From the NCBI GenBank assembly GCA_944325255.1, contig CALUZH010000005.1:1-60271 (forward strand): a stretch of DNA of 60,271 bases, read 5' to 3'. The position numbers and the translations under genes are program-made. The notes beneath the pieces are model-generated. The model saw only the letters and a program-made list of their open reading frames with translations. It did not search any database and had not been told where the DNA came from. The number at the start of each line of letters is the position of its first letter. The first letter of the stretch is position 1. Below, piece after piece: positions 1-60,271 of the stretch. Source of the DNA: an uncultured Erysipelotrichaceae bacterium. Its GTDB lineage: Bacteria; Bacillota_I; Bacilli_A; Erysipelotrichales; Erysipelotrichaceae.

Positions 1-953
1 ATCCAACAAATTGTCGGAAGGGAATTGCTGTAATCGGTATCCAAACGATTTTCCCAATATTTGACCACCCCCGTTGTAACAGCATATTGACCTACAATCA
101 GCAAAATAACCGCAATAGTATATAACCATTTCTTTTTAGATATGATATAAAGTAAAAGATAGATGATTTCGGCAACCAATATTATCAAACTGTTGCTTTT
201 GATAAATACAGCAAAAAGAATAGCTGCCCCTGCCAAAACAAGGTAAGCAATTTTTTCTTTCTGCATAAAAGTAATAAACAAAAAAACCGATAATAAAGCA
301 AATGAATAAGATACAGCATTCCCATAAACAAAGAAAGTATAGAATACTAATTGCATCGATAAAAACATTAAAAGAATTAATGTTGTATTAGCTTTTTCAT
401 TCTTAAAAAGACGCTTGCCTATGCCATAAAGCGAAAAATAACCAATCAAGACCGCAGCCAAGTTAACTAAACGAATATATTTGATTGCCCCTTGTCCAAA
501 GCGATTGGTAAATAACATAAAATAAGATATTAATGTTAAATTATGGGGATAGGTATTAATGTAAGTTCCGTAATCAAAGGGCGAATAATCACCATTCGAT
601 ACGGCCAAAGCCGACCGAAAACAATTCAGTGCATCATCGATTGTCACCAGTTCTTGATAATTGCTGAAGATCCAATAAAGCCCCACTCCCAAACAAGCAA
701 TAAGAAAAAGAATCAGAAAAAGAGTATTGTTAATCTTGAATTTAGCTTTTCGAAGATAAAAATATATTATCCCTAGCAATAAAACTACAAGAATTATATT
801 TACCGGCGTAAGGCCCCATAAATAATGGGCATAATTATTGCCGACATTATACTGTCGCACAGTAAAAAAGATATTGGCCAAAGCATATATCATGACAAAA
901 AAAGTAAAGCAGTATTTTGCGATATTTTTGCCCAGTTTCTCAATAAACATCAT
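1..953 (-). CDS. Polytopic membrane protein, GT39/GT-C-like, partial (runs off left edge)
   Basis: This is an open reading frame on the minus strand that leaves the window before its stop. The start is an ATG-ATG doublet at 953/950 that overlaps the stop of the gene before it (ATGA type), so the pair is translationally coupled. The translation closely parallels the neighbour at 950-2443: both share the N-terminal motif KNIAKYCF, the segment VGLYWIFSNY, and the INTYPHNL stretch after a paired acidic motif (here IDDALNC). Many hydrophobic segments alternate with short loops. The layout is that of GT-C type glycosyltransferases that use lipid-linked sugars at the outer membrane face. The role is inferred from architecture only; no acceptor or donor can be read from the sequence. 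Confidence 0.7.
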   Translation of the reverse strand, partial: MMFIEKLGKNIAKYCFTFFVMIYALANIFFTVRQYNVGNNYAHYLWGLTPVNIILVVLLLGIIYFYLRKAKFKINNTLFLILFLIACLGVGLYWIFSNYQELVTIDDALNCFRSALAVSNGDYSPFDYGTYINTYPHNLTLISYFMLFTNRFGQGAIKYIRLVNLAAVLIGYFSLYGIGKRLFKNEKANTTLILLMFLSMQLVFYTFFVYGNAVSYSFALLSVFLFITFMQKEKIAYLVLAGAAILFAVFIKSNSLIILVAEIIYLLLYIISKKKWLYTIAVILLIVGQYAVTTGVVKYWENRLDTDYSNSLPTICW

Positions 954-2443
954 GCAGCTTCCCCTTCATCTTTTTTCTTGCCGAACAATAATACCAAACC
1001 ATAAGCGGCATATGGCAAAAGATACATAAAGTATTGATAAGTATATATGGCCTTAACTTCCCAAAACATATGGAATAAGAAACCGCCAAAGACAATAACC
1101 CCACCCATTAATTCCAGTAAAGTTATCTTTTTAAATCTTTTGATGATATAAGCTAATAGACCAATAGCTATAACGGTAGATGCAGCATCCCAAATCTGAT
1201 TTAAGGCATCATTGATATTACCGCTTATAACCGATTCATTAAATGGACTTTGCGGTAATTCCCGATATTGAGCAAATGTCTCATATTCCGGATTGGCAAA
1301 AGAAACCAAAAACTTTTGAGCATAGAAACGTGGTATGAGCCAAGGACGCTCTTTAAAAGCCGTTAATACCCCATTGATGAATTCTTTAGCTCTGGTCGCT
1401 GTATATTCGGCAACAAAACCATTGTCATGATGATATACTTCAAATTCATTCATATAGCCGCCGGGATGCCTTTCATCATAATTAAGCCCATAAGCTATCC
1501 AACATATTTTTGGCAAGGCATTGTCATAATTATTGCCGCTGCGATTGGCCCAAAAGGCTGTTATCCCGTTTGTCGTTACTATTTCACCAAAAATTGTCAA
1601 AATAATAAATAGGCTCAACATCCACTTTTTATGGCTTACCATATGAATAAATACATAGATTATCTCTGCAATCAAAATAATCAGGCTGTTGTTTTTTATG
1701 GCAATCGAAAAGACAATGGCAAATCCGGCAATCAATAAATACTGCCACTTTTCCGTTTTTAAATAGCGGATTAAAAAATATATCGATAAAAGAGCGCTGC
1801 TGTAAGAAATAACATTCCCATAGACAAAGAAGGCATAAAATACTAATTGCATTGATAAAAACATCAATATTATCAATACCGTATTAATCTTATCGTTATG
1901 AAAAAGTTCATCAGTGATCTTATATAGTGATATATACGCAATCAAAACAAATATTAAATTAACTAATCTTATAGCCGTTGTGGCATTTTCGCCAAATAAA
2001 CGAGTATAGATCATGAAATAACTTACTAAACTTAAATTATGAGGATAGGTATTGATATAACTTTTATAGCCTAAAGGACCATAATCACCTTGTCCGACCA
2101 GTGTTGCAGCGCGATAACAATTATAAGCATCATCAACTTCAACAAGATAAGGATAATTAGAAAAAATCCAATAGAGCCCGACAATAATACAGGCAAATAT
2201 AAATGTCCCTAATAAATACTTATTATTTATTTTTATCTTCTGCTGTCTCAAAACAAAAGCAATGAGCAATAATAATATTCCAACAATAATGATATGTAAG
2301 AAACTGATGCCAAAATAGTAATTAGCTATATTTTCTCCAACGTTATATTGTCTGACAGTCACCAATATATTGGCTGCAGCATAAAGAAAAATAAAAAATC
2401 CGAAACAATATTTAGCTATATTTTTACTAAATTTTTCTAGCAT
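950..2443 (-). CDS. Polytopic membrane protein, GT39/GT-C-like glycosyltransferase candidate
   Basis: About 497 residues with roughly 10 or more membrane spans. I chose the ATG at 2443 because a GGAGGGGG ribosome site sits six bases upstream and the N-terminus (MLEKFSKNIAKY) then lines up with the paralogue downstream; the longer frame begins with a TTG at 2461. A conserved acidic pair (EVDDAYNCYR, near residue 105) lies in the first outer loop, where GT-C enzymes carry their catalytic or metal-binding acidic residues. The next gene is a tandem paralogue starting inside its stop codon. The likely role is transfer of a sugar or other group from a lipid carrier to an envelope polymer; this is inference from fold pattern and neighbours, and a non-enzymatic membrane protein remains possible. 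Confidence 0.7.
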   Translation of the reverse strand: MLEKFSKNIAKYCFGFFIFLYAAANILVTVRQYNVGENIANYYFGISFLHIIIVGILLLLIAFVLRQQKIKINNKYLLGTFIFACIIVGLYWIFSNYPYLVEVDDAYNCYRAATLVGQGDYGPLGYKSYINTYPHNLSLVSYFMIYTRLFGENATTAIRLVNLIFVLIAYISLYKITDELFHNDKINTVLIILMFLSMQLVFYAFFVYGNVISYSSALLSIYFLIRYLKTEKWQYLLIAGFAIVFSIAIKNNSLIILIAEIIYVFIHMVSHKKWMLSLFIILTIFGEIVTTNGITAFWANRSGNNYDNALPKICWIAYGLNYDERHPGGYMNEFEVYHHDNGFVAEYTATRAKEFINGVLTAFKERPWLIPRFYAQKFLVSFANPEYETFAQYRELPQSPFNESVISGNINDALNQIWDAASTVIAIGLLAYIIKRFKKITLLELMGGVIVFGGFLFHMFWEVKAIYTYQYFMYLLPYAAYGLVLLFGKKKDEGEAA

Positions 2444-2610
2444 TGTTCCCCCTCCGGGCAAAAGTCTACATGTTTAATCTTAATTTTGTACTTAATTGAA
2501 ATATAAATCATAATTTCCCACAAAAACTTCCAGCAAAATCTAATTTATCAATCTGCATCAATTAAAATTAATAATGCTCAAATAAAAGTATATCTGACTT
2601 ATAGATTAAA

Positions 2611-4854
2611 TCAAATTCGAATCTTTCTTCTAGCATCGATAAAAATCAAAACCGACAAACCTGCGAAGCCTATAACGCTTATCAATATCCCATGCTTTAG
2701 TCCGGGCGTTCCATAGTAAAAAGATAATTCTTGGTCGTCTTCGTCAATAATCACTCCCAGAAATCCGCCTTGAACATTAAGCGTTTTAAGTTTTTCTCCA
2801 TATTGATTAATCACATTCCATCCCTCGCTATAAGGGATCGCAACAAATAAGACACATTCATCTTTAACTTTTATATTTCCTTTAAAGTATTGACGATTAT
2901 ATTCAATTACATCCAGTTGTTCTTTTTCGATTGAGGCAGACTTCGATAGCAGTTTTAAGTCATCAGATTCAATATATAGTTTATTATTCCAATCATCTAC
3001 ATCTTCAATATTGTCAACATAGGTTGAATATGTATGTCCTATACTATTGAAATCGTCAACTAGATAAACAGAAATATTATCCAAATTAAAAGAGAATTCT
3101 CCGTTTAGCTCTGTAATTATTTCATTTTCTTCAACTGAACCCACAAATTTAACGCCTAACATTCGTAACAATTCTGGTTGATTAATGTCTATAATCCAAC
3201 TATCAAAACCGTTAGTATCCAAAAAAGGGCGAACGGTGGCATCATAGGTGCTGTCATAAGTTGCGGTAGTTCGATAATCATAAAGCATTGATGCATTTAA
3301 ATTCAAATTGCTAAAAGGACGTACTGAATCCGTATCAAAATAATATCGAAAAAGAGCCGTTTCATCAGTTTGCTCATGATATATTAGATAATTTTCATCA
3401 AAAGCTTTTTCACTTAATTGATAAGCATTTTTGCCCGCGACCATCAAAACAATATATAATCCTAAGTTCACAAAAACTGTAACTAAAACAGCATTTAATT
3501 TTGCATTATGTAATAAATAATCATAGAGAAATATCGGTAATATTGCACTTAAAAGCACAAAAATACTTACCATATAATAATTTATATCTAACTTATAAAC
3601 TATGGTGTATAAAACCAAAATAAACACGTATGCTATTGCTGCATACAGCATTTCTCGCCAATACAATTTATCATAGCTATATTTATCAATTGCATAAGAA
3701 CTGGCAATAATGGCAAAAAACATTAATAAGAAAGTCCAGCGTAACGTCGGCTCGCTAAAACCGTGGACCAACATATTCAATGGTCGAATCAAGGTAAAAC
3801 TTAAAATGATGCCAAAAGAAATCAAAAATAACCTTTTTTCTTTACTATTGCCCCTTTTTATTAAATGGACAATGCCCAGTAGCACTAATCCCGTTGCAAA
3901 AATGCCGAACTCTTGCGAAAAATGTTCATTGGTGTAGAAAAGGTATGGAGGATTATCACTGCGAAAGTTAAAAGCCGGAGATATTATACTAAAAAGAAAG
4001 CTAACTACTGTTCTAAAATTCCATAACAGGCTTCCGTAATCAAATGAAGCAACTCGCGGATTGGAAAATAAAAAGTAAATGAGCGGAAGTATGACGAAAC
4101 CGCACAATACTATTCCCACCAAATAAGAAAAAATTAACGGTAACGATTTTAATAAAACAAGCTTTATTCTTATATTTTCCTTTAACTTGTAGCTGAAAAT
4201 AAAATAAAGTATCAAAAACAAACTGCATGAATACATTAATTCGTAATTCTGCAAAAAGAGCAATGCAACAATTATTGCAAATAGACTTTTTTTATTGTCC
4301 TGAATATACTTTTCAACCCCGTAAAATAACAAAGGCAGTAAACAATAAAAGCGGTGAAACATATAGGTACCTGCATACATCATCGCAAAACCCGATAAAG
4401 CATAGATGATGGCAAATATATCTATTATTTTTTTATTTTTAATACCGAATTTTTTAAGATATATTATCATCGTTAAACCTGATATAACCGTACAAAAAAT
4501 AGTTTCAATGCTCAATAACATGTCCATATCGGGCATTTCATTGCCGCATAAAGCCATTATTATAAATAATGGGGTCAAAAAGAAATCACCGACACAGTAA
4601 AGTATTTTTGATGCAAAGAAATCAGTTCCCAAAAAAGTATTCCATGAATAAAAAGACGGGAATCCGTTACTTATGCTTTCGGTAATAACCCGATACCATT
4701 CGGTGTAAAAGATATTATGTTGAAAAGCCTGGTCATTATACCAGGCAAATGTTTCACTGCAAAAAATTGGCCCACCAAATACAATTAATCCAAAAATAAG
4801 CAAAATTATACTGACAAGTCCATATTCTTTTATTAATAACTTTAGTCTATTCAT
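2611..4854 (-). CDS. YfhO family membrane protein
   Basis: About 747 residues, mostly hydrophobic, with a final soluble outer domain (roughly the last 200 residues) and one last membrane span near the C-terminus. The N-terminal outer loop has the YfhO-type sequence around FPSFYSWNTFLGTDFF, followed by successive spans. YfhO proteins of Bacillota are large GT-C-like membrane proteins implicated in glycosylation of lipoteichoic acid. Several in-frame starts exist; ATG 4854 is preferred because it overlaps the upstream stop by eight bases (ATGAATAG), which suggests coupled translation, whereas the longest frame begins with TTG at 4917. No strong ribosome site is visible at any of them. It follows the 666-residue membrane gene in the same transcript. 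Confidence 0.8.
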   Translation of the reverse strand: MNRLKLLIKEYGLVSIILLIFGLIVFGGPIFCSETFAWYNDQAFQHNIFYTEWYRVITESISNGFPSFYSWNTFLGTDFFASKILYCVGDFFLTPLFIIMALCGNEMPDMDMLLSIETIFCTVISGLTMIIYLKKFGIKNKKIIDIFAIIYALSGFAMMYAGTYMFHRFYCLLPLLFYGVEKYIQDNKKSLFAIIVALLFLQNYELMYSCSLFLILYFIFSYKLKENIRIKLVLLKSLPLIFSYLVGIVLCGFVILPLIYFLFSNPRVASFDYGSLLWNFRTVVSFLFSIISPAFNFRSDNPPYLFYTNEHFSQEFGIFATGLVLLGIVHLIKRGNSKEKRLFLISFGIILSFTLIRPLNMLVHGFSEPTLRWTFLLMFFAIIASSYAIDKYSYDKLYWREMLYAAIAYVFILVLYTIVYKLDINYYMVSIFVLLSAILPIFLYDYLLHNAKLNAVLVTVFVNLGLYIVLMVAGKNAYQLSEKAFDENYLIYHEQTDETALFRYYFDTDSVRPFSNLNLNASMLYDYRTTATYDSTYDATVRPFLDTNGFDSWIIDINQPELLRMLGVKFVGSVEENEIITELNGEFSFNLDNISVYLVDDFNSIGHTYSTYVDNIEDVDDWNNKLYIESDDLKLLSKSASIEKEQLDVIEYNRQYFKGNIKVKDECVLFVAIPYSEGWNVINQYGEKLKTLNVQGGFLGVIIDEDDQELSFYYGTPGLKHGILISVIGFAGLSVLIFIDARRKIRI

Positions 4855-6847
4855 ATTGGTACGCATATACGGCAAAATTGTCGTTTTGATAGATTGGATA
4901 ACTTCCGCATTCATCAATCAAATATGTTATGGAATAGTATGTGTCACTATCTTCATCATAATATACAGCGTTTTTATCTTGAACAATTAATTCATATCTA
5001 TTGTTGGATATATATTCGCACATTTTATCATATTGCGGATTTTCGGGTGCATAAGGATCGTTATAATAGTCAGCAGGGTAAAATACCTTATACAACTCCC
5101 ATTCGTCTGAAATGCCGTTAAATGACTTATTCCGGCCATATAGTGTTTTAGTCCATGGAACTTCGGTATGAATCTGCAGGATCGATGATATTGTTTTAAT
5201 ATTGCCGGTCTTGTTATTACTTAAGACATAATCTTTAACAAAGCGAATTGTATCAGCTTCATCATTTGTCATTCGCAATATTTCATTATAATCATCAGAT
5301 TTTTTAAAACTGTCGTTTGGATGATACAGATATTGTTTATAACCACTATAAGCACTTAATACAATTAATGAAGCATAACTCAAAATACTTAAGTATTCAT
5401 TTTTGATACACTCCATGTTCTTAATACCGGTAAAAAGAATAAAATAATTAATAACGATGTCATAATTACGATAAAAAACAATCATGTATTGATTTTGAAT
5501 CGGGGCGGCAAAAGGATTAAAAAATATCAAAGCAATCCCCATCAGACTTTTGTACAAACAATTCCCTCGATTAGGGATGTATGCAAATAGAATTAAAACC
5601 AAATATACAACATTAGCGCTTAAACGCCATAGTGTACTATTGTCGGTATAATCCCATGTCATATCGGACCAGCCGGATAAATTATTTAAAAAGGCATCAA
5701 AATCAAATAAATTATGGGTTATATTAAAACTTAAACCCAATAATAATAAAGCAATTAACCATGGTACAATCTTTTTTAATCTTAGTTTCTCGCTCACAAA
5801 AATAATTAATTTTGGATATAAACTTAAAACTATCAATATTAATAAAGCACTTATTGTTAGAAAAACATTGTCTTTTAATGTAAAAACCAGATTTGCCATC
5901 GGCAAAGATAAACCAATCAAATATGACCTAATAAGATCTTCGTTGTCCTTAAAGTATATCCATAAGCCAAAATTCATTATCAAAGCCAAAGTGGTATTGC
6001 TGCTGGCACAGGCACAATTAGCCCATGTCAATAAGATAAATATGAATAAGATATTTTTTTCTCTAAGTTCGTCATAATCAAGTAAATAGATTAAAGAATA
6101 ACTAACTAAAATCATCCTAAAAGAATTGCCTAAATATGCCTGCTCGCTATTCCAATAAAAATTACCCATAAATAAGAGTATGAAGAGAGCAATTAATAAG
6201 TAGCTCCTTTTTTTGCTTATTCTAAAATATGAAATGAAATTTAAAATCATTTCGCTAAATAAAACATAAAGGATAATACTGTACATCCAGGTATGTTGGG
6301 TGAAATAAAAGAAATCAATATGCAGTTTACTGCAAATACCATTCATCAAATAATATAGGACAGCAGCCAAATTATAATATCCTTGCAAAGCATAGGTATT
6401 TTGGCTACCGCTGAAACCATTCATATATTCAGTAGTATTTAAGCCGTTTGAATAAATGTTGCCGGTTATTAAATTAGTATAGTTAATGGTATCGTACTGG
6501 CTTAATGAACCAATGGTACTTCTTGACGCAAAATAAATTTGTATAAAAACAAGTATTAAAATGAGTACAATATGCCCCAAAGAATACTCCAGTTTTATTT
6601 CTTTTCGACAGTGAAAAATAAATATTAGAATTAATAAGAAATATATCAGTGAGACTATTAAAAAATAAACGAATCTTGTATGAAGCAGGACAAAAGGAAA
6701 ACCGATTGCATAATATATACCAATAAAAGTACCAAAACCAATAATAATATTTGATTTAAATTTCCGTATATTTAATTTTGAGCAAACGGCCTGACCAAGC
6801 AATTCAAATAGAATTACTAAAACTATAGGGAGAACGAAATATTGCAT
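4847..6847 (-). CDS. Large polytopic membrane protein (DUF6077-like, function unknown)
   Basis: 666 residues with about a dozen or more hydrophobic spans and a soluble C-terminal domain (about residues 525-666) rich in Tyr and Asp. The first loop has SLSQYDTINYTNLITGNIY and the middle has a WSGWSDMTWDYTDN motif; both recur in the paralogue at 9007-11027, so they are probably functional. I tentatively place it in the DUF6077 group from memory of similar proteins; no reaction is established. It starts the leftward transcript that continues into the YfhO gene. Its ATG lies only nine bases after a strong extended -10 box, so the mRNA is nearly leaderless. Confidence 0.7.
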   Translation of the reverse strand: MQYFVLPIVLVILFELLGQAVCSKLNIRKFKSNIIIGFGTFIGIYYAIGFPFVLLHTRFVYFLIVSLIYFLLILIFIFHCRKEIKLEYSLGHIVLILILVFIQIYFASRSTIGSLSQYDTINYTNLITGNIYSNGLNTTEYMNGFSGSQNTYALQGYYNLAAVLYYLMNGICSKLHIDFFYFTQHTWMYSIILYVLFSEMILNFISYFRISKKRSYLLIALFILLFMGNFYWNSEQAYLGNSFRMILVSYSLIYLLDYDELREKNILFIFILLTWANCACASSNTTLALIMNFGLWIYFKDNEDLIRSYLIGLSLPMANLVFTLKDNVFLTISALLILIVLSLYPKLIIFVSEKLRLKKIVPWLIALLLLGLSFNITHNLFDFDAFLNNLSGWSDMTWDYTDNSTLWRLSANVVYLVLILFAYIPNRGNCLYKSLMGIALIFFNPFAAPIQNQYMIVFYRNYDIVINYFILFTGIKNMECIKNEYLSILSYASLIVLSAYSGYKQYLYHPNDSFKKSDDYNEILRMTNDEADTIRFVKDYVLSNNKTGNIKTISSILQIHTEVPWTKTLYGRNKSFNGISDEWELYKVFYPADYYNDPYAPENPQYDKMCEYISNNRYELIVQDKNAVYYDEDSDTYYSITYLIDECGSYPIYQNDNFAVYAYQYE

Positions 6848-6856
6848 ATCGCATTA

Positions 6857-6865
6857 ATTATATCA
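6857..6865 (-). promoter_or_regulatory. Extended -10 promoter element (TGATATAAT)
   Basis: Read on the minus strand, TGATATAAT is a full extended -10 box. The ATG of the 666-residue membrane gene begins nine bases further on, so transcription would start about two or three bases before the start codon. A weak -35 match (GTTAAA) lies 17 bases upstream. The same arrangement precedes the paralogue at 11027. Confidence 0.6.
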
Positions 6866-6918
6866 CCCGAATATAGGGCTTTAACGCTATTTTTCTTTAT
6901 TCAAACATTTATATTTTA

Positions 6919-6924
6919 TATACT
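6919..6924 (+). promoter_or_regulatory. -10 box (TATACT), near-leaderless rightward promoter
   Basis: TATACT lies six bases before the ATG at 6931, and no ribosome binding site precedes that ATG. Transcription would start at or next to the A of the start codon. It is divergent from the leftward promoter at 6857-6865. Confidence 0.45.
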
Positions 6925-6930
6925 AAAGTC

Positions 6931-8655
6931 ATGAATACTAACAAACATAAACTCCTTAATTTGTTTTTTATCAGCCTTCTTATAACCATGGTTGCAATGA
7001 TACCGATCTATGGAAATAGTATCTTTAATGGGCAAGATTTGACTTTTCATTTAAGCCGCATCGATGGCCTTTGGTCTTGCATCCAAGACCGTCAATTGCC
7101 ATTTGCTATTTATCCGTTCAAAAATTACAGTTACGGTTACGCTTCACCGTTATTTTATTGCGATATATTTTTGATTCTTCCTGCTGTCTTATATCGTCTT
7201 GGTGTTCCTCTGGTGCTTTCTTATAAAATACTTATCTTTATCATTACGCTCGTCGGCTGTTTTGGAATGTGCTACGCTGGTTTTTATATTTTCAAAAAAT
7301 ATAGACTGGCCACCATATCGACTATGCTTTGGGCATTTTCTTCATATCGTATTTTAGACTTATTCATTCGCAGCGCCCTTGGTGAAGCGATGGCCTTAAG
7401 TGTCTTGCCGTTTCTCATGCTGGCCTTATATCAATATTTCGTAGAGGAAAAAAATAATTTCTTATTCTTAGGCATCAGCTTTGCTGCCTTATTATTCTGC
7501 CATAATATCAGTTTTGTTATGGCGGTAGCTTTTTTTGCTGTCTTATTGATTATTTATTCCCCTAAGATTTGGCATAAAGTACATATGCTAAAAACACTTG
7601 CTTTAGCTTTTTTGATCGGCATAGGCTTATCGGCTTTTTATCTGTTGCCAATGATTGAACAGCTATTTAGCCAATCTTTTACAATGCAAACAACCTTAGG
7701 GACAATGCTCGAAAAAGGGATGCCTTTTTCAAGGTTTTTCGAAGATTTTATAATACAAAATTTAAAATCGGATATTTCTCATCCGCTTAATTATCTATTC
7801 ACTCCGGGATTATTGAGCATAATGTTTTTGCCACTACCATTATTTATTAAAAACCCTTTTAGATCTCAAGCCGGATTCTTTAAAATTTTAGCTATAATAT
7901 CTATCGTTTTAGTATTGTTTACTAGTGATTATTTTAATTTTATAAACCAGCTTCCGATCTTTAGTTTCTTACAGTTTCCATGGCGAGTTTTTACTATAAC
8001 CACAATCTTATCTCCTGTTTTCTTTTCTTACTTTATTTTTAATATCACCAATATTAATTTTAAAAGAATTACCGTATCAGCAACTTCTCTATTTTTAGTA
8101 ATCAATACTTTTTTTGTCTATAAAACCATTGTCTTATGTTCTGAAGTTATACCAAATGGTGAATCAAATGAAAATCTTTTTGCTGAGCAAATATATAAGC
8201 CTTATGGAAAAGGCGTTTACTATAATATTTCTGAATTAGGCGGAGGAGAATATCTGCCGGATACCTATGGCTTTGATTATCGCGAAATGGGATCTTGTAT
8301 TGCTTTTCCAAATTATGAAGCTGCCATCTGTGATTATTATCGCAACGGTTCTAAAATAGAATTTACCAGTAATTTCCCATATGCAGAAGATTTGCTTATG
8401 CCATTGACATATTATAAAGGATATAAGGCATACGAAGTCGATGAAGATAATAACATAATAAAAGAAATTCCTGTATTTTCTGAAAAATACAGCAAGCGTG
8501 TAACTATAAATTCTCAAGAAGGCCTTCACCATTATTCAGTTAGGTATGATGGTACATTTGTCCAAAAGATGTCCTTAGCCATTTCATCACTAACTTTTGC
8601 AACTATCATCTTTATCACCATAAAACATCTTCATCCAAGACCGAAGGAGCAATAA
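6931..8655 (+). CDS. Polytopic membrane protein with PTPS-related-type domain
   Basis: 574 residues with multiple membrane spans, a C-terminal outer domain (about residues 415-550) and a last span at the end. The N-terminal outer loop contains NGQDLTFHLSRIDGLW and the YASPLFYCDIF segment, the pattern of the membrane family Pfam calls '6-pyruvoyl-tetrahydropterin synthase related'. Despite that name the family consists of GT-C-like envelope proteins, not pterin enzymes. It is divergent from the leftward membrane operon and has no visible ribosome site. It is followed directly, without spacing, by the relic at 8656-9010. A role in envelope glycosylation is inferred from family resemblance and neighbours. 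Confidence 0.65.
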   Translation: MNTNKHKLLNLFFISLLITMVAMIPIYGNSIFNGQDLTFHLSRIDGLWSCIQDRQLPFAIYPFKNYSYGYASPLFYCDIFLILPAVLYRLGVPLVLSYKILIFIITLVGCFGMCYAGFYIFKKYRLATISTMLWAFSSYRILDLFIRSALGEAMALSVLPFLMLALYQYFVEEKNNFLFLGISFAALLFCHNISFVMAVAFFAVLLIIYSPKIWHKVHMLKTLALAFLIGIGLSAFYLLPMIEQLFSQSFTMQTTLGTMLEKGMPFSRFFEDFIIQNLKSDISHPLNYLFTPGLLSIMFLPLPLFIKNPFRSQAGFFKILAIISIVLVLFTSDYFNFINQLPIFSFLQFPWRVFTITTILSPVFFSYFIFNITNINFKRITVSATSLFLVINTFFVYKTIVLCSEVIPNGESNENLFAEQIYKPYGKGVYYNISELGGGEYLPDTYGFDYREMGSCIAFPNYEAAICDYYRNGSKIEFTSNFPYAEDLLMPLTYYKGYKAYEVDEDNNIIKEIPVFSEKYSKRVTINSQEGLHHYSVRYDGTFVQKMSLAISSLTFATIIFITIKHLHPRPKEQ

Positions 8656-9010
8656 ATGTCTATTATAATCCATCATTTATTCTTTACATCTTTCGCCATC
8701 ACTATCGCTGTAGCTCTCAACAAAAAATTTGATAAGATATTACCATTTAGTTTTATCATATCGACTTTTGTTTTTTGCTTCAGTGAATGTAAAAAAACAC
8801 TGTCCAGAATAGATAAATTTACCATATGATGAATGACAAGGTTTTTGCTTTGAATATAAGCGTATCTGCTTATACAGACAATGGAGAATTCTATGAAAGT
8901 AACTGATTGCATAAATAAAAGAATATCTTTTTAACAATCGTTTATATGCTGTCAACGACGATGCTTCATTAACATTGGTGCCATGGAATCCCGGCCCTTT
9001 TAATAACTAG
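8656..9010 (+). pseudogene. Relic of a membrane-protein gene (N- and C-terminal scraps)
   Basis: An ATG directly after the upstream stop, with GGAG seven bases before it, opens 57 codons of a hydrophobic N-terminus (MSIIIHHLFFTSF onward) ending in TGA at 8827-8829. Further coding-like scraps follow on the same strand: from 8835 a stretch beginning DKVFALNISVSAY, and from 8933 a C-terminus ending in VPWNPGPFNN before TAG at 9008. The pieces are in different frames with missing middles, so this looks like a gene eroded by deletions. The ribosome site suggests it was once co-translated with the 574-residue protein. Family unknown. Confidence 0.5.
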
Positions 9011-11027
9011 TCCATATAGTTGTATATAGCAAAACTATCATTGGTATAAACGGGATATTCCCCGCACCGATCTATTAGATAAGTCAAAGAATACCACGTA
9101 TCATTGCTTTCATCATAATAATTCACTCTTCTATCTTGAACGATGACATCAATTCCGCTTTCACTGATATATTCGCACATTCTATCATAATCTGGATATT
9201 GAGGAGCATACGGATCGCCTTCAAAGTCTGTGCGATAAAAAATCTTGTATAGCTCTTTGTCGCTTTCACTAGCATCTTTATGCATTGTATTATTTCTAGA
9301 ATATAGCGTATGAAACATCGGCATCTCTGATCTTGTCTGGTATATCGATGTAATTATCTTTGGATTTTCTTTCGTACGATTTACATAGATATCTTTCAAA
9401 GCCAAAAGTGATGTTGCTTCATCTTTATCCATCTTAAGTAATGGGTCATACTCTTCGTTTTTAATAAAGCTTGTGTGCGGATGGTATTTGATCTGATTGA
9501 TTGCTGCATAAAAACTTATAATAATCATCATTGTTATAATTGTTGCCGATAGTTTTTTGTTTGATAATTCTTGAATAAAACTTATCGCAAAAAAGACTGT
9601 AAAATAATTCAAACTTATATCATAATTACGATAAAAAACCGGCATATATTCTCTTTGAATTGGCACCGCAAAAGGATTGAAAAAGATAACCGCAGTAAAC
9701 AACATTACTTTAATCGGCATACTTCCTTTTTTATAATTGGCTATTATAACTAGCACGATTAAATAATAGATTATATTCCCGCAAAGACGCCATGAGGTTG
9801 TGTTGTCAGTATAATCCCATGACATGTCGTTCCAGCCTGACCAATTATTAATAAATGCATCAAAATTCAACATATTTCCGGTTATCGTAAATGATAATGC
9901 AATTAATAAAAATGCAACAGCAATTGCTATAATGTATTGAATTTTAAACTTAGTTATAACATTTGATATCTTTTCGCCAAATAAACAGAATAATATAAAA
10001 ACTACCGGTATAAATAAGGAAGCTGCTTTAAATAATATTGATTCAGACCCAAATAATTGAAATAGGATATTTAGCATCGGCAAATATATAGCTAATGTAT
10101 AAAACATTAGTCTATTTTTGTTGGGCTTTTGGCAAATAAATAGACTAAATATCAATATCAAAACCAATGTCGAATTTGAGTTGGCAGTCCCGGCCAAGCC
10201 GTAGATGAACAAAAATATAATAAATAAATATCCGTTATTTTTATGAAAACCATATTGCTGCAAATAGTAAAATAAATAACTGATTAGTATCATTCTAAAC
10301 GAGTTGCCTAAATATGCTTGTTCACTATTCCAATAAAAGTTTCCCATAAACAGTAGTATAAAGACGAGCACAAAAACAGCGCTCAATTTATTTAGTTTAA
10401 ACGCTCTTGAAAAATCTATTATCATTCCTGAAACAAAGGCATACAACAGTATGCCGTAAAACCAGATATGCTGAGTGAAATAAAAAAAATCTATAGATAA
10501 TTTATTGCATATTATGTTAACAAGATAATATAAGCAGCTAGCTAATAGATAGAATGATTGACAAGCATAGCCGTTTTGAGTCCCGGGATAGCCATTCATA
10601 AAGTCGATTGTATTTAAACCACCGGAGTATATATTACCTGTAATTAGATTTGTATAGTTAACTGTGTCATAAAATCTTAATGAACCAATTGTATTCCTAC
10701 AAGCAAACACAATCTGCATTCCAATCAGTAGCAACACGAACAAATATAAATAGGATCTATTATACAGTTTTAAGATTTTTTTCTTTCTACAACAATCAGT
10801 GCTACACACCCAAGAAAAATCACACTAATTAATATAAATAGTATTTTAAAATTTGCGTTTACTATAACCAACGGAAATCCAACAATATAAACAATTGATA
10901 AAATGCAGGTGAAGCCAATTAACCAATCAAACATAAAATTAGATTTCAAATTAAGCTTGATTATAATTAATTTTCCGATAAAATCACAAAAAATTAAAAA
11001 TAGTGCTGGAAGTATAAAGTATTGCAT
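9007..11027 (-). pseudogene. Frameshifted (or slippage-expressed) paralogue of the 666-residue membrane protein
   Basis: The first 85 codons (MQYFILPALF onward) match the N-terminus of the protein at 4847-6847. The frame then ends at TAA 10770-10772, while the rest of the homologue continues uninterrupted in the -1 frame for about 593 codons to the stop at 9007, keeping the motifs SLRFYDTVNYTNL and WSGWNDMSWDYTDN. The switch is at an A7 run (minus strand of 10776-10782) read in frame as AGA AAA AAA TCT TAA. An eighth A would restore one protein of about 675 residues. It may be a pseudogene by a single deletion, a phase-variable gene, or a gene read by -1 ribosomal or transcriptional slippage; the lack of other damage favours recent or functional slippage. 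An assembly error is also possible. Confidence 0.7.
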
Positions 11028-11037
11028 AACACAAAAT

Positions 11038-11046
11038 ATTATATCA
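11038..11046 (-). promoter_or_regulatory. Extended -10 promoter element (TGATATAAT)
   Basis: On the minus strand, the same extended -10 sequence as at 6857-6865 precedes the ATG at 11027 by ten bases, leaving a 5' leader of only about three bases. Conservation of this layout between the two paralogues supports it. Confidence 0.6.
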
Positions 11047-11237
11047 TTTCAAAAAACCATTGTAGAATAATTATTTTCATCAATGACTTTTCACATGTTT
11101 ATTAATAATTGTTTTTAATATCGTTGATTTTATAACATTTAAATAAAGTTTCTCACAATTATTGTGCTCACTTTACAATGGCATTTCTAATATTAAAGTA
11201 GCAAACAATTAACATATGACTGACGGCGAACTTTTAT

Positions 11238-11570
11238 GAATTAGGCATTAGGCGAATGATGATTGCATAGAACTATAAAAGGTCGAATTTGTAATGAAAT
11301 AAGTCCAATTGATTTATAATTCCGTTTTAAAGCAATGCAATCTTTTTTACACGCTAGAATGTTTGTTTTAGATCCAAATGGCAATTGAAATGAAACTTTG
11401 CCTTTTATATTGCATAGCGATTCGGGTTTTCAATATATCAATATAGAATACACATCGAATATCTTGAAAGGCATAGCATTAACCATTTCATATTCAAAAA
11501 AGAACAACTGTTATGACAATACCTGATATAAAAATTTCTTTTCTTATCTTAAATCGGAATATTTAAAACT
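11238..11570 (+). mobile_element. IS3/IS150-type transposase relic
   Basis: The gap 11028-11590 has no intact gene, but the plus strand holds decayed pieces of an IS3-family OrfB. At 11238-11265 the frame reads ELGIRRMMIA, like the HTH_21 segment. From 11392 the frame reads the integrase core: LHSDSGFQY, then SYSKKNNCYDN, a TGA, and FFSYLKSEYL. These match the family pattern of HSD-G-QY followed by S-KGNCYDN and an ESFFS-LK-E segment. Stop codons (TAG, TAA, TGA) and internal deletions make it dead. No terminal repeats were recognised. Confidence 0.7.
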
Positions 11571-11590
11571 AAATGGAAAAGTGTTTATTT

Positions 11591-12556
11591 CTATTTTAAA
11601 AGATTATTTAAGAAGGCTTCGCAAAAAGTTCCTTCTCCTCCATAATCTTCACCACCCTCTTTGCATAGTTTCCAATTGAGCTTATGTATCGATGTCATCT
11701 TCTTGATTTGACTCCATTCCTTCTCACTATATTTTTTAGTAAATCTAGTTCTTAAATAATTTGATTGACTATCATCAAAATATGGTATATCTTCCCAAAT
11801 TAACCTAAAATCATCATTTTCAATCACCACTTTAGAAAAACATATATGAATTAGAAAATAACTTCTTATTTTGTATTCGTTTTTCCAATATTCTAATAAC
11901 AATTCTTTAACTGTATCAATGATGGGATTGTGCTTTTTAACCCTTATTAACCATGAACTAGATATTCGAAATTGATTTAAAGTTAATGGGGCTTTAATCA
12001 TAAAGAAATCTTGGTCTAATACCTTTTTTATTGTTAGTACTTCAGCATCATTTATATTTTTGTATTCTGTTAAAAAAACCGTACTATCTATCCAACAGCC
12101 ACCATATTTAGATAAAACCATAAGTCTAATAATATCGGAATAGTGTGTGTTAGTAATATATCCTTTTTCATATTTATCTTTAATATAATCCGGAATAGTT
12201 AGATATTCTTCAATATTTTTACTATCTAATACTACTGATTTATAATTAATTGTATATTTTCTAATGGAATCAATACAATTTTTCACCAATAGAGGTGCCT
12301 CATCCTCTCCTTGTAGCCACATTGTCCAAATAATATCTTCGTTATAATTTTCATCTACATAACTGACTGCTTTTCTATTTTTCCAAACATAATCATACTT
12401 ATCTAAATATGACATTAATTTTTCTTCGTTTATGAATTGTATTACTCTTCCATTTAGTGGTTTTCTATAAAACAATTGATGGAGAATCTGTATTAAAATG
12501 ATGTATGGACTGCTCAAAGTTCTTAGTCTTTTTATTATCTTTTGACCATATGTCAT
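11591..12556 (-). CDS. Capsular polysaccharide synthesis glycosyltransferase (Caps_synth type)
   Basis: 321 residues. The pattern EDIIWTMWLQGEDEAPLLVKNCIDSIRK near the N-terminus and YSDIIRLMVLSKYGGCWIDST in the middle are those of the capsular polysaccharide synthesis family (GT32-like, DXD-type sugar-nucleotide transferases); here the DXD position reads WIDST. The protein has no clear membrane span and is probably cytoplasmic. It is the last gene of the polysaccharide operon, and its ATG overlaps the stop of the FrhB-like gene (TAATG). Donor and acceptor sugars cannot be deduced. Confidence 0.8.
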   Translation of the reverse strand: MTYGQKIIKRLRTLSSPYIILIQILHQLFYRKPLNGRVIQFINEEKLMSYLDKYDYVWKNRKAVSYVDENYNEDIIWTMWLQGEDEAPLLVKNCIDSIRKYTINYKSVVLDSKNIEEYLTIPDYIKDKYEKGYITNTHYSDIIRLMVLSKYGGCWIDSTVFLTEYKNINDAEVLTIKKVLDQDFFMIKAPLTLNQFRISSSWLIRVKKHNPIIDTVKELLLEYWKNEYKIRSYFLIHICFSKVVIENDDFRLIWEDIPYFDDSQSNYLRTRFTKKYSEKEWSQIKKMTSIHKLNWKLCKEGGEDYGGEGTFCEAFLNNLLK

Positions 12557-13683
12557 TAACTTTTTCTCCTAAATATACTATTTATTTTATCCATAATAGC
12601 AATATTTACTTTCGTTAAAAGCAAAGATTGTGAAAGGCTATGTTTATTAAATAGTTTAGAAAATTTAATTCTGGCAGCATTTAGTTTCCTTGGATTAACT
12701 ACGTCCTCGTTATCTTTTATTGCATCAACTAATTCAACTTCTTCTTTCAGGATATCTTTTAAACTAAATAGCATCTGCACTCCTCTTTCAGTGTGACATA
12801 TGCATATAGATACTCCGTTTTTATCATATATTTCATTATTATCTGGCAATCCCCAGAAATCTCCAAGAGTTATATCGGCTTTTGAATTGTCTATTTTAAA
12901 GCGGCATTGATAACAAGATTCTCTTGCCAATAAATAAAACGCTTGACCATATTTTGTACTATAAAGTTTTTCTATATAAACATCTCCATTTTCAAACTCG
13001 GCTTTTAAATATGGATGTTCCCAGCCCTCCTTTTTAAACCTCATATTTAAACTACTCATTTTTGATTTATATTTTTGTTCTAAAAATTCTACAAATTGTT
13101 GCAATGTTTTTTTAGAAGTAGGGCCGTGACATACTAATTCGCACAATATTAATTTTCTTCTTTTACCCTTGGGCATTAAACTATCGATTGCCGCTATTTC
13201 ACATGGCAAACCAACAAAAAGAACCATTTTCCCCTTATTTACTTCAAGTTCTACCTCTTTGTATATGTTATCTTTGTTTGATTGAGTATATTTACTCCCT
13301 TGGATTAGATATAAATCTTCCACTCTATCTATCTTAATATGTGATGTCTCTTTAAAATTATCTGAAAAAGACACTCCAAATACTACGCCCTCTTCCTTTA
13401 TTACTTTTTTTGCTAATGATGTCGCAATTCCTCCAGAAGCACATTTTTCTAATTCATTTTTATCCTTAATATGTGCTGCATAGCACTTCATAAAATTATT
13501 GCTTACCTTTTTTAAATTAATTGGGCATTTTACGTTGCACAAATTGCAGTCTATACATTTGTCTTTGCTTACTATTGGATACCTATACCCACAATATCCA
13601 TCTTTCATTTTGATAGCTTTTGTAGGACAAATATTTTCACATAATGAGCAACCATTGCAAGCAGATTTTTCTATCTCAAGCAT
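12556..13683 (-). CDS. FrhB/FdhB-like 4Fe-4S protein of polysaccharide clusters
   Basis: About 375 residues. Two 4Fe-4S ferredoxin motifs lie at the N-terminus (CNGCSLCENICPTKA and CIDCNLCNVKCPI). FrhB-type N and C domains follow, with SQGSKYTQS-like (QGSKYTQS), GLPCEIAA, ELVCHGPTS and ADITLGDFWG segments. Proteins of this coenzyme F420 hydrogenase beta-subunit family occur widely in exopolysaccharide operons beside pyruvyl transferases, where their redox role is not established. The ATG at 13683 is chosen because GGAG lies nine bases upstream; a longer frame starts at a TTG (13698). The gene begins two bases after the flippase stop and overlaps the next start by one base. Confidence 0.85.
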   Translation of the reverse strand: MLEIEKSACNGCSLCENICPTKAIKMKDGYCGYRYPIVSKDKCIDCNLCNVKCPINLKKVSNNFMKCYAAHIKDKNELEKCASGGIATSLAKKVIKEEGVVFGVSFSDNFKETSHIKIDRVEDLYLIQGSKYTQSNKDNIYKEVELEVNKGKMVLFVGLPCEIAAIDSLMPKGKRRKLILCELVCHGPTSKKTLQQFVEFLEQKYKSKMSSLNMRFKKEGWEHPYLKAEFENGDVYIEKLYSTKYGQAFYLLARESCYQCRFKIDNSKADITLGDFWGLPDNNEIYDKNGVSICICHTERGVQMLFSLKDILKEEVELVDAIKDNEDVVNPRKLNAARIKFSKLFNKHSLSQSLLLTKVNIAIMDKINSIFRRKS

Positions 13684-13685
13684 TT

Positions 13686-15119
13686 CTACTTTCTCCAATC
13701 TTTAACAAGAATTCTTGTTTTTTTAATAAAATCTTTGTAAATTAATAATCCTATAATTATTAATAAAATATTACCAGCATAAACAATTGTATTTGGTATA
13801 TATTCAATAGAATTTAATATAGCGGCTATCAGAAGAGCTATTGTACTTTTGATTATGTAACCGATTTTAAAATTGAACCATAATTTCCGAGAATAAATTG
13901 TCTTGATCCAGAAATAAAAATTATGAGAAATCCCTGTAGCAATCGCTGCACCGATAGCGCCAAGTTCAGGAATAAAACAAAAATTAAGAACAAAATTTAA
14001 AATCATTGCCGCAGCTGAAAAGTATAATGAATATTTAGTTTTTCTGGCAAATTCTATGCCTATACTTGTGGTTGACATCATTAATGCCATCACTGGATAA
14101 AACAACAAAAAAGGCAAAATATGTATTGTATTATAGTAACTATTCGAAAGTATGATTGGGAGGATGTCTTTAATCACTAATGTCCCCATGAAAACAACGC
14201 ACGCAACAAAGCAAACGCCTTGTTGCATAAATTCAAACTTCTCTTCTTTTTCATTCTCCGCTTTCCATTTATATGATAAAGGTATCCAAAACGTAGAAAA
14301 AGCTTGCTGAATTATCATTATCATGCCAGCAAGAGACATTGCCACTTGGTAGTAACCCAATTCAGAATAGCTCGACATATATTTCAAAAATACTTTGTCT
14401 TGCCCATTGAATAATGTTCCAATTATTGTCGCCGGTATCAGAGGCAACGCAAATCGAGTCATTGTTTTGATTAGCTTTAAATCTATTATATTTTTTTTAA
14501 AATCAAATATTTTATGATAGACAATAATCAAAATACCGTCGGTTATATAATGAGCAATTAAAGTACTATATACTATAGCTAGATAGTCTTGCCTTATATT
14601 AAATAAATAATATAAAGTAACCAGAAAAGATACTAATTTTAATAAAAGAGAGAAAATGGAGTACTCAAGCGCTTGTTCTTTCATCCTTAAGCTAAGCAAA
14701 ATATATCTTTCTAGTAAAATTAAAGGCAATGCTAAAGCTAACATATAAACCACTTCTGGATGTTCATATGATTCGAATAAAAAAAAGGATATATTTGTTG
14801 AAAATGGAACAACAAAAATAGCAACAACTAGGGCTGCTATAAACGGCACAATAAGAGAGTTTATTAATACAACTTTTTTATCTTCATACTCGTGATATTC
14901 TCGTATATACGCTTGGTCATATCCTAAATATGTTATCATTACTAAAGTGTTATACAACAAATTAAACATACTTGTTTTACCATACTCATTAGGAAGCAAA
15001 AAATGCGCACATAAAGGAACAGATATTAAACTAAAAATAGATCCTAAAATGGGGCCGATTGAAAATATAATAAATTTTTTAGCTATATTAATTGTTGTAT
15101 CTTTACTTTCTTGATCCAT
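13686..15119 (-). CDS. Wzx-like oligosaccharide flippase
   Basis: 477 residues with about 12-14 hydrophobic spans, the length and pattern of the MOP/MATE-type polysaccharide exporters. The N-terminal part (SLISVPLCAHFLLPNEYGK, then YDQAYIREYHE) is typical of Wzx flippases. It would turn the undecaprenyl-linked repeat unit to the outer membrane face. It sits between the WecF-like transferase and the FrhB-like gene in a close-packed operon. No Wzy polymerase is seen in the window. Confidence 0.85.
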   Translation of the reverse strand: MDQESKDTTINIAKKFIIFSIGPILGSIFSLISVPLCAHFLLPNEYGKTSMFNLLYNTLVMITYLGYDQAYIREYHEYEDKKVVLINSLIVPFIAALVVAIFVVPFSTNISFFLFESYEHPEVVYMLALALPLILLERYILLSLRMKEQALEYSIFSLLLKLVSFLVTLYYLFNIRQDYLAIVYSTLIAHYITDGILIIVYHKIFDFKKNIIDLKLIKTMTRFALPLIPATIIGTLFNGQDKVFLKYMSSYSELGYYQVAMSLAGMIMIIQQAFSTFWIPLSYKWKAENEKEEKFEFMQQGVCFVACVVFMGTLVIKDILPIILSNSYYNTIHILPFLLFYPVMALMMSTTSIGIEFARKTKYSLYFSAAAMILNFVLNFCFIPELGAIGAAIATGISHNFYFWIKTIYSRKLWFNFKIGYIIKSTIALLIAAILNSIEYIPNTIVYAGNILLIIIGLLIYKDFIKKTRILVKDWRK

Positions 15120-15130
15120 ATCCTTTTCTT

Positions 15131-16192
15131 CTACTTATAACTATTAAATATTTCGTTCCATCTATGATAAAAATTAGCATCACTATAAAATTCGCCAATC
15201 TTTCTGTTATTTTCAACAGCATCACTCACCGGCATTAGCTTAAAAAAGTCTTCTTTATCCATGCATTTCGTAGAATAAATGTTAACATCTATATCTTCAA
15301 AATATTCTAAGCATGCGTTTTGTGGATTTACATAGACCTTTTTCCCTAAATATATTAATTCCGCAATGTTGCCTAATCCTTGTTGCCGATTTTGATTAAA
15401 TATTGCTATATCTATATTTTCTAAAAACGAGGCGTATTCTTTAAAATTCATGTAATCTACTATCGGAATAAACTTATTCCCTAATTTATCATTACCATAT
15501 TTAATTATTTTGCTTCTGTAATCAACATTATTGTGTGGGTATGATAAAATACAAAACACCTTATCACAATCACGAACTTTATTCTGTAAAAAATCTATTG
15601 ACATTTCATATTTACACTCTTCGGTTGCTGAATTCCCTAACATTATATTTCTTCCTATATTATCAGGATCAGATGGTTTAAATGTTAATTTAGAGAAATC
15701 ATAGGTATATGATGCAATATAAAAATTTGCATTTGTTTTGAAGTTATCTTTTAAAAAATTATAGTCACCTTTAATATATCCAACACCTTTTAAATGCCTG
15801 ATAAATATTTGCATTAATTTAAAATGCACTCTACATTTTTTTCTATTTCTATACTCATTATATAAATCGAATCCCCATATATTCCAAAAAAAATTCTTTT
15901 TTAATACTATTTGTTCAATAATTAATAATAGTAATGCTTCAGAACCAAAAAACATTGAATGAAAGATAATTAAATCAGATTTCGCAATTTTTTTAAGTAT
16001 ATCTAACATACAATCAATCTTGCCGTTGTATTGAGAAGAATAAATTACATTTGGCCCTGCCGGATCATCAATTAATTTTTCTACTTTATCTCCAATAACG
16101 AAAAACAAATGATCGTTTGGATTAAATAACTGATTAATTCTTTTTATGTAATCTGATGTAAATTTCTCATAAGAAAAAAGATGTAATATCAT
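15131..16192 (-). CDS. WecF-like transferase (Glyco_transf_56)
   Basis: About 353 residues. The N-terminus MILHLFSYEKFTSDYIKRIN and the later segments LGNSATEECKYEMSIDFL, LSYPHNN and FNQNRQQGLGNIAELIYLGKKVY match the 4-alpha-L-fucosyltransferase (WecF, GT56) family, which transfers an amino-fucose to the lipid-linked disaccharide of enterobacterial common antigen. That fits the UDP-FucNAc pathway at the other end of this operon, so the donor here may be UDP-FucNAc; this is inference. The start at 16192 overlaps the upstream stop (ATGA). A longer frame begins at 16201. Confidence 0.75.
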   Translation of the reverse strand: MILHLFSYEKFTSDYIKRINQLFNPNDHLFFVIGDKVEKLIDDPAGPNVIYSSQYNGKIDCMLDILKKIAKSDLIIFHSMFFGSEALLLLIIEQIVLKKNFFWNIWGFDLYNEYRNRKKCRVHFKLMQIFIRHLKGVGYIKGDYNFLKDNFKTNANFYIASYTYDFSKLTFKPSDPDNIGRNIMLGNSATEECKYEMSIDFLQNKVRDCDKVFCILSYPHNNVDYRSKIIKYGNDKLGNKFIPIVDYMNFKEYASFLENIDIAIFNQNRQQGLGNIAELIYLGKKVYVNPQNACLEYFEDIDVNIYSTKCMDKEDFFKLMPVSDAVENNRKIGEFYSDANFYHRWNEIFNSYK

Positions 16193-17319
16193 TCTGCCCA
16201 CCCACAGTCGCCAAATAAGTCATCTAATATATTAAATGTTTCTTTTTTGATTTTTTCAAGTTCTTGTTTTATTTTGAAATAATCTATTTTTGCTTCGAAT
16301 TTAATTTTTTTATCATTTTTAATTATAATTCTATCTTCTAAATTCAAATCTTTTAGTAAAGATAAAACTCTACTCTCGGTTCCTTTGTATGGTATCGAAA
16401 AAAATTCCTTCTCAAATATCAATGAAAATACTGTTCCATGAAAAGAATTTGTCACTACATAACTAGAGTTTTTAATTAAATTTAAAAATTCGATTGGTCC
16501 GACAGATGACAAATAATAATATCCATCATTATTTTTCTTTTTCCAAGAATCAGCAACAACGTAGACTGGCAAATCTTGCTTACATTTTAATTGATTGATA
16601 GTTTTTCTTATTTCTTCTGATATTCCAAATGCATATACTAAAATATAATCGTCTTTTATTTGCCTTTTACATGAAGATGCCAGTTCTGCCCATTCATCGC
16701 TGGATACGTATAGTGTAGGATCATAGATTGTTGTAACTTTAGCATCTTTTTTAATATTTTCTCTAACGAATCCTTCGTCCGTTCTTTCTCTAATTCCAAC
16801 AAAATCAAAATCATACATATTATTTCTGTAAAAGTCTAATTCCTCTTCATCTCTATTTGAGTACCCTAAGCTTGGTGATATTGCTATCTTTTTCTTATTT
16901 CCTTTTATGAAGTCTAAAAAGAAAGCTTTATCGTAGTGTGTTATTCTGGTATTCCATATTTGATCACTGCCGACAATTATTAAATCGTATTTTTCTTGAT
17001 TTATTTTAGCCGCATCTAATGTCGGGCTTTGATCTAGTTTTAAATAATTTACACAAAAATCATTATATTTATACCTTTTCCTTAAAAGAATAGGAAAATA
17101 AACCGCGCTAGCACAGAAACTAATAATGGCAGTTTTAATTGTTTTTCTATCGACATTCCAGATCTTATATCTTCCGATTAAAAAAGGGGAGATGTAATTT
17201 ACCAAGCTAACTTCTCCATATCTTGACAAATTTTTTAGCATCGCATAAGCTTGTAAAACTGACCCGTAATTTTGAGCATATGGAATCGTCAGCACACCTA
17301 TTTTTAATTTTGAATTCAT
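16189..17319 (-). CDS. Polysaccharide pyruvyl transferase family protein
   Basis: 376 residues. The family signs are GVLTIPYAQNYGSVLQAYA at the start, YDLIIVGSDQIWN near residue 110 and YVVTNSFHGTVFSLIF near residue 290. These enzymes add pyruvate ketals from phosphoenolpyruvate to sugar residues, giving the polymer negative charge. It overlaps both neighbours with ATGA junctions (GT2 upstream, WecF-like downstream). The co-occurrence with an FrhB-like protein is a common arrangement in Bacillota and Bacteroidota. Confidence 0.85.
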   Translation of the reverse strand: MNSKLKIGVLTIPYAQNYGSVLQAYAMLKNLSRYGEVSLVNYISPFLIGRYKIWNVDRKTIKTAIISFCASAVYFPILLRKRYKYNDFCVNYLKLDQSPTLDAAKINQEKYDLIIVGSDQIWNTRITHYDKAFFLDFIKGNKKKIAISPSLGYSNRDEEELDFYRNNMYDFDFVGIRERTDEGFVRENIKKDAKVTTIYDPTLYVSSDEWAELASSCKRQIKDDYILVYAFGISEEIRKTINQLKCKQDLPVYVVADSWKKKNNDGYYYLSSVGPIEFLNLIKNSSYVVTNSFHGTVFSLIFEKEFFSIPYKGTESRVLSLLKDLNLEDRIIIKNDKKIKFEAKIDYFKIKQELEKIKKETFNILDDLFGDCGWAE

Positions 17320-18116
17320 TTCTTTTTCCTCTTCAAGGCATTATATAGCAAAGTCATTACGTCATAAAAAAATAAATAAACATTTGCATATTTAACATTA
17401 TCTCTCATCCATTTTCTTCTAGTTGCTTCATTTTTACTCATGTCCTTAAGTATTTTTTCATTCACTAAAAAATAGTTATTGCTATGTATATTTCTTTTGC
17501 ACACAAAATCTGATATTCCGTGAATTTCATATTTTTGTATTATTTTTAAGTATGCCAAATAATCAATTCCAGAAGTTACTTCGGTTGGAAATCCGCCAAT
17601 TTCTTCTAGAGCTTTTTTTGTATATGCGACAGAGCTATGCGCAATAGGATTTTGAATATATAATTTATGTTTGAATATTTTGCCGTTATTTTTTCCAAAA
17701 AGTAGCCCTTGTTTAAATACAGATTTCTTTCCAATATTATCGTAAATCGACAAAAACGAGCCACAAATTGCCCCTATGTTTGAATCTTTATTCTTCTCGT
17801 AATACTTTATTATTCTATCTGTTCTATCAGGTGTAGAATAATCGTCGCTATCATTAATAAATATTAGATCTCCTTTACATTTTTTTAGCCCTTCGTTCAG
17901 AGAATAAGATCTGCCTTTGTTGGCTTCTCTATTAATCAATACTATTCTTTTATCATGGAACTTTTTGATTATTTCAGAAGAATTGTCACTTGAACCATCG
18001 TTAACTATTACTAATTCTAAGTTATCATACGTTTGATTAAGCACGGATGATATAGACTCTCTAATATGCCTTTCGTCATTGTATACTGTCATTAAATAAC
18101 TAACTTTCAAAATCAT
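17316..18116 (-). CDS. GT2 family glycosyltransferase
   Basis: About 266 residues. It has the GT-A signature: SYLMTVYNDERHIRESISSVLNQTYDNLE, VNDGSSDNS, then FINDSDDYSTPDRTD (the DXD region) and a later IDYLAYLKI acidic stretch. It is cytoplasmic and inverting, and would add one sugar of the repeat unit. The ATG at 18116 is preferred; a TTG at 18128 would add four residues and its GGAG is 13 bases away. The stop overlaps the pyruvyl transferase start. Confidence 0.85.
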   Translation of the reverse strand: MILKVSYLMTVYNDERHIRESISSVLNQTYDNLELVIVNDGSSDNSSEIIKKFHDKRIVLINREANKGRSYSLNEGLKKCKGDLIFINDSDDYSTPDRTDRIIKYYEKNKDSNIGAICGSFLSIYDNIGKKSVFKQGLLFGKNNGKIFKHKLYIQNPIAHSSVAYTKKALEEIGGFPTEVTSGIDYLAYLKIIQKYEIHGISDFVCKRNIHSNNYFLVNEKILKDMSKNEATRRKWMRDNVKYANVYLFFYDVMTLLYNALKRKKK

Positions 18117-18138
18117 ATTCAATTTCAACTTTAAGTTT

Positions 18139-19302
18139 TCACTCCGATTTCTTCCACACCATTTTATTCACAATGTTTGTATAGCTTTGAATAATTTTTA
18201 CTACCTTGGACGAAACATTTTCATCAATATAATCCGGTACAGGCTTACCCAAATCATCATTATTATTCATATCTATAGCTAGGCGCACTGCATTATGTAA
18301 TGATTTTTCATCAATGCCGGCTAGAACAAAACAGCCTTTGTCTAATGCTTCCGGTCTTTCGGTGGATGTTCTGATACATACAGCCGCAATTGGTTTGCCT
18401 ATAGATAAATAAAAGCTTGCTTCCTCAGGCAACGTGCCGCTATCGCTTATTACTGCCAAGGCATTCATTTGTAAATTATTATAATCATGAAAACCTAACG
18501 GCTCATGCATGATTACATTTTCATTAAGCTTGAAGTTACTTTCTTCTAATCTTTTTCTTGATCTAGGGTGACAAGAATATAAAATAGGCAAATCGTATTC
18601 TTCAGCAATTTTGTTTATGGCATTAAATAAAGAATAGAAATTTTCATCACTATCAATGTTCTCTTCCCTATGAGCAGATAAAAGCATATATTTCTTTGGT
18701 TCTAAATGAAGTTTATTTAAAATATTCGACTTTTCGATATTGACTAGATTCTCATGTAGCACTTCAGCCATAGGAGATCCTGTAACATAGACTCTTTCTT
18801 TTGGTAAACCGCATTCATGAAGATATTTTCTGGCATGTTCACTATAAGCAAGATTAACATCGCTAATAATATCAACAATTCTTCTGTTTGTTTCTTCCGG
18901 CAAACACTCATCTTTGCATCTATTCCCAGCTTCCATATGAAAAATCGGGATATGTAGTCGTTTAGCACTTATGGCACTTAGACAACTATTGGTATCTCCC
19001 AGAATCAACAATGCATCCGGTTTTATTTCAGCCATTAACTCATAACTTTTAGCAATTATATTACCTATTGTTTCGCCAAGATTACTTCCTACAGCATCCA
19101 TATATACATCTGGATTATCTAATTTTAAGTCTTTAAAAAAAATACCGTTTAAGGTGTAATCATAATTTTGTCCGGTATGAGCTAAAACAGTGTCGAAATA
19201 TTTTCGGCACTTTTTAATTACACAAGATAATCTGATTATTTCCGGTCTTGTTCCTACGATAATAAGAAGCTTGAGTCTTCCGTCATTTTTAAAAGAAATC
19301 AT
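18139..19302 (-). CDS. capG: UDP-N-acetylglucosamine 2-epimerase family, UDP-FucNAc-forming (CapG/FnlC)
   Basis: 387 residues of the non-hydrolysing 2-epimerase fold. It shows GTRPEIIRLS at the start, HTGQNYDY, GDTNSCLSAIS, HMEAGNRCKDECLPEETNR and SAHREENIDS. The DECLPEETNR segment is the CapG/FnlC-specific form of the motif that usually reads in WecB as a DRYSPMPEE-like stretch. With the two genes before it, it completes the three-step route from UDP-GlcNAc to UDP-N-acetyl-L-fucosamine. AAGGTGA precedes the ATG. One base separates it from capF. Confidence 0.85.
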   Translation of the reverse strand: MISFKNDGRLKLLIIVGTRPEIIRLSCVIKKCRKYFDTVLAHTGQNYDYTLNGIFFKDLKLDNPDVYMDAVGSNLGETIGNIIAKSYELMAEIKPDALLILGDTNSCLSAISAKRLHIPIFHMEAGNRCKDECLPEETNRRIVDIISDVNLAYSEHARKYLHECGLPKERVYVTGSPMAEVLHENLVNIEKSNILNKLHLEPKKYMLLSAHREENIDSDENFYSLFNAINKIAEEYDLPILYSCHPRSRKRLEESNFKLNENVIMHEPLGFHDYNNLQMNALAVISDSGTLPEEASFYLSIGKPIAAVCIRTSTERPEALDKGCFVLAGIDEKSLHNAVRLAIDMNNNDDLGKPVPDYIDENVSSKVVKIIQSYTNIVNKMVWKKSE

Positions 19303-19303
19303 T

Positions 19304-20473
19304 TCACTTCACCTTTTCATAATAAGTATCTGGTCTTTCTGACTCAAATATCTCATTAGCCCACATAACAGTAACCAAGTTTTCTGTCTGGCTTAGATTA
19401 ATTATATTATGAGTATATCCTGGTAACATATAAACCGCTTTAATTTCTTCTCCCGACACTTCAAATTCATATAATTCGTCAGTAATAATATTTCTTTCTT
19501 GAATTAAAGCTCTACCACTTACCACAATAAAATATTCCCATTTAGAATTATGGAAATGATTGCCTTTAGTAATTCCGGGCTTCGAAATATTGATGCTGAA
19601 TTGCCCATAATCAATAGTTTTAAATAATTCAGTAAATGAGCCACGATCATCAATATTCATTTTCAAAGAGACGACAGTTTTTTCTTTTGGCAAGTAACTT
19701 AAATATGTCGAATATAATTTCTTTTTAAAAGAATCTTTTTCTAATTTTGTTAAAAAGAAACTGCTGTCATATGATTTGAATTCTTCCAAATTATTAACTA
19801 TTTCACCAAGACTTACATGATGGACTGTTGGAACATATGCATATTTCTCTTGATAGTGTTCCTGCCCCAGTAAGCACAACAATAGTTCTTCAACCAGATC
19901 ATCAATATATACAAAATCTAATTCAATATTGCGATCTGTAATACTGATTGGCAAATCATGGGCATAGTTATAACAAAATGTCGCAATTACACTATTGTAG
20001 TTAGGCTTGCACCATTTACCAAACAAATTGGGGAAACGATAAACAATTACTTTAACACCATTATCTAAGCCATAATTAAACAATAAATTTTCGCCCTCAA
20101 GCTTACTGATGCCATATGGGCTGTCCTTATATCTTCCTTCCAGTGTTGCCTGAACACTGGAACTTAGCATAATAGGTGATTTATTATTATTCTTCTTTAA
20201 TAGTTCTAGTAATTGATTAGTTAAATCAACGTTGCCTTCTTTAAACTCTTCAACTTTTTGCGGTCTGTTAACACCGGCAAGATGAAATACAAAATCACAA
20301 TCCTTAGTGTATTTTTCTAAATCTTCTAAAGTTGAGTCTTTGTCATAACAATATATATCTTCTATATTGATTAGATTGCCATAGTATTTATCATTTTGGT
20401 TTTGTATATTCTTTAATCTAACGATTAAATTTTTGCCAACAAAACCATTTGATCCAGTAACTAATATTTTCAT
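19304..20473 (-). CDS. capF: CapF/FnlB bifunctional reductase-epimerase (SDR plus cupin)
   Basis: 389 residues. The N-terminal SDR domain has GSNGFVGKNL and the YGISKLEGE active-site YxxxK. The C-terminal cupin (from about residue 275) has GITKGNHFHNSKWEYF with the metal-binding His residues. CapF epimerises and reduces the 4-keto sugar made by CapE in the UDP-L-FucNAc pathway. The order capE-capF-capG and one-base spacings match the Staphylococcus aureus type 5/8 and Pseudomonas O11 arrangements. Confidence 0.9.
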   Translation of the reverse strand: MKILVTGSNGFVGKNLIVRLKNIQNQNDKYYGNLINIEDIYCYDKDSTLEDLEKYTKDCDFVFHLAGVNRPQKVEEFKEGNVDLTNQLLELLKKNNNKSPIMLSSSVQATLEGRYKDSPYGISKLEGENLLFNYGLDNGVKVIVYRFPNLFGKWCKPNYNSVIATFCYNYAHDLPISITDRNIELDFVYIDDLVEELLLCLLGQEHYQEKYAYVPTVHHVSLGEIVNNLEEFKSYDSSFFLTKLEKDSFKKKLYSTYLSYLPKEKTVVSLKMNIDDRGSFTELFKTIDYGQFSINISKPGITKGNHFHNSKWEYFIVVSGRALIQERNIITDELYEFEVSGEEIKAVYMLPGYTHNIINLSQTENLVTVMWANEIFESERPDTYYEKVK

Positions 20474-20474
20474 C

Positions 20475-21494
20475 TTACTTAAACAAATCTAATTTAAGCA
20501 AAAGTTTCTTCATGCCTTCAAGATCTAATCTTTCGGTATTATGTGAGTTATATTCTTCGGCTCTTTCAAATAAGGTTGTGCCCTTATTAATATACTTATC
20601 ATAATTTAAATCACGGTTATCAGCCGGAATTCTAAAATAGTTTCCCATATCAACAGCTTTAACCATATCTTCTTTAGTAACCAGCACTTCAAAAAGCTTT
20701 TCACCATGTCTTGTTCCGATATAAGAAATATTAGGTTCAATGCCTTTTAAATCACATATAGCTTTAGCTAAGTTATCGATGGTCGATGCCGGGGCTTTTT
20801 GAACGAATAAGTCTCCCTGCTCACCATGTTCAAAAGCATACAAAACCAAATCAACCGCATCATCCAGCGTCATCATGAATCTTGTCATATCAGGATTGGT
20901 AATAGTTAAAGGCTTGCCTTCTTTTATTTGCTCGCAAAACAAAGGAATAACACTGCCTCTAGAAGCCATGACATTACCATATCTTGTAAGACATAATACC
21001 GTATCATTTTCATTTAACTGTCTCGATCTGGCAACGACATTTTTCTCCATCAAAGCCTTGGTCATACCCATAGCATTGATAGGATAGGCAGCCTTATCCG
21101 TAGACAAAAATATGGCCTTTTTAACACCGTTTTTAACGCAGGCAGTAATTACATTATCTGATCCTAAAACGTTGGTCTTTACGGCCTCTATCGGATAAAA
21201 TTCACATGATGGAACCTGCTTTAAGGCAGCGGCATGAAAAACATAATCGACGCCTTTAAAAGCATACTCAATTGAGTTATAGTCTCTTACATCACCAATA
21301 TAGAATTTAAGTTTATTGGCATATGCCGGATATAAAGACTGATATTCGTGGCGCATATCATCCTGCTTCTTTTCATCCCTTGAAACAATTCTTATTTCTT
21401 TAATATCACTCAAGAGAAATCTTTTGGTCACAGCATTGCCGAATGAACCCGTACCGCCAGTAATCAATAATACTTTATCTTTAAATAATGACAT
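20475..21494 (-). CDS. capE: CapE/FnlA UDP-GlcNAc 4,6-dehydratase/5-epimerase
   Basis: About 339 residues of an extended SDR. The NAD loop is ITGGTGSFGNAV. The catalytic region reads STDKAAYPINAMGMTKALME, in which the usual YxxxK tyrosine is replaced by Met, as described for CapE enzymes. It makes the first 4-keto intermediate from UDP-GlcNAc. The start ATG at 21494 follows AAAGGAGCTAAC; the longer frame from 21512 overlaps the GT4 gene and has no ribosome site. Confidence 0.9.
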   Translation of the reverse strand: MSLFKDKVLLITGGTGSFGNAVTKRFLLSDIKEIRIVSRDEKKQDDMRHEYQSLYPAYANKLKFYIGDVRDYNSIEYAFKGVDYVFHAAALKQVPSCEFYPIEAVKTNVLGSDNVITACVKNGVKKAIFLSTDKAAYPINAMGMTKALMEKNVVARSRQLNENDTVLCLTRYGNVMASRGSVIPLFCEQIKEGKPLTITNPDMTRFMMTLDDAVDLVLYAFEHGEQGDLFVQKAPASTIDNLAKAICDLKGIEPNISYIGTRHGEKLFEVLVTKEDMVKAVDMGNYFRIPADNRDLNYDKYINKGTTLFERAEEYNSHNTERLDLEGMKKLLLKLDLFK

Positions 21495-21495
21495 G

Positions 21496-22686
21496 TTAGC
21501 TCCTTTTCTCATGTATTATATCATTTTGTACTACCAATTCTTTATAAAGACTTTGATATGATGAGCACATATTAACAAGATTGTATTCTTTTGCTTTATC
21601 AATACAGTCTTCTTTCTTAAAAGAATAGTCATTTTTTTCTCTTTCGATTATTTTGGCAACTTCCTTTATATTATGTTTTTCAACAACTATGCCGGTTTTG
21701 TCATCTATTATCTCCGGACTTCCTCCGGTATTGTATGTAATAACTGGTGTTCCACAGGCTAAAGCTTCAATATTTACTGTTGGGAAAGTATCCTCAAGAG
21801 TCAGATTGATAAACAAATGCGATTTACTGTAGATATCTCTTAATTCATCGATATTTTGAGTTTGCTGATGATATTCCACATTTGGATATTCTTTAAAGTT
21901 TAAGTTACTTTTTCCTACAACCACTATTTTAATATCTTTGCTAAGCAAAGGAATAAGTTTAACAAGCTCCTTGATGCCTTTCTTTTCGGTAAATATACTA
22001 GCGATAAATGTTATAGTAAATTGCTTGTTTTTTTCTTTTGAAGGATAAAACGCTTTTAAATTAATTCCATTATTTATAACTCTGATATCCTGAGATGCCA
22101 AAAAACTCTTTCTAGTTTCATTTGCCAACCATGTAGATGGAGTAACAATTGTAAATTTAAACTTATTGAAACACTCTTTTTTTAAATAATAGTTTTTTGT
22201 TGTGTTTTGTTTAAAGATACTAAATGGATACGAATAATTCATGGGGCAATTTTCACATTCAGTTTGAAATTTGTGACAACCAATGTAATCGTAGTGTGGG
22301 CAATATCCAGTGAAGTTAAAGCAATCGTGCAATGTCATTACAACAGGTATATTGGCTTTAGACAAATATTCAAACAATATTTTAATATTCATATAATAAC
22401 CGTGCATATTATGGATATGGATAATATCCGGATTAAATTTCTTTATTTCTCTTATCAATTTTCTTGTCGCTAAAGTATTAGTAAAACCGGTCTTATCAAA
22501 AAATACCGTTTCAAAAACCGCTATCATATTTCCAAATAGTGAAGTTATTTTAACGGCATTTATATCTTCGTCATAATTTTTCTTTCTACCATAGCAAACA
22601 AGCGAATCGTTCATTCTCGCTAAATCGGCAACTATTCTTCCCGTCGAGCCAAATCTGCATACGGAATTAATATAAAGAATCTTCAT
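21496..22686 (-). CDS. GT4 family glycosyltransferase
   Basis: 396 residues of GT-B fold. The N-domain has HIHNMHGYYMN and LHDCFNFTGYCPHY. The C-domain has TFIASIFTEKKGIKELV and the donor-binding segment EALACGTPVITYNTGGSPEIID, the GT4 EX7E region. The many Cys/His in the segment around residues 130-145 (TGYCPHYDYIGCHKFQTECENC) are typical of WcaC/WbpY-like members. AAGGATATAGAAA precedes the ATG. It is the first intact gene of the polysaccharide operon. Confidence 0.88.
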   Translation of the reverse strand: MKILYINSVCRFGSTGRIVADLARMNDSLVCYGRKKNYDEDINAVKITSLFGNMIAVFETVFFDKTGFTNTLATRKLIREIKKFNPDIIHIHNMHGYYMNIKILFEYLSKANIPVVMTLHDCFNFTGYCPHYDYIGCHKFQTECENCPMNYSYPFSIFKQNTTKNYYLKKECFNKFKFTIVTPSTWLANETRKSFLASQDIRVINNGINLKAFYPSKEKNKQFTITFIASIFTEKKGIKELVKLIPLLSKDIKIVVVGKSNLNFKEYPNVEYHQQTQNIDELRDIYSKSHLFINLTLEDTFPTVNIEALACGTPVITYNTGGSPEIIDDKTGIVVEKHNIKEVAKIIEREKNDYSFKKEDCIDKAKEYNLVNMCSSYQSLYKELVVQNDIIHEKRS

Positions 22687-22870
22687 TTTCTATATCCTTT
22701 TTTTCGTAAAACAACTGTTTTGGGAGGCTTGTTAATAATTCTTGATATAATCTCAAGCTATTAAAAGCATTTATCTCATTTGCGTCTATACACTCAAGAA
22801 ATTCTATTTTATTATCCCACCTATGCAAATGAAATTTTTTTGTTGTAAAGAAATGCAATAAATATTTCAA
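22667..22870 (-). CDS. Short ORF, possible C-terminal remnant of an upstream polysaccharide gene
   Basis: 67 codons (MKYLLHFFTTKKF onward) that end 20 bases inside the GT4 gene and supply its ribosome site. Composition is ordinary for a soluble protein, but I recognise no family. The overlap with a real gene, and the scrambled coding scraps just upstream, suggest the tail of a gene that lost its front. It could also be a genuine small protein. Confidence 0.3.
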   Translation of the reverse strand: MKYLLHFFTTKKFHLHRWDNKIEFLECIDANEINAFNSLRLYQELLTSLPKQLFYEKKDIENEDSLY

Positions 22871-22892
22871 TTTTATTTTCTGTCCGAAAACT

Positions 22893-23129
22893 TCAATACT
22901 CTAATAAAGTCGAATAATTATTCTCGACACCATCAGTTAAAAACATTCTCTCCTCCTCTTCGTTTTTGAGCCTCACTATATAAAACTCATACAGAAGCAT
23001 ATAAAGCAGATTTTTTTTATTCTCGCTTCTTCTAATCTCGCTTCTTCTAAAATATTTAGAATATCAATCATATTTACTTCTGATAATATTCTTCCTACCC
23101 AGCTTTTTTTCAATGATCATCAATTCATC
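22893..23129 (-). pseudogene. Decayed coding remnant with frameshifts
   Basis: The minus strand carries coding-like pieces in changing frames: DELMIIEKKLGR from 23129, then ILSEVNMIDILNILEEARLEEAR, then after an A8 run NLLYMLLYEFYIVRLKNEEEER and a TGA at 22893. Joined, they read as one helical protein segment. This fills the gap 22871-23235, which holds no intact gene. Family unknown. Confidence 0.35.
23021..23050. repeat. Perfect 15-bp tandem duplication
   Basis: TCTCGCTTCTTCTAA occurs twice in a row (23021-23035 and 23036-23050). It lies inside the decayed remnant and duplicates five codons (minus strand LEEAR). Confidence 0.9.
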
Positions 23130-23235
23130 TAAAGTTATTATGATAAGAATTTAAGATATAGCCTAATTGATAGTATCTTATATTAATAGCATTATCAAAA
23201 CAATTTTTTCATAATATCATAAAATGAGGTAGATT

Positions 23236-23592
23236 TTAAAAATTATGGTATATTCTGTAATTCTTTTTTATTCCTTCCCATTCGCACAATAACAACGAAT
23301 TTTGTTTGTCGTGTATTTTTTCATTTAAAACTATTTTGGATTCAAACACAGCTTCTTCATATTCGACAAAAATATTTACTATTTTTCTCGTAACCAAGCT
23401 GGTATTACTATCTTTCTCAAAGTCACTACATATTTTGTTTGTTTCCTCAAAAACCGATGTCGCAACTTTTTTAAGATTACGTAATTTTATCGTCCTTATT
23501 ACAAAGTCGCTTGAAACAATAAAGTTTAAAAGACTAGAAGAAAAGTCATTGATACCGCTATTACACACTTGCGCAATTAAAAAAGCGAACAA
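23236..23592 (-). CDS. Uncharacterised 118-residue ORF (TTG start), possibly a gene fragment
   Basis: The frame opens with a TTG and has no other start codon. The protein is Glu/Lys rich after a hydrophobic first 30 residues (NLKKVATSVFEETNKICSDF), which reads more like real coding than the opposite strand over 23306-23590. There is no good ribosome site. It lies downstream of the sce7726-like gene on the same strand, but 264 bases away. Family not recognised; it may be a truncated gene. Confidence 0.3.
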   Translation of the reverse strand: MFAFLIAQVCNSGINDFSSSLLNFIVSSDFVIRTIKLRNLKKVATSVFEETNKICSDFEKDSNTSLVTRKIVNIFVEYEEAVFESKIVLNEKIHDKQNSLLLCEWEGIKKNYRIYHNF

Positions 23593-23605
23593 TATTATTG
23601 AAATA

Positions 23606-23860
23606 ATTTCCTATTTTACTTTTAAATCAGACATTCCCGAATATATTACTAAAGCTTATACCACTTTAAAAGAGAGAATTAAAGACGACGATGTTTTGCG
23701 ATCTAAATTATTCGAATTTTTAGAAAACACCCCTATTTCTAAATCTCTATATCAAAATATCGAATATAAAGATCAATCAAAAAACAATACTGCGAGCGAA
23801 TTTATTGAAGTATCTATTGTCCACTTTATTGAAGAAATAAAAAAAGGTTTGCATATTTAA
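23606..23860 (+). other. Coding-like 3' fragment on plus strand
   Basis: The last 84 codons of a long plus-strand frame read as a normal soluble protein (IPEYITKAYTTLKERIKDDD, then SEFIEVSIVHFIEEIKKG), whereas the upstream part of that frame looks antisense to the ORF at 23236-23592. No start or ribosome site is visible within it. It is probably the C-terminal end of a broken gene, converging on the sce7726-like gene with a four-base overlap. Confidence 0.3.
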
Positions 23861-24597
23861 AATGTGCAATCAAATTTTGATATATCGTCACATTCCTTTT
23901 TCAATTTGGCGTAATCATTGCTGTGCTTTTCTTTCAGCATCATTTTGAAAGCCGAATTTATTTCCTTAAGATTGTAATTTTTATCAATACTTGATATTAA
24001 GCTGTTTTCAAAATATGTAATCCGATCTTTTTTGGTCATTACATTAAGTATAGATATTTTGTTTATTGTCTTTGATTTTTTAGCTTTTCTAACTCTTGTG
24101 AATTTATGACTCTGATTTTTATAAATGTAAATTCCACAATCTTTATTGATGATCTTTTCTATTTCTTCAAGCATATCTTCAAAACATATGACATATACAT
24201 ATTCAAAACATTTTAAATACTCATCGGTTTGTTTTAATATCCTATTCGTATTATCATACTTTGTCTTTATTTCATATGCCGTACTGTTTTCACCTACGCC
24301 AATTAGATCAGCTCGCACATCACCCAACTTTAACTCTTCAAAGTAAATATCATTACTATTAAAAAGATGATTAATCACAAAATCTCTTTTTACAAAATAT
24401 TCGTTTCGATAATATTTTTCAAGCATTTTATATATCACTGTTTGTGGTTTAATGCTACCAAAGAAAATATCATAATTTATATCCAAATAGTAATCTAAAA
24501 GCGTCTCGATATTCTTCCCCGAGCGATAACCGTTGTATATATCTTTAATATTACTTTTAACATCCGCAACGTCAAACATTAAATCCAAAGTACTCAT
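23857..24597 (-). CDS. sce7726-like protein (putative nuclease-fold accessory protein)
   Basis: 246 residues. The centre has FEELKLGDVRADLIGVGENSTAYEIKTKYDNTNRILKQTDEYLKCFEYVYVI, which resembles a PD-(D/E)xK nuclease core (D in RADLIG, ExK in YEIKTKYD) and matches the sce7726 family as I know it. Such proteins are frequent in prophage and defence regions; function is unproven. A clean ATG opens the frame but only a weak ribosome site precedes it. It is divergent from the TOTE-type gene about 500 bases to the right. Confidence 0.65.
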   Translation of the reverse strand: MSTLDLMFDVADVKSNIKDIYNGYRSGKNIETLLDYYLDINYDIFFGSIKPQTVIYKMLEKYYRNEYFVKRDFVINHLFNSNDIYFEELKLGDVRADLIGVGENSTAYEIKTKYDNTNRILKQTDEYLKCFEYVYVICFEDMLEEIEKIINKDCGIYIYKNQSHKFTRVRKAKKSKTINKISILNVMTKKDRITYFENSLISSIDKNYNLKEINSAFKMMLKEKHSNDYAKLKKECDDISKFDCTF

Positions 24598-25098
24598 ATG
24601 TCATTTCTCTTAAACAAATTATAAATAAGCTAACTATAAAATTATAGTGGATAATCTTTTAAAAATGAAAAAACACAAATGAAAAAGGAATAAGAGCTAG
24701 AAATTTTTGGATACTATAACTGCGGTTATAATTCGTATATAATTATCATATTTGTAATATCATCCCCTTTAATCAAAGCTTAGGAATTATATAAATTTTG
24801 TGTTTGCTTATAAGGGGTTTATTGTGCCAAGAAAGGTAAATATCCGTCTTCAAAACCTAACACTTTGAATCAAATCTTAAGAATATTCATCTTAATGAAT
24901 ATTAAAGTATCCCATGTTCAGGCAAAATAAACGTTCAGTGATGTCATCAGCCTCATCAACTAAGCGAATGAGTGCTAGATAATCATCATTTCATAAAAGT
25001 TGGTCAAAATATATTGTATGATTAATTTGATTCATTAATAAAAGGAATATGTGGCCGTATGTTTTTAATCATATAGAACATAAATAAGATACAAAAAT
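24598..25098. other. Intergenic region with an inverted repeat (24882-24903)
   Basis: No full gene is visible. The segment AATATTCAT-CTTA-ATGAATATT at 24882-24903 is a perfect 9-bp inverted repeat with a four-base loop and no T-tract, so it is more like an operator or a hairpin than a terminator. On the minus strand at about 24898-24992 a scrap of frame reads LALIRLVDEADDITERLF before TAA; it has stops just upstream and may be a gene remnant. Promoters for the two divergent flanking genes should lie here but none is convincing. Confidence 0.4.
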
Positions 25099-28062
25099 AT
25101 GAAAGAACCGATTATTGATATTACCTTATTACAAAAACAAATTAATAAATTGCAATTAGAGAACCAGATTCTCAAAGATATTCTTGACCAAGCAGGTATC
25201 TCTTATGCTCACGAACTTCGTAATGTCATCAATGGTGAAGACGTTGAGAAATATGATCCCAACCAAGGTTCACGAATTATTCACCCAGAACATATCACGG
25301 CCGATATGGCAAATCTTTTTTATTCCCGATTTTGGGGGCGTCAAGATGTTTATGCAAGAAGAAGCGAGAAAAAAGAAACAGGTGAAGCAGGCTACTATAC
25401 CCAATGTCATAATCGTTGGTATGATATCTGTCCTAAAATGCGGCATGAAAAAATCAATTGTAAAGATTGCCCTCATCAAGCTTTTAAGCGCTTGACCATA
25501 AATGATATCTTATATCATTTAAGAGGGAATTCTTTTAATGCTTCCGATGTAATCGGTATTTATCCCTTACTAAAAGATGGGACATGTCGATTTCTGGTCT
25601 TTGATTTTGATAATCATGATAAAAATGCTGAAAAAAGGGACTTTGCCAACCACGATGATACGTGGATGGAAGAGGTTAATGCTATGCGAACAATTTGTCT
25701 TTTAAATGGTATTGACCCGCTTGTTGAGCGTTCCCGTTCAGGCAAAGGGGCTCACGTATGGATTTTTTTCGATAAACCCGTCCCGGCATCAACTGCAAGG
25801 AAATTCGGTTTTGCTCTTTTAGAAAAAGGAGCTGAACAAGTAAATCTCAAATCTTTTAAATATTATGATCGAATGCTTCCTGCTCAAGACAGTCTTACGA
25901 AAAATGGATTGGGCAATTTGATTGCCCTCCCTTTACAAGGACGAGCACTACAAAATGGAAATAGTGCCTTTGTAGACAAGAACTGGAATGCCTATCCCAA
26001 TCAATGGAAAATTCTTTTAAGCAAGCCTCGACTTTCCTTGGCTTTTATAGAAATGAAAATAAAGGAATGGTCAAAAGAAAATATCTTCGAAATACTCGAA
26101 TCGGAAGACGATCGGGAAAAGCCATGGAAGAAAGAAAAACCGTTTTATCCCCATGATGTTGATGGCGATATTAAAATTGTTTTGGCTAATGCCGTCTATA
26201 TAGACGGTCTCAACCTAAAAGCCTCGATTCAAAATCAAATAAGACGTCTTGCTGCCATTAGAAATCCGATATTCCATCGAAATATCGCAATTGGTATGTC
26301 AAATTTCGCTACTTCGCAATGGATATATTTAGGCAAGGATCATCTAAGCGGTTATATTGAAATTCCAAGAGGACTTTATGATAAATTGAGCACCAAAATC
26401 AAGGAGTCAGGTATATCCTATACTCTAAGTGACGAACGCCAATGTGGAAAATCAATTAATGTCACTTTTAAGGGAGAACTTCGTAAGGAACAATTATCTG
26501 CACTTCAAGAAATGCTGAAATATGATAATGGTATCCTCCATGCTGCCACAGCCTTCGGTAAAACCGTTGTATGTAGCGCAATAATCGCCAAAAGAAAAGT
26601 AAATACTCTAATACTCATTGAAAATTCTACCCTATTAGAGCAATGGAAAAATTCCTTAGAAAAATTCCTCGATATAAACGAAGAATTCCAAGAATATAAA
26701 ACTAAAACCGGCCGGCGAAAACGTCGAAAAAGTTTAGTCGGCAAACTTCAAGGAGCTCATGATTCAATGACCGGAATTATCGATATCGCAATGGCCGGTT
26801 CATTACGTAAAAAAGGTGAATGGCATCCCTTGCTTGAACAATATGGAATGATTATTGTTGATGAATGTCACCACGCTGTTTCCGATACCATCAGTGAAGT
26901 CTTACAAAAAATACCGGCAAAGTATGTATATGGTGTAACTGCAACTCCTAAGCGATCTGACGGCCTTGAAAAAATAAATTATATGTTGATAGGACCAATC
27001 CGTTATAGTTACACTTCAAAAGAAAAGATCAAGGAACAGGGTATCCCGCATTTGGTATATCCTCGTTTTACAAGAACGGTCATTTCTAAAGTTGATATAT
27101 CCAAAAGAATGCACCCAAACGAAGCCTATGAAATTTTAAGACAAAACGAAAGTCGGGATGAACAAATAATATCAGATATAAAAGACTGTATCAAAGCAGG
27201 ACGAACGCCGGTAGTTCTTTCAAGATATAAGGAGCATGCGGAAAGGCTTTATATTCAAATCAAAGATTACGCCGACAACGCATTCTTATTAACTGGCAAT
27301 AATTCAAAGAAAGAACATCGAAAAATAAAAGAAAAACTAGAAGCTGTTTCTCCTGATAAAACTCTGGTTTTGGTAGCTACCGGGAGTCTCATAGGCGAAG
27401 GTTTTGATTTCCCACGTCTTGATACATTGATTATGGCTACGCCAATTTCTTTTAAAAGTGTTGTAGAACAATATGCCGGACGACTTAATCGCGATTATAA
27501 CGGAAAGAAAGATGTTATCGTCTTTGATTATGTTGACAGTCATATTCCGATGTTTGAGAAAATGTATGCTAAAAGGCTTAAGGCATATAAGCAAATTGGC
27601 TATGAAATCTGCAATGGTCTTGGTGCCAATAAGCAACAAGCTAATGCCATTTTTGACGGCGAACAATATCAAACAGTTTTTGAAAAAGACTTGCTTGAAT
27701 CGAAAAAAGAAATCATTATATCAAGCTCCATTATCAGTTCTAGAAAAATATATCAGCTCATATCCTTATTAAAAGAAAAACAAGAACAGGGAGTTGATGT
27801 AACAATCATTACTCTAACACCCGATGGCTACGGTTTTGGGGATGCCTCTTTTTGGATGCAATTGCATGACCAAATATATCTGTCAGGTTTTTATATCAAA
27901 ACAACAGATGATTCCTGCCTAAATTTTGCCATTATTGATCGGGAAATAGTTTGGTATGGCAATATCCATCTATTAGGAAAAGAAGACATTGAGGATAACA
28001 TCATGCGCATCAAAGATTCAAATATTGCCTCAGAATTAATGGAATTAACTTTTAAACAATAA
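25099..28062 (+). CDS. TOTE-type conflict system protein: AEP primase domain, SF2 helicase, PLD-like domain
   Basis: 987 residues. A short coiled coil (about 6-32) is followed by a four-Cys knuckle (C103, C111, C121, C124). Next comes an archaeo-eukaryotic-primase-like domain of the TOTE kind with the catalytic FDFDN at 168-172 and SRSGKGAHVW at 212-221. The SF2 helicase has Walker A ATAFGKT (483-489), DECHH (588-592), TATPKR (614-619) and the motif VI stretch QYAGRLNRD. The C-terminus (about 885-987) is PLD-like, with NFAIID at 942 where an HKD motif would stand, so it is probably catalytically dead. These proteins are predicted to act against mobile DNA. The gene is alone, has a weak ribosome site, and is flanked by decayed genes. 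Confidence 0.85.
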   Translation: MKEPIIDITLLQKQINKLQLENQILKDILDQAGISYAHELRNVINGEDVEKYDPNQGSRIIHPEHITADMANLFYSRFWGRQDVYARRSEKKETGEAGYYTQCHNRWYDICPKMRHEKINCKDCPHQAFKRLTINDILYHLRGNSFNASDVIGIYPLLKDGTCRFLVFDFDNHDKNAEKRDFANHDDTWMEEVNAMRTICLLNGIDPLVERSRSGKGAHVWIFFDKPVPASTARKFGFALLEKGAEQVNLKSFKYYDRMLPAQDSLTKNGLGNLIALPLQGRALQNGNSAFVDKNWNAYPNQWKILLSKPRLSLAFIEMKIKEWSKENIFEILESEDDREKPWKKEKPFYPHDVDGDIKIVLANAVYIDGLNLKASIQNQIRRLAAIRNPIFHRNIAIGMSNFATSQWIYLGKDHLSGYIEIPRGLYDKLSTKIKESGISYTLSDERQCGKSINVTFKGELRKEQLSALQEMLKYDNGILHAATAFGKTVVCSAIIAKRKVNTLILIENSTLLEQWKNSLEKFLDINEEFQEYKTKTGRRKRRKSLVGKLQGAHDSMTGIIDIAMAGSLRKKGEWHPLLEQYGMIIVDECHHAVSDTISEVLQKIPAKYVYGVTATPKRSDGLEKINYMLIGPIRYSYTSKEKIKEQGIPHLVYPRFTRTVISKVDISKRMHPNEAYEILRQNESRDEQIISDIKDCIKAGRTPVVLSRYKEHAERLYIQIKDYADNAFLLTGNNSKKEHRKIKEKLEAVSPDKTLVLVATGSLIGEGFDFPRLDTLIMATPISFKSVVEQYAGRLNRDYNGKKDVIVFDYVDSHIPMFEKMYAKRLKAYKQIGYEICNGLGANKQQANAIFDGEQYQTVFEKDLLESKKEIIISSSIISSRKIYQLISLLKEKQEQGVDVTIITLTPDGYGFGDASFWMQLHDQIYLSGFYIKTTDDSCLNFAIIDREIVWYGNIHLLGKEDIEDNIMRIKDSNIASELMELTFKQ

Positions 28063-28643
28063 AGCTCAATATGTTGAATTTTTACTATTTTTATAGGATA
28101 TACAATTTTGATGATTATTCAAAATCAACAGTTTTCGATAAGGAAAATTTTCCCAATACAATAATTACTTGAAAACTAATCGTTCCCTATTTCCTTCATT
28201 ACACAATTATTAACAATTTCGTGATTAAAATCATACTTTTATTGCATTTTGAATCATAAACAATGCAAACTAAATTGCTTAATTATCTAGTTTCGAGTAA
28301 TTATCATAAATAATGATTTGCCTACTTAAGGTCATCCAATAATAAAAACCTTTAGCGTGGGTACTCTATATTATTTGTTGACTAATTAATTTCATATGTC
28401 ATATCTTTGCCAACGCTCAAGACTACTTGTCAATTAGCGATTATCTGTATTTCATCAAAAAAATAGAACAAGAACGGCCTATGTTTCTTTTATCCGTTAT
28501 CCTTTTTTGCCTACAAGCAAATTCTCTATTGAAATATTGTCCGTTTGCTGTCCTGAATGTCAATAGTAATGAAAACCATGACATAAAAGCCATATTTTTC
28601 AATCGCAGCTTAATAAATTGCCAATGCTAAAAATAAAGACTTC
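28063..28643. other. Gene-poor intergenic region
   Basis: No supported gene. At about 28402-28485 the plus strand has a coding-like stretch (NAQDYLSISDYLYFIKKIEQ), which sits in a frame without an ATG or ribosome site and turns into low-quality sequence; it may be a remnant. No strong terminator was found after the 987-residue gene. Confidence 0.4.
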
Positions 28644-29102
28644 TTACAGATCAAACCACAGTGCCCGCATAACGCTTGCCTCTTTTTCCATGGCATCATA
28701 ATAGCGTTTAGCTTCTTCATTTTCTGATGTCAAAACGATAAAGGAAGTTATGCCTTTCTCTTTTAGATATCTTTTAACATGGTTAATCATAGCCTGTCCT
28801 ATGCCTTCATGTCTTCTGCTTTTTAATACGCAGATCCAATCTAAAAAAGCTGTCTCGATAATCCCGTTGCATCTGGAAACTATAAGCGAAACATCTATCC
28901 GACCTATCACATCATCATTATCAACAGCCAAAAGCGAAAAAGCATTATCGAAATTCTTATCAGCGAAAGTATTTAATACTTTTATCTTATAATCTTCATC
29001 GATATTCCAAAAGTAAGTATTCGGCTCTTGCCTTCGGAGCTCTTTTTCAAAATCGATAACTCTTTCAATATCTTCTTTTTCAAATTGTTTTATATTAATC
29101 AT
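28644..29102 (-). CDS. GNAT family N-acetyltransferase
   Basis: 152 residues, a complete single GNAT domain. The acetyl-CoA loop is RRHEGIGQAMINHVKRYL (the R/Q-x-x-G-x-G/A motif is RRHEGIG), followed by the beta-5/alpha-4 segment FIVLTSENEEAKRYYDAM. GGAGGGC lies upstream of the ATG. The substrate is unknown. It is a stand-alone gene between accessory elements and may be a resistance or protein-modifying enzyme. Confidence 0.85.
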   Translation of the reverse strand: MINIKQFEKEDIERVIDFEKELRRQEPNTYFWNIDEDYKIKVLNTFADKNFDNAFSLLAVDNDDVIGRIDVSLIVSRCNGIIETAFLDWICVLKSRRHEGIGQAMINHVKRYLKEKGITSFIVLTSENEEAKRYYDAMEKEASVMRALWFDL

Positions 29103-29217
29103 CTTAATGCCCTCCGCTAATTATCGAATATATTTTAAGTAGTATTGTTTCTGATTATACGCCATAGCATTTTGTTATAAAGTGAAGTCGCTTATAAAAT
29201 CATCTTCCGGTGAATAC

Positions 29218-29640
29218 TTATTTTTTATTATTGCCAAAGATTATTAACTTTGAGCCATTCTTCATATCATATTTTTCAAAACAATCCCCATCCTGTCTTG
29301 ACCACATTTTGTTTATATTGAAATTATATTTTTCTAGTTTAGAAAAAATATTATCAGCACTAGCCTTGATAAAATACTTTTTAAATTCTCCTATTCCCAG
29401 TGTTTGCTTCTTTTTAAATGTTTAATATTTTTGTCCAAAATATTGTTTTTTTACATCTGTGTCATATATCAAAATGACAATTGCTTCCTGATTTATTCTA
29501 GCGAGATATAATTCGGTCAATTCATTATTGACCAAATTAAATACATCAACTTTACCAGCTAATAATTTATTATATTTAGGACTTTTATAGATCCTTATAA
29601 ACTTTTCTTCACATTCACCTTAAACCAAATAATGATATAT
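29218..29640 (-). pseudogene. Decayed TOPRIM-like nuclease partner gene
   Basis: Immediately downstream of the ATPase stop, a frame reads YHYLV-stop-GECEEKFIRIYKSPKY, then QEAIVILIYDTDV, a TAA, then KKYFIKASADNIF and FNINKMWSRQDGDCF, ending at TAA 29218. The LV(E)GECEEKF and IYDTD pieces look like the glutamate and DxD motifs of a TOPRIM-type fold. The first codon is ATA where ATG is expected, a GAA has become TAA, and the central part is shortened. It seems to be the dead partner of the adjacent ATPase gene. It fills most of the gap 29103-29641. Confidence 0.6.
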
Positions 29641-29641
29641 T

Positions 29642-30759
29642 TTAGACACCCTTACCTCCCAAATCCAGAATTTGCTCAACATTTGGCGTTATCGCAAAAT
29701 AATCATTTTCCAGAATGGTTTTAGGACTTACGTTATTGCGATTCTCTACTTCTGAAGCACAATGACAAACAACTTCTCTTCGAGTACCATACTGTTCCTT
29801 TTTCATGAAATAATATGAATGAAAAGGCAAACCTAAATCTAAAATTTCCGGATTATGTGTCGTTACAAATAATTGTTCGTCACTTTCTATTAATGATGAT
29901 AGCAAGGAGATAAAGGCCTTTTCAATATCGGCATTAACATATGAAAATTGCTCGTCAACCAAATATATACCGTTCCTTTGATTTTTGATTGCATATATCA
30001 AGTCTGCTATATTAAAACCATATTTAGTTCCGCTGGAAAGACGATCGAGCTCTTTTAAAGACATTCCGTTTTGAATAATAATCTTGCCAACCACTTCATG
30101 TTCAATCACCAAAGCATCATCAATATCCTGGCTTCCGGTCACCGATATTATCGAAGGATCCAAGGTATTTAAAACCCTGAATAAGATATCTCTATATAAT
30201 TTTGCATCTTCTTTATTATCTTTGGAAAAATGCGGCATTTGGATTTTATCAAATAGATTTTCTGTTGCCGGAAGCATTATCATCCATCCGGAACTTAAGT
30301 CTATTTCATTTAATGAACTTAGATAATCATGAAATTGATAATCTGCCTTATCCAAATATTTTTTTGAGTTCTCATAAGAACTGCGGCTTCTTATTTCTAT
30401 CATGTGGTACGCTACTAAAATACGCCCTTCAGCATCTTTAGAAAAATCGGTCTTTATTTTGATGCGATATAAAAAGTTATTTTCCGTAAGGTCTATTTCA
30501 ATATTCGCCTCTTTTTTCAGATTGTGGACAATATTTTTAATGCTCTTTTCTTCTTTTTCACGTAAAAACAATAAAATATTCCACAAACTTCTCATTAACA
30601 GCGTTTTCCCACTGGCATTAGAACCGATAAAAATATTTATTTTTTGTACCGGAAGGATGGCCGATCTCTCAAGTGCTCATCTTTTACCAAAAAAGAATTA
30701 ATCTTTTGGGGATAAGTAAAATTAATTTTAAAATTATTGAAGATTAAAATGTTATCCAT
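29642..30759 (-). pseudogene. AAA (SMC/ABC-like) ATPase gene, frameshifted after 33 codons
   Basis: From ATG 30759 the frame reads MDNILIFNNFKINFTYPQKI to DEHL, then breaks. The next frame continues from GAG at 30670 as ERSAILPVQKINIFIGSNASGKTLL, containing the Walker A, and runs to the stop at 29642. A one-base deletion between 30670 and 30671 explains it. Later motifs are intact: LSSGTKYG (signature-like), GIYLVDEQFSYV (Walker B) and FVTTHNPEIL (switch His). An internal ATG at 30597 would make 317 residues but without Walker A. With the TOPRIM-like relic downstream it resembles two-gene ATPase-nuclease defence pairs (OLD/RloAB-like); this is inference. Confidence 0.7.
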
Positions 30760-30889
30760 TTTTACATTTAAAACCGGCACTATCCCATCCTCCTTGTCTA
30801 AGTACTCAAAATCTTTGAATATTTATACACTTATTATATTCTTATGCCTCTACATTGCTAAGGCTTATCACCTTTACAAAGACAACAAA

Positions 30890-30907
30890 AGCCCCTATTT
30901 AGGGGCT
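30890..30907 (-). terminator. Intrinsic terminator of the ABC permease operon
   Basis: On the minus strand AGCCCC-TAAATA-GGGGCT is followed by TTTTG. The stem begins within the permease stop codon, so the transcript ends right after the operon. Confidence 0.75.
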
Positions 30908-32858
30908 AGTTTCTGGTAACAATATGATAGTAAGTTTTCTTAGTTAAAAGATAAACAACAATATAGAAAATTGTAAAGGCCAACGTAGCTACAATGCATG
31001 TATAGAAATACATCGATGATGATTTAAGCATCAATACCGATACAATGCCGTTAACCATCTTATAGGAACCGAGAAGATGGATTATCGAGACCACCAGCGG
31101 CATAAAGAAGACAAAGATAACTTGGCTGTTGATGGTCTTTTTAATCTCTTTATCACTCAGTCCGACCTTAGCCATAATCAGATAACGTTCCCTGTCTTCA
31201 TCACCTTCGGATATTTGCTTATAGTACATAATCAGGGTGATGCTGAACATAAAGGCTACGCCCAAGAAAGTTCCCAAGAATAAGAAGGCCGCATACATGC
31301 TTCTGACCGCTGCCATGAAGTCCTCTTTAGCTAATATATTAATTGCATTTTCAGGGAAAGTTTCGCGTACTTCATTTAAAAAATCAAGGTCGTAAAATCC
31401 TCCGTTACCTTCACTTAAAACCAAAGGTTTCTTTAAATCAAATAAGTAGATGCGCCAAGGCTTGGCAATATTAAGCACATCTTCATCGCTAAATACCAAG
31501 GTACATTCTCCGTCATTATTGACAAGATCACTGTCGGGCAATAGTTCAATATTGTCATCAAGCTCCTTAACGACTTGATAGTTTTGCCCATTGATACTCA
31601 TGATGGAATAAGGATAGTCGTTACCCTCATAAACTACAAGCATTTCGCCTTTTTTAAGTTCTATATCATCATTAGTAAGCTCATTGTAGGTAGTCGCATC
31701 AAGGATCGTAAAAGCCCTTTCTTTATTGTCATAACTATCCGTAATAATAAGATTTTGATCGACAAAATAACCATATAGCGAATCATAGTTATAATATACA
31801 AGATCTAAAGCTTCATTATCGATGCTGGACATAGAATCATTAATCGTTTCAATCATTAACTTATCATCGACATTAGGATCATCGATTTCAATAAGCATAT
31901 CTCTTGGATAGAGGGCATCAGCTGTTTTCTGCATATTGAACCATAAACTGGTAGTGCTGGCCGTCATAATCAAAATCATCGTTGCCATAATGGCGATACT
32001 GGCAAGACCGGCAGCATTTTTCTTCATTCTGAACATCAGATTACTGATGGCGATAAAATGTCCGGTCTTATAATAATATTTCTTATTCTTTTTCAAAGCC
32101 TTAAGTATGGCAATACTGCCGGCCGTAAATAAAAGATAAGTACCTAAGATAACCAAAACCACTGCCGGGAAAAAGATACCAACCGACATCATAACGGTCT
32201 GATTCATATTGGCTAAATAATAACCGCCAAGCATCAAGGCCAAACCAAGCAAGGCCATCAACCACTTGGCCTTAGGTTCTCTTTCGCCCCGGTCATTTTC
32301 TCTTAATAAATCAACCGGATTAGTTTTATATACACTGATGGCACTATAGATATATAGTCCCAAAAATAGGCAACTGTAAAAGACCAAGATAGTTATAATT
32401 GCCGATATCTCAATATTAAAGCCAAAGATTACTTCCGTCGACAAAAGCTTTAATAAAATAAGGAAGGCCAATTTTTCCAATAGAATACCTATGGCAATAC
32501 CAAGAATCATCGATAAAAGATAAACGATGGCCATCTCCAGGAATAAGACCTTACAAATATCGCCTTTGGAAAGACCTAGGACATTATAAAGACCTAATTC
32601 GCTTTTCCGCTTTTTAATAATAAAGCTATTGGTATAGGCTAAAAAGATGATGGCAAAGATAAAGATGATGCTGACACCCATGCTTAAAAAAGTTTGAACA
32701 TATTGGCCGGCATAGGTGGCTGTAATTTCTTCATTCATGGATAAAGAACAGACAATATATGAAAGGGCGATAATTCCCGTACTGGATAGAATAAAGGGCC
32801 AATACAAGCGCTTATTGCGCATGATATTGTCTTTTGCCAATTTCAGAAACAGGATCAC
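30906..32858 (-). CDS. FtsX-like ABC permease, BceB type
   Basis: 650 residues with the BceB layout: one N-terminal span, a block of three, further paired spans, a large outer domain (about residues 310-530) and a final FtsX-like block of spans. The segment KRKSELGLYNVLGLSKGDI after span 2 is the FtsX/MacB coupling region. BceB-type permeases sense and remove cell-wall-active peptides, acting with a two-component system. The start is a GTG that overlaps the ATPase stop (GTGA). A hairpin terminator follows directly. Confidence 0.88.
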   Translation of the reverse strand: MILFLKLAKDNIMRNKRLYWPFILSSTGIIALSYIVCSLSMNEEITATYAGQYVQTFLSMGVSIIFIFAIIFLAYTNSFIIKKRKSELGLYNVLGLSKGDICKVLFLEMAIVYLLSMILGIAIGILLEKLAFLILLKLLSTEVIFGFNIEISAIITILVFYSCLFLGLYIYSAISVYKTNPVDLLRENDRGEREPKAKWLMALLGLALMLGGYYLANMNQTVMMSVGIFFPAVVLVILGTYLLFTAGSIAILKALKKNKKYYYKTGHFIAISNLMFRMKKNAAGLASIAIMATMILIMTASTTSLWFNMQKTADALYPRDMLIEIDDPNVDDKLMIETINDSMSSIDNEALDLVYYNYDSLYGYFVDQNLIITDSYDNKERAFTILDATTYNELTNDDIELKKGEMLVVYEGNDYPYSIMSINGQNYQVVKELDDNIELLPDSDLVNNDGECTLVFSDEDVLNIAKPWRIYLFDLKKPLVLSEGNGGFYDLDFLNEVRETFPENAINILAKEDFMAAVRSMYAAFLFLGTFLGVAFMFSITLIMYYKQISEGDEDRERYLIMAKVGLSDKEIKKTINSQVIFVFFMPLVVSIIHLLGSYKMVNGIVSVLMLKSSSMYFYTCIVATLAFTIFYIVVYLLTKKTYYHIVTRN

Positions 32859-33613
32859 GATCTTTCACTTCCCTTCAACAGTAATGTCAGGGCATCAGAG
32901 ATCTTGGCAAAGAAATCTTCATAAGACATATTGCCTTTATATAATTCATGAAAGATAATGCCGTCTTTAATAAATAAGACTCGCGAGGCAAAGCTGGCTG
33001 CTTTGACACTGTGGGTAACCATCAAAATGGTCTGCCCGGATTCATTAATCTTTTCAAAAATGTGCAAAAGCTCATCACTGCTGCGGGAGTCTAAGGCACC
33101 GGTTGGTTCATCAGCCAAAATAATCTTCGGATTGGTGATTAAACTGCGGGCAACGGCAACCCTTTGTTTCTGACCGCCCGATATTTCAAAAGGATATTTG
33201 TCAAGCAATTTGTCAATTGACAATGATTCGGCAATCGGCAAAAGTCTTTCCATCATGTCATCATATTTAAAATTGGCCAAAACCAAGGGTAAAAGAATAT
33301 TATCTTTATTGGTAAAATTGCTAAGCAAGGCAAATTCCTGAAAGACAAAGCCGAGATTTTCTCTTCGGAATATCGTAATATCCCGATCTTTGATCGCATT
33401 GAGCGATTTGCCTTTAAGATAAACATCACCGCTTGTCGGACGATCCAAAGCTGCTAAAATATTCAAAAGGGTAGTCTTTCCGCTTCCTGATTCGCCCATG
33501 ATGGCAACAAATTCTCCCTCGTTGACCTTAAAGTTAATTCCGTTTAAGGCTGTAGTCTTGTTGCCGCGTGAAGCATATACTTTCTTGATATCTCTAACAT
33601 CTAAAAGTTCCAT
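32855..33613 (-). CDS. ABC transporter ATP-binding protein, BceA type
   Basis: 252 residues. It has Walker [12 protein letters not shown]-loop VFQEFALL, signature SGGQKQR, Walker B ILADEPTGALD and the switch His in MVTHS. The MacB/LolD-type N-terminus (ALNGINFKVNEGEFVAIMG) fits the BceA/peptide-transport subgroup. AGGAGG lies before the ATG. It overlaps the permease start, so the two are coupled. Confidence 0.92.
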   Translation of the reverse strand: MELLDVRDIKKVYASRGNKTTALNGINFKVNEGEFVAIMGESGSGKTTLLNILAALDRPTSGDVYLKGKSLNAIKDRDITIFRRENLGFVFQEFALLSNFTNKDNILLPLVLANFKYDDMMERLLPIAESLSIDKLLDKYPFEISGGQKQRVAVARSLITNPKIILADEPTGALDSRSSDELLHIFEKINESGQTILMVTHSVKAASFASRVLFIKDGIIFHELYKGNMSYEDFFAKISDALTLLLKGSERS

Positions 33614-33708
33614 ATATTCCCTCCTACAGCCTTATTCTACTTTGGCGTCTGTTTTTTATCCCTAATCCAAACTTACATTGATTCTTTATAAACTTACATT
33701 CATGTAAG

Positions 33709-34686
33709 TCAATCATAGTGGCGCCGACGCCTATTAAAATGTAAGGCAACAGTCGTACCTTCGCCAACTTTTGAAGATATATGAATATCAATATCAAGAA
33801 TTTCACAATATTTTTTTACCAAATATAAACCGATACCGCTGGCCCGTTTATATTTATGGCCGGCTTTGCCGCTATAGCCCTTATCAAAAATCATCGGTAA
33901 GTCTTCCTTGACTATGCCGATACCCCTATCTTGGATATACAAGGTATCAGTCTCAAGATAAATCTTAATCTCCCCATTATTTTTACTGTATTTCAAGGCA
34001 TTGGATAATATTTGACCAATAATAAAAGCCAGCCACTTTTCATCGGTCACCAATTCATAATTAACTTCATCATAAATTACTTTAATCTTCTTTTGGATAA
34101 AGACCGTCCGATAATATTTAATCTCTTCTTTAATGACCTTATCCAAATCAAGCTTTTCAAAACGATAGTCATCATCATTTTCCATCGTCTTTAAATAAGA
34201 CATAACCATTTCCACATATTCTTCAATTCTTAGAAGTTCCATGGCCATATCCGGTTCATTTTTATCAGCCAAAAGTAAATGCATAGCGGCAATCGGCGTT
34301 TTAATTTGATGAACCCATACCGTATAGTAATCAATAATATCACGATATTTGGCCGTCTCCTGACGCTGATTTTCATTCAACATCTTTTTTAAATCTTCGA
34401 TAATTTTTAAATATGTATCTTCAATAATATCCCCACTTTGCTTATCTAAGCTCATATTTTCGTAGTCTTTAGCCAAGTTTTGCACCTGCTTATAATGATT
34501 GGCATAACGCCAATAAGCAATTAAGAAATAAGGAATAATGATGCTTATTGCCAGAATATCAATATAGATAAAAACTTCTTTTTCGATATTATATAAAAAC
34601 AAGCAGCTGTTAAAAACGGCCAATAATAAAAGACATAGAACAAGACTTCCGCTTTTAAACTTTAAGAAACTAATGAACATCTTCAT
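33709..34686 (-). CDS. Intramembrane-sensing histidine kinase (BceS-like)
   Basis: About 325 residues. Two close membrane spans at the N-terminus have almost no outer loop, the hallmark of BceS-type kinases that sense through their partner ABC permease. The H-box is HQIKTPIAAM, the N-box GQILSNALKYSK, and the G-boxes DRGIGI and GIGLYLVKKY. The ATG-AAG-ATG cluster at 34686/34680 overlaps the end of the regulator gene; the longer frame from 34770 would overlap it far more. It should phosphorylate the neighbouring OmpR-type regulator. Confidence 0.88.
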   Translation of the reverse strand: MKMFISFLKFKSGSLVLCLLLLAVFNSCLFLYNIEKEVFIYIDILAISIIIPYFLIAYWRYANHYKQVQNLAKDYENMSLDKQSGDIIEDTYLKIIEDLKKMLNENQRQETAKYRDIIDYYTVWVHQIKTPIAAMHLLLADKNEPDMAMELLRIEEYVEMVMSYLKTMENDDDYRFEKLDLDKVIKEEIKYYRTVFIQKKIKVIYDEVNYELVTDEKWLAFIIGQILSNALKYSKNNGEIKIYLETDTLYIQDRGIGIVKEDLPMIFDKGYSGKAGHKYKRASGIGLYLVKKYCEILDIDIHISSKVGEGTTVALHFNRRRRHYD

Positions 34687-35359
34687 CTTTAATGATATAG
34701 CCTTGACCTTTCTTAGTGATGATGAAATCATAGATTCCGATATCTTCAAGTTTCTTGCGTAAACGGGCAATATTGACCGTCAATGTATTATCATCAATAA
34801 ATTCATTGGTTTCCCACAGCTTTTGCATCAATTCATCACGACTAACCAAGCGTCCGGCAGCCTCAAATAAGGTCCTTAATATACGGAATTCATTCTTGGT
34901 CAATTCAATATGCTGCTTACCCTTAATCAAGCTTTGGTCATCAATCCGCAAGATAAAATCACCGACTTTGATAATTTCATTATCAACTTTATAATCATAG
35001 GCTCTTCGAAGCAAGGCCTGTACCTTGGCAACCAAGACATCAAGATCAAAGGGTTTGGCCAAATAATCATCGCCGCCCATATTCATAGCCATAATTATAT
35101 TCATATTGTCACTCATCGACGAAATATATAAAACCGGAACCTTAGAAAATTGGCGAATCTTTTCACACCACATATAACCATTATAAAAAGGCAGGGAGAT
35201 ATCAAGAATCAACAAAGCCGGATCATATCGCAAAAACTCTTCATCAATCCGCTGAAAGTCTTCGGCAATAGCGGTTTTTAAGCCATACTTTTGCAGCTTT
35301 GCAGCAATGGCCCCGGCAATAATTTCATCATCTTCCACAATCATAATCTTATATTCCAT
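34670..35359 (-). CDS. OmpR-family response regulator (BceR-like)
   Basis: 229 residues. The receiver domain has the acidic pair ED-D at 9-11, phospho-Asp D53 in LILDISLP, and Lys in YLAKPFDLD. The C-terminal winged helix ends VNIARLRKKLEDIG and KGQGY. GAGGT precedes the ATG by eight bases. First gene of a four-gene module (regulator, kinase, ATPase, permease), all on one strand; it probably drives expression of the ABC genes in response to peptide antibiotics. Confidence 0.9.
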   Translation of the reverse strand: MEYKIMIVEDDEIIAGAIAAKLQKYGLKTAIAEDFQRIDEEFLRYDPALLILDISLPFYNGYMWCEKIRQFSKVPVLYISSMSDNMNIIMAMNMGGDDYLAKPFDLDVLVAKVQALLRRAYDYKVDNEIIKVGDFILRIDDQSLIKGKQHIELTKNEFRILRTLFEAAGRLVSRDELMQKLWETNEFIDDNTLTVNIARLRKKLEDIGIYDFIITKKGQGYIIKDEDVH

Positions 35360-35487
35360 ACTTATACCTCAAGATCTTCGTTTATGTTTTATACCACGCT
35401 TTGAATATTGAATCGATTTTCCCGATGTTGGCCTTGCAGTTTTTTGATTAATATAAGAGAAAAATTAATGTGGTTTTCAACTGATCT

Positions 35488-37536
35488 TTATTCAAGGACT
35501 TTAAAGCTCTTTGGCAGCGTTTCAATGCCGACACAGTCAGCACTTTCTTCAACAACGGCCTTAACATAATACTGTCCCGCTTCACGCGGTTTATCTTTCG
35601 TATATGAGCCATTATTTTCTTTAGCATACCAAAGCTCGGCTTTTCCCCATTTGGCCAGCGGGGCAATGAAGTCTATATGACCGCTATCTATACAATCATA
35701 TATTTTAAATTCATTTAAAAAGTAGTTGCCGGCTTGGGCAATATGGAAATCAGTACTATAGATGTAGGCTTTATCATTATCATCATAAATCATCAAAGCC
35801 GCACGGTAATTACCACCGTTTTTCGGTGTTTCCTTTAGTGCCCTCCCCTCTTCATCATAATAAACAATTAGCTTATTTTTATATGCTTTGGCAAATTCCG
35901 GAATTATAAACTCTACCGGCTTCTTGTCATAAGTCTTATCAAGTTCTGCTTCAAGCATAAGCTCTTCTACTTCATCAGCCAATACAAAAGGCAGCCACGA
36001 AGATGTTTCGGCCATATAATTCTCAGTTTCCGTAATCTTAGCTCTTATACGATAGATTCCGTTATCATATTCTTCATCCTCGTAGGTTTTAAAATTGCCT
36101 TCTATCATCTTTTCGATTTCATAAATAACTTCGCCTTCCATATTGGCGCTATCATAGCTAAAAGATGGTCTTTTATTTCCTTCTGGGATTTCGACATTAA
36201 CACTTATCTTGGAAGAGGCCTTGGTAATTGCAAAATTCTCCCAATAAGTATATTCATCATAAAAAGCATCTTCGGCCAAGCTAATATTTATCCGATATTC
36301 GCCAACATCCTTAGGTAAACTTTCCATTAATACCCAACGATCATCAAGATATCTTTCATAATATATATCTTTGACCACGCCCATATCTTCATAAGCAACC
36401 GTAAAATCAGGATTAGCACTGACGCTTTGACCGTCATATTCTTTATTTAATTCTTCACTTATCACAATATTACGGACCCTTCCTTTTTCAACATTAATAA
36501 TTAATGATGCCTTAAGATATCGGTCGTTTGTTACCTGATAGCGATAATTAAATATATTTTCACCAAGTTTTACGGCCTCAATTACTCCTTCATGATAATT
36601 AAGATTCAGGCCTTCAAGCTTTTTTGGCCAATTCTCGCCATTAAAGGGCGGGGTTAAATAAATAGTTTTTCCCCAGGCTGTTATTTCCAATGTTCCACCG
36701 TTTTCATCAAAACTTAAAACCCTTGGCTCATTACCTAAATCCAAGGCTATAAGCGGATTATCATCAACATATACACATCTTAAAGAAGAAGACTTTTCCA
36801 AATTAATCAGCTGATAATTATTATGACGAAGATCAGCATAGGAAAGTTTTGAGCTATTTATCTTAACTTCCCCTTCTTCATCATTATTGACTGTTAAACT
36901 TTCCAATTCTTTGCTTATGCCAAAATCCGGAATCTTCATGTCGGCGCTATTAACCTTTAAGTTTTTTAAATGTATAAGGCTTGGCCAAATTACTTCCTCT
37001 TCAATCTGCAAATCAACCAATGTCACTTCTTCAAGCGACGTTAAGTTATCAACATTGAGACTATATAGCGAAAGATCTTCTAAAGATAAACGTTTAAGTT
37101 TGGTATTTAAATGAATATCTAAAATATCCAAATCGGCATTTTTGATTATTAGGACTTCCAAGTTTTTATTAGCCGTTAAATCCAGTTTGTTAACGGGAGT
37201 ATTTTGAATATAAAGCGCTTTTAAAGCAATATTTTTACTGATATCTAAAGATTCAACAGCACAGGTATTCAATACCAATTTTTCTAGATTGACAAAATGT
37301 TCAATTCCTTTTAAATCCTGAATAAAAGATGCGCTAATAATTAATTCCTTTACCTCATCGCACTCTTCCTTACTCAAGTTATCGTCATGATTAAAATCAT
37401 ATTTTTCAAAGACAAGTTCACTTAGAAGCGAATCTTTAAAATCATCTTTCTTTAAACTAAACTCATTAGCACCGACATAAACAAAAGACCCAATAAGCAA
37501 TAATCCGCATATTGTAAAAAGCCGTAAGCCTTTCAC
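35488..37536 (-). CDS. Secreted leucine-rich-repeat protein with MBG-like domains
   Basis: About 682 residues from a GTG at 37536 preceded by GGGAGGAATAA; the upstream ATG frame has no site. A signal peptide (LRLFTICGLLLIGSFVYVGA) is followed by DFNHDDNLSKEE, an EF-hand/dockerin-like calcium loop. Irregular leucine-rich repeats come next (LEKLVLNTCAVESLDISKN, LKALYIQNTPVNKLDL and so on, about residues 60-220). The rest holds MBG/Ig-like modules (EYDGQSVSANPDFTV, TYDKKPVEFIIPEF). There is no LPXTG or membrane tail, so it is released or held non-covalently. A surface adhesin or host-interaction role is inferred. Confidence 0.75.
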   Translation of the reverse strand: MKGLRLFTICGLLLIGSFVYVGANEFSLKKDDFKDSLLSELVFEKYDFNHDDNLSKEECDEVKELIISASFIQDLKGIEHFVNLEKLVLNTCAVESLDISKNIALKALYIQNTPVNKLDLTANKNLEVLIIKNADLDILDIHLNTKLKRLSLEDLSLYSLNVDNLTSLEEVTLVDLQIEEEVIWPSLIHLKNLKVNSADMKIPDFGISKELESLTVNNDEEGEVKINSSKLSYADLRHNNYQLINLEKSSSLRCVYVDDNPLIALDLGNEPRVLSFDENGGTLEITAWGKTIYLTPPFNGENWPKKLEGLNLNYHEGVIEAVKLGENIFNYRYQVTNDRYLKASLIINVEKGRVRNIVISEELNKEYDGQSVSANPDFTVAYEDMGVVKDIYYERYLDDRWVLMESLPKDVGEYRINISLAEDAFYDEYTYWENFAITKASSKISVNVEIPEGNKRPSFSYDSANMEGEVIYEIEKMIEGNFKTYEDEEYDNGIYRIRAKITETENYMAETSSWLPFVLADEVEELMLEAELDKTYDKKPVEFIIPEFAKAYKNKLIVYYDEEGRALKETPKNGGNYRAALMIYDDNDKAYIYSTDFHIAQAGNYFLNEFKIYDCIDSGHIDFIAPLAKWGKAELWYAKENNGSYTKDKPREAGQYYVKAVVEESADCVGIETLPKSFKVLE

Positions 37537-37658
37537 ACTTATTCCTCCCTGTTTAGATGATGTATATTTCTTATCTGCCTTAATAATAGCAAATTCAAGT
37601 AGAAGCCACAAATCGGTATTATTAAAAGCTTCATCTATTCCTTCAAAAAACTTTAACG

Positions 37659-37828
37659 AAAATATTTATTCTGATTGGCGTCGAAGAAAAAGCAGGCAGT
37701 GGTCTGATAGAATCATTCACCGTTTGTAACATAAAGGTTGGATAAAGCCAAGCATCGAAAAACAATTTAATCCCGACAAGAATGTCTTAATGATGCAATT
37801 TCTCAAGAAGAGTACAAAAAAAACTTAA
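37659..37828 (+). pseudogene. Relic of a Schlafen/AlbA_2-type ATP-binding protein (C-terminal part)
   Basis: In the gap 37537-38023 the plus strand reads GVEEKAGSGLIESF and, one frame on, GWIKPSIEKQFNPDKNVLMM before TAA. These match the conserved pair (G-E-AGSG and W-P-FNPD) near the C-terminus of AlbA_2/HATPase_c_4 'putative DNA-binding' proteins. There is no start, and one frameshift. The rest of the gap holds no gene. Confidence 0.45.
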
Positions 37829-37950
37829 AGAATATGAAACGATTCTCTTGACTATGGCGCTATAAGAATAGTATCGAGCTGTTGATTTTATGCGCACTCT
37901 TCAAGTTAAAGAAAAGCTAATTCAAAGATTGTTATTAAAGCCATATCGTA

Positions 37951-37990
37951 AAAATCGCCTGTTTAACTAATCATAAAGACAGGCGATTTT
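37951..37990 (-). terminator. Intrinsic terminator after the HdeD-like gene
   Basis: AAAATCGCCTGT at 37951 pairs with ACAGGCGATTTT ending at 37990, a 12-bp stem with a 16-base loop. On the minus strand it is followed by a T-run, so it ends the HdeD-like transcript. T-rich sequence on the other side could make it bidirectional. Confidence 0.75.
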
Positions 37991-38023
37991 ATTTTAATTA
38001 TTACTTATGTAATGCTTGATATT

Positions 38024-38584
38024 TTATTCAAGTTTATCATTATAGAAATTCTTAAATTTCTTTGATAAATAAAGGGTTGTATATAAATCGGAGACGCCGC
38101 TGTATATCAAGCCGATACCGATGATCATAAACATCACTCCGGCAGCGCTGAAGGGATCAAAGAGAATTACGATGCCGAATATTATAGCGATTGCGGCCAG
38201 TATAATATAAAGCAGTGATCCGTCATATCCCATACGCTTGGCATCAATGCCATATTGCAGTTTCACAAAACCGCTAAAAATAATGACAATACCTAAAATA
38301 AACGGAATGAGCGAAATAAAGAATGCCGGTTTAAACATAATCAGAATGCCTAAAGTCAGGATTATGATACCGATTAAAAAGTCGTTGCGGTAAAAGCTGT
38401 CTTTAATATCCAAAGTAAAATATTTGATAATGGAAAATAGACCGCCGATAATTGCTGCGATGCCAATCATATTAGTAATGACGGACAAAGATAAACTTGG
38501 GAATATCAATAAAACAATACCTAAGACAATCATTATAATGCTGCCGATAATATTGTTCCATTTGAGTTCTTTTAGTGTTTGCAT
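38024..38584 (-). CDS. HdeD/DUF308 family membrane protein
   Basis: About 186 residues with six evenly spaced spans and repeated short motifs (GIAAIIGGLFSI, LGIVIIFSGFVKL, IIGIGLIYSGVSDL), the duplicated two-span pattern of HdeD. In enterics HdeD is an acid-stress membrane protein; in Bacillota the role is unknown. The ATG at 38584 is chosen because GGAG lies six bases before it; a TTG at 38596 is less likely. Monocistronic, with its own terminator. Confidence 0.85.
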   Translation of the reverse strand: MQTLKELKWNNIIGSIIMIVLGIVLLIFPSLSLSVITNMIGIAAIIGGLFSIIKYFTLDIKDSFYRNDFLIGIIILTLGILIMFKPAFFISLIPFILGIVIIFSGFVKLQYGIDAKRMGYDGSLLYIILAAIAIIFGIVILFDPFSAAGVMFMIIGIGLIYSGVSDLYTTLYLSKKFKNFYNDKLE

Positions 38585-38732
38585 ATTTTTCTCCAAAAGC
38601 TTAATGCTTTATAAATGGAATTTCCTTCCATTCAACTTCATTCTAACACTTAATAATTAATAAACAAGGATAGTGCCTGATCTTGAAATTTATGCAATAA
38701 GCATATGCTTAGTATTTTTAAAGACGTTCGCC

Positions 38733-38738
38733 TATAAT
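38733..38738 (+). promoter_or_regulatory. -10 box of cysK (TATAAT)
   Basis: A consensus TATAAT lies 25 bases before the cysK ATG, with AAAGGAG between. No good -35 box is visible, which may mean activator-dependent transcription. Confidence 0.45.
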
Positions 38739-38762
38739 GAGGCTTCAAAGGAGCGATTAATT

Positions 38763-39689
38763 ATGCTATATGAAAATATTTTAGAGGCTATTGGTCATAC
38801 CCCGCTGATTCGTCTGCAAAAGATAGCCGATCCCAAAGCGGCCGATATTTACGTCAAATATGAAGGTCTTAATGTCGGCGGATCAATTAAAACGCGCACT
38901 GCTTATAATATGCTCATGGCCGCCCGAAAAACCGGCCTTTTAAATAAAGATTCGATTATTGTTGAAGCTACAAGCGGCAATCAAGGAATCGGCTTAGCTT
39001 TGGTTGGCGCGGTAATGGGCTACAGAGTCATAATTGTCATGCCCGATTCCGTATCGGCGGAACGGCGAAAACTGATTAAACAATATGGCGCCGAAGTAAT
39101 TTTGGTAAAAGATGAAGGCGACATCGGTGCATGCATCAAAGAATGCCAGAATGTCGTCTGCAAACTGCAGATGGATGATCCCAACGTCTTTGTCCCGGCT
39201 CAATTTGAAAATAGTATCAACCCCATGACACACTATCAAGAAACGGCAAAGGAAATAATTGATGCTTTAGACAAACCGATTGATGCTTTCTGTGCCGGAA
39301 TTGGTACCGGCGGTACCATTAGCGGTATCGGCAAAGCCTTAAAGGAAGTTTATCCGCATCTTAAAGTTGTCGCTATTGAACCGCAAAAAGCCGCCATTTT
39401 AAGCGGCGGCGAAATCTCTACTCATTTACAGATGGGTATCGGTGACGGCCTTATTCCCAAGGTTTTAGACCAGCATATTTATGATGAAATTCAAGTCGTA
39501 AGCGATGAAGAGGCGATTAAAACCGCTAAGGACTTAGCTCGTTATGAAGGCATCTTGGCCGGCATCTCATCCGGCAGCAATGTCGCCGTCGCTTTGCGCT
39601 TGGCACAAATATTGGGTAAAGGCAAAATTGTTGTTACGGTTTTACCCGATACCGGTGAAAGATATATATCTACCCCGCTTTTTGATTAA
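38763..39689 (+). CDS. cysK: Cysteine synthase (O-acetylserine sulfhydrylase)
   Basis: 309 residues, full length. Start chosen at the ATG after AAAGGAG; the frame extends 30 codons upstream without a site. The PLP enzyme signs are HTPLIRLQKI, the lysine loop GGSIKTRTA, the substrate loop TSGNQGIGLA, and the phosphate-binding GTGGTISG. The lysine loop lacks the usual Pro (NVGG instead of NPGG) and reads KTR where KDR is usual; the substrate loop has Gln in place of Thr. These fit the family but could shift substrate preference (a cystathionine- or phosphoserine-type relative is possible). Confidence 0.85.
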   Translation: MLYENILEAIGHTPLIRLQKIADPKAADIYVKYEGLNVGGSIKTRTAYNMLMAARKTGLLNKDSIIVEATSGNQGIGLALVGAVMGYRVIIVMPDSVSAERRKLIKQYGAEVILVKDEGDIGACIKECQNVVCKLQMDDPNVFVPAQFENSINPMTHYQETAKEIIDALDKPIDAFCAGIGTGGTISGIGKALKEVYPHLKVVAIEPQKAAILSGGEISTHLQMGIGDGLIPKVLDQHIYDEIQVVSDEEAIKTAKDLARYEGILAGISSGSNVAVALRLAQILGKGKIVVTVLPDTGERYISTPLFD

Positions 39690-39696
39690 ATTATTT

Positions 39697-40263
39697 TTAT
39701 AAATACATTAAAATACCGGCTAAACCGCCGACGGCAATGATTAAAATCGGATTTAATTTCCACTTGCGTAAAACCATCAGGCTAATGATAAAAAGCGCTG
39801 CTGCTTTGATATTAAATGCCGCTGACAATAAGTCCGGATTAAGTGATTCAACGCCCCATAACGCATTAATTATCATTGTTGCGGCAGCAGAAACAATAAG
39901 GCCCAAAGAGGCCGCCTTCAGACCTTTCAATATTTCAAAGATATATATTGAATTTTGCTTTTTCTGAAAGAAGCGATATAATGCCAGGGCAATTAAAATG
40001 CCACCAAGCACACAACCCAATGTCGCTAAAATTGCTCCGGGAAGACCGGCAATCTGCAAACCGACAAAAGTTGAAGTATTGACGGCCAAAGGTCCCGGTG
40101 TCATTTGCGAAATAATAATAATATCCGTAAAAGTTTGGGCATTTATCCATTCATATTCCCTTACAACCTGTTCACGAATGAGCGGAATAATCGCATAGCC
40201 GCCGCCGATACTGAATAAACCGATTTTTAAAAAGACCAAAAATAAGCGCAAGAGAATGCTCAT
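39697..40263 (-). CDS. Half-size chromate transporter (CHR domain)
   Basis: 188 residues, about six spans, with the CHR signature FSIGGGYAIIPLI and SQMTPGPLAVNTSTFVG. Short-chain CHR proteins work as pairs encoded by adjacent genes, giving the equivalent of one long ChrA. It starts within the stop of its partner (ATGA). Known long ChrA proteins export chromate; short pairs are often only annotated by homology. Convergent with cysK. Confidence 0.88.
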   Translation of the reverse strand: MSILLRLFLVFLKIGLFSIGGGYAIIPLIREQVVREYEWINAQTFTDIIIISQMTPGPLAVNTSTFVGLQIAGLPGAILATLGCVLGGILIALALYRFFQKKQNSIYIFEILKGLKAASLGLIVSAAATMIINALWGVESLNPDLLSAAFNIKAAALFIISLMVLRKWKLNPILIIAVGGLAGILMYL

Positions 40264-40823
40264 ATCTGACCTCTTTTCTTAAATCCAACTTGGATAATGC
40301 ATATAAAACAAGAGACAAGCAGTATGTATATAGCATTTATATGCAAGATGAAATTAGCTGCGAAAGCAATCGGTATCATCAATGATAGAAATAAAGATTT
40401 TTCCTTAAGTATCATCGACCACATATCGATAATTAAGTCAACCATCAAAGCTACCACCGTTGCTTCCATTCCTTTTAAAATTGCTACGACAAAGGCATTG
40501 GTAATAAAAAGTTCATAAAAAACCGAAATAATGCTCAAAATGAAAAAGGGCGGCATAACGGCAGCTATGCAGCTAATGACGGCCCCGCCAATACCTGCTG
40601 CTTTATAACCCGCCAAAGCCGAAAGGTTAATGGCAATCGCTCCCGGTGAGGACTGGGCAATGGCCGCCATTGTCATAAGCTCATCTTCATTAAATAAATT
40701 TTTTTGCTCAACAAAATAGCGCCGCACCATCGGCACAACAATATAACCGCCGCCAAAGGTAAAGGTGCTGATAAATAGGTTTATCCCGAGTAACCACCCG
40801 TAGATCTTTATTTTAGTGAACAA
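40260..40823 (-). CDS. Half-size chromate transporter (CHR domain)
   Basis: 187 residues with TFGGGYIVVPMV and SSPGAIAINLSALAGYKAAG, the second member of the CHR pair. The start is a TTG at 40823 with AAAGGAG eight bases upstream, a strong site that supports this unusual codon. A TATAAT-like box lies just before the ribosome site on the minus strand. Substrate could be chromate or another oxyanion. Confidence 0.87.
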   Translation of the reverse strand: MFTKIKIYGWLLGINLFISTFTFGGGYIVVPMVRRYFVEQKNLFNEDELMTMAAIAQSSPGAIAINLSALAGYKAAGIGGAVISCIAAVMPPFFILSIISVFYELFITNAFVVAILKGMEATVVALMVDLIIDMWSMILKEKSLFLSLMIPIAFAANFILHINAIYILLVSCFICIIQVGFKKRGQI

Positions 40824-40907
40824 AGTATTTGCTCCTTTTGCGATAGTATTATAGCTTTATATCAACAAAGCTTTTCTTAAAAGATAATTTTCAAAACATT
40901 GTTCTTT

Positions 40908-40937
40908 AAAACAGCAGGTAATCACTACCTGATGTTT
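40908..40937 (-). terminator. Intrinsic terminator after ppk1
   Basis: On the minus strand AACATCAGGTA-GTGAT-TACCTGCTGTT forms a stem with one mismatch, followed by TTT. It lies five bases past the ppk1 stop. Confidence 0.65.
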
Positions 40938-40941
40938 ATTT

Positions 40942-43035
40942 TTATTTTGCAAATATGCCCTTAAGAGAGTCCCAAATATTTTTGGCCTTAGGTCTGTCTT
41001 TTGGCGCATTGGCAATTGCTAAATCCATAAAGGCATCTTGGGCGTTAAAGCGTGAGGCAACGTCAGCTATAATATGATGGTATTCGCCATCACCAGTCAA
41101 TTCGCTGGCACCCACATTATCACGAAGATTATATTCGATAATGGTATATATCTTTCTTTTAATATCGGCATCCAAAATCGGCGCAGCGACCTCAACCCGA
41201 TTTTCGGTATTGCGGCGCATCATGTCGGCACTTGATATATACATCTTATCTTGGCCTTTTTTACCGAAAACATAAATTCTTGAATGTTCAAGGAAGCGTC
41301 CCAATATTGAATGAACGGTAATATTTTCAGTCTTGCCTTTAATTCCGGCCACCAGGCAACAAATACCTCTGATGACCAGATCGATCTTTACACCGGCCTT
41401 GGAGGCTTCGACAAATTTCTCTATAATCTCACTGTCACTTAAGGAATTAAGCTTCATGAAAATATAGCCATCCTTGCCTTTGGCAATCTCATCATCGATC
41501 ATCCGGATAATCTCGCTTTTTAAGTGGAACGGGGCAACCAATAATTGATGATATTCCCCACCCAAACTGCCTTGAGCCATATTAATGAAGAATGCCTGGG
41601 CATCAAGAGCCAATGCTTCATTAGCTGTCATTAAACATAAATCGGTATATGCTTTGGCTGTTTTTTCATTATAGTTACCGGTAGCTACCTGCATAATGTA
41701 ATGATAATGATGGTTAGAGCGCATTGTTATCAGGCAGATCTTGCTGTGGACCTTATATTCGTCAAAGCCATACATGACATTACATCCGCCCTCTTCCAAA
41801 ACCTGAGCCCAGTCGATATTGTTTTGTTCATCAAAACGGGCCTTTAGCTCAATAAGGACAGTGACACTTTTGCCGTTATCAGCTGCTTGACATAAGTATT
41901 CTACAACCTTAGACGGGTTAGCTAAACGATAGAGGGTAATCTTGATAGATTCGACTCGCTCATCATTGGCTGCATCTTTTAAAAGTCTTAAAAACGGATT
42001 TACGCTTTCATAAGGGTAGTGCAAAAGCATATCCTTTTTCATAATCTGATTAATCATGCTTTCGCCGCTTATATATTCCCGCGGATATGGAGCACTATAA
42101 GGCTGATAGAAAAGCTCAGGTCGAACCTTTTCATATTTTTTCGCCAAGGTGCTGATAAAATCCATAGTTAATGGGGCCTTAGATTCGTAACATTGGCTCT
42201 TTTTCAAGCCTAAAAGCTTTAAAAGCTGTTCTTTGACCTTGTCTGAAAGTTTACCTTGAATCTCTAAACGAATCGGCTCCAGACGTTTACGCTTATCAAC
42301 CATCTTTTTCATATAGTCACGATAGTCTTCCATTTGATCCAAAATTTCGGAAGTAATATCAACATCACCGTTCCGGGTAACGGATATTATGGCCTTGTCG
42401 TCAATCTCACCGACATTGAAAAGATCTTTGCACTTATTGGCAATCACATCTTCAATAAAGACAAAGGTATTCTCGCTGACTTCAATAAGCTGTTTGGAAC
42501 GTCTGGGAACACCGACAATGCCCAAGGAAGTGCCATTTTTATTTTTGAGCTCCACAATAACGTATAGACGTTTATTGATAAGGTGCGGCATCGGATGATA
42601 AGAGTCGATAATGATGCAAGAAAGCACCGGTTTAATTTGCATATCAAAATAATTACCGACAATCTTTTTCTGTTCTTTGTTTAGAGCTTCATAGCGCAAT
42701 AAATGAATGTCATTATATTCTAAATCATTTTTTAAGTTCTTATAGATGACATCTTTTTTGTCATTCAATTTCCCGACTGCTTCATAGATGGCATTTAATT
42801 GTTCCTTATTGGTCATTCCGCTTTTACTGTCAATATGTTCTTCATCATCCTTCATATCATTTAAGGATCCGACTCTGATCATAAAGAATTCATCAAGATT
42901 AGATAGATAAATTCCCCAGAATTTAAGTTTTTCCATTAATGGAATGTAAGGAAGCGTAGCTTCATCAAGCACGCGCTCATTAAATTGCAACCATGATAAT
43001 TCACGGTTTTTAAGATAGGAATAATCTTTTGCCAT
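40942..43035 (-). CDS. ppk1: Polyphosphate kinase 1
   Basis: 697 residues, the normal PPK1 length. N-terminal NRELSWLQFNERVLDEA and SNLDEFFMIRVG are the N1/N2 signatures. The phospho-His segment is YKVHSKICLITMR, followed by MQVATGNYNEKTAKAYTDL, and the second His is in GRFLEHSRIYVFG. It makes polyphosphate reversibly from ATP. GGGGGAAC precedes the ATG. Last gene after mnmG and the Ppx/GppA-like phosphatase. Confidence 0.95.
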   Translation of the reverse strand: MAKDYSYLKNRELSWLQFNERVLDEATLPYIPLMEKLKFWGIYLSNLDEFFMIRVGSLNDMKDDEEHIDSKSGMTNKEQLNAIYEAVGKLNDKKDVIYKNLKNDLEYNDIHLLRYEALNKEQKKIVGNYFDMQIKPVLSCIIIDSYHPMPHLINKRLYVIVELKNKNGTSLGIVGVPRRSKQLIEVSENTFVFIEDVIANKCKDLFNVGEIDDKAIISVTRNGDVDITSEILDQMEDYRDYMKKMVDKRKRLEPIRLEIQGKLSDKVKEQLLKLLGLKKSQCYESKAPLTMDFISTLAKKYEKVRPELFYQPYSAPYPREYISGESMINQIMKKDMLLHYPYESVNPFLRLLKDAANDERVESIKITLYRLANPSKVVEYLCQAADNGKSVTVLIELKARFDEQNNIDWAQVLEEGGCNVMYGFDEYKVHSKICLITMRSNHHYHYIMQVATGNYNEKTAKAYTDLCLMTANEALALDAQAFFINMAQGSLGGEYHQLLVAPFHLKSEIIRMIDDEIAKGKDGYIFMKLNSLSDSEIIEKFVEASKAGVKIDLVIRGICCLVAGIKGKTENITVHSILGRFLEHSRIYVFGKKGQDKMYISSADMMRRNTENRVEVAAPILDADIKRKIYTIIEYNLRDNVGASELTGDGEYHHIIADVASRFNAQDAFMDLAIANAPKDRPKAKNIWDSLKGIFAK

Positions 43036-43056
43036 GGTAGTTCCCCCGTTTAATTT

Positions 43057-43950
43057 CTAATGTAGGCAAGAATTGAGATAGCCCTCTCTGACTCCGTATG
43101 TCGATATAAGAAGTTCTTTACCGTCAAAACGTTTCAAAGCGGCTTTGAGAATAATCATTCCCGGTATAATGGTGTGAATCCGGTCCGGACAGGTCTTCAG
43201 CACAATATCGAGATTTTTGCCCTTCATATCCTTGACCACTTCCCCAACTTCTTTAATACTCTCAATTGAGAGGATCTTATTTTGTTTAAGGTTATGCATC
43301 CGCATATAAAGTTTGTTGCAGGCCCGAATTGAGCCGCCGACTCCCAAAACAATCTTCGGTTTTAGCTCCTGCTTTAATTTGATATCAGCAAATAATGATT
43401 CTACATATTCCCGTAAATCATTGATTTGTTTTTTAGAAGGCTCCAAGGTTTTAAAGAAGCGGTTATAAGCGCTAAGTGAGCCGATAGGCAAAGACAGGGC
43501 ATCAACAATCTTTCGGTCCTTAAAACTTACGATTTCGGTAGAGCCGCCACCGATATCAACCAATAGACCGTCGTTGACATCGCTTTGCAACATTGCTCCG
43601 TCAAAGTCCAATTCGGCTTCTTTTTCACCGCTGACGGCATCAACCTTTAAACCGGCAGCCATTTCAATAGCTTTGATGCAATCATCAGCATTGTCGATAT
43701 TTCTTAATGGCGCCGTAGCCAGTACCATGACCCGGGAAATATTAAACTCATCGGCAATTTCCTTAAAACGTAAAAGTGTGTCGATGGCGATATTGACTCC
43801 GGCTACAGACATCTTATGGTCTTCGATATAGCCAGCCAGACCGATCATTTCTTTTTTATTCATGATGTTTTCAAAGCTCTTAGCTCCGTCTGTCTTATAA
43901 ATAGATAGGCGAATAGTATTTGAACCCATATCAATAATGGCAATATTCAT
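43057..43950 (-). CDS. Ppx/GppA family phosphatase (exopolyphosphatase candidate)
   Basis: About 297 residues, the short form consisting of the sugar-kinase/actin-fold domain only. Motifs: IIDMGSNTIRLSIY, ATAPLRN, SGEKEAELDFDGAM, LLVDIGGGSTEIV and GVGGSIRA. Adjacent to ppk1, it probably breaks down polyphosphate, although GppA-type (p)ppGpp hydrolysis cannot be ruled out. ATG 43950 follows AGGGGTG by six bases; the GTG at 43959 is a weaker choice. Confidence 0.9.
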   Translation of the reverse strand: MNIAIIDMGSNTIRLSIYKTDGAKSFENIMNKKEMIGLAGYIEDHKMSVAGVNIAIDTLLRFKEIADEFNISRVMVLATAPLRNIDNADDCIKAIEMAAGLKVDAVSGEKEAELDFDGAMLQSDVNDGLLVDIGGGSTEIVSFKDRKIVDALSLPIGSLSAYNRFFKTLEPSKKQINDLREYVESLFADIKLKQELKPKIVLGVGGSIRACNKLYMRMHNLKQNKILSIESIKEVGEVVKDMKGKNLDIVLKTCPDRIHTIIPGMIILKAALKRFDGKELLISTYGVREGYLNSCLH

Positions 43951-43955
43951 CTTTT

Positions 43956-45812
43956 TCACCCCTTTAAATTCTTCATATAAATTGCGATGACCTGAAGGTC
44001 GCTGGGATTGATTCCCGATATCCGACTGGCCTGTCCCAAGGTCGACGGTTTAACGCGATCGAGTTTTTGTCTGGCCTCAAGTGATAGATTATCCATATGT
44101 AAATAATCAATATCTTCCCTGAGCCGCATCTTTTCCATCTTTTCCAAGCGATAAGCCTCCTTTTTGGCCTTGTTGATATAACCTTCATACTTAATGGCAA
44201 TCTCTAATGAAGCCAATAAGTCTTCAGGAATATCAAGATTCAAGATCTTAGCGATATCTTTAGCCCGCACATGCGGACGCCTGATAATTTCTAGGGCATT
44301 GACACTGCCTTTGATTTCTTCATCATAGCCAAGACTTTGGAGATATTCATAAATCCCCGAATCTTTGCTGAGTCTTGAATTAGCCAAGACTTCTTTAAAT
44401 GCTTGTAGTTTGGCTGCCTTTTTTTCATAACGTTCATATCGGGAAGCATCAATCAAATGATTTTCATAGCCGTACTTCAATAAGCGTTCTTCGGCATTAT
44501 CATGGCGCATCAACAAACGGTATTCTGCCCTTGATGTAAGTAAGCGATAAGGTTCATTTGTACCCTTGGTAATTAAATCATCAATCATTACCCCGATATA
44601 GGCCTCATCTCTTCTTAAGATAAAGGCCTCTTTGCCCTCAAGCTTTCTTACGGCATTAATGCCGGCCATAAGTCCTAATCCGGCAGCCTCTTCATAACCG
44701 CTTGTACCCAATATCTGTCCGGCAATAAAGAGATTTTCGATTTTCTTACATTCCAAATTAAGTTTAACTTCTAACGGGTCGATGGCATCATATTCAATGG
44801 CATAAGCATATTTTTCAATTTCTGCCTTCTCTAAGCCGATGAGGCTATGGACCATTTCAACTTGAACATCCTTAGGCATCGATGTGGAAAAACCCTGCAC
44901 ATAAGTAGTATCAAGCTCTAAGCTTTCCGGCTCTAAGAAGATTTGATGTCGCGGTTTATCACTGAAGCGCACAACCTTATCTTCGATTGAAGGACAATAG
45001 CGGGGTCCCACACCCTTGACAACCCCCGAATACATACTGGATTTTTTTAAATTGGCTCTGATTATTTCCAAAGTCTTGGGAGTCGTATAGGTAAGAAAAC
45101 AAGGAACCTGCTTATCATAGGGCAAAAGATTTGCGCTTTCTTCACTGAAACGTAAATATTCCTTGCTTCCCGGTTCTAATTGGGTCTTGGAAAAATCGAT
45201 ACTTGAAGTTTTAATGCGCGGTGGCGTACCGGTCTTTAAACGAAAAAGCCTAAGTCCGTTATCCCTTAAAGAAGCGCTTAAGTTCTTGGTTGTAATATCA
45301 CCATCCGGCCCTTCAGGTCGAACATCTGATGATATCATTACCGTACTGTCCATATAAGTTCCGGTTGTCAAAATGACGGTTTTAGCCAAAAGTCTTCCGC
45401 CTTTTTGTAAGGTTACCCCCAAAACTTTAGCGTTTTCGACAATTATCCCTTCAACCACATCTTCGATTATTTCCAGATTAGCGGTATTTTCACATACTTG
45501 GCGCATCATTCTAGAATAGGCCAATTTATCACTTTGAACCCGAAGCGACCAGACTCCCGGTCCCTTAGTGGTATTCAGCATCTTAAATTGCAAGGCCGTC
45601 TTATCAGCTACTTTAGGCATCTCGCCGCCCAAGGCATCAATTTCTCTTACCACAATTCCCTTGGCCGGGCCACCGATTGAAGGATTGCAGGGCATCTTGG
45701 CAATATGTTCAAGATTTAAGGTAATAAGGGCGGTCTTTTTGCCTTGACGAGCCATCGCCAAAGCCGCTTCTACTCCGGCATGACCGGCACCGACAACTAT
45801 TCCCTCTAGCAT
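43956..45812 (-). CDS. mnmG: tRNA U34 carboxymethylaminomethyl-modifying enzyme MnmG (GidA)
   Basis: 618 residues, full length. It has the FAD loop VVGAGHAGVEAALA, the catalytic-Cys stretch KMPCNPSIGGPAKG, GTYMDSTVM, and the C-terminal GINPSDLQVI helix. With MnmE (not in this window) it modifies the wobble uridine of several tRNAs using methylene-tetrahydrofolate and FAD. It overlaps the Hpt-like gene by seven bases upstream and the phosphatase downstream starts next to its stop. Confidence 0.96.
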   Translation of the reverse strand: MLEGIVVGAGHAGVEAALAMARQGKKTALITLNLEHIAKMPCNPSIGGPAKGIVVREIDALGGEMPKVADKTALQFKMLNTTKGPGVWSLRVQSDKLAYSRMMRQVCENTANLEIIEDVVEGIIVENAKVLGVTLQKGGRLLAKTVILTTGTYMDSTVMISSDVRPEGPDGDITTKNLSASLRDNGLRLFRLKTGTPPRIKTSSIDFSKTQLEPGSKEYLRFSEESANLLPYDKQVPCFLTYTTPKTLEIIRANLKKSSMYSGVVKGVGPRYCPSIEDKVVRFSDKPRHQIFLEPESLELDTTYVQGFSTSMPKDVQVEMVHSLIGLEKAEIEKYAYAIEYDAIDPLEVKLNLECKKIENLFIAGQILGTSGYEEAAGLGLMAGINAVRKLEGKEAFILRRDEAYIGVMIDDLITKGTNEPYRLLTSRAEYRLLMRHDNAEERLLKYGYENHLIDASRYERYEKKAAKLQAFKEVLANSRLSKDSGIYEYLQSLGYDEEIKGSVNALEIIRRPHVRAKDIAKILNLDIPEDLLASLEIAIKYEGYINKAKKEAYRLEKMEKMRLREDIDYLHMDNLSLEARQKLDRVKPSTLGQASRISGINPSDLQVIAIYMKNLKG

Positions 45813-46141
45813 GAAAAGCCCTTCTTAATCTGATGATGAACGGCGATCATCCTATCATAATCATCATTCAAAGCCTTATAATTTTCATCTTCGATATCTT
45901 CATAAATATCCAAGAGCCGCTCATAAAGCGGGAAAACCTTCAAATCCGCAGCTAGAATATAAAGCCCTTTAGTCGCATCCTTAGCCAAGGCATAGTCTTC
46001 ATTTTCCAAATAGGTCTTTAAACCGCTAAAGAATTCATCATCCAAATAAATATGCAATATCTTTTCATATTCGTTTAAATCCGGATACTGATCAATGATC
46101 AAATCATAATTTAATCCGCAAGTTAAATATTTTTCTCTCAT
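45806..46141 (-). CDS. Small helical protein resembling an Hpt domain without the phospho-histidine
   Basis: About 111 residues from ATG 46141, or 131 from a GTG at 46201 that has no spacing from the GNAT stop. The all-helical sequence resembles Hpt proteins (YALAKDATKGLYILAADLKV, then LYERLLDIYEDIE), but the HTLKG-like position reads DATKG, so no His is available for phosphotransfer. A consensus-like TATAAT lies just before ATG 46141. It overlaps mnmG. Function unknown; a binding or scaffold role is possible. Confidence 0.5.
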   Translation of the reverse strand: MREKYLTCGLNYDLIIDQYPDLNEYEKILHIYLDDEFFSGLKTYLENEDYALAKDATKGLYILAADLKVFPLYERLLDIYEDIEDENYKALNDDYDRMIAVHHQIKKGFSC

Positions 46142-46201
46142 ATACCATATTATAAACGATACGGGGCCCCGGGGCTTTATTAAATGTTTTAAGAGCCCCA
46201 C

Positions 46202-47005
46202 TTAATTCTTAATAAGCTCATATTGGCTGACTATTTTCAAAAGCCCCAGTTTTTCCATCATTTTAGGAGGATAGACCTCATCATCCAAATTGACAAAAGT
46301 ATATTCCTTTAAATTCGCATTTTTCAAAGCCTTGAAAAGTTCTAACTTACAAGGACCATGAAATCTTAAAAATTCGCCGCTTTTATCGTTATAAACCAAA
46401 TAATTATCTTCATCATAAAGAATCTTGATATCTTTCAAATTCTTTAAGGCCGGAAGGCTGTTTTGAAAGCTTGGCCTATCGGCAAGATCATCAATCAAGG
46501 CAAGTTTATCTTTAAGCAAGCCTTCAAAAAAAGGATGGTCGCTTCTTATTCCGTCATCTTGGATTTTATATACTGTCAAGCTTCTATTTATCTTAAATCC
46601 GGCATTTTGATATAAGCTCAAGGCCTTATCATTAATGCTTAAACATTCAAGAATATATTGGCCTTTTTCTTTGCTTATTTTATCAAAGGCTTTGCTCATC
46701 AAAGTTATGGCTATTCCTTTTCGCCGATAGTCCTTTAAAACCGCAGTGGCTATATCATAAAAGCTGGAGCCGTTTCTGCCGGTCAAGGCAAAGCCGACTT
46801 TTTTTTGTTCTTCCACACAGACAAAGGAAAAAACCGGATCAAAAAGATTGCGTTTAAGATAATTCAAAAGCGCTTCTTCACTCATTTGCACATTGAAAGG
46901 GTAATCAGCAAAAGCGGCATTGACATCTTCGGCACGAAGGCTTATTTCTTTATTGTTTAAGCTTAAAAATCCATATTTATTCCTTAAATAAATCCATAAT
47001 TTCAC
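46202..47005 (-). CDS. GNAT family acetyltransferase with C-terminal extension
   Basis: 267 residues. The GNAT core is at about 20-150, with the acetyl-CoA loop DYRRKGIAITLMSKAF and the NDKALSLYQNAGFKI segment. The C-terminal 110 residues (from about 155) are a second domain I do not recognise (LAD-RPSFQNSLPALKNL region). The start is a GTG inside the 3' end of the SNF2 gene with no clear ribosome site, so the exact N-terminus is uncertain. Confidence 0.75.
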   Translation of the reverse strand: MKLWIYLRNKYGFLSLNNKEISLRAEDVNAAFADYPFNVQMSEEALLNYLKRNLFDPVFSFVCVEEQKKVGFALTGRNGSSFYDIATAVLKDYRRKGIAITLMSKAFDKISKEKGQYILECLSINDKALSLYQNAGFKINRSLTVYKIQDDGIRSDHPFFEGLLKDKLALIDDLADRPSFQNSLPALKNLKDIKILYDEDNYLVYNDKSGEFLRFHGPCKLELFKALKNANLKEYTFVNLDDEVYPPKMMEKLGLLKIVSQYELIKN

Positions 47006-50000
47006 CTTTGCTCATATGGGCCAAAGAACCGTCATTGCCTTCGACAAAACTTTCAGCCAAAGCTTGTTTGCGGTTTTGAATCTTGGTGATTTTTTCTTCA
47101 ATGGAGTCCTTCATCAACATCCGATATACCTGCACATTGGCATTTTGGCCAATCCGATGAGCCCGGTCCGTCGCCTGATTTTGGGCAGAAATATTCCACC
47201 ACGGGTCAATATGAATTACCGCTTCGGCAACCGTCAAATTCAAACCGGTACCGCCGGCCTTTAAAGAGATAAGAAAGACCGGAGTATCATCATTTTGAAA
47301 ACTTTCAACAAGACGTTGACGCTCTTCCTTCGGTGTTGACCCAATCAATTTATGATAAGCGATATTAGCTTTTTTAAGTTCTACAATCAAAAGATCGATC
47401 AAGGTCGTAAAAGATGAGAAAATCAAAACCTTCTTATTATTTTCAATTAAGTTTTTCACCAAGTCCATACAAGCCATGATCTTGGACGAAGGACCTTGAA
47501 TATTGTCATATATCAAACGCGAATCGCAACATATCTCTCTTAAACGGGTAAGCATCGCCAAAACAGCGATCCGGTCAATCTTGTCATGCATTTCTATTTG
47601 CATTGTCTTATTGACGGTCGCCAAATTAGCTAAGTAAAGCTTTTTCTCTTCCGGAGTAAATTCAATATAATACTCATGGTCAACCTTATCCGGAAGTTCC
47701 TTAAGTACTTCCTTTTTAACTCTTCTTAAAATAAATGGCGAGACCATAGCCTTAAGGGCTGATACGGCCTTATCATCATTATCCAGAACTATCGGAGCTT
47801 CAAAGCGCTCCTTAAATTCATGATAGCTATATAAGTAGCCCGGCATCAAAAAATCAAAGAGCGACCAAAGCTCGGCTAAGGAATTTTCAATCGGTGTACC
47901 GCTTAAAGCCAAGCGATGCTTAGCCTTTAATTGTTTGACGCATTCGGCATTTTGGGTCTTTTGATTCTTGATGTTTTGGGCCTCATCAATAATGACATAA
48001 TTAAAGACTTGATTTTGATATTCCGCAATGTCGCGTCTTAAATAATCATAAGAAGTGACAATGATATCATAATCTTCCATATTCTGAATCTTGTTTAGTC
48101 TTTCTTTTTTATTGCCGCTTATGAGCAAGACCTTAAGGTCATGGCTGAAACGCTTTATTTCATTGCCCCAGTTATAGATAAGTGAAGCCGGGCAAACAAC
48201 CATGCTGCTGCCTTTTTCTTCAATACTGTCTAAAAGGGCAATAACTTCCAAGGTCTTGCCAAGACCCATCTCATCAGCCAAAATGCCGTTAAAACCGTAA
48301 CGATATAAAGTCAAAAGCCAATTGACGCCATATTTTTGATAATCCCTCAAGATTTCAAGATATGCTTCCTTAATCGGAACATCGGCTTTTTGACTATTAA
48401 ATCCATCAAGATAAGTCTTTAAAGACTCTTCACGATTAATTTCTATCTTATCGTTTTCAGCCAAATAATTTTCAAGATTGATGCTGCGATAGGTATCCAG
48501 CGATATTTTACCGTCAAGCATTTGCTTAGGATCAATTGCCAAATCTTTAAAAAGCTTATCAAGCTCATCCAGTTCATCACTTTCCAAATGCACTGTTACG
48601 CCGCTTTTAAGCTTGATATATTTTTTACGTTTACGGTAGGCGCTTAAAATCGCCGGCACCTCGTCAACATTAAAATCCAAGCTTCTAATATCCATCTCCA
48701 GCAAGCCGTTATGGATACGGACTCCCGCCTCAATCCGATAACGGGTCTTCATGCCCAGTTTTTTGATTTCATCGCTCACATAGACATCGGCAAAACGAAT
48801 AAGATTAGGAATGCTGAAAGTCAAAAATTCCGCCGTTTCTTCGGCATCCAAATCAAATTCAGCCACCCCTTCTTCTTTCTTTAAAAGCGCATTTTTAGCC
48901 CGCAAAACAGCTAATACGATATCGCGGTTTTGGTCGCCCGCAAATCTTTGATCATCAAAAAAAGAAACTTCTTTTTGATCTTTATCGTAAGCCTTAATCT
49001 TAAAGACTACCGCATTATCGACAATATCGCCGATAAGCTCAATCCGACTCAGCTTTTCATAATTCAATTGCGGAAGTAAGTCTTCTCCCTTAACGATCTC
49101 TAAAATATCAAGATTGGGCTCAATCATTTCATGAGCCAAGGCCGCCATATCCGCTTCATCAATATAAGTACCATCATGAATAGCCAAATCGATAAGGGCA
49201 ATTAAGGACTGGCGACAATTTTTAATATAATAAACTTGATTATCATCCATTAAAAAGATATTTTCTTGGGTTATGGCAATAGCTCTATCGCCTTCTTCTC
49301 CAATAAGATAACCGTCTTTATTTTTATATATAGCTAATTTAAACTTCTCTTCATAAGGCTTAATCAAAGGGAAGTCAGCATTGAGCTCTTGCATATATCT
49401 ATCGGCACGAGAGCCGGCAAAATCGATATAGCGTTTATGCTTATGCATAGAATTATCTTCATCTAATTCGTAACTGTCATAAGGAATTTGCGCCATATAA
49501 GCAATCAATTTCCGCGACTTTTCATCAAAAAAACGAATATCGTGGATAAAGGCCATCTTCTTGCCATAACGATACATACTCTTTTGTTTAAGGGCATTTA
49601 AAAACTCTTCGTAATTTTTAATTACATAGGAAGTTTTGCCGTCACTGATGGAAAATGTCAACATCGCATAATTATCATCAATTTTTAAGTCCGGGATGAT
49701 TTTATATTGTTTATCTTGGGTTTCAATATCAATGAGGCTTTGACGATAACGGCGACTCTCTTCAATTAAGCTGCGGCTATGTGCTTTAGCTACGGCCACC
49801 TGACTTTCGTGTTGCCTTTTTTGGAAAAGCTCATAATAGCTTAAATGATTAACGTTTTTAGGCCGTGCATAATGATAAGGAAATTCTTCAATTTCCGTTT
49901 CCGTCAGCCAATAAATAACGGCTGCTAAATGTTCGCAAGGTTTTCGATATGCTTGACAATCACATCTAAACTTCGCGATTTCCAATTTATCATTATCGAT

Positions 50001-50180
50001 ATTAAAGCTGCATTCTCTTTTGCGATAACCATCATCAACCAAGGCTTCGACATAATAACAATTGCTTTGTCTTGTCATAAAGATATCGACTTTAATAATA
50101 CCGTTGGCATCAACGATATCCCGAGCCTGATATTGCAGATAATTATTGAATATTTCCATGAAGCTAGTATCAAATTTCAT
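46977..50180 (-). CDS. SNF2-family DEAD-like helicase with SWIM zinc finger
   Basis: 1067 residues. The N-terminal SWIM finger is CDCQAYRKPCEHLAAV (about residues 74-89). A bacterial SNF2-associated region follows, then the SNF2 ATPase: ILADEMGLGKTLE, MVVCPASLIYNW, IIDEAQNIKN, LSGTPIENSLAELWSL, and the C-terminal lobe with LISLKAGGTGLNLT and ATDRAHRIGQ. It is a DNA-translocating ATPase that probably works with nucleoprotein complexes or RNA polymerase; the cellular role is undefined. It heads the run SNF2, GNAT, Hpt-like, mnmG, phosphatase, ppk1. Confidence 0.92.
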   Translation of the reverse strand: MKFDTSFMEIFNNYLQYQARDIVDANGIIKVDIFMTRQSNCYYVEALVDDGYRKRECSFNIDNDKLEIAKFRCDCQAYRKPCEHLAAVIYWLTETEIEEFPYHYARPKNVNHLSYYELFQKRQHESQVAVAKAHSRSLIEESRRYRQSLIDIETQDKQYKIIPDLKIDDNYAMLTFSISDGKTSYVIKNYEEFLNALKQKSMYRYGKKMAFIHDIRFFDEKSRKLIAYMAQIPYDSYELDEDNSMHKHKRYIDFAGSRADRYMQELNADFPLIKPYEEKFKLAIYKNKDGYLIGEEGDRAIAITQENIFLMDDNQVYYIKNCRQSLIALIDLAIHDGTYIDEADMAALAHEMIEPNLDILEIVKGEDLLPQLNYEKLSRIELIGDIVDNAVVFKIKAYDKDQKEVSFFDDQRFAGDQNRDIVLAVLRAKNALLKKEEGVAEFDLDAEETAEFLTFSIPNLIRFADVYVSDEIKKLGMKTRYRIEAGVRIHNGLLEMDIRSLDFNVDEVPAILSAYRKRKKYIKLKSGVTVHLESDELDELDKLFKDLAIDPKQMLDGKISLDTYRSINLENYLAENDKIEINREESLKTYLDGFNSQKADVPIKEAYLEILRDYQKYGVNWLLTLYRYGFNGILADEMGLGKTLEVIALLDSIEEKGSSMVVCPASLIYNWGNEIKRFSHDLKVLLISGNKKERLNKIQNMEDYDIIVTSYDYLRRDIAEYQNQVFNYVIIDEAQNIKNQKTQNAECVKQLKAKHRLALSGTPIENSLAELWSLFDFLMPGYLYSYHEFKERFEAPIVLDNDDKAVSALKAMVSPFILRRVKKEVLKELPDKVDHEYYIEFTPEEKKLYLANLATVNKTMQIEMHDKIDRIAVLAMLTRLREICCDSRLIYDNIQGPSSKIMACMDLVKNLIENNKKVLIFSSFTTLIDLLIVELKKANIAYHKLIGSTPKEERQRLVESFQNDDTPVFLISLKAGGTGLNLTVAEAVIHIDPWWNISAQNQATDRAHRIGQNANVQVYRMLMKDSIEEKITKIQNRKQALAESFVEGNDGSLAHMSKGEIMDLFKE

Positions 50181-50230
50181 ACTTATTATTGTAGACGATT
50201 TATAGAAAAAACGATAGGCGATGGGTTTAA

Positions 50231-50256
50231 AAAACGCCGATTTCTCGGCGCTTTTT
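50231..50256 (-). terminator. Intrinsic terminator after the DUF362 gene
   Basis: On the minus strand CGCCGA-GAAA-TCGGCG is followed by six T, just past the DUF362 stop. Confidence 0.85.
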
Positions 50257-50258
50257 AA

Positions 50259-51266
50259 CTAATCTTCTTTAACAAAAGGCTTGACGTGTTTTACTGCTTC
50301 TTTGGCATCGATTTCCTTTTCGTCATTATCTAAATCGATCAAGGTATATAAGTCATTACCCATACCCAGTTCCTTCATATAAGAAAGCTGTCTTAGACCA
50401 TGGCGGCTCTCGATTCTTTCTACTAGGTCATGATGGTCTTCCGGTTTCATGGCATAAACTAAATCAACACAGGCTTGATCAACAGCCAAAATATCAAAGG
50501 AAGCCAAGATACCGACATTCGGAGTTACTACCGGTGCAGCTTGAACACCTTCGCAATCGCAGGATACCGACATATTGCGCATGACATTGATAAAGGAAAT
50601 ATGATTGGCAAAATGATCACATACCGCTTTGGCACTTTCCATCATTCTTTCCATAAATTCCTCGGTCTTGATATCCCACATATCATCACTGCCCGGAGTT
50701 GTATGAATCATGGCCTTACCGATTCGACCGTCAGCACAACCGATGCCGATATTTTTAGCCGAGCCGCCAAAACCGCCTTGGGTATGACCCTTAAAGTGGG
50801 TAAGTACTAAGAGCGAATCATAATTGACAATATTTTTCCCCATTGTCATATGATCAAACCACTTACCGTTTAAAACCGGTAGATCAACCGTTCCCTCTTC
50901 ATCCATGATATCAACCGGACAGAAAGTCCAGCCGTTAACCTTCAAAGTTTCACGATGCAAATCAGTAGTATAGCGATCGCCTTCATAATAGGTATTGGTT
51001 TCAACGATTTTCGCATCCGGCAAATCCTTCTTGATCAAGTTTTCTACCCATGGACGCGGAATGATGTTTGGTCCATGTTGCTCACCGGTATGCAGTTTAA
51101 TTGCTACCCGGCCATCAATTTTCGAAGCTACTTTTTGATAAATCTTTTCCAAGCCTTCAGCCGACAAGTCGCGGGTAAAGTAAACAACGGATTTAGCACC
51201 TTCTCTTTTTTCATAAGGTACATATACTTCACCACCGACTCCCGCTTTAATGTTTTTTTCACTCAT
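50259..51266 (-). CDS. DUF362 domain-containing protein
   Basis: 335 residues. DUF362 signs include VAIKLHTGEQHGPNIIPRPW, the SLLVLTHFKGHTQGGFGGSAKNIGIG core and the HDLVERIESRHGLRQLSYM tail. Members often carry 4Fe-4S motifs, but here the Cys are scattered (SCDCEGVQAAP) and no ferredoxin motif is seen. Biochemical role unknown. GGAGGAAATACCA precedes the ATG. It follows buk after a 95-base gap on the same strand. Confidence 0.88.
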   Translation of the reverse strand: MSEKNIKAGVGGEVYVPYEKREGAKSVVYFTRDLSAEGLEKIYQKVASKIDGRVAIKLHTGEQHGPNIIPRPWVENLIKKDLPDAKIVETNTYYEGDRYTTDLHRETLKVNGWTFCPVDIMDEEGTVDLPVLNGKWFDHMTMGKNIVNYDSLLVLTHFKGHTQGGFGGSAKNIGIGCADGRIGKAMIHTTPGSDDMWDIKTEEFMERMMESAKAVCDHFANHISFINVMRNMSVSCDCEGVQAAPVVTPNVGILASFDILAVDQACVDLVYAMKPEDHHDLVERIESRHGLRQLSYMKELGMGNDLYTLIDLDNDEKEIDAKEAVKHVKPFVKED

Positions 51267-51361
51267 TGGTATTTCCTCCCTATATTCATATTTTAATACT
51301 TTTTGATCCCTTTAGGGGAAACGACAAGTATCTGATAGCCATTTTTAACTTTATTGTCAAA

Positions 51362-52450
51362 TTATAAATTAATCGCTATTGCCTTGCCCTCATACTTTAA
51401 AGCTTTTTTCTCGCCCCTTAAAACTTTTAAAGCATTTAATGCCAAGGCTTCTTGTTCATATTCCCCGGGATATACTTTAATTGGGGCAATCCATGATATA
51501 TAAGGACTTATGGTCTTTAGCACATCATCATATTTTAAAAGGCCGCCGGTAAGAAGGATGGCATCAACTTCACCTTTTAAAACAATGGCCATCGAACCGA
51601 TAACCTTGGCGCTTTGATACAACATCGCCTTATAAACCTTGAAAGCTTTTTGATCGCCATTGGCAATCTTGGTCATAATCTTTCGCATATCGGCCGTACC
51701 GAAATAATTGGCCAAACCTCCTGATACATGCAAAAGCTGGCGCATCTCTTCCTTACTTTTATCCCATAGATAATTTACTACATCACTTACCGCCATAGCT
51801 CCCATACGGGTCGGGGTAAAAGGCCCTTCCCCTCCGCCGCCGTCAATGCCGTCAACCATCTGTCCTTTTAAATGAGCATTGATACTGATACCGCCATCAA
51901 TATGGGCAACAATCAAGTTTAATTCCTCATAAGGACGATTAATGGATGCAGCATATTTTCTGGCTACCGCTTTTTGATTAAGCACATGGCTTGCCGCCTT
52001 ACGATATATCCCGTCAATTCCTGTAATATGGGCAAGTTCATCATATTCATCAACCACTGTCGGATCGCTCATAAAAACGGGAATATGATACTTTTGGCCC
52101 AATAGATAAGCCATTTGCACGCCCAGCATGGAAGCATGATATAGTCCGCCCTTACAGGCTTTAGTATCATTCACTAAAAGTTCATCAACCAAATAGGTTC
52201 CGCTTTTAACACTATAGCTGGCTCCGCCCCGACAGGCAATAGCCGCAAGTTCTTCCATATCAATATGATATTTAAGAATAAAAGCTTCTAAAACCTGCAT
52301 TCTAAAAGGCAATTCATCATTAATGCTCGGAAAGCTTTTTAATATCTCCGTATCATGAAAGATGTCTTCCTTAAATAATTCTTTTTCATCTTCATATAAG
52401 GAAAGTTTAGTCGAGGTTGAACCCGGATTAATTACTAATATCTTAGACAT
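51362..52450 (-). CDS. buk: Butyrate kinase
   Basis: 362 residues of the acetokinase/sugar-kinase fold, normal length. It begins ILVINPGSTSTKLSLYEDE and has AHIDGGISINAH and DGIDGGGGEGPFTPTRMG, the buk-type nucleotide and acyl-phosphate regions. It converts butyryl phosphate and ADP to butyrate and ATP (or a branched-chain analogue). Phosphate butyryltransferase is not adjacent, which is unusual and leaves the real substrate open. TAGGAG precedes the ATG; one base separates it from the nuclease gene. Confidence 0.9.
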   Translation of the reverse strand: MSKILVINPGSTSTKLSLYEDEKELFKEDIFHDTEILKSFPSINDELPFRMQVLEAFILKYHIDMEELAAIACRGGASYSVKSGTYLVDELLVNDTKACKGGLYHASMLGVQMAYLLGQKYHIPVFMSDPTVVDEYDELAHITGIDGIYRKAASHVLNQKAVARKYAASINRPYEELNLIVAHIDGGISINAHLKGQMVDGIDGGGGEGPFTPTRMGAMAVSDVVNYLWDKSKEEMRQLLHVSGGLANYFGTADMRKIMTKIANGDQKAFKVYKAMLYQSAKVIGSMAIVLKGEVDAILLTGGLLKYDDVLKTISPYISWIAPIKVYPGEYEQEALALNALKVLRGEKKALKYEGKAIAINL

Positions 52451-52451
52451 T

Positions 52452-53339
52452 TTAGACTCCTAAACAATTGCCGCAAAGTTCATAACCCAAAGCTTTAGCG
52501 ACTTCAAGATTCTCATAAAAAGGCAAACGATTACCTGCATAAATATCGGCAACACTTGCACAATCTTTAAGATGAATTTTTTGGGTATTGGTATTGATGA
52601 TATAAGGAGCTGCTTCTATGTCGCCTTCCACCTCAACACTTTGGGTATAAGCGCAAGTCTTATCTAAGACACTTTCCCCATCTTCATAATCCAGGCTGAA
52701 ACATGGCTGAACATTATAGAGAAAAACACAAAAGCTTAATTCTGCACCTCTATCTTCAACCGATTGAGCTTCTAATAAAAGACCCTCAGCCACTAGATTG
52801 TCTTCCTCAAAAAGCGGTCTTATCCGATAAAGCACATGCATATCACTGTCTTCGACGGTTCTTTTTACCATATTTTCAAAAGGCAGCATGATAATTTCAT
52901 TCATGAAGCGGGTTCCGGTAATTAAATTATTGGGGTTGGCATCTTCTCCGGTCAGCATGTGGGCTAAAAGATGGGTACGGGTATATAAACTTCCCCCTTC
53001 AATATAATCATCGTTGATTACCTGTTTCCAACCGGTAGGATGGATATCACTGATATCACCTCTTTCCTTATTGGGAAATAAGCTTTCATCAACGGAGGCC
53101 ACCGCTACGCTTGGCCGGCCTAAATCATCAAGCGGCCCGTAGTACTCATAAGCATCTACAGCCTTAGCTAATTCTTCATCATTAAAATAAGGGATATTAT
53201 CATTGACAATAATATAGGCCCTGCCGTCATATGAAGGTATTTCCTCAATTAAGGTAGGACTTTCTATAACGGTACTTTCTTCAGCACATCCTTGAAGCAG
53301 CAATATAAGCATTAAAATTAAAAAACTTTTTCGCATCAT
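52452..53339 (-). CDS. DNA/RNA non-specific endonuclease lipoprotein
   Basis: 295 residues. The signal ends in LLLQGCAEES, a lipobox, so it is tethered outside the membrane. The nuclease domain (about 45-230) has LDDLGRPSVAVASV-like LGRPSVAVASVD, TGWKQV, the catalytic-His segment YTRTHLLAHMLTGEDANPNNLITGTRFMNE and the MLPFE stretch. YxRxH replaces the classical DRGH, as in the DNA-entry nucleases of lactobacilli and streptococci. A C-terminal Cys-containing tail (KIHLKDCASV, then YELCGNCLGV) follows. Likely degrades extracellular DNA or takes part in DNA uptake. Confidence 0.85.
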   Translation of the reverse strand: MMRKSFLILMLILLLQGCAEESTVIESPTLIEEIPSYDGRAYIIVNDNIPYFNDEELAKAVDAYEYYGPLDDLGRPSVAVASVDESLFPNKERGDISDIHPTGWKQVINDDYIEGGSLYTRTHLLAHMLTGEDANPNNLITGTRFMNEIIMLPFENMVKRTVEDSDMHVLYRIRPLFEEDNLVAEGLLLEAQSVEDRGAELSFCVFLYNVQPCFSLDYEDGESVLDKTCAYTQSVEVEGDIEAAPYIINTNTQKIHLKDCASVADIYAGNRLPFYENLEVAKALGYELCGNCLGV

Positions 53340-53350
53340 TAAACCTCAAT

Positions 53351-53376
53351 AAAAGCACCAAAATAAGGTGCTTAAA
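53351..53376 (-). terminator. Intrinsic terminator after the ABC transporter operon
   Basis: On the minus strand AAGCACC-TTATTT-TGGTGCTT is followed by TTTATT. It separates the transporter operon from the nuclease gene. Confidence 0.75.
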
Positions 53377-53383
53377 TAATATA

Positions 53384-54121
53384 TCATCCTTTACGGTAAG
53401 CCGACAAAAATTGGGCCGTTCTTTCTTGTTTAGGATGTTCAAAAATATCTTCCGGACTTCCTTCTTCCGCTATTTTGCCATTTTCCATAAAGATAACCTT
53501 ACTTGAAACATTACGGGCAAAATTCATCTCATGCGTAACGACGATCATTGTCCTTCCTTCCTTGGCCAAATCCCGCATAACATTCAATACTTCATTGATA
53601 AGTTCGGGATCCAGGGAAGATGTCGGCTCGTCAAAATAGATGACTTCCGGATCAGAAACTATCGCCCGGGCAATAGCTACCCGCTGCTGCTGGCCACCGG
53701 ACAATTGGCGGGGATAGTAATCATAGCGATCGGAAAGACCGACCTTATCTAAGGCTTTGCGGCTTTTTTCATAAGCTTCTTCCTTAGGCATCTTACGGGC
53801 TACAATCAAACCTTCAGCTACATTCTGCATAGCTGTCTTATTGATAAAAAGATTATAGTTTTGAAATACAAAAGCGGTCTTTTTGCGCAAGTTAAAAATA
53901 TCCTTCTTACTGATATTGCCCATATCATAGCTTTCGCCGTCAAAAATCATCGTCCCCTTATCACTGCTGTTTAAAAAATTCATGCAACGCAAAAGCGTTG
54001 TTTTGCCGGAACCGCTGCTGCCCAAAATGGATATAACATCACCCTTATCAACTTTTAAATCAATGCCCTTTAATACTTCAAGTCCGTCAAAGGACTTATG
54101 TAAATCTTTTATTTCCAACAT
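53384..54121 (-). CDS. Polar amino acid ABC transporter ATP-binding protein (cystine-type)
   Basis: 245 residues. Walker A is [10 protein letters not shown], the Q-loop VFQNYNLF, the signature [14 protein letters not shown], Walker [15 protein letters not shown] and the switch His VTHEMNFA. It belongs to the GlnQ/TcyC subgroup of polar amino acid importers. Third gene of the transporter, after the binding protein and permease. Confidence 0.92.
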
Positions 54122-54130
54122 ATTGCCACC

Positions 54131-54787
54131 TCAATCCTTAAGTTTCTTTTCAAAATAAGTTTGTAACTTAGTCAAAACAGTGCAAAACATAAGATAAATC
54201 AAGGCTACTTCACAATATAAGATAAAGGTCTCATAGGTAGCGGCTGCCACTCTTTGGGCCACCATAAACATATCGACAACGGTAATGCTGGCGGCCAAAG
54301 ATGTATCTTTAATAAGACCGATAAGCGAGTTGCTGAGTGGCGGGAAGGCCGTCTTTAAAGCTTGCGGCATAATAATCCGCCACATAATCTGAACATAATT
54401 CATGCCGACACAATATCCCGCTTCAAATTGGCCTTTGGGTACAGATTCAATAGCGGCTCTGATCGTTTCCGAAGCATAGGCTCCGGTGTTAATTGAAAAG
54501 ACAATTATGGCCGAAGGAAAGGCATCAATGACAATGCCGATGCTTGGCAAGCCGAAAAAGACAACAAAAAGCTGAACTAAAAGCGGTGTACCGCGAATGA
54601 CCCAAACATAAAAGCGGGCCAATTGTTTAAGCACCTTGATATTGGCGACCTGAACTACAGCCACCACTAAGGCAATGACCATAGCAATTGAGAAGGATAT
54701 AACTGTTAAAGGAATAGTAACAACTATTCCCTGTTTTAACATATCCCAAAAGGCATTGATGATGATTTCTATTATTCTGCTGTCCAT
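54131..54787 (-). CDS. Polar amino acid ABC transporter permease (cystine-type)
   Basis: 218 residues, about five spans. It has the HisM/TcyB pattern: VIRGTPLLVQLFVVFFGLPSIG, SINTGAYASETIRAAIESVPKGQFEA (the EAA loop, EAGYCVGMNYVQIMWRIIMPQA). It forms the channel as a homodimer in this family. Four bases separate it from the binding-protein gene. Confidence 0.92.
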   Translation of the reverse strand: MDSRIIEIIINAFWDMLKQGIVVTIPLTVISFSIAMVIALVVAVVQVANIKVLKQLARFYVWVIRGTPLLVQLFVVFFGLPSIGIVIDAFPSAIIVFSINTGAYASETIRAAIESVPKGQFEAGYCVGMNYVQIMWRIIMPQALKTAFPPLSNSLIGLIKDTSLAASITVVDMFMVAQRVAAATYETFILYCEVALIYLMFCTVLTKLQTYFEKKLKD

Positions 54788-54791
54788 GAAT

Positions 54792-55580
54792 CTATTCTTC
54801 GCTTGTTACATCCATGCCGAAGTATTTCTCAGAAATGGCTTTAAGTTCGCCGCTTTCTCGCATCTCTTCCAAGGCCTCATTTACGGCATTCAAGAAATTT
54901 TCCTGATTTTTACGTACCGGCACCAATGATGAGGTAGTAAAGTCGGTCCGGGCCACAATCTTTACATCAGCTTCCGGATGATTTTTCATGTAGTCACCAA
55001 ATGCCGTTTCGGCATTGAGGGTAGCATCGGCCCGATCGCTGGCAATAAGTTCCATGGTTTGGTTAACCGAATCAACACTGACTAATTCGGCGCCATATTC
55101 TTGAGCTAGAGTGCCCCAGCTGCTGGTAAGATTTTGGGCTGCTCTTTTGCCGTCTAAATCTTCAAAAGTAGTAATATCCTCATTATCCCCTGCCACCAGT
55201 AAGGCGCCATGAACATAGGTATAAGGTTCTGAAAAATCATATTTTAAGGCTCTTTCTTCCGAATATTCTACTTCATTAATAACCGTATCGACTCTGCCGG
55301 AATCCATGGCCGCAAAAAGGGAATCCCATTCAGCTTCAAAAAATTCTACTTCGACACCCAAATGTTCGCCGATAGCCTTGGCTACTTCAACATCAAAGCC
55401 AACCAAATCACCATTATCATCATGATAACTGTTTGGCGAATAAGTACCTTCGGTACCGACAACCATTACCCCGGCATCTTGAATTTTAGCCAATTGATCT
55501 TCATCATCCGAAGAATTATTGCAGGCTGATAAACTTAATATCATAACTAAGCTAAGTGTCAATAATAGTAACTTTTTCAT
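54792..55580 (-). CDS. Amino acid ABC transporter substrate-binding lipoprotein (cystine-type)
   Basis: 262 residues. The signal peptide ends in LSLSACNNS (lipobox). The family 3 binding protein core includes VVGTEGTYSPNSYHDDNGDL and VGFDVEVAKAIGEHLG, with the ligand pocket segments DFSEPYTY and NLTSSWGTLAQEYG. The TYSPNSYHDDNG segment is the form found in cystine binders. Being beside a C-S lyase supports cystine or another sulfur amino acid as substrate; this is inference. Confidence 0.88.
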   Translation of the reverse strand: MKKLLLLTLSLVMILSLSACNNSSDDEDQLAKIQDAGVMVVGTEGTYSPNSYHDDNGDLVGFDVEVAKAIGEHLGVEVEFFEAEWDSLFAAMDSGRVDTVINEVEYSEERALKYDFSEPYTYVHGALLVAGDNEDITTFEDLDGKRAAQNLTSSWGTLAQEYGAELVSVDSVNQTMELIASDRADATLNAETAFGDYMKNHPEADVKIVARTDFTTSSLVPVRKNQENFLNAVNEALEEMRESGELKAISEKYFGMDVTSEE

Positions 55581-55582
55581 TT

Positions 55583-56752
55583 TTATCGCTCCTTTTTAAA
55601 TGCTTCTATGCTCATACTAAGACGCTTTAAAGCATCTTCGATTACTTGTTTTGGATAAGCGGTATTCATACGCAAATAATAATTGCCATCACCCCGATAA
55701 ATGGAGCCATCCGCCAAAATAAGACCGCTTTTTTCCCGAATATATTTGGCCAAAGCAACCGAATCATTGGCTATTTTTCGACAATCAATCCATAAAAGAT
55801 AAGTAGCTTTGGAAGGAATGACCCGCAACTCAGGAATATTGTCCCTAATATATGAACGAATCAAGTCCTTATTGTGTTTAATATATACCATCAATTCGTC
55901 CAGCCAATATCCGCATTGACTAAAGGCGGTTTCGGTTGCCGTCATGGCAAAGGCATTAGGCTCGGCAACTTCATCGGTATTAATTGCCCGTCTTACCCGA
56001 TTTCTTAAACCTTCTTCAAAGACGACGATAGCCGAACTTTGTAGACCGGCTAAATTAAAGGCCTTGGATGGAGCAATACAGGTGACGCTGTTATATTTAG
56101 CTTCATCGCTCACTTTAGCAAAGGGAACATAGGCTTCATGAGGATCAACCAAATCGCAATGAATTTCATCACTGATGACAATTACATGGTTTTTCTTGCA
56201 GAGATGGGCTATTTGTGCAAGTTCATCTTTAGACCATATGCGACCGACCGGATTGTGCGGGTTGCACAGAATCATCAAAGTTGTTTGGGGATCGGCCAAT
56301 TTAGTTTCAAGATCAGCAAAGTCGATATGATAGTTGCCGTCTTCATCTTTTAAAGGACATTCAAGAATATAACGTCCGTTATTATATATAGAATTAAAGA
56401 AGATATTATAGACCGGGGTAAAGACCAATACTTTTTCGGCCGGAGTAGTAAGCTTGCGTACCAAGCTGGAGATAGCAGGAATTACGCCGGTGCAAAACAA
56501 TAAGTCTTCTTTAGCAAATTTGATGCCATGTCTTTTTTCCCACCAATTGATAATACTTTCATACCATTTGTCACTGACATCCGTATAGCCGTAAATACCA
56601 TGCTCAACCCGTTTTTGCAAGGCTTCTACAATCTCCGGAGCGGCCTTAAAATCCATATCGGCAATCGATAAAGGAAGTTCATTCTCCTTCACATCCCACT
56701 TGGAAGCATAAGTACCTCGCCGATTGATTATTTCATCAAAATTAATTGTCAT
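55583..56752 (-). CDS. MalY/PatB-type PLP-dependent C-S lyase/aminotransferase
   Basis: About 389 residues of fold-type I. FDEIINRRGTYASKWD at the start is typical of the MalY/PatB (cystathionine beta-lyase) family. The PLP lysine is in CIAPSKAFNLAGLQSS, with NPHNPVGRIW and SDEIHCDLV for cofactor binding. It splits cystathionine or cystine to give homocysteine or sulfide, pyruvate and ammonia. It is the first gene of the transporter operon. ATG 56752 is preferred; a TTG at 56779 lengthens the frame without good support. Confidence 0.88.
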   Translation of the reverse strand: MTINFDEIINRRGTYASKWDVKENELPLSIADMDFKAAPEIVEALQKRVEHGIYGYTDVSDKWYESIINWWEKRHGIKFAKEDLLFCTGVIPAISSLVRKLTTPAEKVLVFTPVYNIFFNSIYNNGRYILECPLKDEDGNYHIDFADLETKLADPQTTLMILCNPHNPVGRIWSKDELAQIAHLCKKNHVIVISDEIHCDLVDPHEAYVPFAKVSDEAKYNSVTCIAPSKAFNLAGLQSSAIVVFEEGLRNRVRRAINTDEVAEPNAFAMTATETAFSQCGYWLDELMVYIKHNKDLIRSYIRDNIPELRVIPSKATYLLWIDCRKIANDSVALAKYIREKSGLILADGSIYRGDGNYYLRMNTAYPKQVIEDALKRLSMSIEAFKKER

Positions 56753-56857
56753 CTTTTCACCATCCCTTTCTTTGTTCAAATATCATAAACCATCTTTGAC
56801 CTTTTAGCAATCGCTTTGCCCATCTGCCAACGAGCGGCATCTCATATTTCAAACAAA

Positions 56858-56863
56858 ATTATA
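56858..56863 (-). promoter_or_regulatory. -10 box of the C-S lyase/transporter operon (TATAAT)
   Basis: On the minus strand TTAACA is followed, 19 bases on, by TATAAT, about 105 bases before the C-S lyase ATG. The spacer is two bases longer than ideal. The leader between them shows no clear riboswitch. Confidence 0.4.
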
Positions 56864-56912
56864 ATACTTTTTGTTAACTGTATGTTAAAACGCTTTCTTA
56901 TATTTTTGATTA

Positions 56913-56921
56913 TGTTACAAT
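56913..56921 (+). promoter_or_regulatory. Extended -10 element (TGTTACAAT) of the SPFH operon
   Basis: TGTTACAAT lies 19 bases before the ATG at 56941, with AGGGGG in between as ribosome site. No clear -35 box; an extended -10 can compensate. Confidence 0.4.
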
Positions 56922-56940
56922 TTAAACATAGGGGGAAACT

Positions 56941-57243
56941 ATGAATCTTAACGGTCAAAATCCCAAAAGGCCCAGCGGTACCATCCTAAACGGAAAACCG
57001 TTGACAAACTACGATCTCAAAAAAGACTTAATGTCTTTACGTCATCGCAAGTGGCATTATAAAAGCAGTCGCTACAGCCGTTCACATATCGGCTCTACGC
57101 GCTTACGTTCCTTTAATGCCGAAACGCAAACGGCAACTAAGCGCAAGAAATCGAAATCTTTCATAATGTATATTGTCATTGGTATTATTTTACTTTATCT
57201 TTTCTTTGAGTTGATACCGTTGCTTATTTACATTTTCCTCTAA
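56941..57243 (+). CDS. Small basic tail-anchored membrane protein upstream of the SPFH gene
   Basis: 100 residues. The first 75 are hydrophilic and strongly basic (SLRHRKWHYKSSRYSRSH); the last 27 form one membrane span (SFIMYIVIGIILLYLF onward). AGGGGGAAACT precedes the ATG. Fourteen bases separate it from the SPFH gene, so they are probably co-transcribed. I recognise no family; a partner of the SPFH protein, in the place often held by NfeD, is an inference from position. Confidence 0.6.
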   Translation: MNLNGQNPKRPSGTILNGKPLTNYDLKKDLMSLRHRKWHYKSSRYSRSHIGSTRLRSFNAETQTATKRKKSKSFIMYIVIGIILLYLFFELIPLLIYIFL

Positions 57244-57257
57244 AGGGGGTCTGTCTT

Positions 57258-58187
57258 ATGTTGTGGCTTTTAATCATCATCCTAATAGTTGTCATCGTCT
57301 TCTTATTTCTTACGGTTCGCATCGTACCGCAAACCGAAGAATATGTCGTTGAATTTTTAGGTCGTTATCATACAACCTGGAAAGCCGGTATCCATGTCCT
57401 TATTCCTTTTGTCGAAAGAATTGCTGCCCGTGCTTCTTTCAAGGAACAATGTGCCGACTTTGAACCACAAAGCGTTATTACCAAAGATAATGTAACTATT
57501 TCGGTAGATACGGTTGTCTACTTTAAAATCTTTGATGCCAAACTCTTTGCCTATGGTGCCGAAAATCCGCTTTTTGCCCTAGAAAATCTTTCGGCTACCA
57601 CTTTGCGTAACCTCATCGGCGAAATTACCTTAGATGAGGCCCTAACTTCCCGAGATACCATCAACGCCAAACTCAAAACTATTCTTGATGAGGCCACCGA
57701 TCCTTGGGGTATCAATGTTTCCCGGGTTGAACTTAAAAATATTGAACCACCGGCTGAAATTAAAAATGCCATGGAAAAACAAATGAAGGCCGAAAGAGAA
57801 AAACGGGAAGCCTTGTTGCAAGCTGAAGCCCACCAGGAATCGGTCATCAAAAAAGCTGATGGTGACGCCAAGGCTTTAGTTTTGGCCGCCAACGCTCAAC
57901 GTGATGCGGAAATTGCCAAAGCCGAAGGTCGAGCCGAAGCTATCCGTAAGATTTATGAAGCCGAAGCTCAAGGCCTGGAGAAACTTAAGGCCGCCCAAGT
58001 TGATAAAGGTGTCCTTTCATTAAAAGCTTTAGAAGCCCTCAAAGATTTAGGTAACGGTCAAGCTACTAAAATCATCGTTCCAAGCGATATCACAAAGAGT
58101 GTCAGCGATCTCAATATCGTCGCCGAAATGCTTGGTACTGACAGCTTAAAGACCGAAACACCAAAACTACAGGACTATAAAGAATAA
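57258..58187 (+). CDS. SPFH/Band 7 membrane protein (stomatin/QmcA-like)
   Basis: 309 residues. An N-terminal span (LWLLIIILIVVIVFLFL) is followed by the SPFH domain (VPQTEEYVVEFLGRYHTTWKAGIHVLIPFVERI, about 25-185). A long charged coiled coil comes next (EKQMKAEREKREALLQAEAH onward, about 175-255), then GNGQATKIIVPSD near the C-terminus. These proteins oligomerise into membrane microdomain scaffolds. AAGGGGGT precedes the ATG. Confidence 0.92.
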   Translation: MLWLLIIILIVVIVFLFLTVRIVPQTEEYVVEFLGRYHTTWKAGIHVLIPFVERIAARASFKEQCADFEPQSVITKDNVTISVDTVVYFKIFDAKLFAYGAENPLFALENLSATTLRNLIGEITLDEALTSRDTINAKLKTILDEATDPWGINVSRVELKNIEPPAEIKNAMEKQMKAEREKREALLQAEAHQESVIKKADGDAKALVLAANAQRDAEIAKAEGRAEAIRKIYEAEAQGLEKLKAAQVDKGVLSLKALEALKDLGNGQATKIIVPSDITKSVSDLNIVAEMLGTDSLKTETPKLQDYKE

Positions 58188-58204
58188 AAAGGGGGAGATT
58201 ATCC

Positions 58205-58678
58205 ATGAAAAAGTTTTTAACCTTACTTCTGGCAGCAACTTTAGTTGCTTGCTCAAACAATCCAGCTCCATCAACTGAACCGACGATGGTTTCCAAAGCA
58301 TGCGAACTTGAACAAAATGGCATGATCTTGACTCTTGAAGCCGTAGCTCCAAGCGAAGATGCCGATGTCGAAACCGTTATTATCACCTGTGAAGCTCCAT
58401 ATGAAACTATGGGTATTACCGAAGATATGCTCACTGATGATATGAAGGACCAACTTGCTGAATTGATGGAATCCGTTATGCTTTCATCTATGGGACAAGA
58501 TGATGAAACAGCCCAATATGTAGAAATCCAAGAAACTACTTTCAACGAAACCGGCTTGTACCTTTCAATGGAAATGGATATCAAGTCCATGGCTGAAGAT
58601 CAAGATGTTGCCGAAGGCCAATTAAGTCTTGACAGCTACGTTGAATCAATGAGCCAAAGCGGCTTCACCTGCGAATAA
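58205..58678 (+). CDS. Lipoprotein, DUF1307/YehR-like
   Basis: 157 residues. The signal LTLLLAATLVACSNN carries a lipobox. The mature part has CELEQNGMILTLEA, a strand-rich middle with PYETMGITEDML, and an acidic end, a pattern I associate with DUF1307 (YehR-like) lipoproteins; the match is from memory and moderate. Third gene of the SPFH operon, with GGGGGAG before the ATG and a terminator after it. Confidence 0.65.
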   Translation: MKKFLTLLLAATLVACSNNPAPSTEPTMVSKACELEQNGMILTLEAVAPSEDADVETVIITCEAPYETMGITEDMLTDDMKDQLAELMESVMLSSMGQDDETAQYVEIQETTFNETGLYLSMEMDIKSMAEDQDVAEGQLSLDSYVESMSQSGFTCE

Positions 58679-58703
58679 TCATTCTTTCGCTAATTAGCAA
58701 ATT

Positions 58704-58737
58704 AAGAGATCAACTTCAAAGGTTGGTCTCTTTTTTT
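58704..58737 (+). terminator. Intrinsic terminator of the SPFH operon
   Basis: AAGAGATCAAC and GGTTGGTCTCTT form a stem of about 12-13 bp (with G-U pairs), followed by a run of T. Confidence 0.9.
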
Positions 58738-58766
58738 ATGAGGTATTTTTTAAAGATAACATTAAT

Positions 58767-58795
58767 TTGACATTTTCTTAACTTCGTCTTAATAT
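58767..58795 (+). promoter_or_regulatory. Sigma-A-type promoter of the acidic lipoprotein gene
   Basis: TTGACA at 58767-58772 is a perfect -35 box; 17 bases later comes TAATAT at 58790-58795. This is the best promoter match in the window. Confidence 0.8.
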
Positions 58796-58800
58796 AACAT

Positions 58801-58850
58801 TTGCTGCAAAAGCAGCAATAGCTAATAAGTCGGGTTTAATATAGCCTGAC
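58801..58850 (+). promoter_or_regulatory. Two hairpins in the 5' leader
   Basis: TTGCTGC (58801-58807) pairs with GCAGCAA (58812-58818), and GTCGGG (58829-58834) pairs with CCTGAC (58845-58850, one G-U). The second stem ends one base before the AAGGAGG ribosome site. An out-of-frame two-codon ORF (ATG AAA TGA at 58862) overlaps the true start at 58867. Confidence 0.5.
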
Positions 58851-58866
58851 CAAGGAGGATTATGAA

Positions 58867-59154
58867 ATGAAATTAGTTACTAAATTATTAGCTTTAGGTT
58901 TGGTTTTGATGGCATTAACCGGCTGCCAAACTTCAACTCAACCGGAAGAAACAGTTGAACCAACAGTTACTCCGGAAGTAACACCGGAAGTTACTCCTGA
59001 AGTTACCCCGGAAGCAACCGAAGAAACGGTTGAGTCTTCAGAAACTGAACAACCTGTTGAAACCGAAGAAACAGTTGAAGGTGAAGAAGAGGTTGTAGTC
59101 GAAGAAGAAGGCGAAACTACTCCGGAACCGACCGAAACCGCCGAAGCTGAATAG
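58867..59154 (+). CDS. Small acidic lipoprotein with a TPEV repeat
   Basis: 95 residues. The signal ends LMALTGCQTS (lipobox). The mature part is almost entirely Glu, Thr, Val and Pro, with a TPEV unit repeated four times and then Glu-rich sequence, so it is intrinsically disordered and strongly negative. No domain or homologue is recognised. AAGGAGG lies eight bases before the ATG, and the gene has its own promoter and terminator. It may act as a charged surface coat or spacer; function unknown. Confidence 0.75.
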   Translation: MKLVTKLLALGLVLMALTGCQTSTQPEETVEPTVTPEVTPEVTPEVTPEATEETVESSETEQPVETEETVEGEEEVVVEEEGETTPEPTETAEAE

Positions 59155-59165
59155 CTATAAGCATG

Positions 59166-59186
59166 GCCCCTTTTCGGGGCTTTTTT
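59166..59186 (+). terminator. Intrinsic terminator of the acidic lipoprotein gene
   Basis: GCCCC-TTTTC-GGGGC followed by six T. Confidence 0.88.
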
Positions 59187-59207
59187 AATGCTTTTATATA
59201 AGCGTTA

Positions 59208-59237
59208 TTGACTTAAAGCTTTCTTTATCTTTATAAT
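59208..59237 (+). promoter_or_regulatory. Promoter of the 29-residue peptide gene
   Basis: TTGACT at 59208-59213 and TATAAT at 59232-59237 with an 18-base spacer. The expected start is about ten bases before the peptide ATG. Confidence 0.7.
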
Positions 59238-59253
59238 TTTGCTGTTTAAAGAT

Positions 59254-59343
59254 ATGAAAATATTATTATATATAATAGCTTGTGTGCTATTCTTTCCAAT
59301 CATAATTATCTGGGCAATCGTGTTATGTATATTAGGAAAATAA
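59254..59343 (+). CDS. 29-residue single-span membrane peptide
   Basis: ATG 59254 opens 29 codons ending in TAA: MKILLYIIACVLFFPIIIIW and then AIVLCILGK. It is one hydrophobic helix with Lys at both ends. A promoter stands just upstream and a terminator begins in the stop codon, so this is a complete transcription unit of about 120 bases. The ribosome site is weak (TTTAAAGAT). Candidates are a type I toxin-like peptide or a small membrane regulator; neither is proven, and a small RNA with a chance ORF is possible. Confidence 0.5.
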   Translation: MKILLYIIACVLFFPIIIIWAIVLCILGK

Positions 59344-59367
59344 AAAGGCTAAAAAAGCCTTTTTTTA
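59343..59367 (+). terminator. Intrinsic terminator of the peptide gene
   Basis: AAAAGGCT-AAAAA-AGCCTTTT with seven T in a row, beginning in the stop codon. Confidence 0.85.
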
Positions 59368-59402
59368 CTATTTAAAATAATAGTGCAAAATTGGAGATAG
59401 TT

Positions 59403-60011
59403 ATGCGTAAATTATTCATTTTATTAAGTATTTTCTCTTTATGTATGCTTAGCGATTGTAACGCTAATATGCCAGAAGGTACCCCTACCAGTACACCTTT
59501 ACAAAGCACACAAGATTCAAATACTACGAATAAATTACTGGTTGTATATTTTTCATCAACCGGCAATACTAAGGCCGTAGCTGAAAAATAACCACCCTTA
59601 AAAATGCTGATCTTTTTGAAATCTTGCCGCTTGACCCCTATACTGATGACGATCTAAATTACAACAATCCGCAAAGTCGTACCTCTCTGGAACATAATGA
59701 TCCCGAAGCTGTTGTTGAGTTAATCTCTACCTATGTAGATGGATGGGATGATTATGAAGTAATTTTTCTAGGCTATCCTATTTGGTTTGGACAAGCAGCA
59801 AAACCTGTCTACACCTTTGTCGCAAATAATGATTTCAATAATAAAACAGTTATTCCTTTCTGCGCATCAGGCGGCAGCGGTATCGGCACCAGCGATCAAA
59901 ATCTTGCCGCTTTAAGCAATGGGGGGGGAATGGCTGGAGGGGATGCGTTTTTCAAGCAGCGCATCCGATTCTGAGATTCAATCGTGGCTTGAAAACTTAG
60001 AGCTCAATTAA
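59403..60011 (+). pseudogene. Flavodoxin-like lipoprotein gene with two homopolymer frameshifts
   Basis: GGAGATAGTT precedes ATG 59403. A signal peptide ends in CMLSDCNAN (lipobox); the flavodoxin FMN loop is YFSSTGNTKAVAEK. The frame then hits TAA, but with one more A in the A5 run (59584-59588) it continues as ITTLKNADLFEI through LGYPIWFG. A G8 run (59921-59928) breaks it again; with seven G the end reads EWLEGMRFSSSASDSEIQSW to a stop at 60009-60011. Otherwise the gene is intact (about 200 residues), so it is a fresh pseudogene, a phase-variable gene or an assembly error. Confidence 0.75.
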
Positions 60012-60253
60012 ACAATATCGATTTTGCAAACAAGTCATATTTGCTAACAATATCATGATTAAAATTTAATCTAAGAAATATAAAAAAGGATGTAGGTGAC
60101 ATTTACCTAATTTGATTGGGCCAAAGAAATGCCACGCTGCATACGATAGCATAAAATATCTTGTGTAAATTCGTTTTTCAAGAAATGTAGAAAAAAAGGT
60201 ATATCCTTAGTAAAATTAGTTCACCACAAACAATTTACGAAAGGAATATACCC
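60012..60253. other. Intergenic region before a possible transposase
   Basis: No gene is visible. TAGGTGACATTTACCTA near 60091-60107 is an imperfect palindrome that could belong to an insertion-sequence end or an operator. AAAGGA lies upstream of the final ATG. Confidence 0.3.
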
Positions 60254-60271
60254 ATGAACTATTTTACTACA
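60254..60271 (+). CDS. First six codons of a gene cut by the window end (possible ISL3-type transposase)
   Basis: AAAGGAATATACCC precedes ATG, and the six codons read MNYFTT. That start is like many ISL3-family transposases, but six residues cannot decide. The gene continues past the window. Confidence 0.3.

Follow-up and report, generated by a model that had tools for sequence, protein, structure and literature searches.

The gene at the centre of this analysis, found within the 60,271-nucleotide stretch of DNA that was analysed (the window), is intact and in no way unusual for its family of primase-helicases, which is patchily distributed and associated with conflict genes. The domain family itself is known; the TBP-less, Schlafen-paired form with a dead PLD tail is a variant of it, and the new element is the Schlafen partner encoded on the same strand in relatives. 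An anti-invader role is likely, and we assign an even chance to the fuller proposal that the gene is a mobile, single-gene conflict factor whose primase-helicase works in the manner outlined below.

The gene consists of one uninterrupted open reading frame (ORF) of 987 codons, confirming the intact 987-residue protein described by the first-pass annotation, and is present as a single copy in its own genome (a 1.40-Mb assembly of 32 contigs). Because both flanking genes are encoded on the opposite strand, it is a single-gene unit (Table 1). Scans for promoters and terminators in its vicinity detected no signal above chance. A four-Cys knuckle, an AEP-primase-like domain, an SF2 helicase and a PLD-like tail had each been recognized earlier, and all four were borne out by Pfam, an alignment of relatives and a model of the tail. 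The coiled coil recognized with them corresponds to an N-terminal helix in a full-length fold model that was itself poor (pLDDT 60.7, pTM 0.43) and was not used beyond this low-confidence helix. The AEP-TOTE domain PF22548 matched residues 71-313 (E 1.1e-78; 264.5 bits against a Pfam cut-off of 27) and, with both this score and the characteristic residues in place, the protein belongs to that domain family. Pfam matches to the helicase part were ResIII (E 8e-22), DEAD and Helicase_C; the nearest solved relative of this half is XPB, and it is also RadD-like. The match to PLDc_2 was weak (E 0.0015 with the whole protein, 5e-5 with the tail alone). PADLOC labelled the front part of the protein PrimPol (8e-65), and the nearest solved relative of the primase domain is the CRISPR-associated PrimPol 7nqd.

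Table 1. Coordinates of the primase-helicase gene, its parts and its conflict-type neighbours in the window.
Feature	Position	Strand	Basis or remark
sce7726-family ORF, conflict-type neighbour	23857..24597	-	NCBIfam NF033832 E 4.9e-31; PADLOC 'cll' 1.2e-12
AEP-TOTE primase / SF2 helicase / PLD-like protein, 987 aa	25099..28062	+	single-gene unit
N-terminal helix, residues 8-31 (putative coiled coil)	25120..25191	+	full-length model, low confidence
Archaeo-eukaryotic primase domain, residues 71-313, with D169, D171, H219, D257	25309..26037	+	Pfam, alignment
Four-Cys knuckle C103/C111/C121/C124	25405..25470	+	all four kept in 53/53 aligned sequences
SF2 helicase (XPB/RadD/UvsW-like), about residues 460-820	26476..27558	+	domain and structure-relative matches
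C-terminal PLD-fold tail, residues 846-987	27634..28059	+	PLDc_2, fold model, SauUSI PLD domain likeness
Degenerate HKD motif, residues 940-957 (C940, N942, D947, G954, N955, H957)	27916..27969	+	alignment
AbiLi/AriA-like ATPase ORF, apparently truncated	29642..30595	-	PADLOC AbiLi 2.3e-13, AriAB 4e-6

Conservation was assessed with an alignment of 53 full-length sequences, that of the window included, taken from 81 loci of relatives. Each of the four knuckle cysteines is invariant. Among the AEP residues, D257 is present in every sequence, D169 in 52, and D171 and H219 in 51 each; the primase acidic residues, on whose conservation the earlier reading depended, are thus each kept in 51-53 of the 53 sequences. 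In the helicase, Walker residues K488/T489 and motif VI residues Q791/R795/R798 are conserved throughout, as are D588/E589 of the DECH motif in 52 of 53 sequences, the remaining one having a gap. Two diverged relatives (L029 and L030) lack the primase DxD and His residues and retain the helicase motifs; their primase looks dead, a natural primase-dead form. The first-pass annotation had argued for selection on the gene, and its dN of 0.15-0.20 to the nearest relatives (whole gene), with a pS of 0.83, fits purifying selection; because dS to these relatives is saturated, the values yield no usable dN/dS ratio.

The PLD tail is degenerate throughout the family. When the positions of the HxKx4D motif are assigned by counting from D947 and the G after it, C940 takes the place of the histidine and N942 that of the lysine in the window protein, and D947 is retained. 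Across the alignment, the lysine position is occupied by His (35/53) or Asn (10/53) and never by Lys, and the histidine position by Cys (37/53) and in three sequences by His; D947 is kept in all 53, and in the tail of the window clade GSxN has become GNxH. PLDc_2 was detected in 30 of 33 tails, and the window tail modelled alone adopted a PLD fold (pLDDT 91.9, pTM 0.87). Among solved structures, this model is closest to PLD enzymes, with the PLD domain of SauUSI (Z 15.1, rmsd 2.5 over 135 residues) followed by Nuc (14.3) and NucT (14.2); it also resembles the non-catalytic PLD-like domains of TrmBL2 (Z 12.5) and FAM83B (Z 12.7). Matches of the tail profile to PPR proteins arose from repeats and were discarded. 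Measured against a PLD nuclease, therefore, the fold is present and the catalytic HxK is missing (C940, N942). The tail had been called inactive earlier from its NFAIID reading; it is indeed degenerate, but not peculiarly so in this copy, and a loss of PLD activity specific to the window copy was ruled out by the missing lysine in 53 of 53 sequences. That primase and helicase occur with no live nuclease is likewise true, but of the whole PLD-tailed family and not as a puzzle of this one protein. Since the dead tail is a family trait, catalysis must be the work of the primase-helicase itself or of a partner. Single-HKD PLD enzymes build their active site as dimers, and for this reason a dead copy could act as a dimerisation or DNA-binding part, which is probably the role of the tail here.

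The distribution of the family is patchy. Homologues were found in 30 of 194 relatives (E<=1e-20) and, across the order, in 44 of 315 genomes (E<=1e-60). Across the phylum, PF22548 was found in 12 of 295 genomes, and a homologue was missing from the sole same-genus genome compared. The 81 loci of relatives (L003-L083) comprise 52 intact copies, 24 flagged as disrupted and 5 cut by contig ends. Three of those flagged (L015, L025 and L026) each consist of one ORF whose C terminus is short or diverged; 21 remain, and about a quarter of the assessable copies are broken. One locus (L047) carries two primase-helicase copies (2897-5859 and 9983-12949) approximately 4 kb apart, one of which is split between two frames. 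Among complete Escherichia coli genomes, at least part of an AEP-TOTE homologue was found in 1714 of 5426, and at least 80% of the query in 681.

The neighbours of these genes were surveyed with the longest 122 of 218 dereplicated proteins. Pfam identified HATPase_c_4 (14), SLFN_AlbA_2 (9), AbiEii (4), JetD (2), Fic (2) and resolvases (2), to which PADLOC added JetC, type I REase, SoFic and AbiLi. The family is patchy, often broken and set among conflict genes (Wadjet, AbiE, type I R-M, Fic); the conserved housekeeping loci that would have spoken against the earlier reading are not where its homologues reside. The scanned proteins also include one of TIR-NACHT-Mrr type; a protein of this kind, 1204 aa long, is encoded near the primase-helicase gene of locus L077 (4948-8559).

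Around the window gene, the earlier description of decayed surroundings held in part. ORFs are sparse in the flanks (1292 of 2412 bp on the left, 1413 of 2843 bp on the right), but the sce7726-family ORF covers its model nearly in full, a GNAT ORF is also present, and the truncated-looking AbiLi/AriA-like ORF matches the C-terminal part of AAA_21 only; with the N-terminal part missing, it looks like a remnant. The partner of sce7726 is sce7725, and no recognizable sce7725 gene was found beside the sce7726-family ORF of the window. Third-position GC is lower in five genes of the stretch containing the gene (0.27-0.31) than in five genes further out (0.36-0.42). An empty-site comparison with the same-genus genome was unproductive, the ABC operon being only 40-63% identical and the other flank unrelated.

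As proposed, the protein would dimerise through its N-terminal helix and catalytically dead PLD tail, and its SF2 motor would load onto and open the DNA of an invader or of a replication intermediate. The AEP domain would then make primers or copies on the exposed strand, by which replication of the invader would be disturbed or its DNA marked. For many relatives, an adjoining same-strand Schlafen-AlbA_2/HATPase/wHTH protein would strike the decisive blow or exert control; the window copy, having no such partner, would act alone or with host enzymes. These biochemical steps, together with co-transcription of the Schlafen gene and the anti-invader purpose itself, are what we infer.

The Schlafen partner was sought with a profile built from ten Schlafen AlbA_2/HATPase_c_4/wHTH neighbour proteins, which picked out 26 ORFs no more than 2.5 kb from the primase-helicase gene, spread over 19 of the 81 loci; the match at L069 is weak (6e-7) and by eye is a Fic-type protein joined through its wHTH, making 18 loci the safer count. 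All 26 ORFs lie on the primase-helicase strand, on either side of the gene, and farther out in the 81 loci none was found at 2.5-7.5 kb and two at 7.5-10 kb. Because the profile was built from members of the same 81-locus set, it is this distance profile and the shared strand, and not the count, that constitute the evidence. Among further genomes, the independent set is one of 15, a second set of 26 loci overlapping the 81-locus genomes; a Schlafen gene was found in 2 of these 15, at 16 and 183 bp and on the same strand, with none otherwise to 10 kb. The background frequency of Schlafen matches is about 1.1 per Mb (82 in 75.4 Mb; Pfam, 30 genomes). With a Pfam control over the same 2.5 kb, Schlafen genes accompanied 3 of 30 primase-helicase genes and none of the 21 HsdM genes (the strong ones among 72 PF02384 rows) or the 28 AbiEii genes (of 33 rows) used, all of these being small numbers.

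Loci with the pairing are dispersed over the gene tree (10 changes, of which at least 7 are forced), and the Schlafen neighbours fall into several divergent subfamilies with 20-30% identity between most; judging from these sequences, they may be interchangeable regulators. No Schlafen neighbour was found in 62 or 63 of the 81 loci, many of which have short flanks. A search of the window in all six frames with the partner profile gave no match, excluding even a decayed partner near the gene, and the two Schlafen AlbA_2 genes of its own genome both lie on other contigs. The nuclease that the first-pass annotation had imagined as a companion of nuclease-dead forms has a candidate beside 18-19 of the 81 relatives and none in the window. 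In one locus (L042), a Schlafen-AlbA_2 gene lies on each side of the primase-helicase (8267-9760 and 12960-14564), the two being 45% identical to each other. One report describes Schlafen RNases that occur beside BREX genes as fusions with a minimal histidine kinase and a wHTH, with tRNA cleavage as their likely action (PMC12839542), and another describes AlbA_2 proteins in pAgo operons (PMC6299218). Given their presence at BREX and pAgo loci, the Schlafen proteins are a general companion of conflict loci and not specific to the AEP-TOTE family. A stronger form of the anti-invader proposal, in which a TBP-less primase-helicase with a dead-PLD dimer would sense or process foreign DNA and activate an interchangeable Schlafen RNase as a two-gene system, with orphans being reduced or using distant Schlafen genes, is considered unlikely.

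Equally unlikely is that the gene is a replication or priming helper of a mobile element (a plasmid- or satellite-type PrimPol-helicase) stranded on the chromosome. Matches were found in 259 plasmid records, 24 of which span at least 80% of the query, as would suit such a helper; the 40 listed of these 259 stop at approximately residue 835-845, and in the plasmids viewed the gene lies outside the rep module. Three E. coli regions were viewed, from 12 listed of 1717 records. In strain 143, an integrase island holds an intact, tail-less homologue (L131, 8001-10361) after its inovirus-type Gp2 gene and also carries an AlpA-like regulator and DUF3987/YfjI, a setting that again favours a helper. 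However, the same island in strain CPEC80 (L132, 8001-14912) retains its other genes with a truncated homologue in the slot, followed by the Mokosh genes MkoA (E 0) and MkoB (2e-151). The third region has a truncated copy elsewhere with no such island around it. Nor was an integrase or rep gene found among the window neighbours scanned. Phage records with a match numbered 2115, none of them over 80% of the query, and among the 30 listed, the match falls in the helicase part for 29 and on residues 7-214 for the other, a 9.7-kb unverified clone. Just 2 of 9 viral-contig loci (L122 and L123) extend into the primase half, which also counts against a helper and, together with the lack of long phage matches, ruled out a mainly phage-carried family. 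The relative at L122 (7971-10868) is PLD-tailed, 38% identical and located on a 60-kb contig of a viral collection; its neighbours by eye resemble helix-turn-helix excisionases and tyrosine recombinases.

Less probable again is a chromosomal PrimPol-helicase for repair or damage tolerance, combining a RadD/XPB-like motor with a repriming primase, in place of a conflict gene. The likeness of the helicase half to XPB and RadD is consistent with this notion, but a family missing from most relatives and from the same-genus genome, broken in roughly one of four assessable copies and set in variable, conflict-rich surroundings is not what it would lead one to expect. Finally, a PLD tail that is a live nuclease of altered chemistry, with His at the lysine position and Cys at the histidine position, is highly improbable: the confidently modelled fold, the invariant D947 and the recurrence of C940 (37/53) and H942 (35/53) speak for it, but the window clade has Asn at the lysine position (10/53) and the GSxN to GNxH change, distant members lose both residues and Lys occurs in none.

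The findings make a vague puzzle testable, with catalysis placed in the primase-helicase or its partner and a concrete partner candidate named. The AEP-TOTE family is common in E. coli, yet searches of the openly licensed PubMed Central papers brought up no experimental work on it.

With respect to known systems, the first-pass annotation had assigned the protein to the TOTE type. TOTE denotes TPR, OB, TBP and Effector, and the conflict systems of this name are attributed to Aravind, Iyer et al. 2022 in PMC12458937. Like the window protein, TOTE systems have a PF22548 AEP domain and an SF2 helicase; in contrast, the window has a single gene with a dead PLD tail. TBP (PF00352) was detected in none of 34 AEP-TOTE-bearing genomes, that of the window included, and in 4 of 14 control genomes, all of them archaeal. 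A TPR or OB (cold-shock) domain was found in none of 10 window ORFs scanned, which included all five flanking ORFs of at least 100 aa between 22.7 and 30.9 kb. With TBP missing from all 34 genomes and no TPR/OB gene next to it, the gene does not amount to a complete TOTE system in the strict sense, and the assignment stands at the level of the domain and not of the system. It is likewise the AEP domain from which NCBI gives stand-alone homologues in E. coli a TOTE name. These proteobacterial stand-alone proteins (WP_000233452.1, 786 aa), found on islands and plasmids, combine AEP and SF2 helicase in one protein with approximately 35-38% identity to that of the window, but they stop after the helicase, whereas the window protein continues into a PLD tail.

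The CRISPR-associated PrimPol (7nqd/7nqe; NCBIfam PrimPol_Msp) shares the AEP homology and the DxD and GxH motifs (E 2.4e-13); the window primase, however, scores 89.6 bits against an NCBIfam cut-off of 200 and is fused to a helicase. The type IV restriction enzyme SauUSI (7clg) likewise pairs an SF2 motor with a PLD-fold domain of very similar shape. Its PLD domain, a nuclease, is N-terminal (chain residues 26-174), whereas that of the window protein is C-terminal, lacks the HKD His and Lys, and is accompanied by a primase. SauUSI-type enzymes are defined by a catalytic N-terminal PLD domain and an SRA domain; with no Pfam match to SRA, the window protein falls outside this type. The partner seen in relatives also has a counterpart, in that the Schlafen-HATPase-wHTH genes of BREX loci, as described in PMC12839542, present the same architecture beside a conflict gene, the neighbour here being a TOTE-type primase-helicase.
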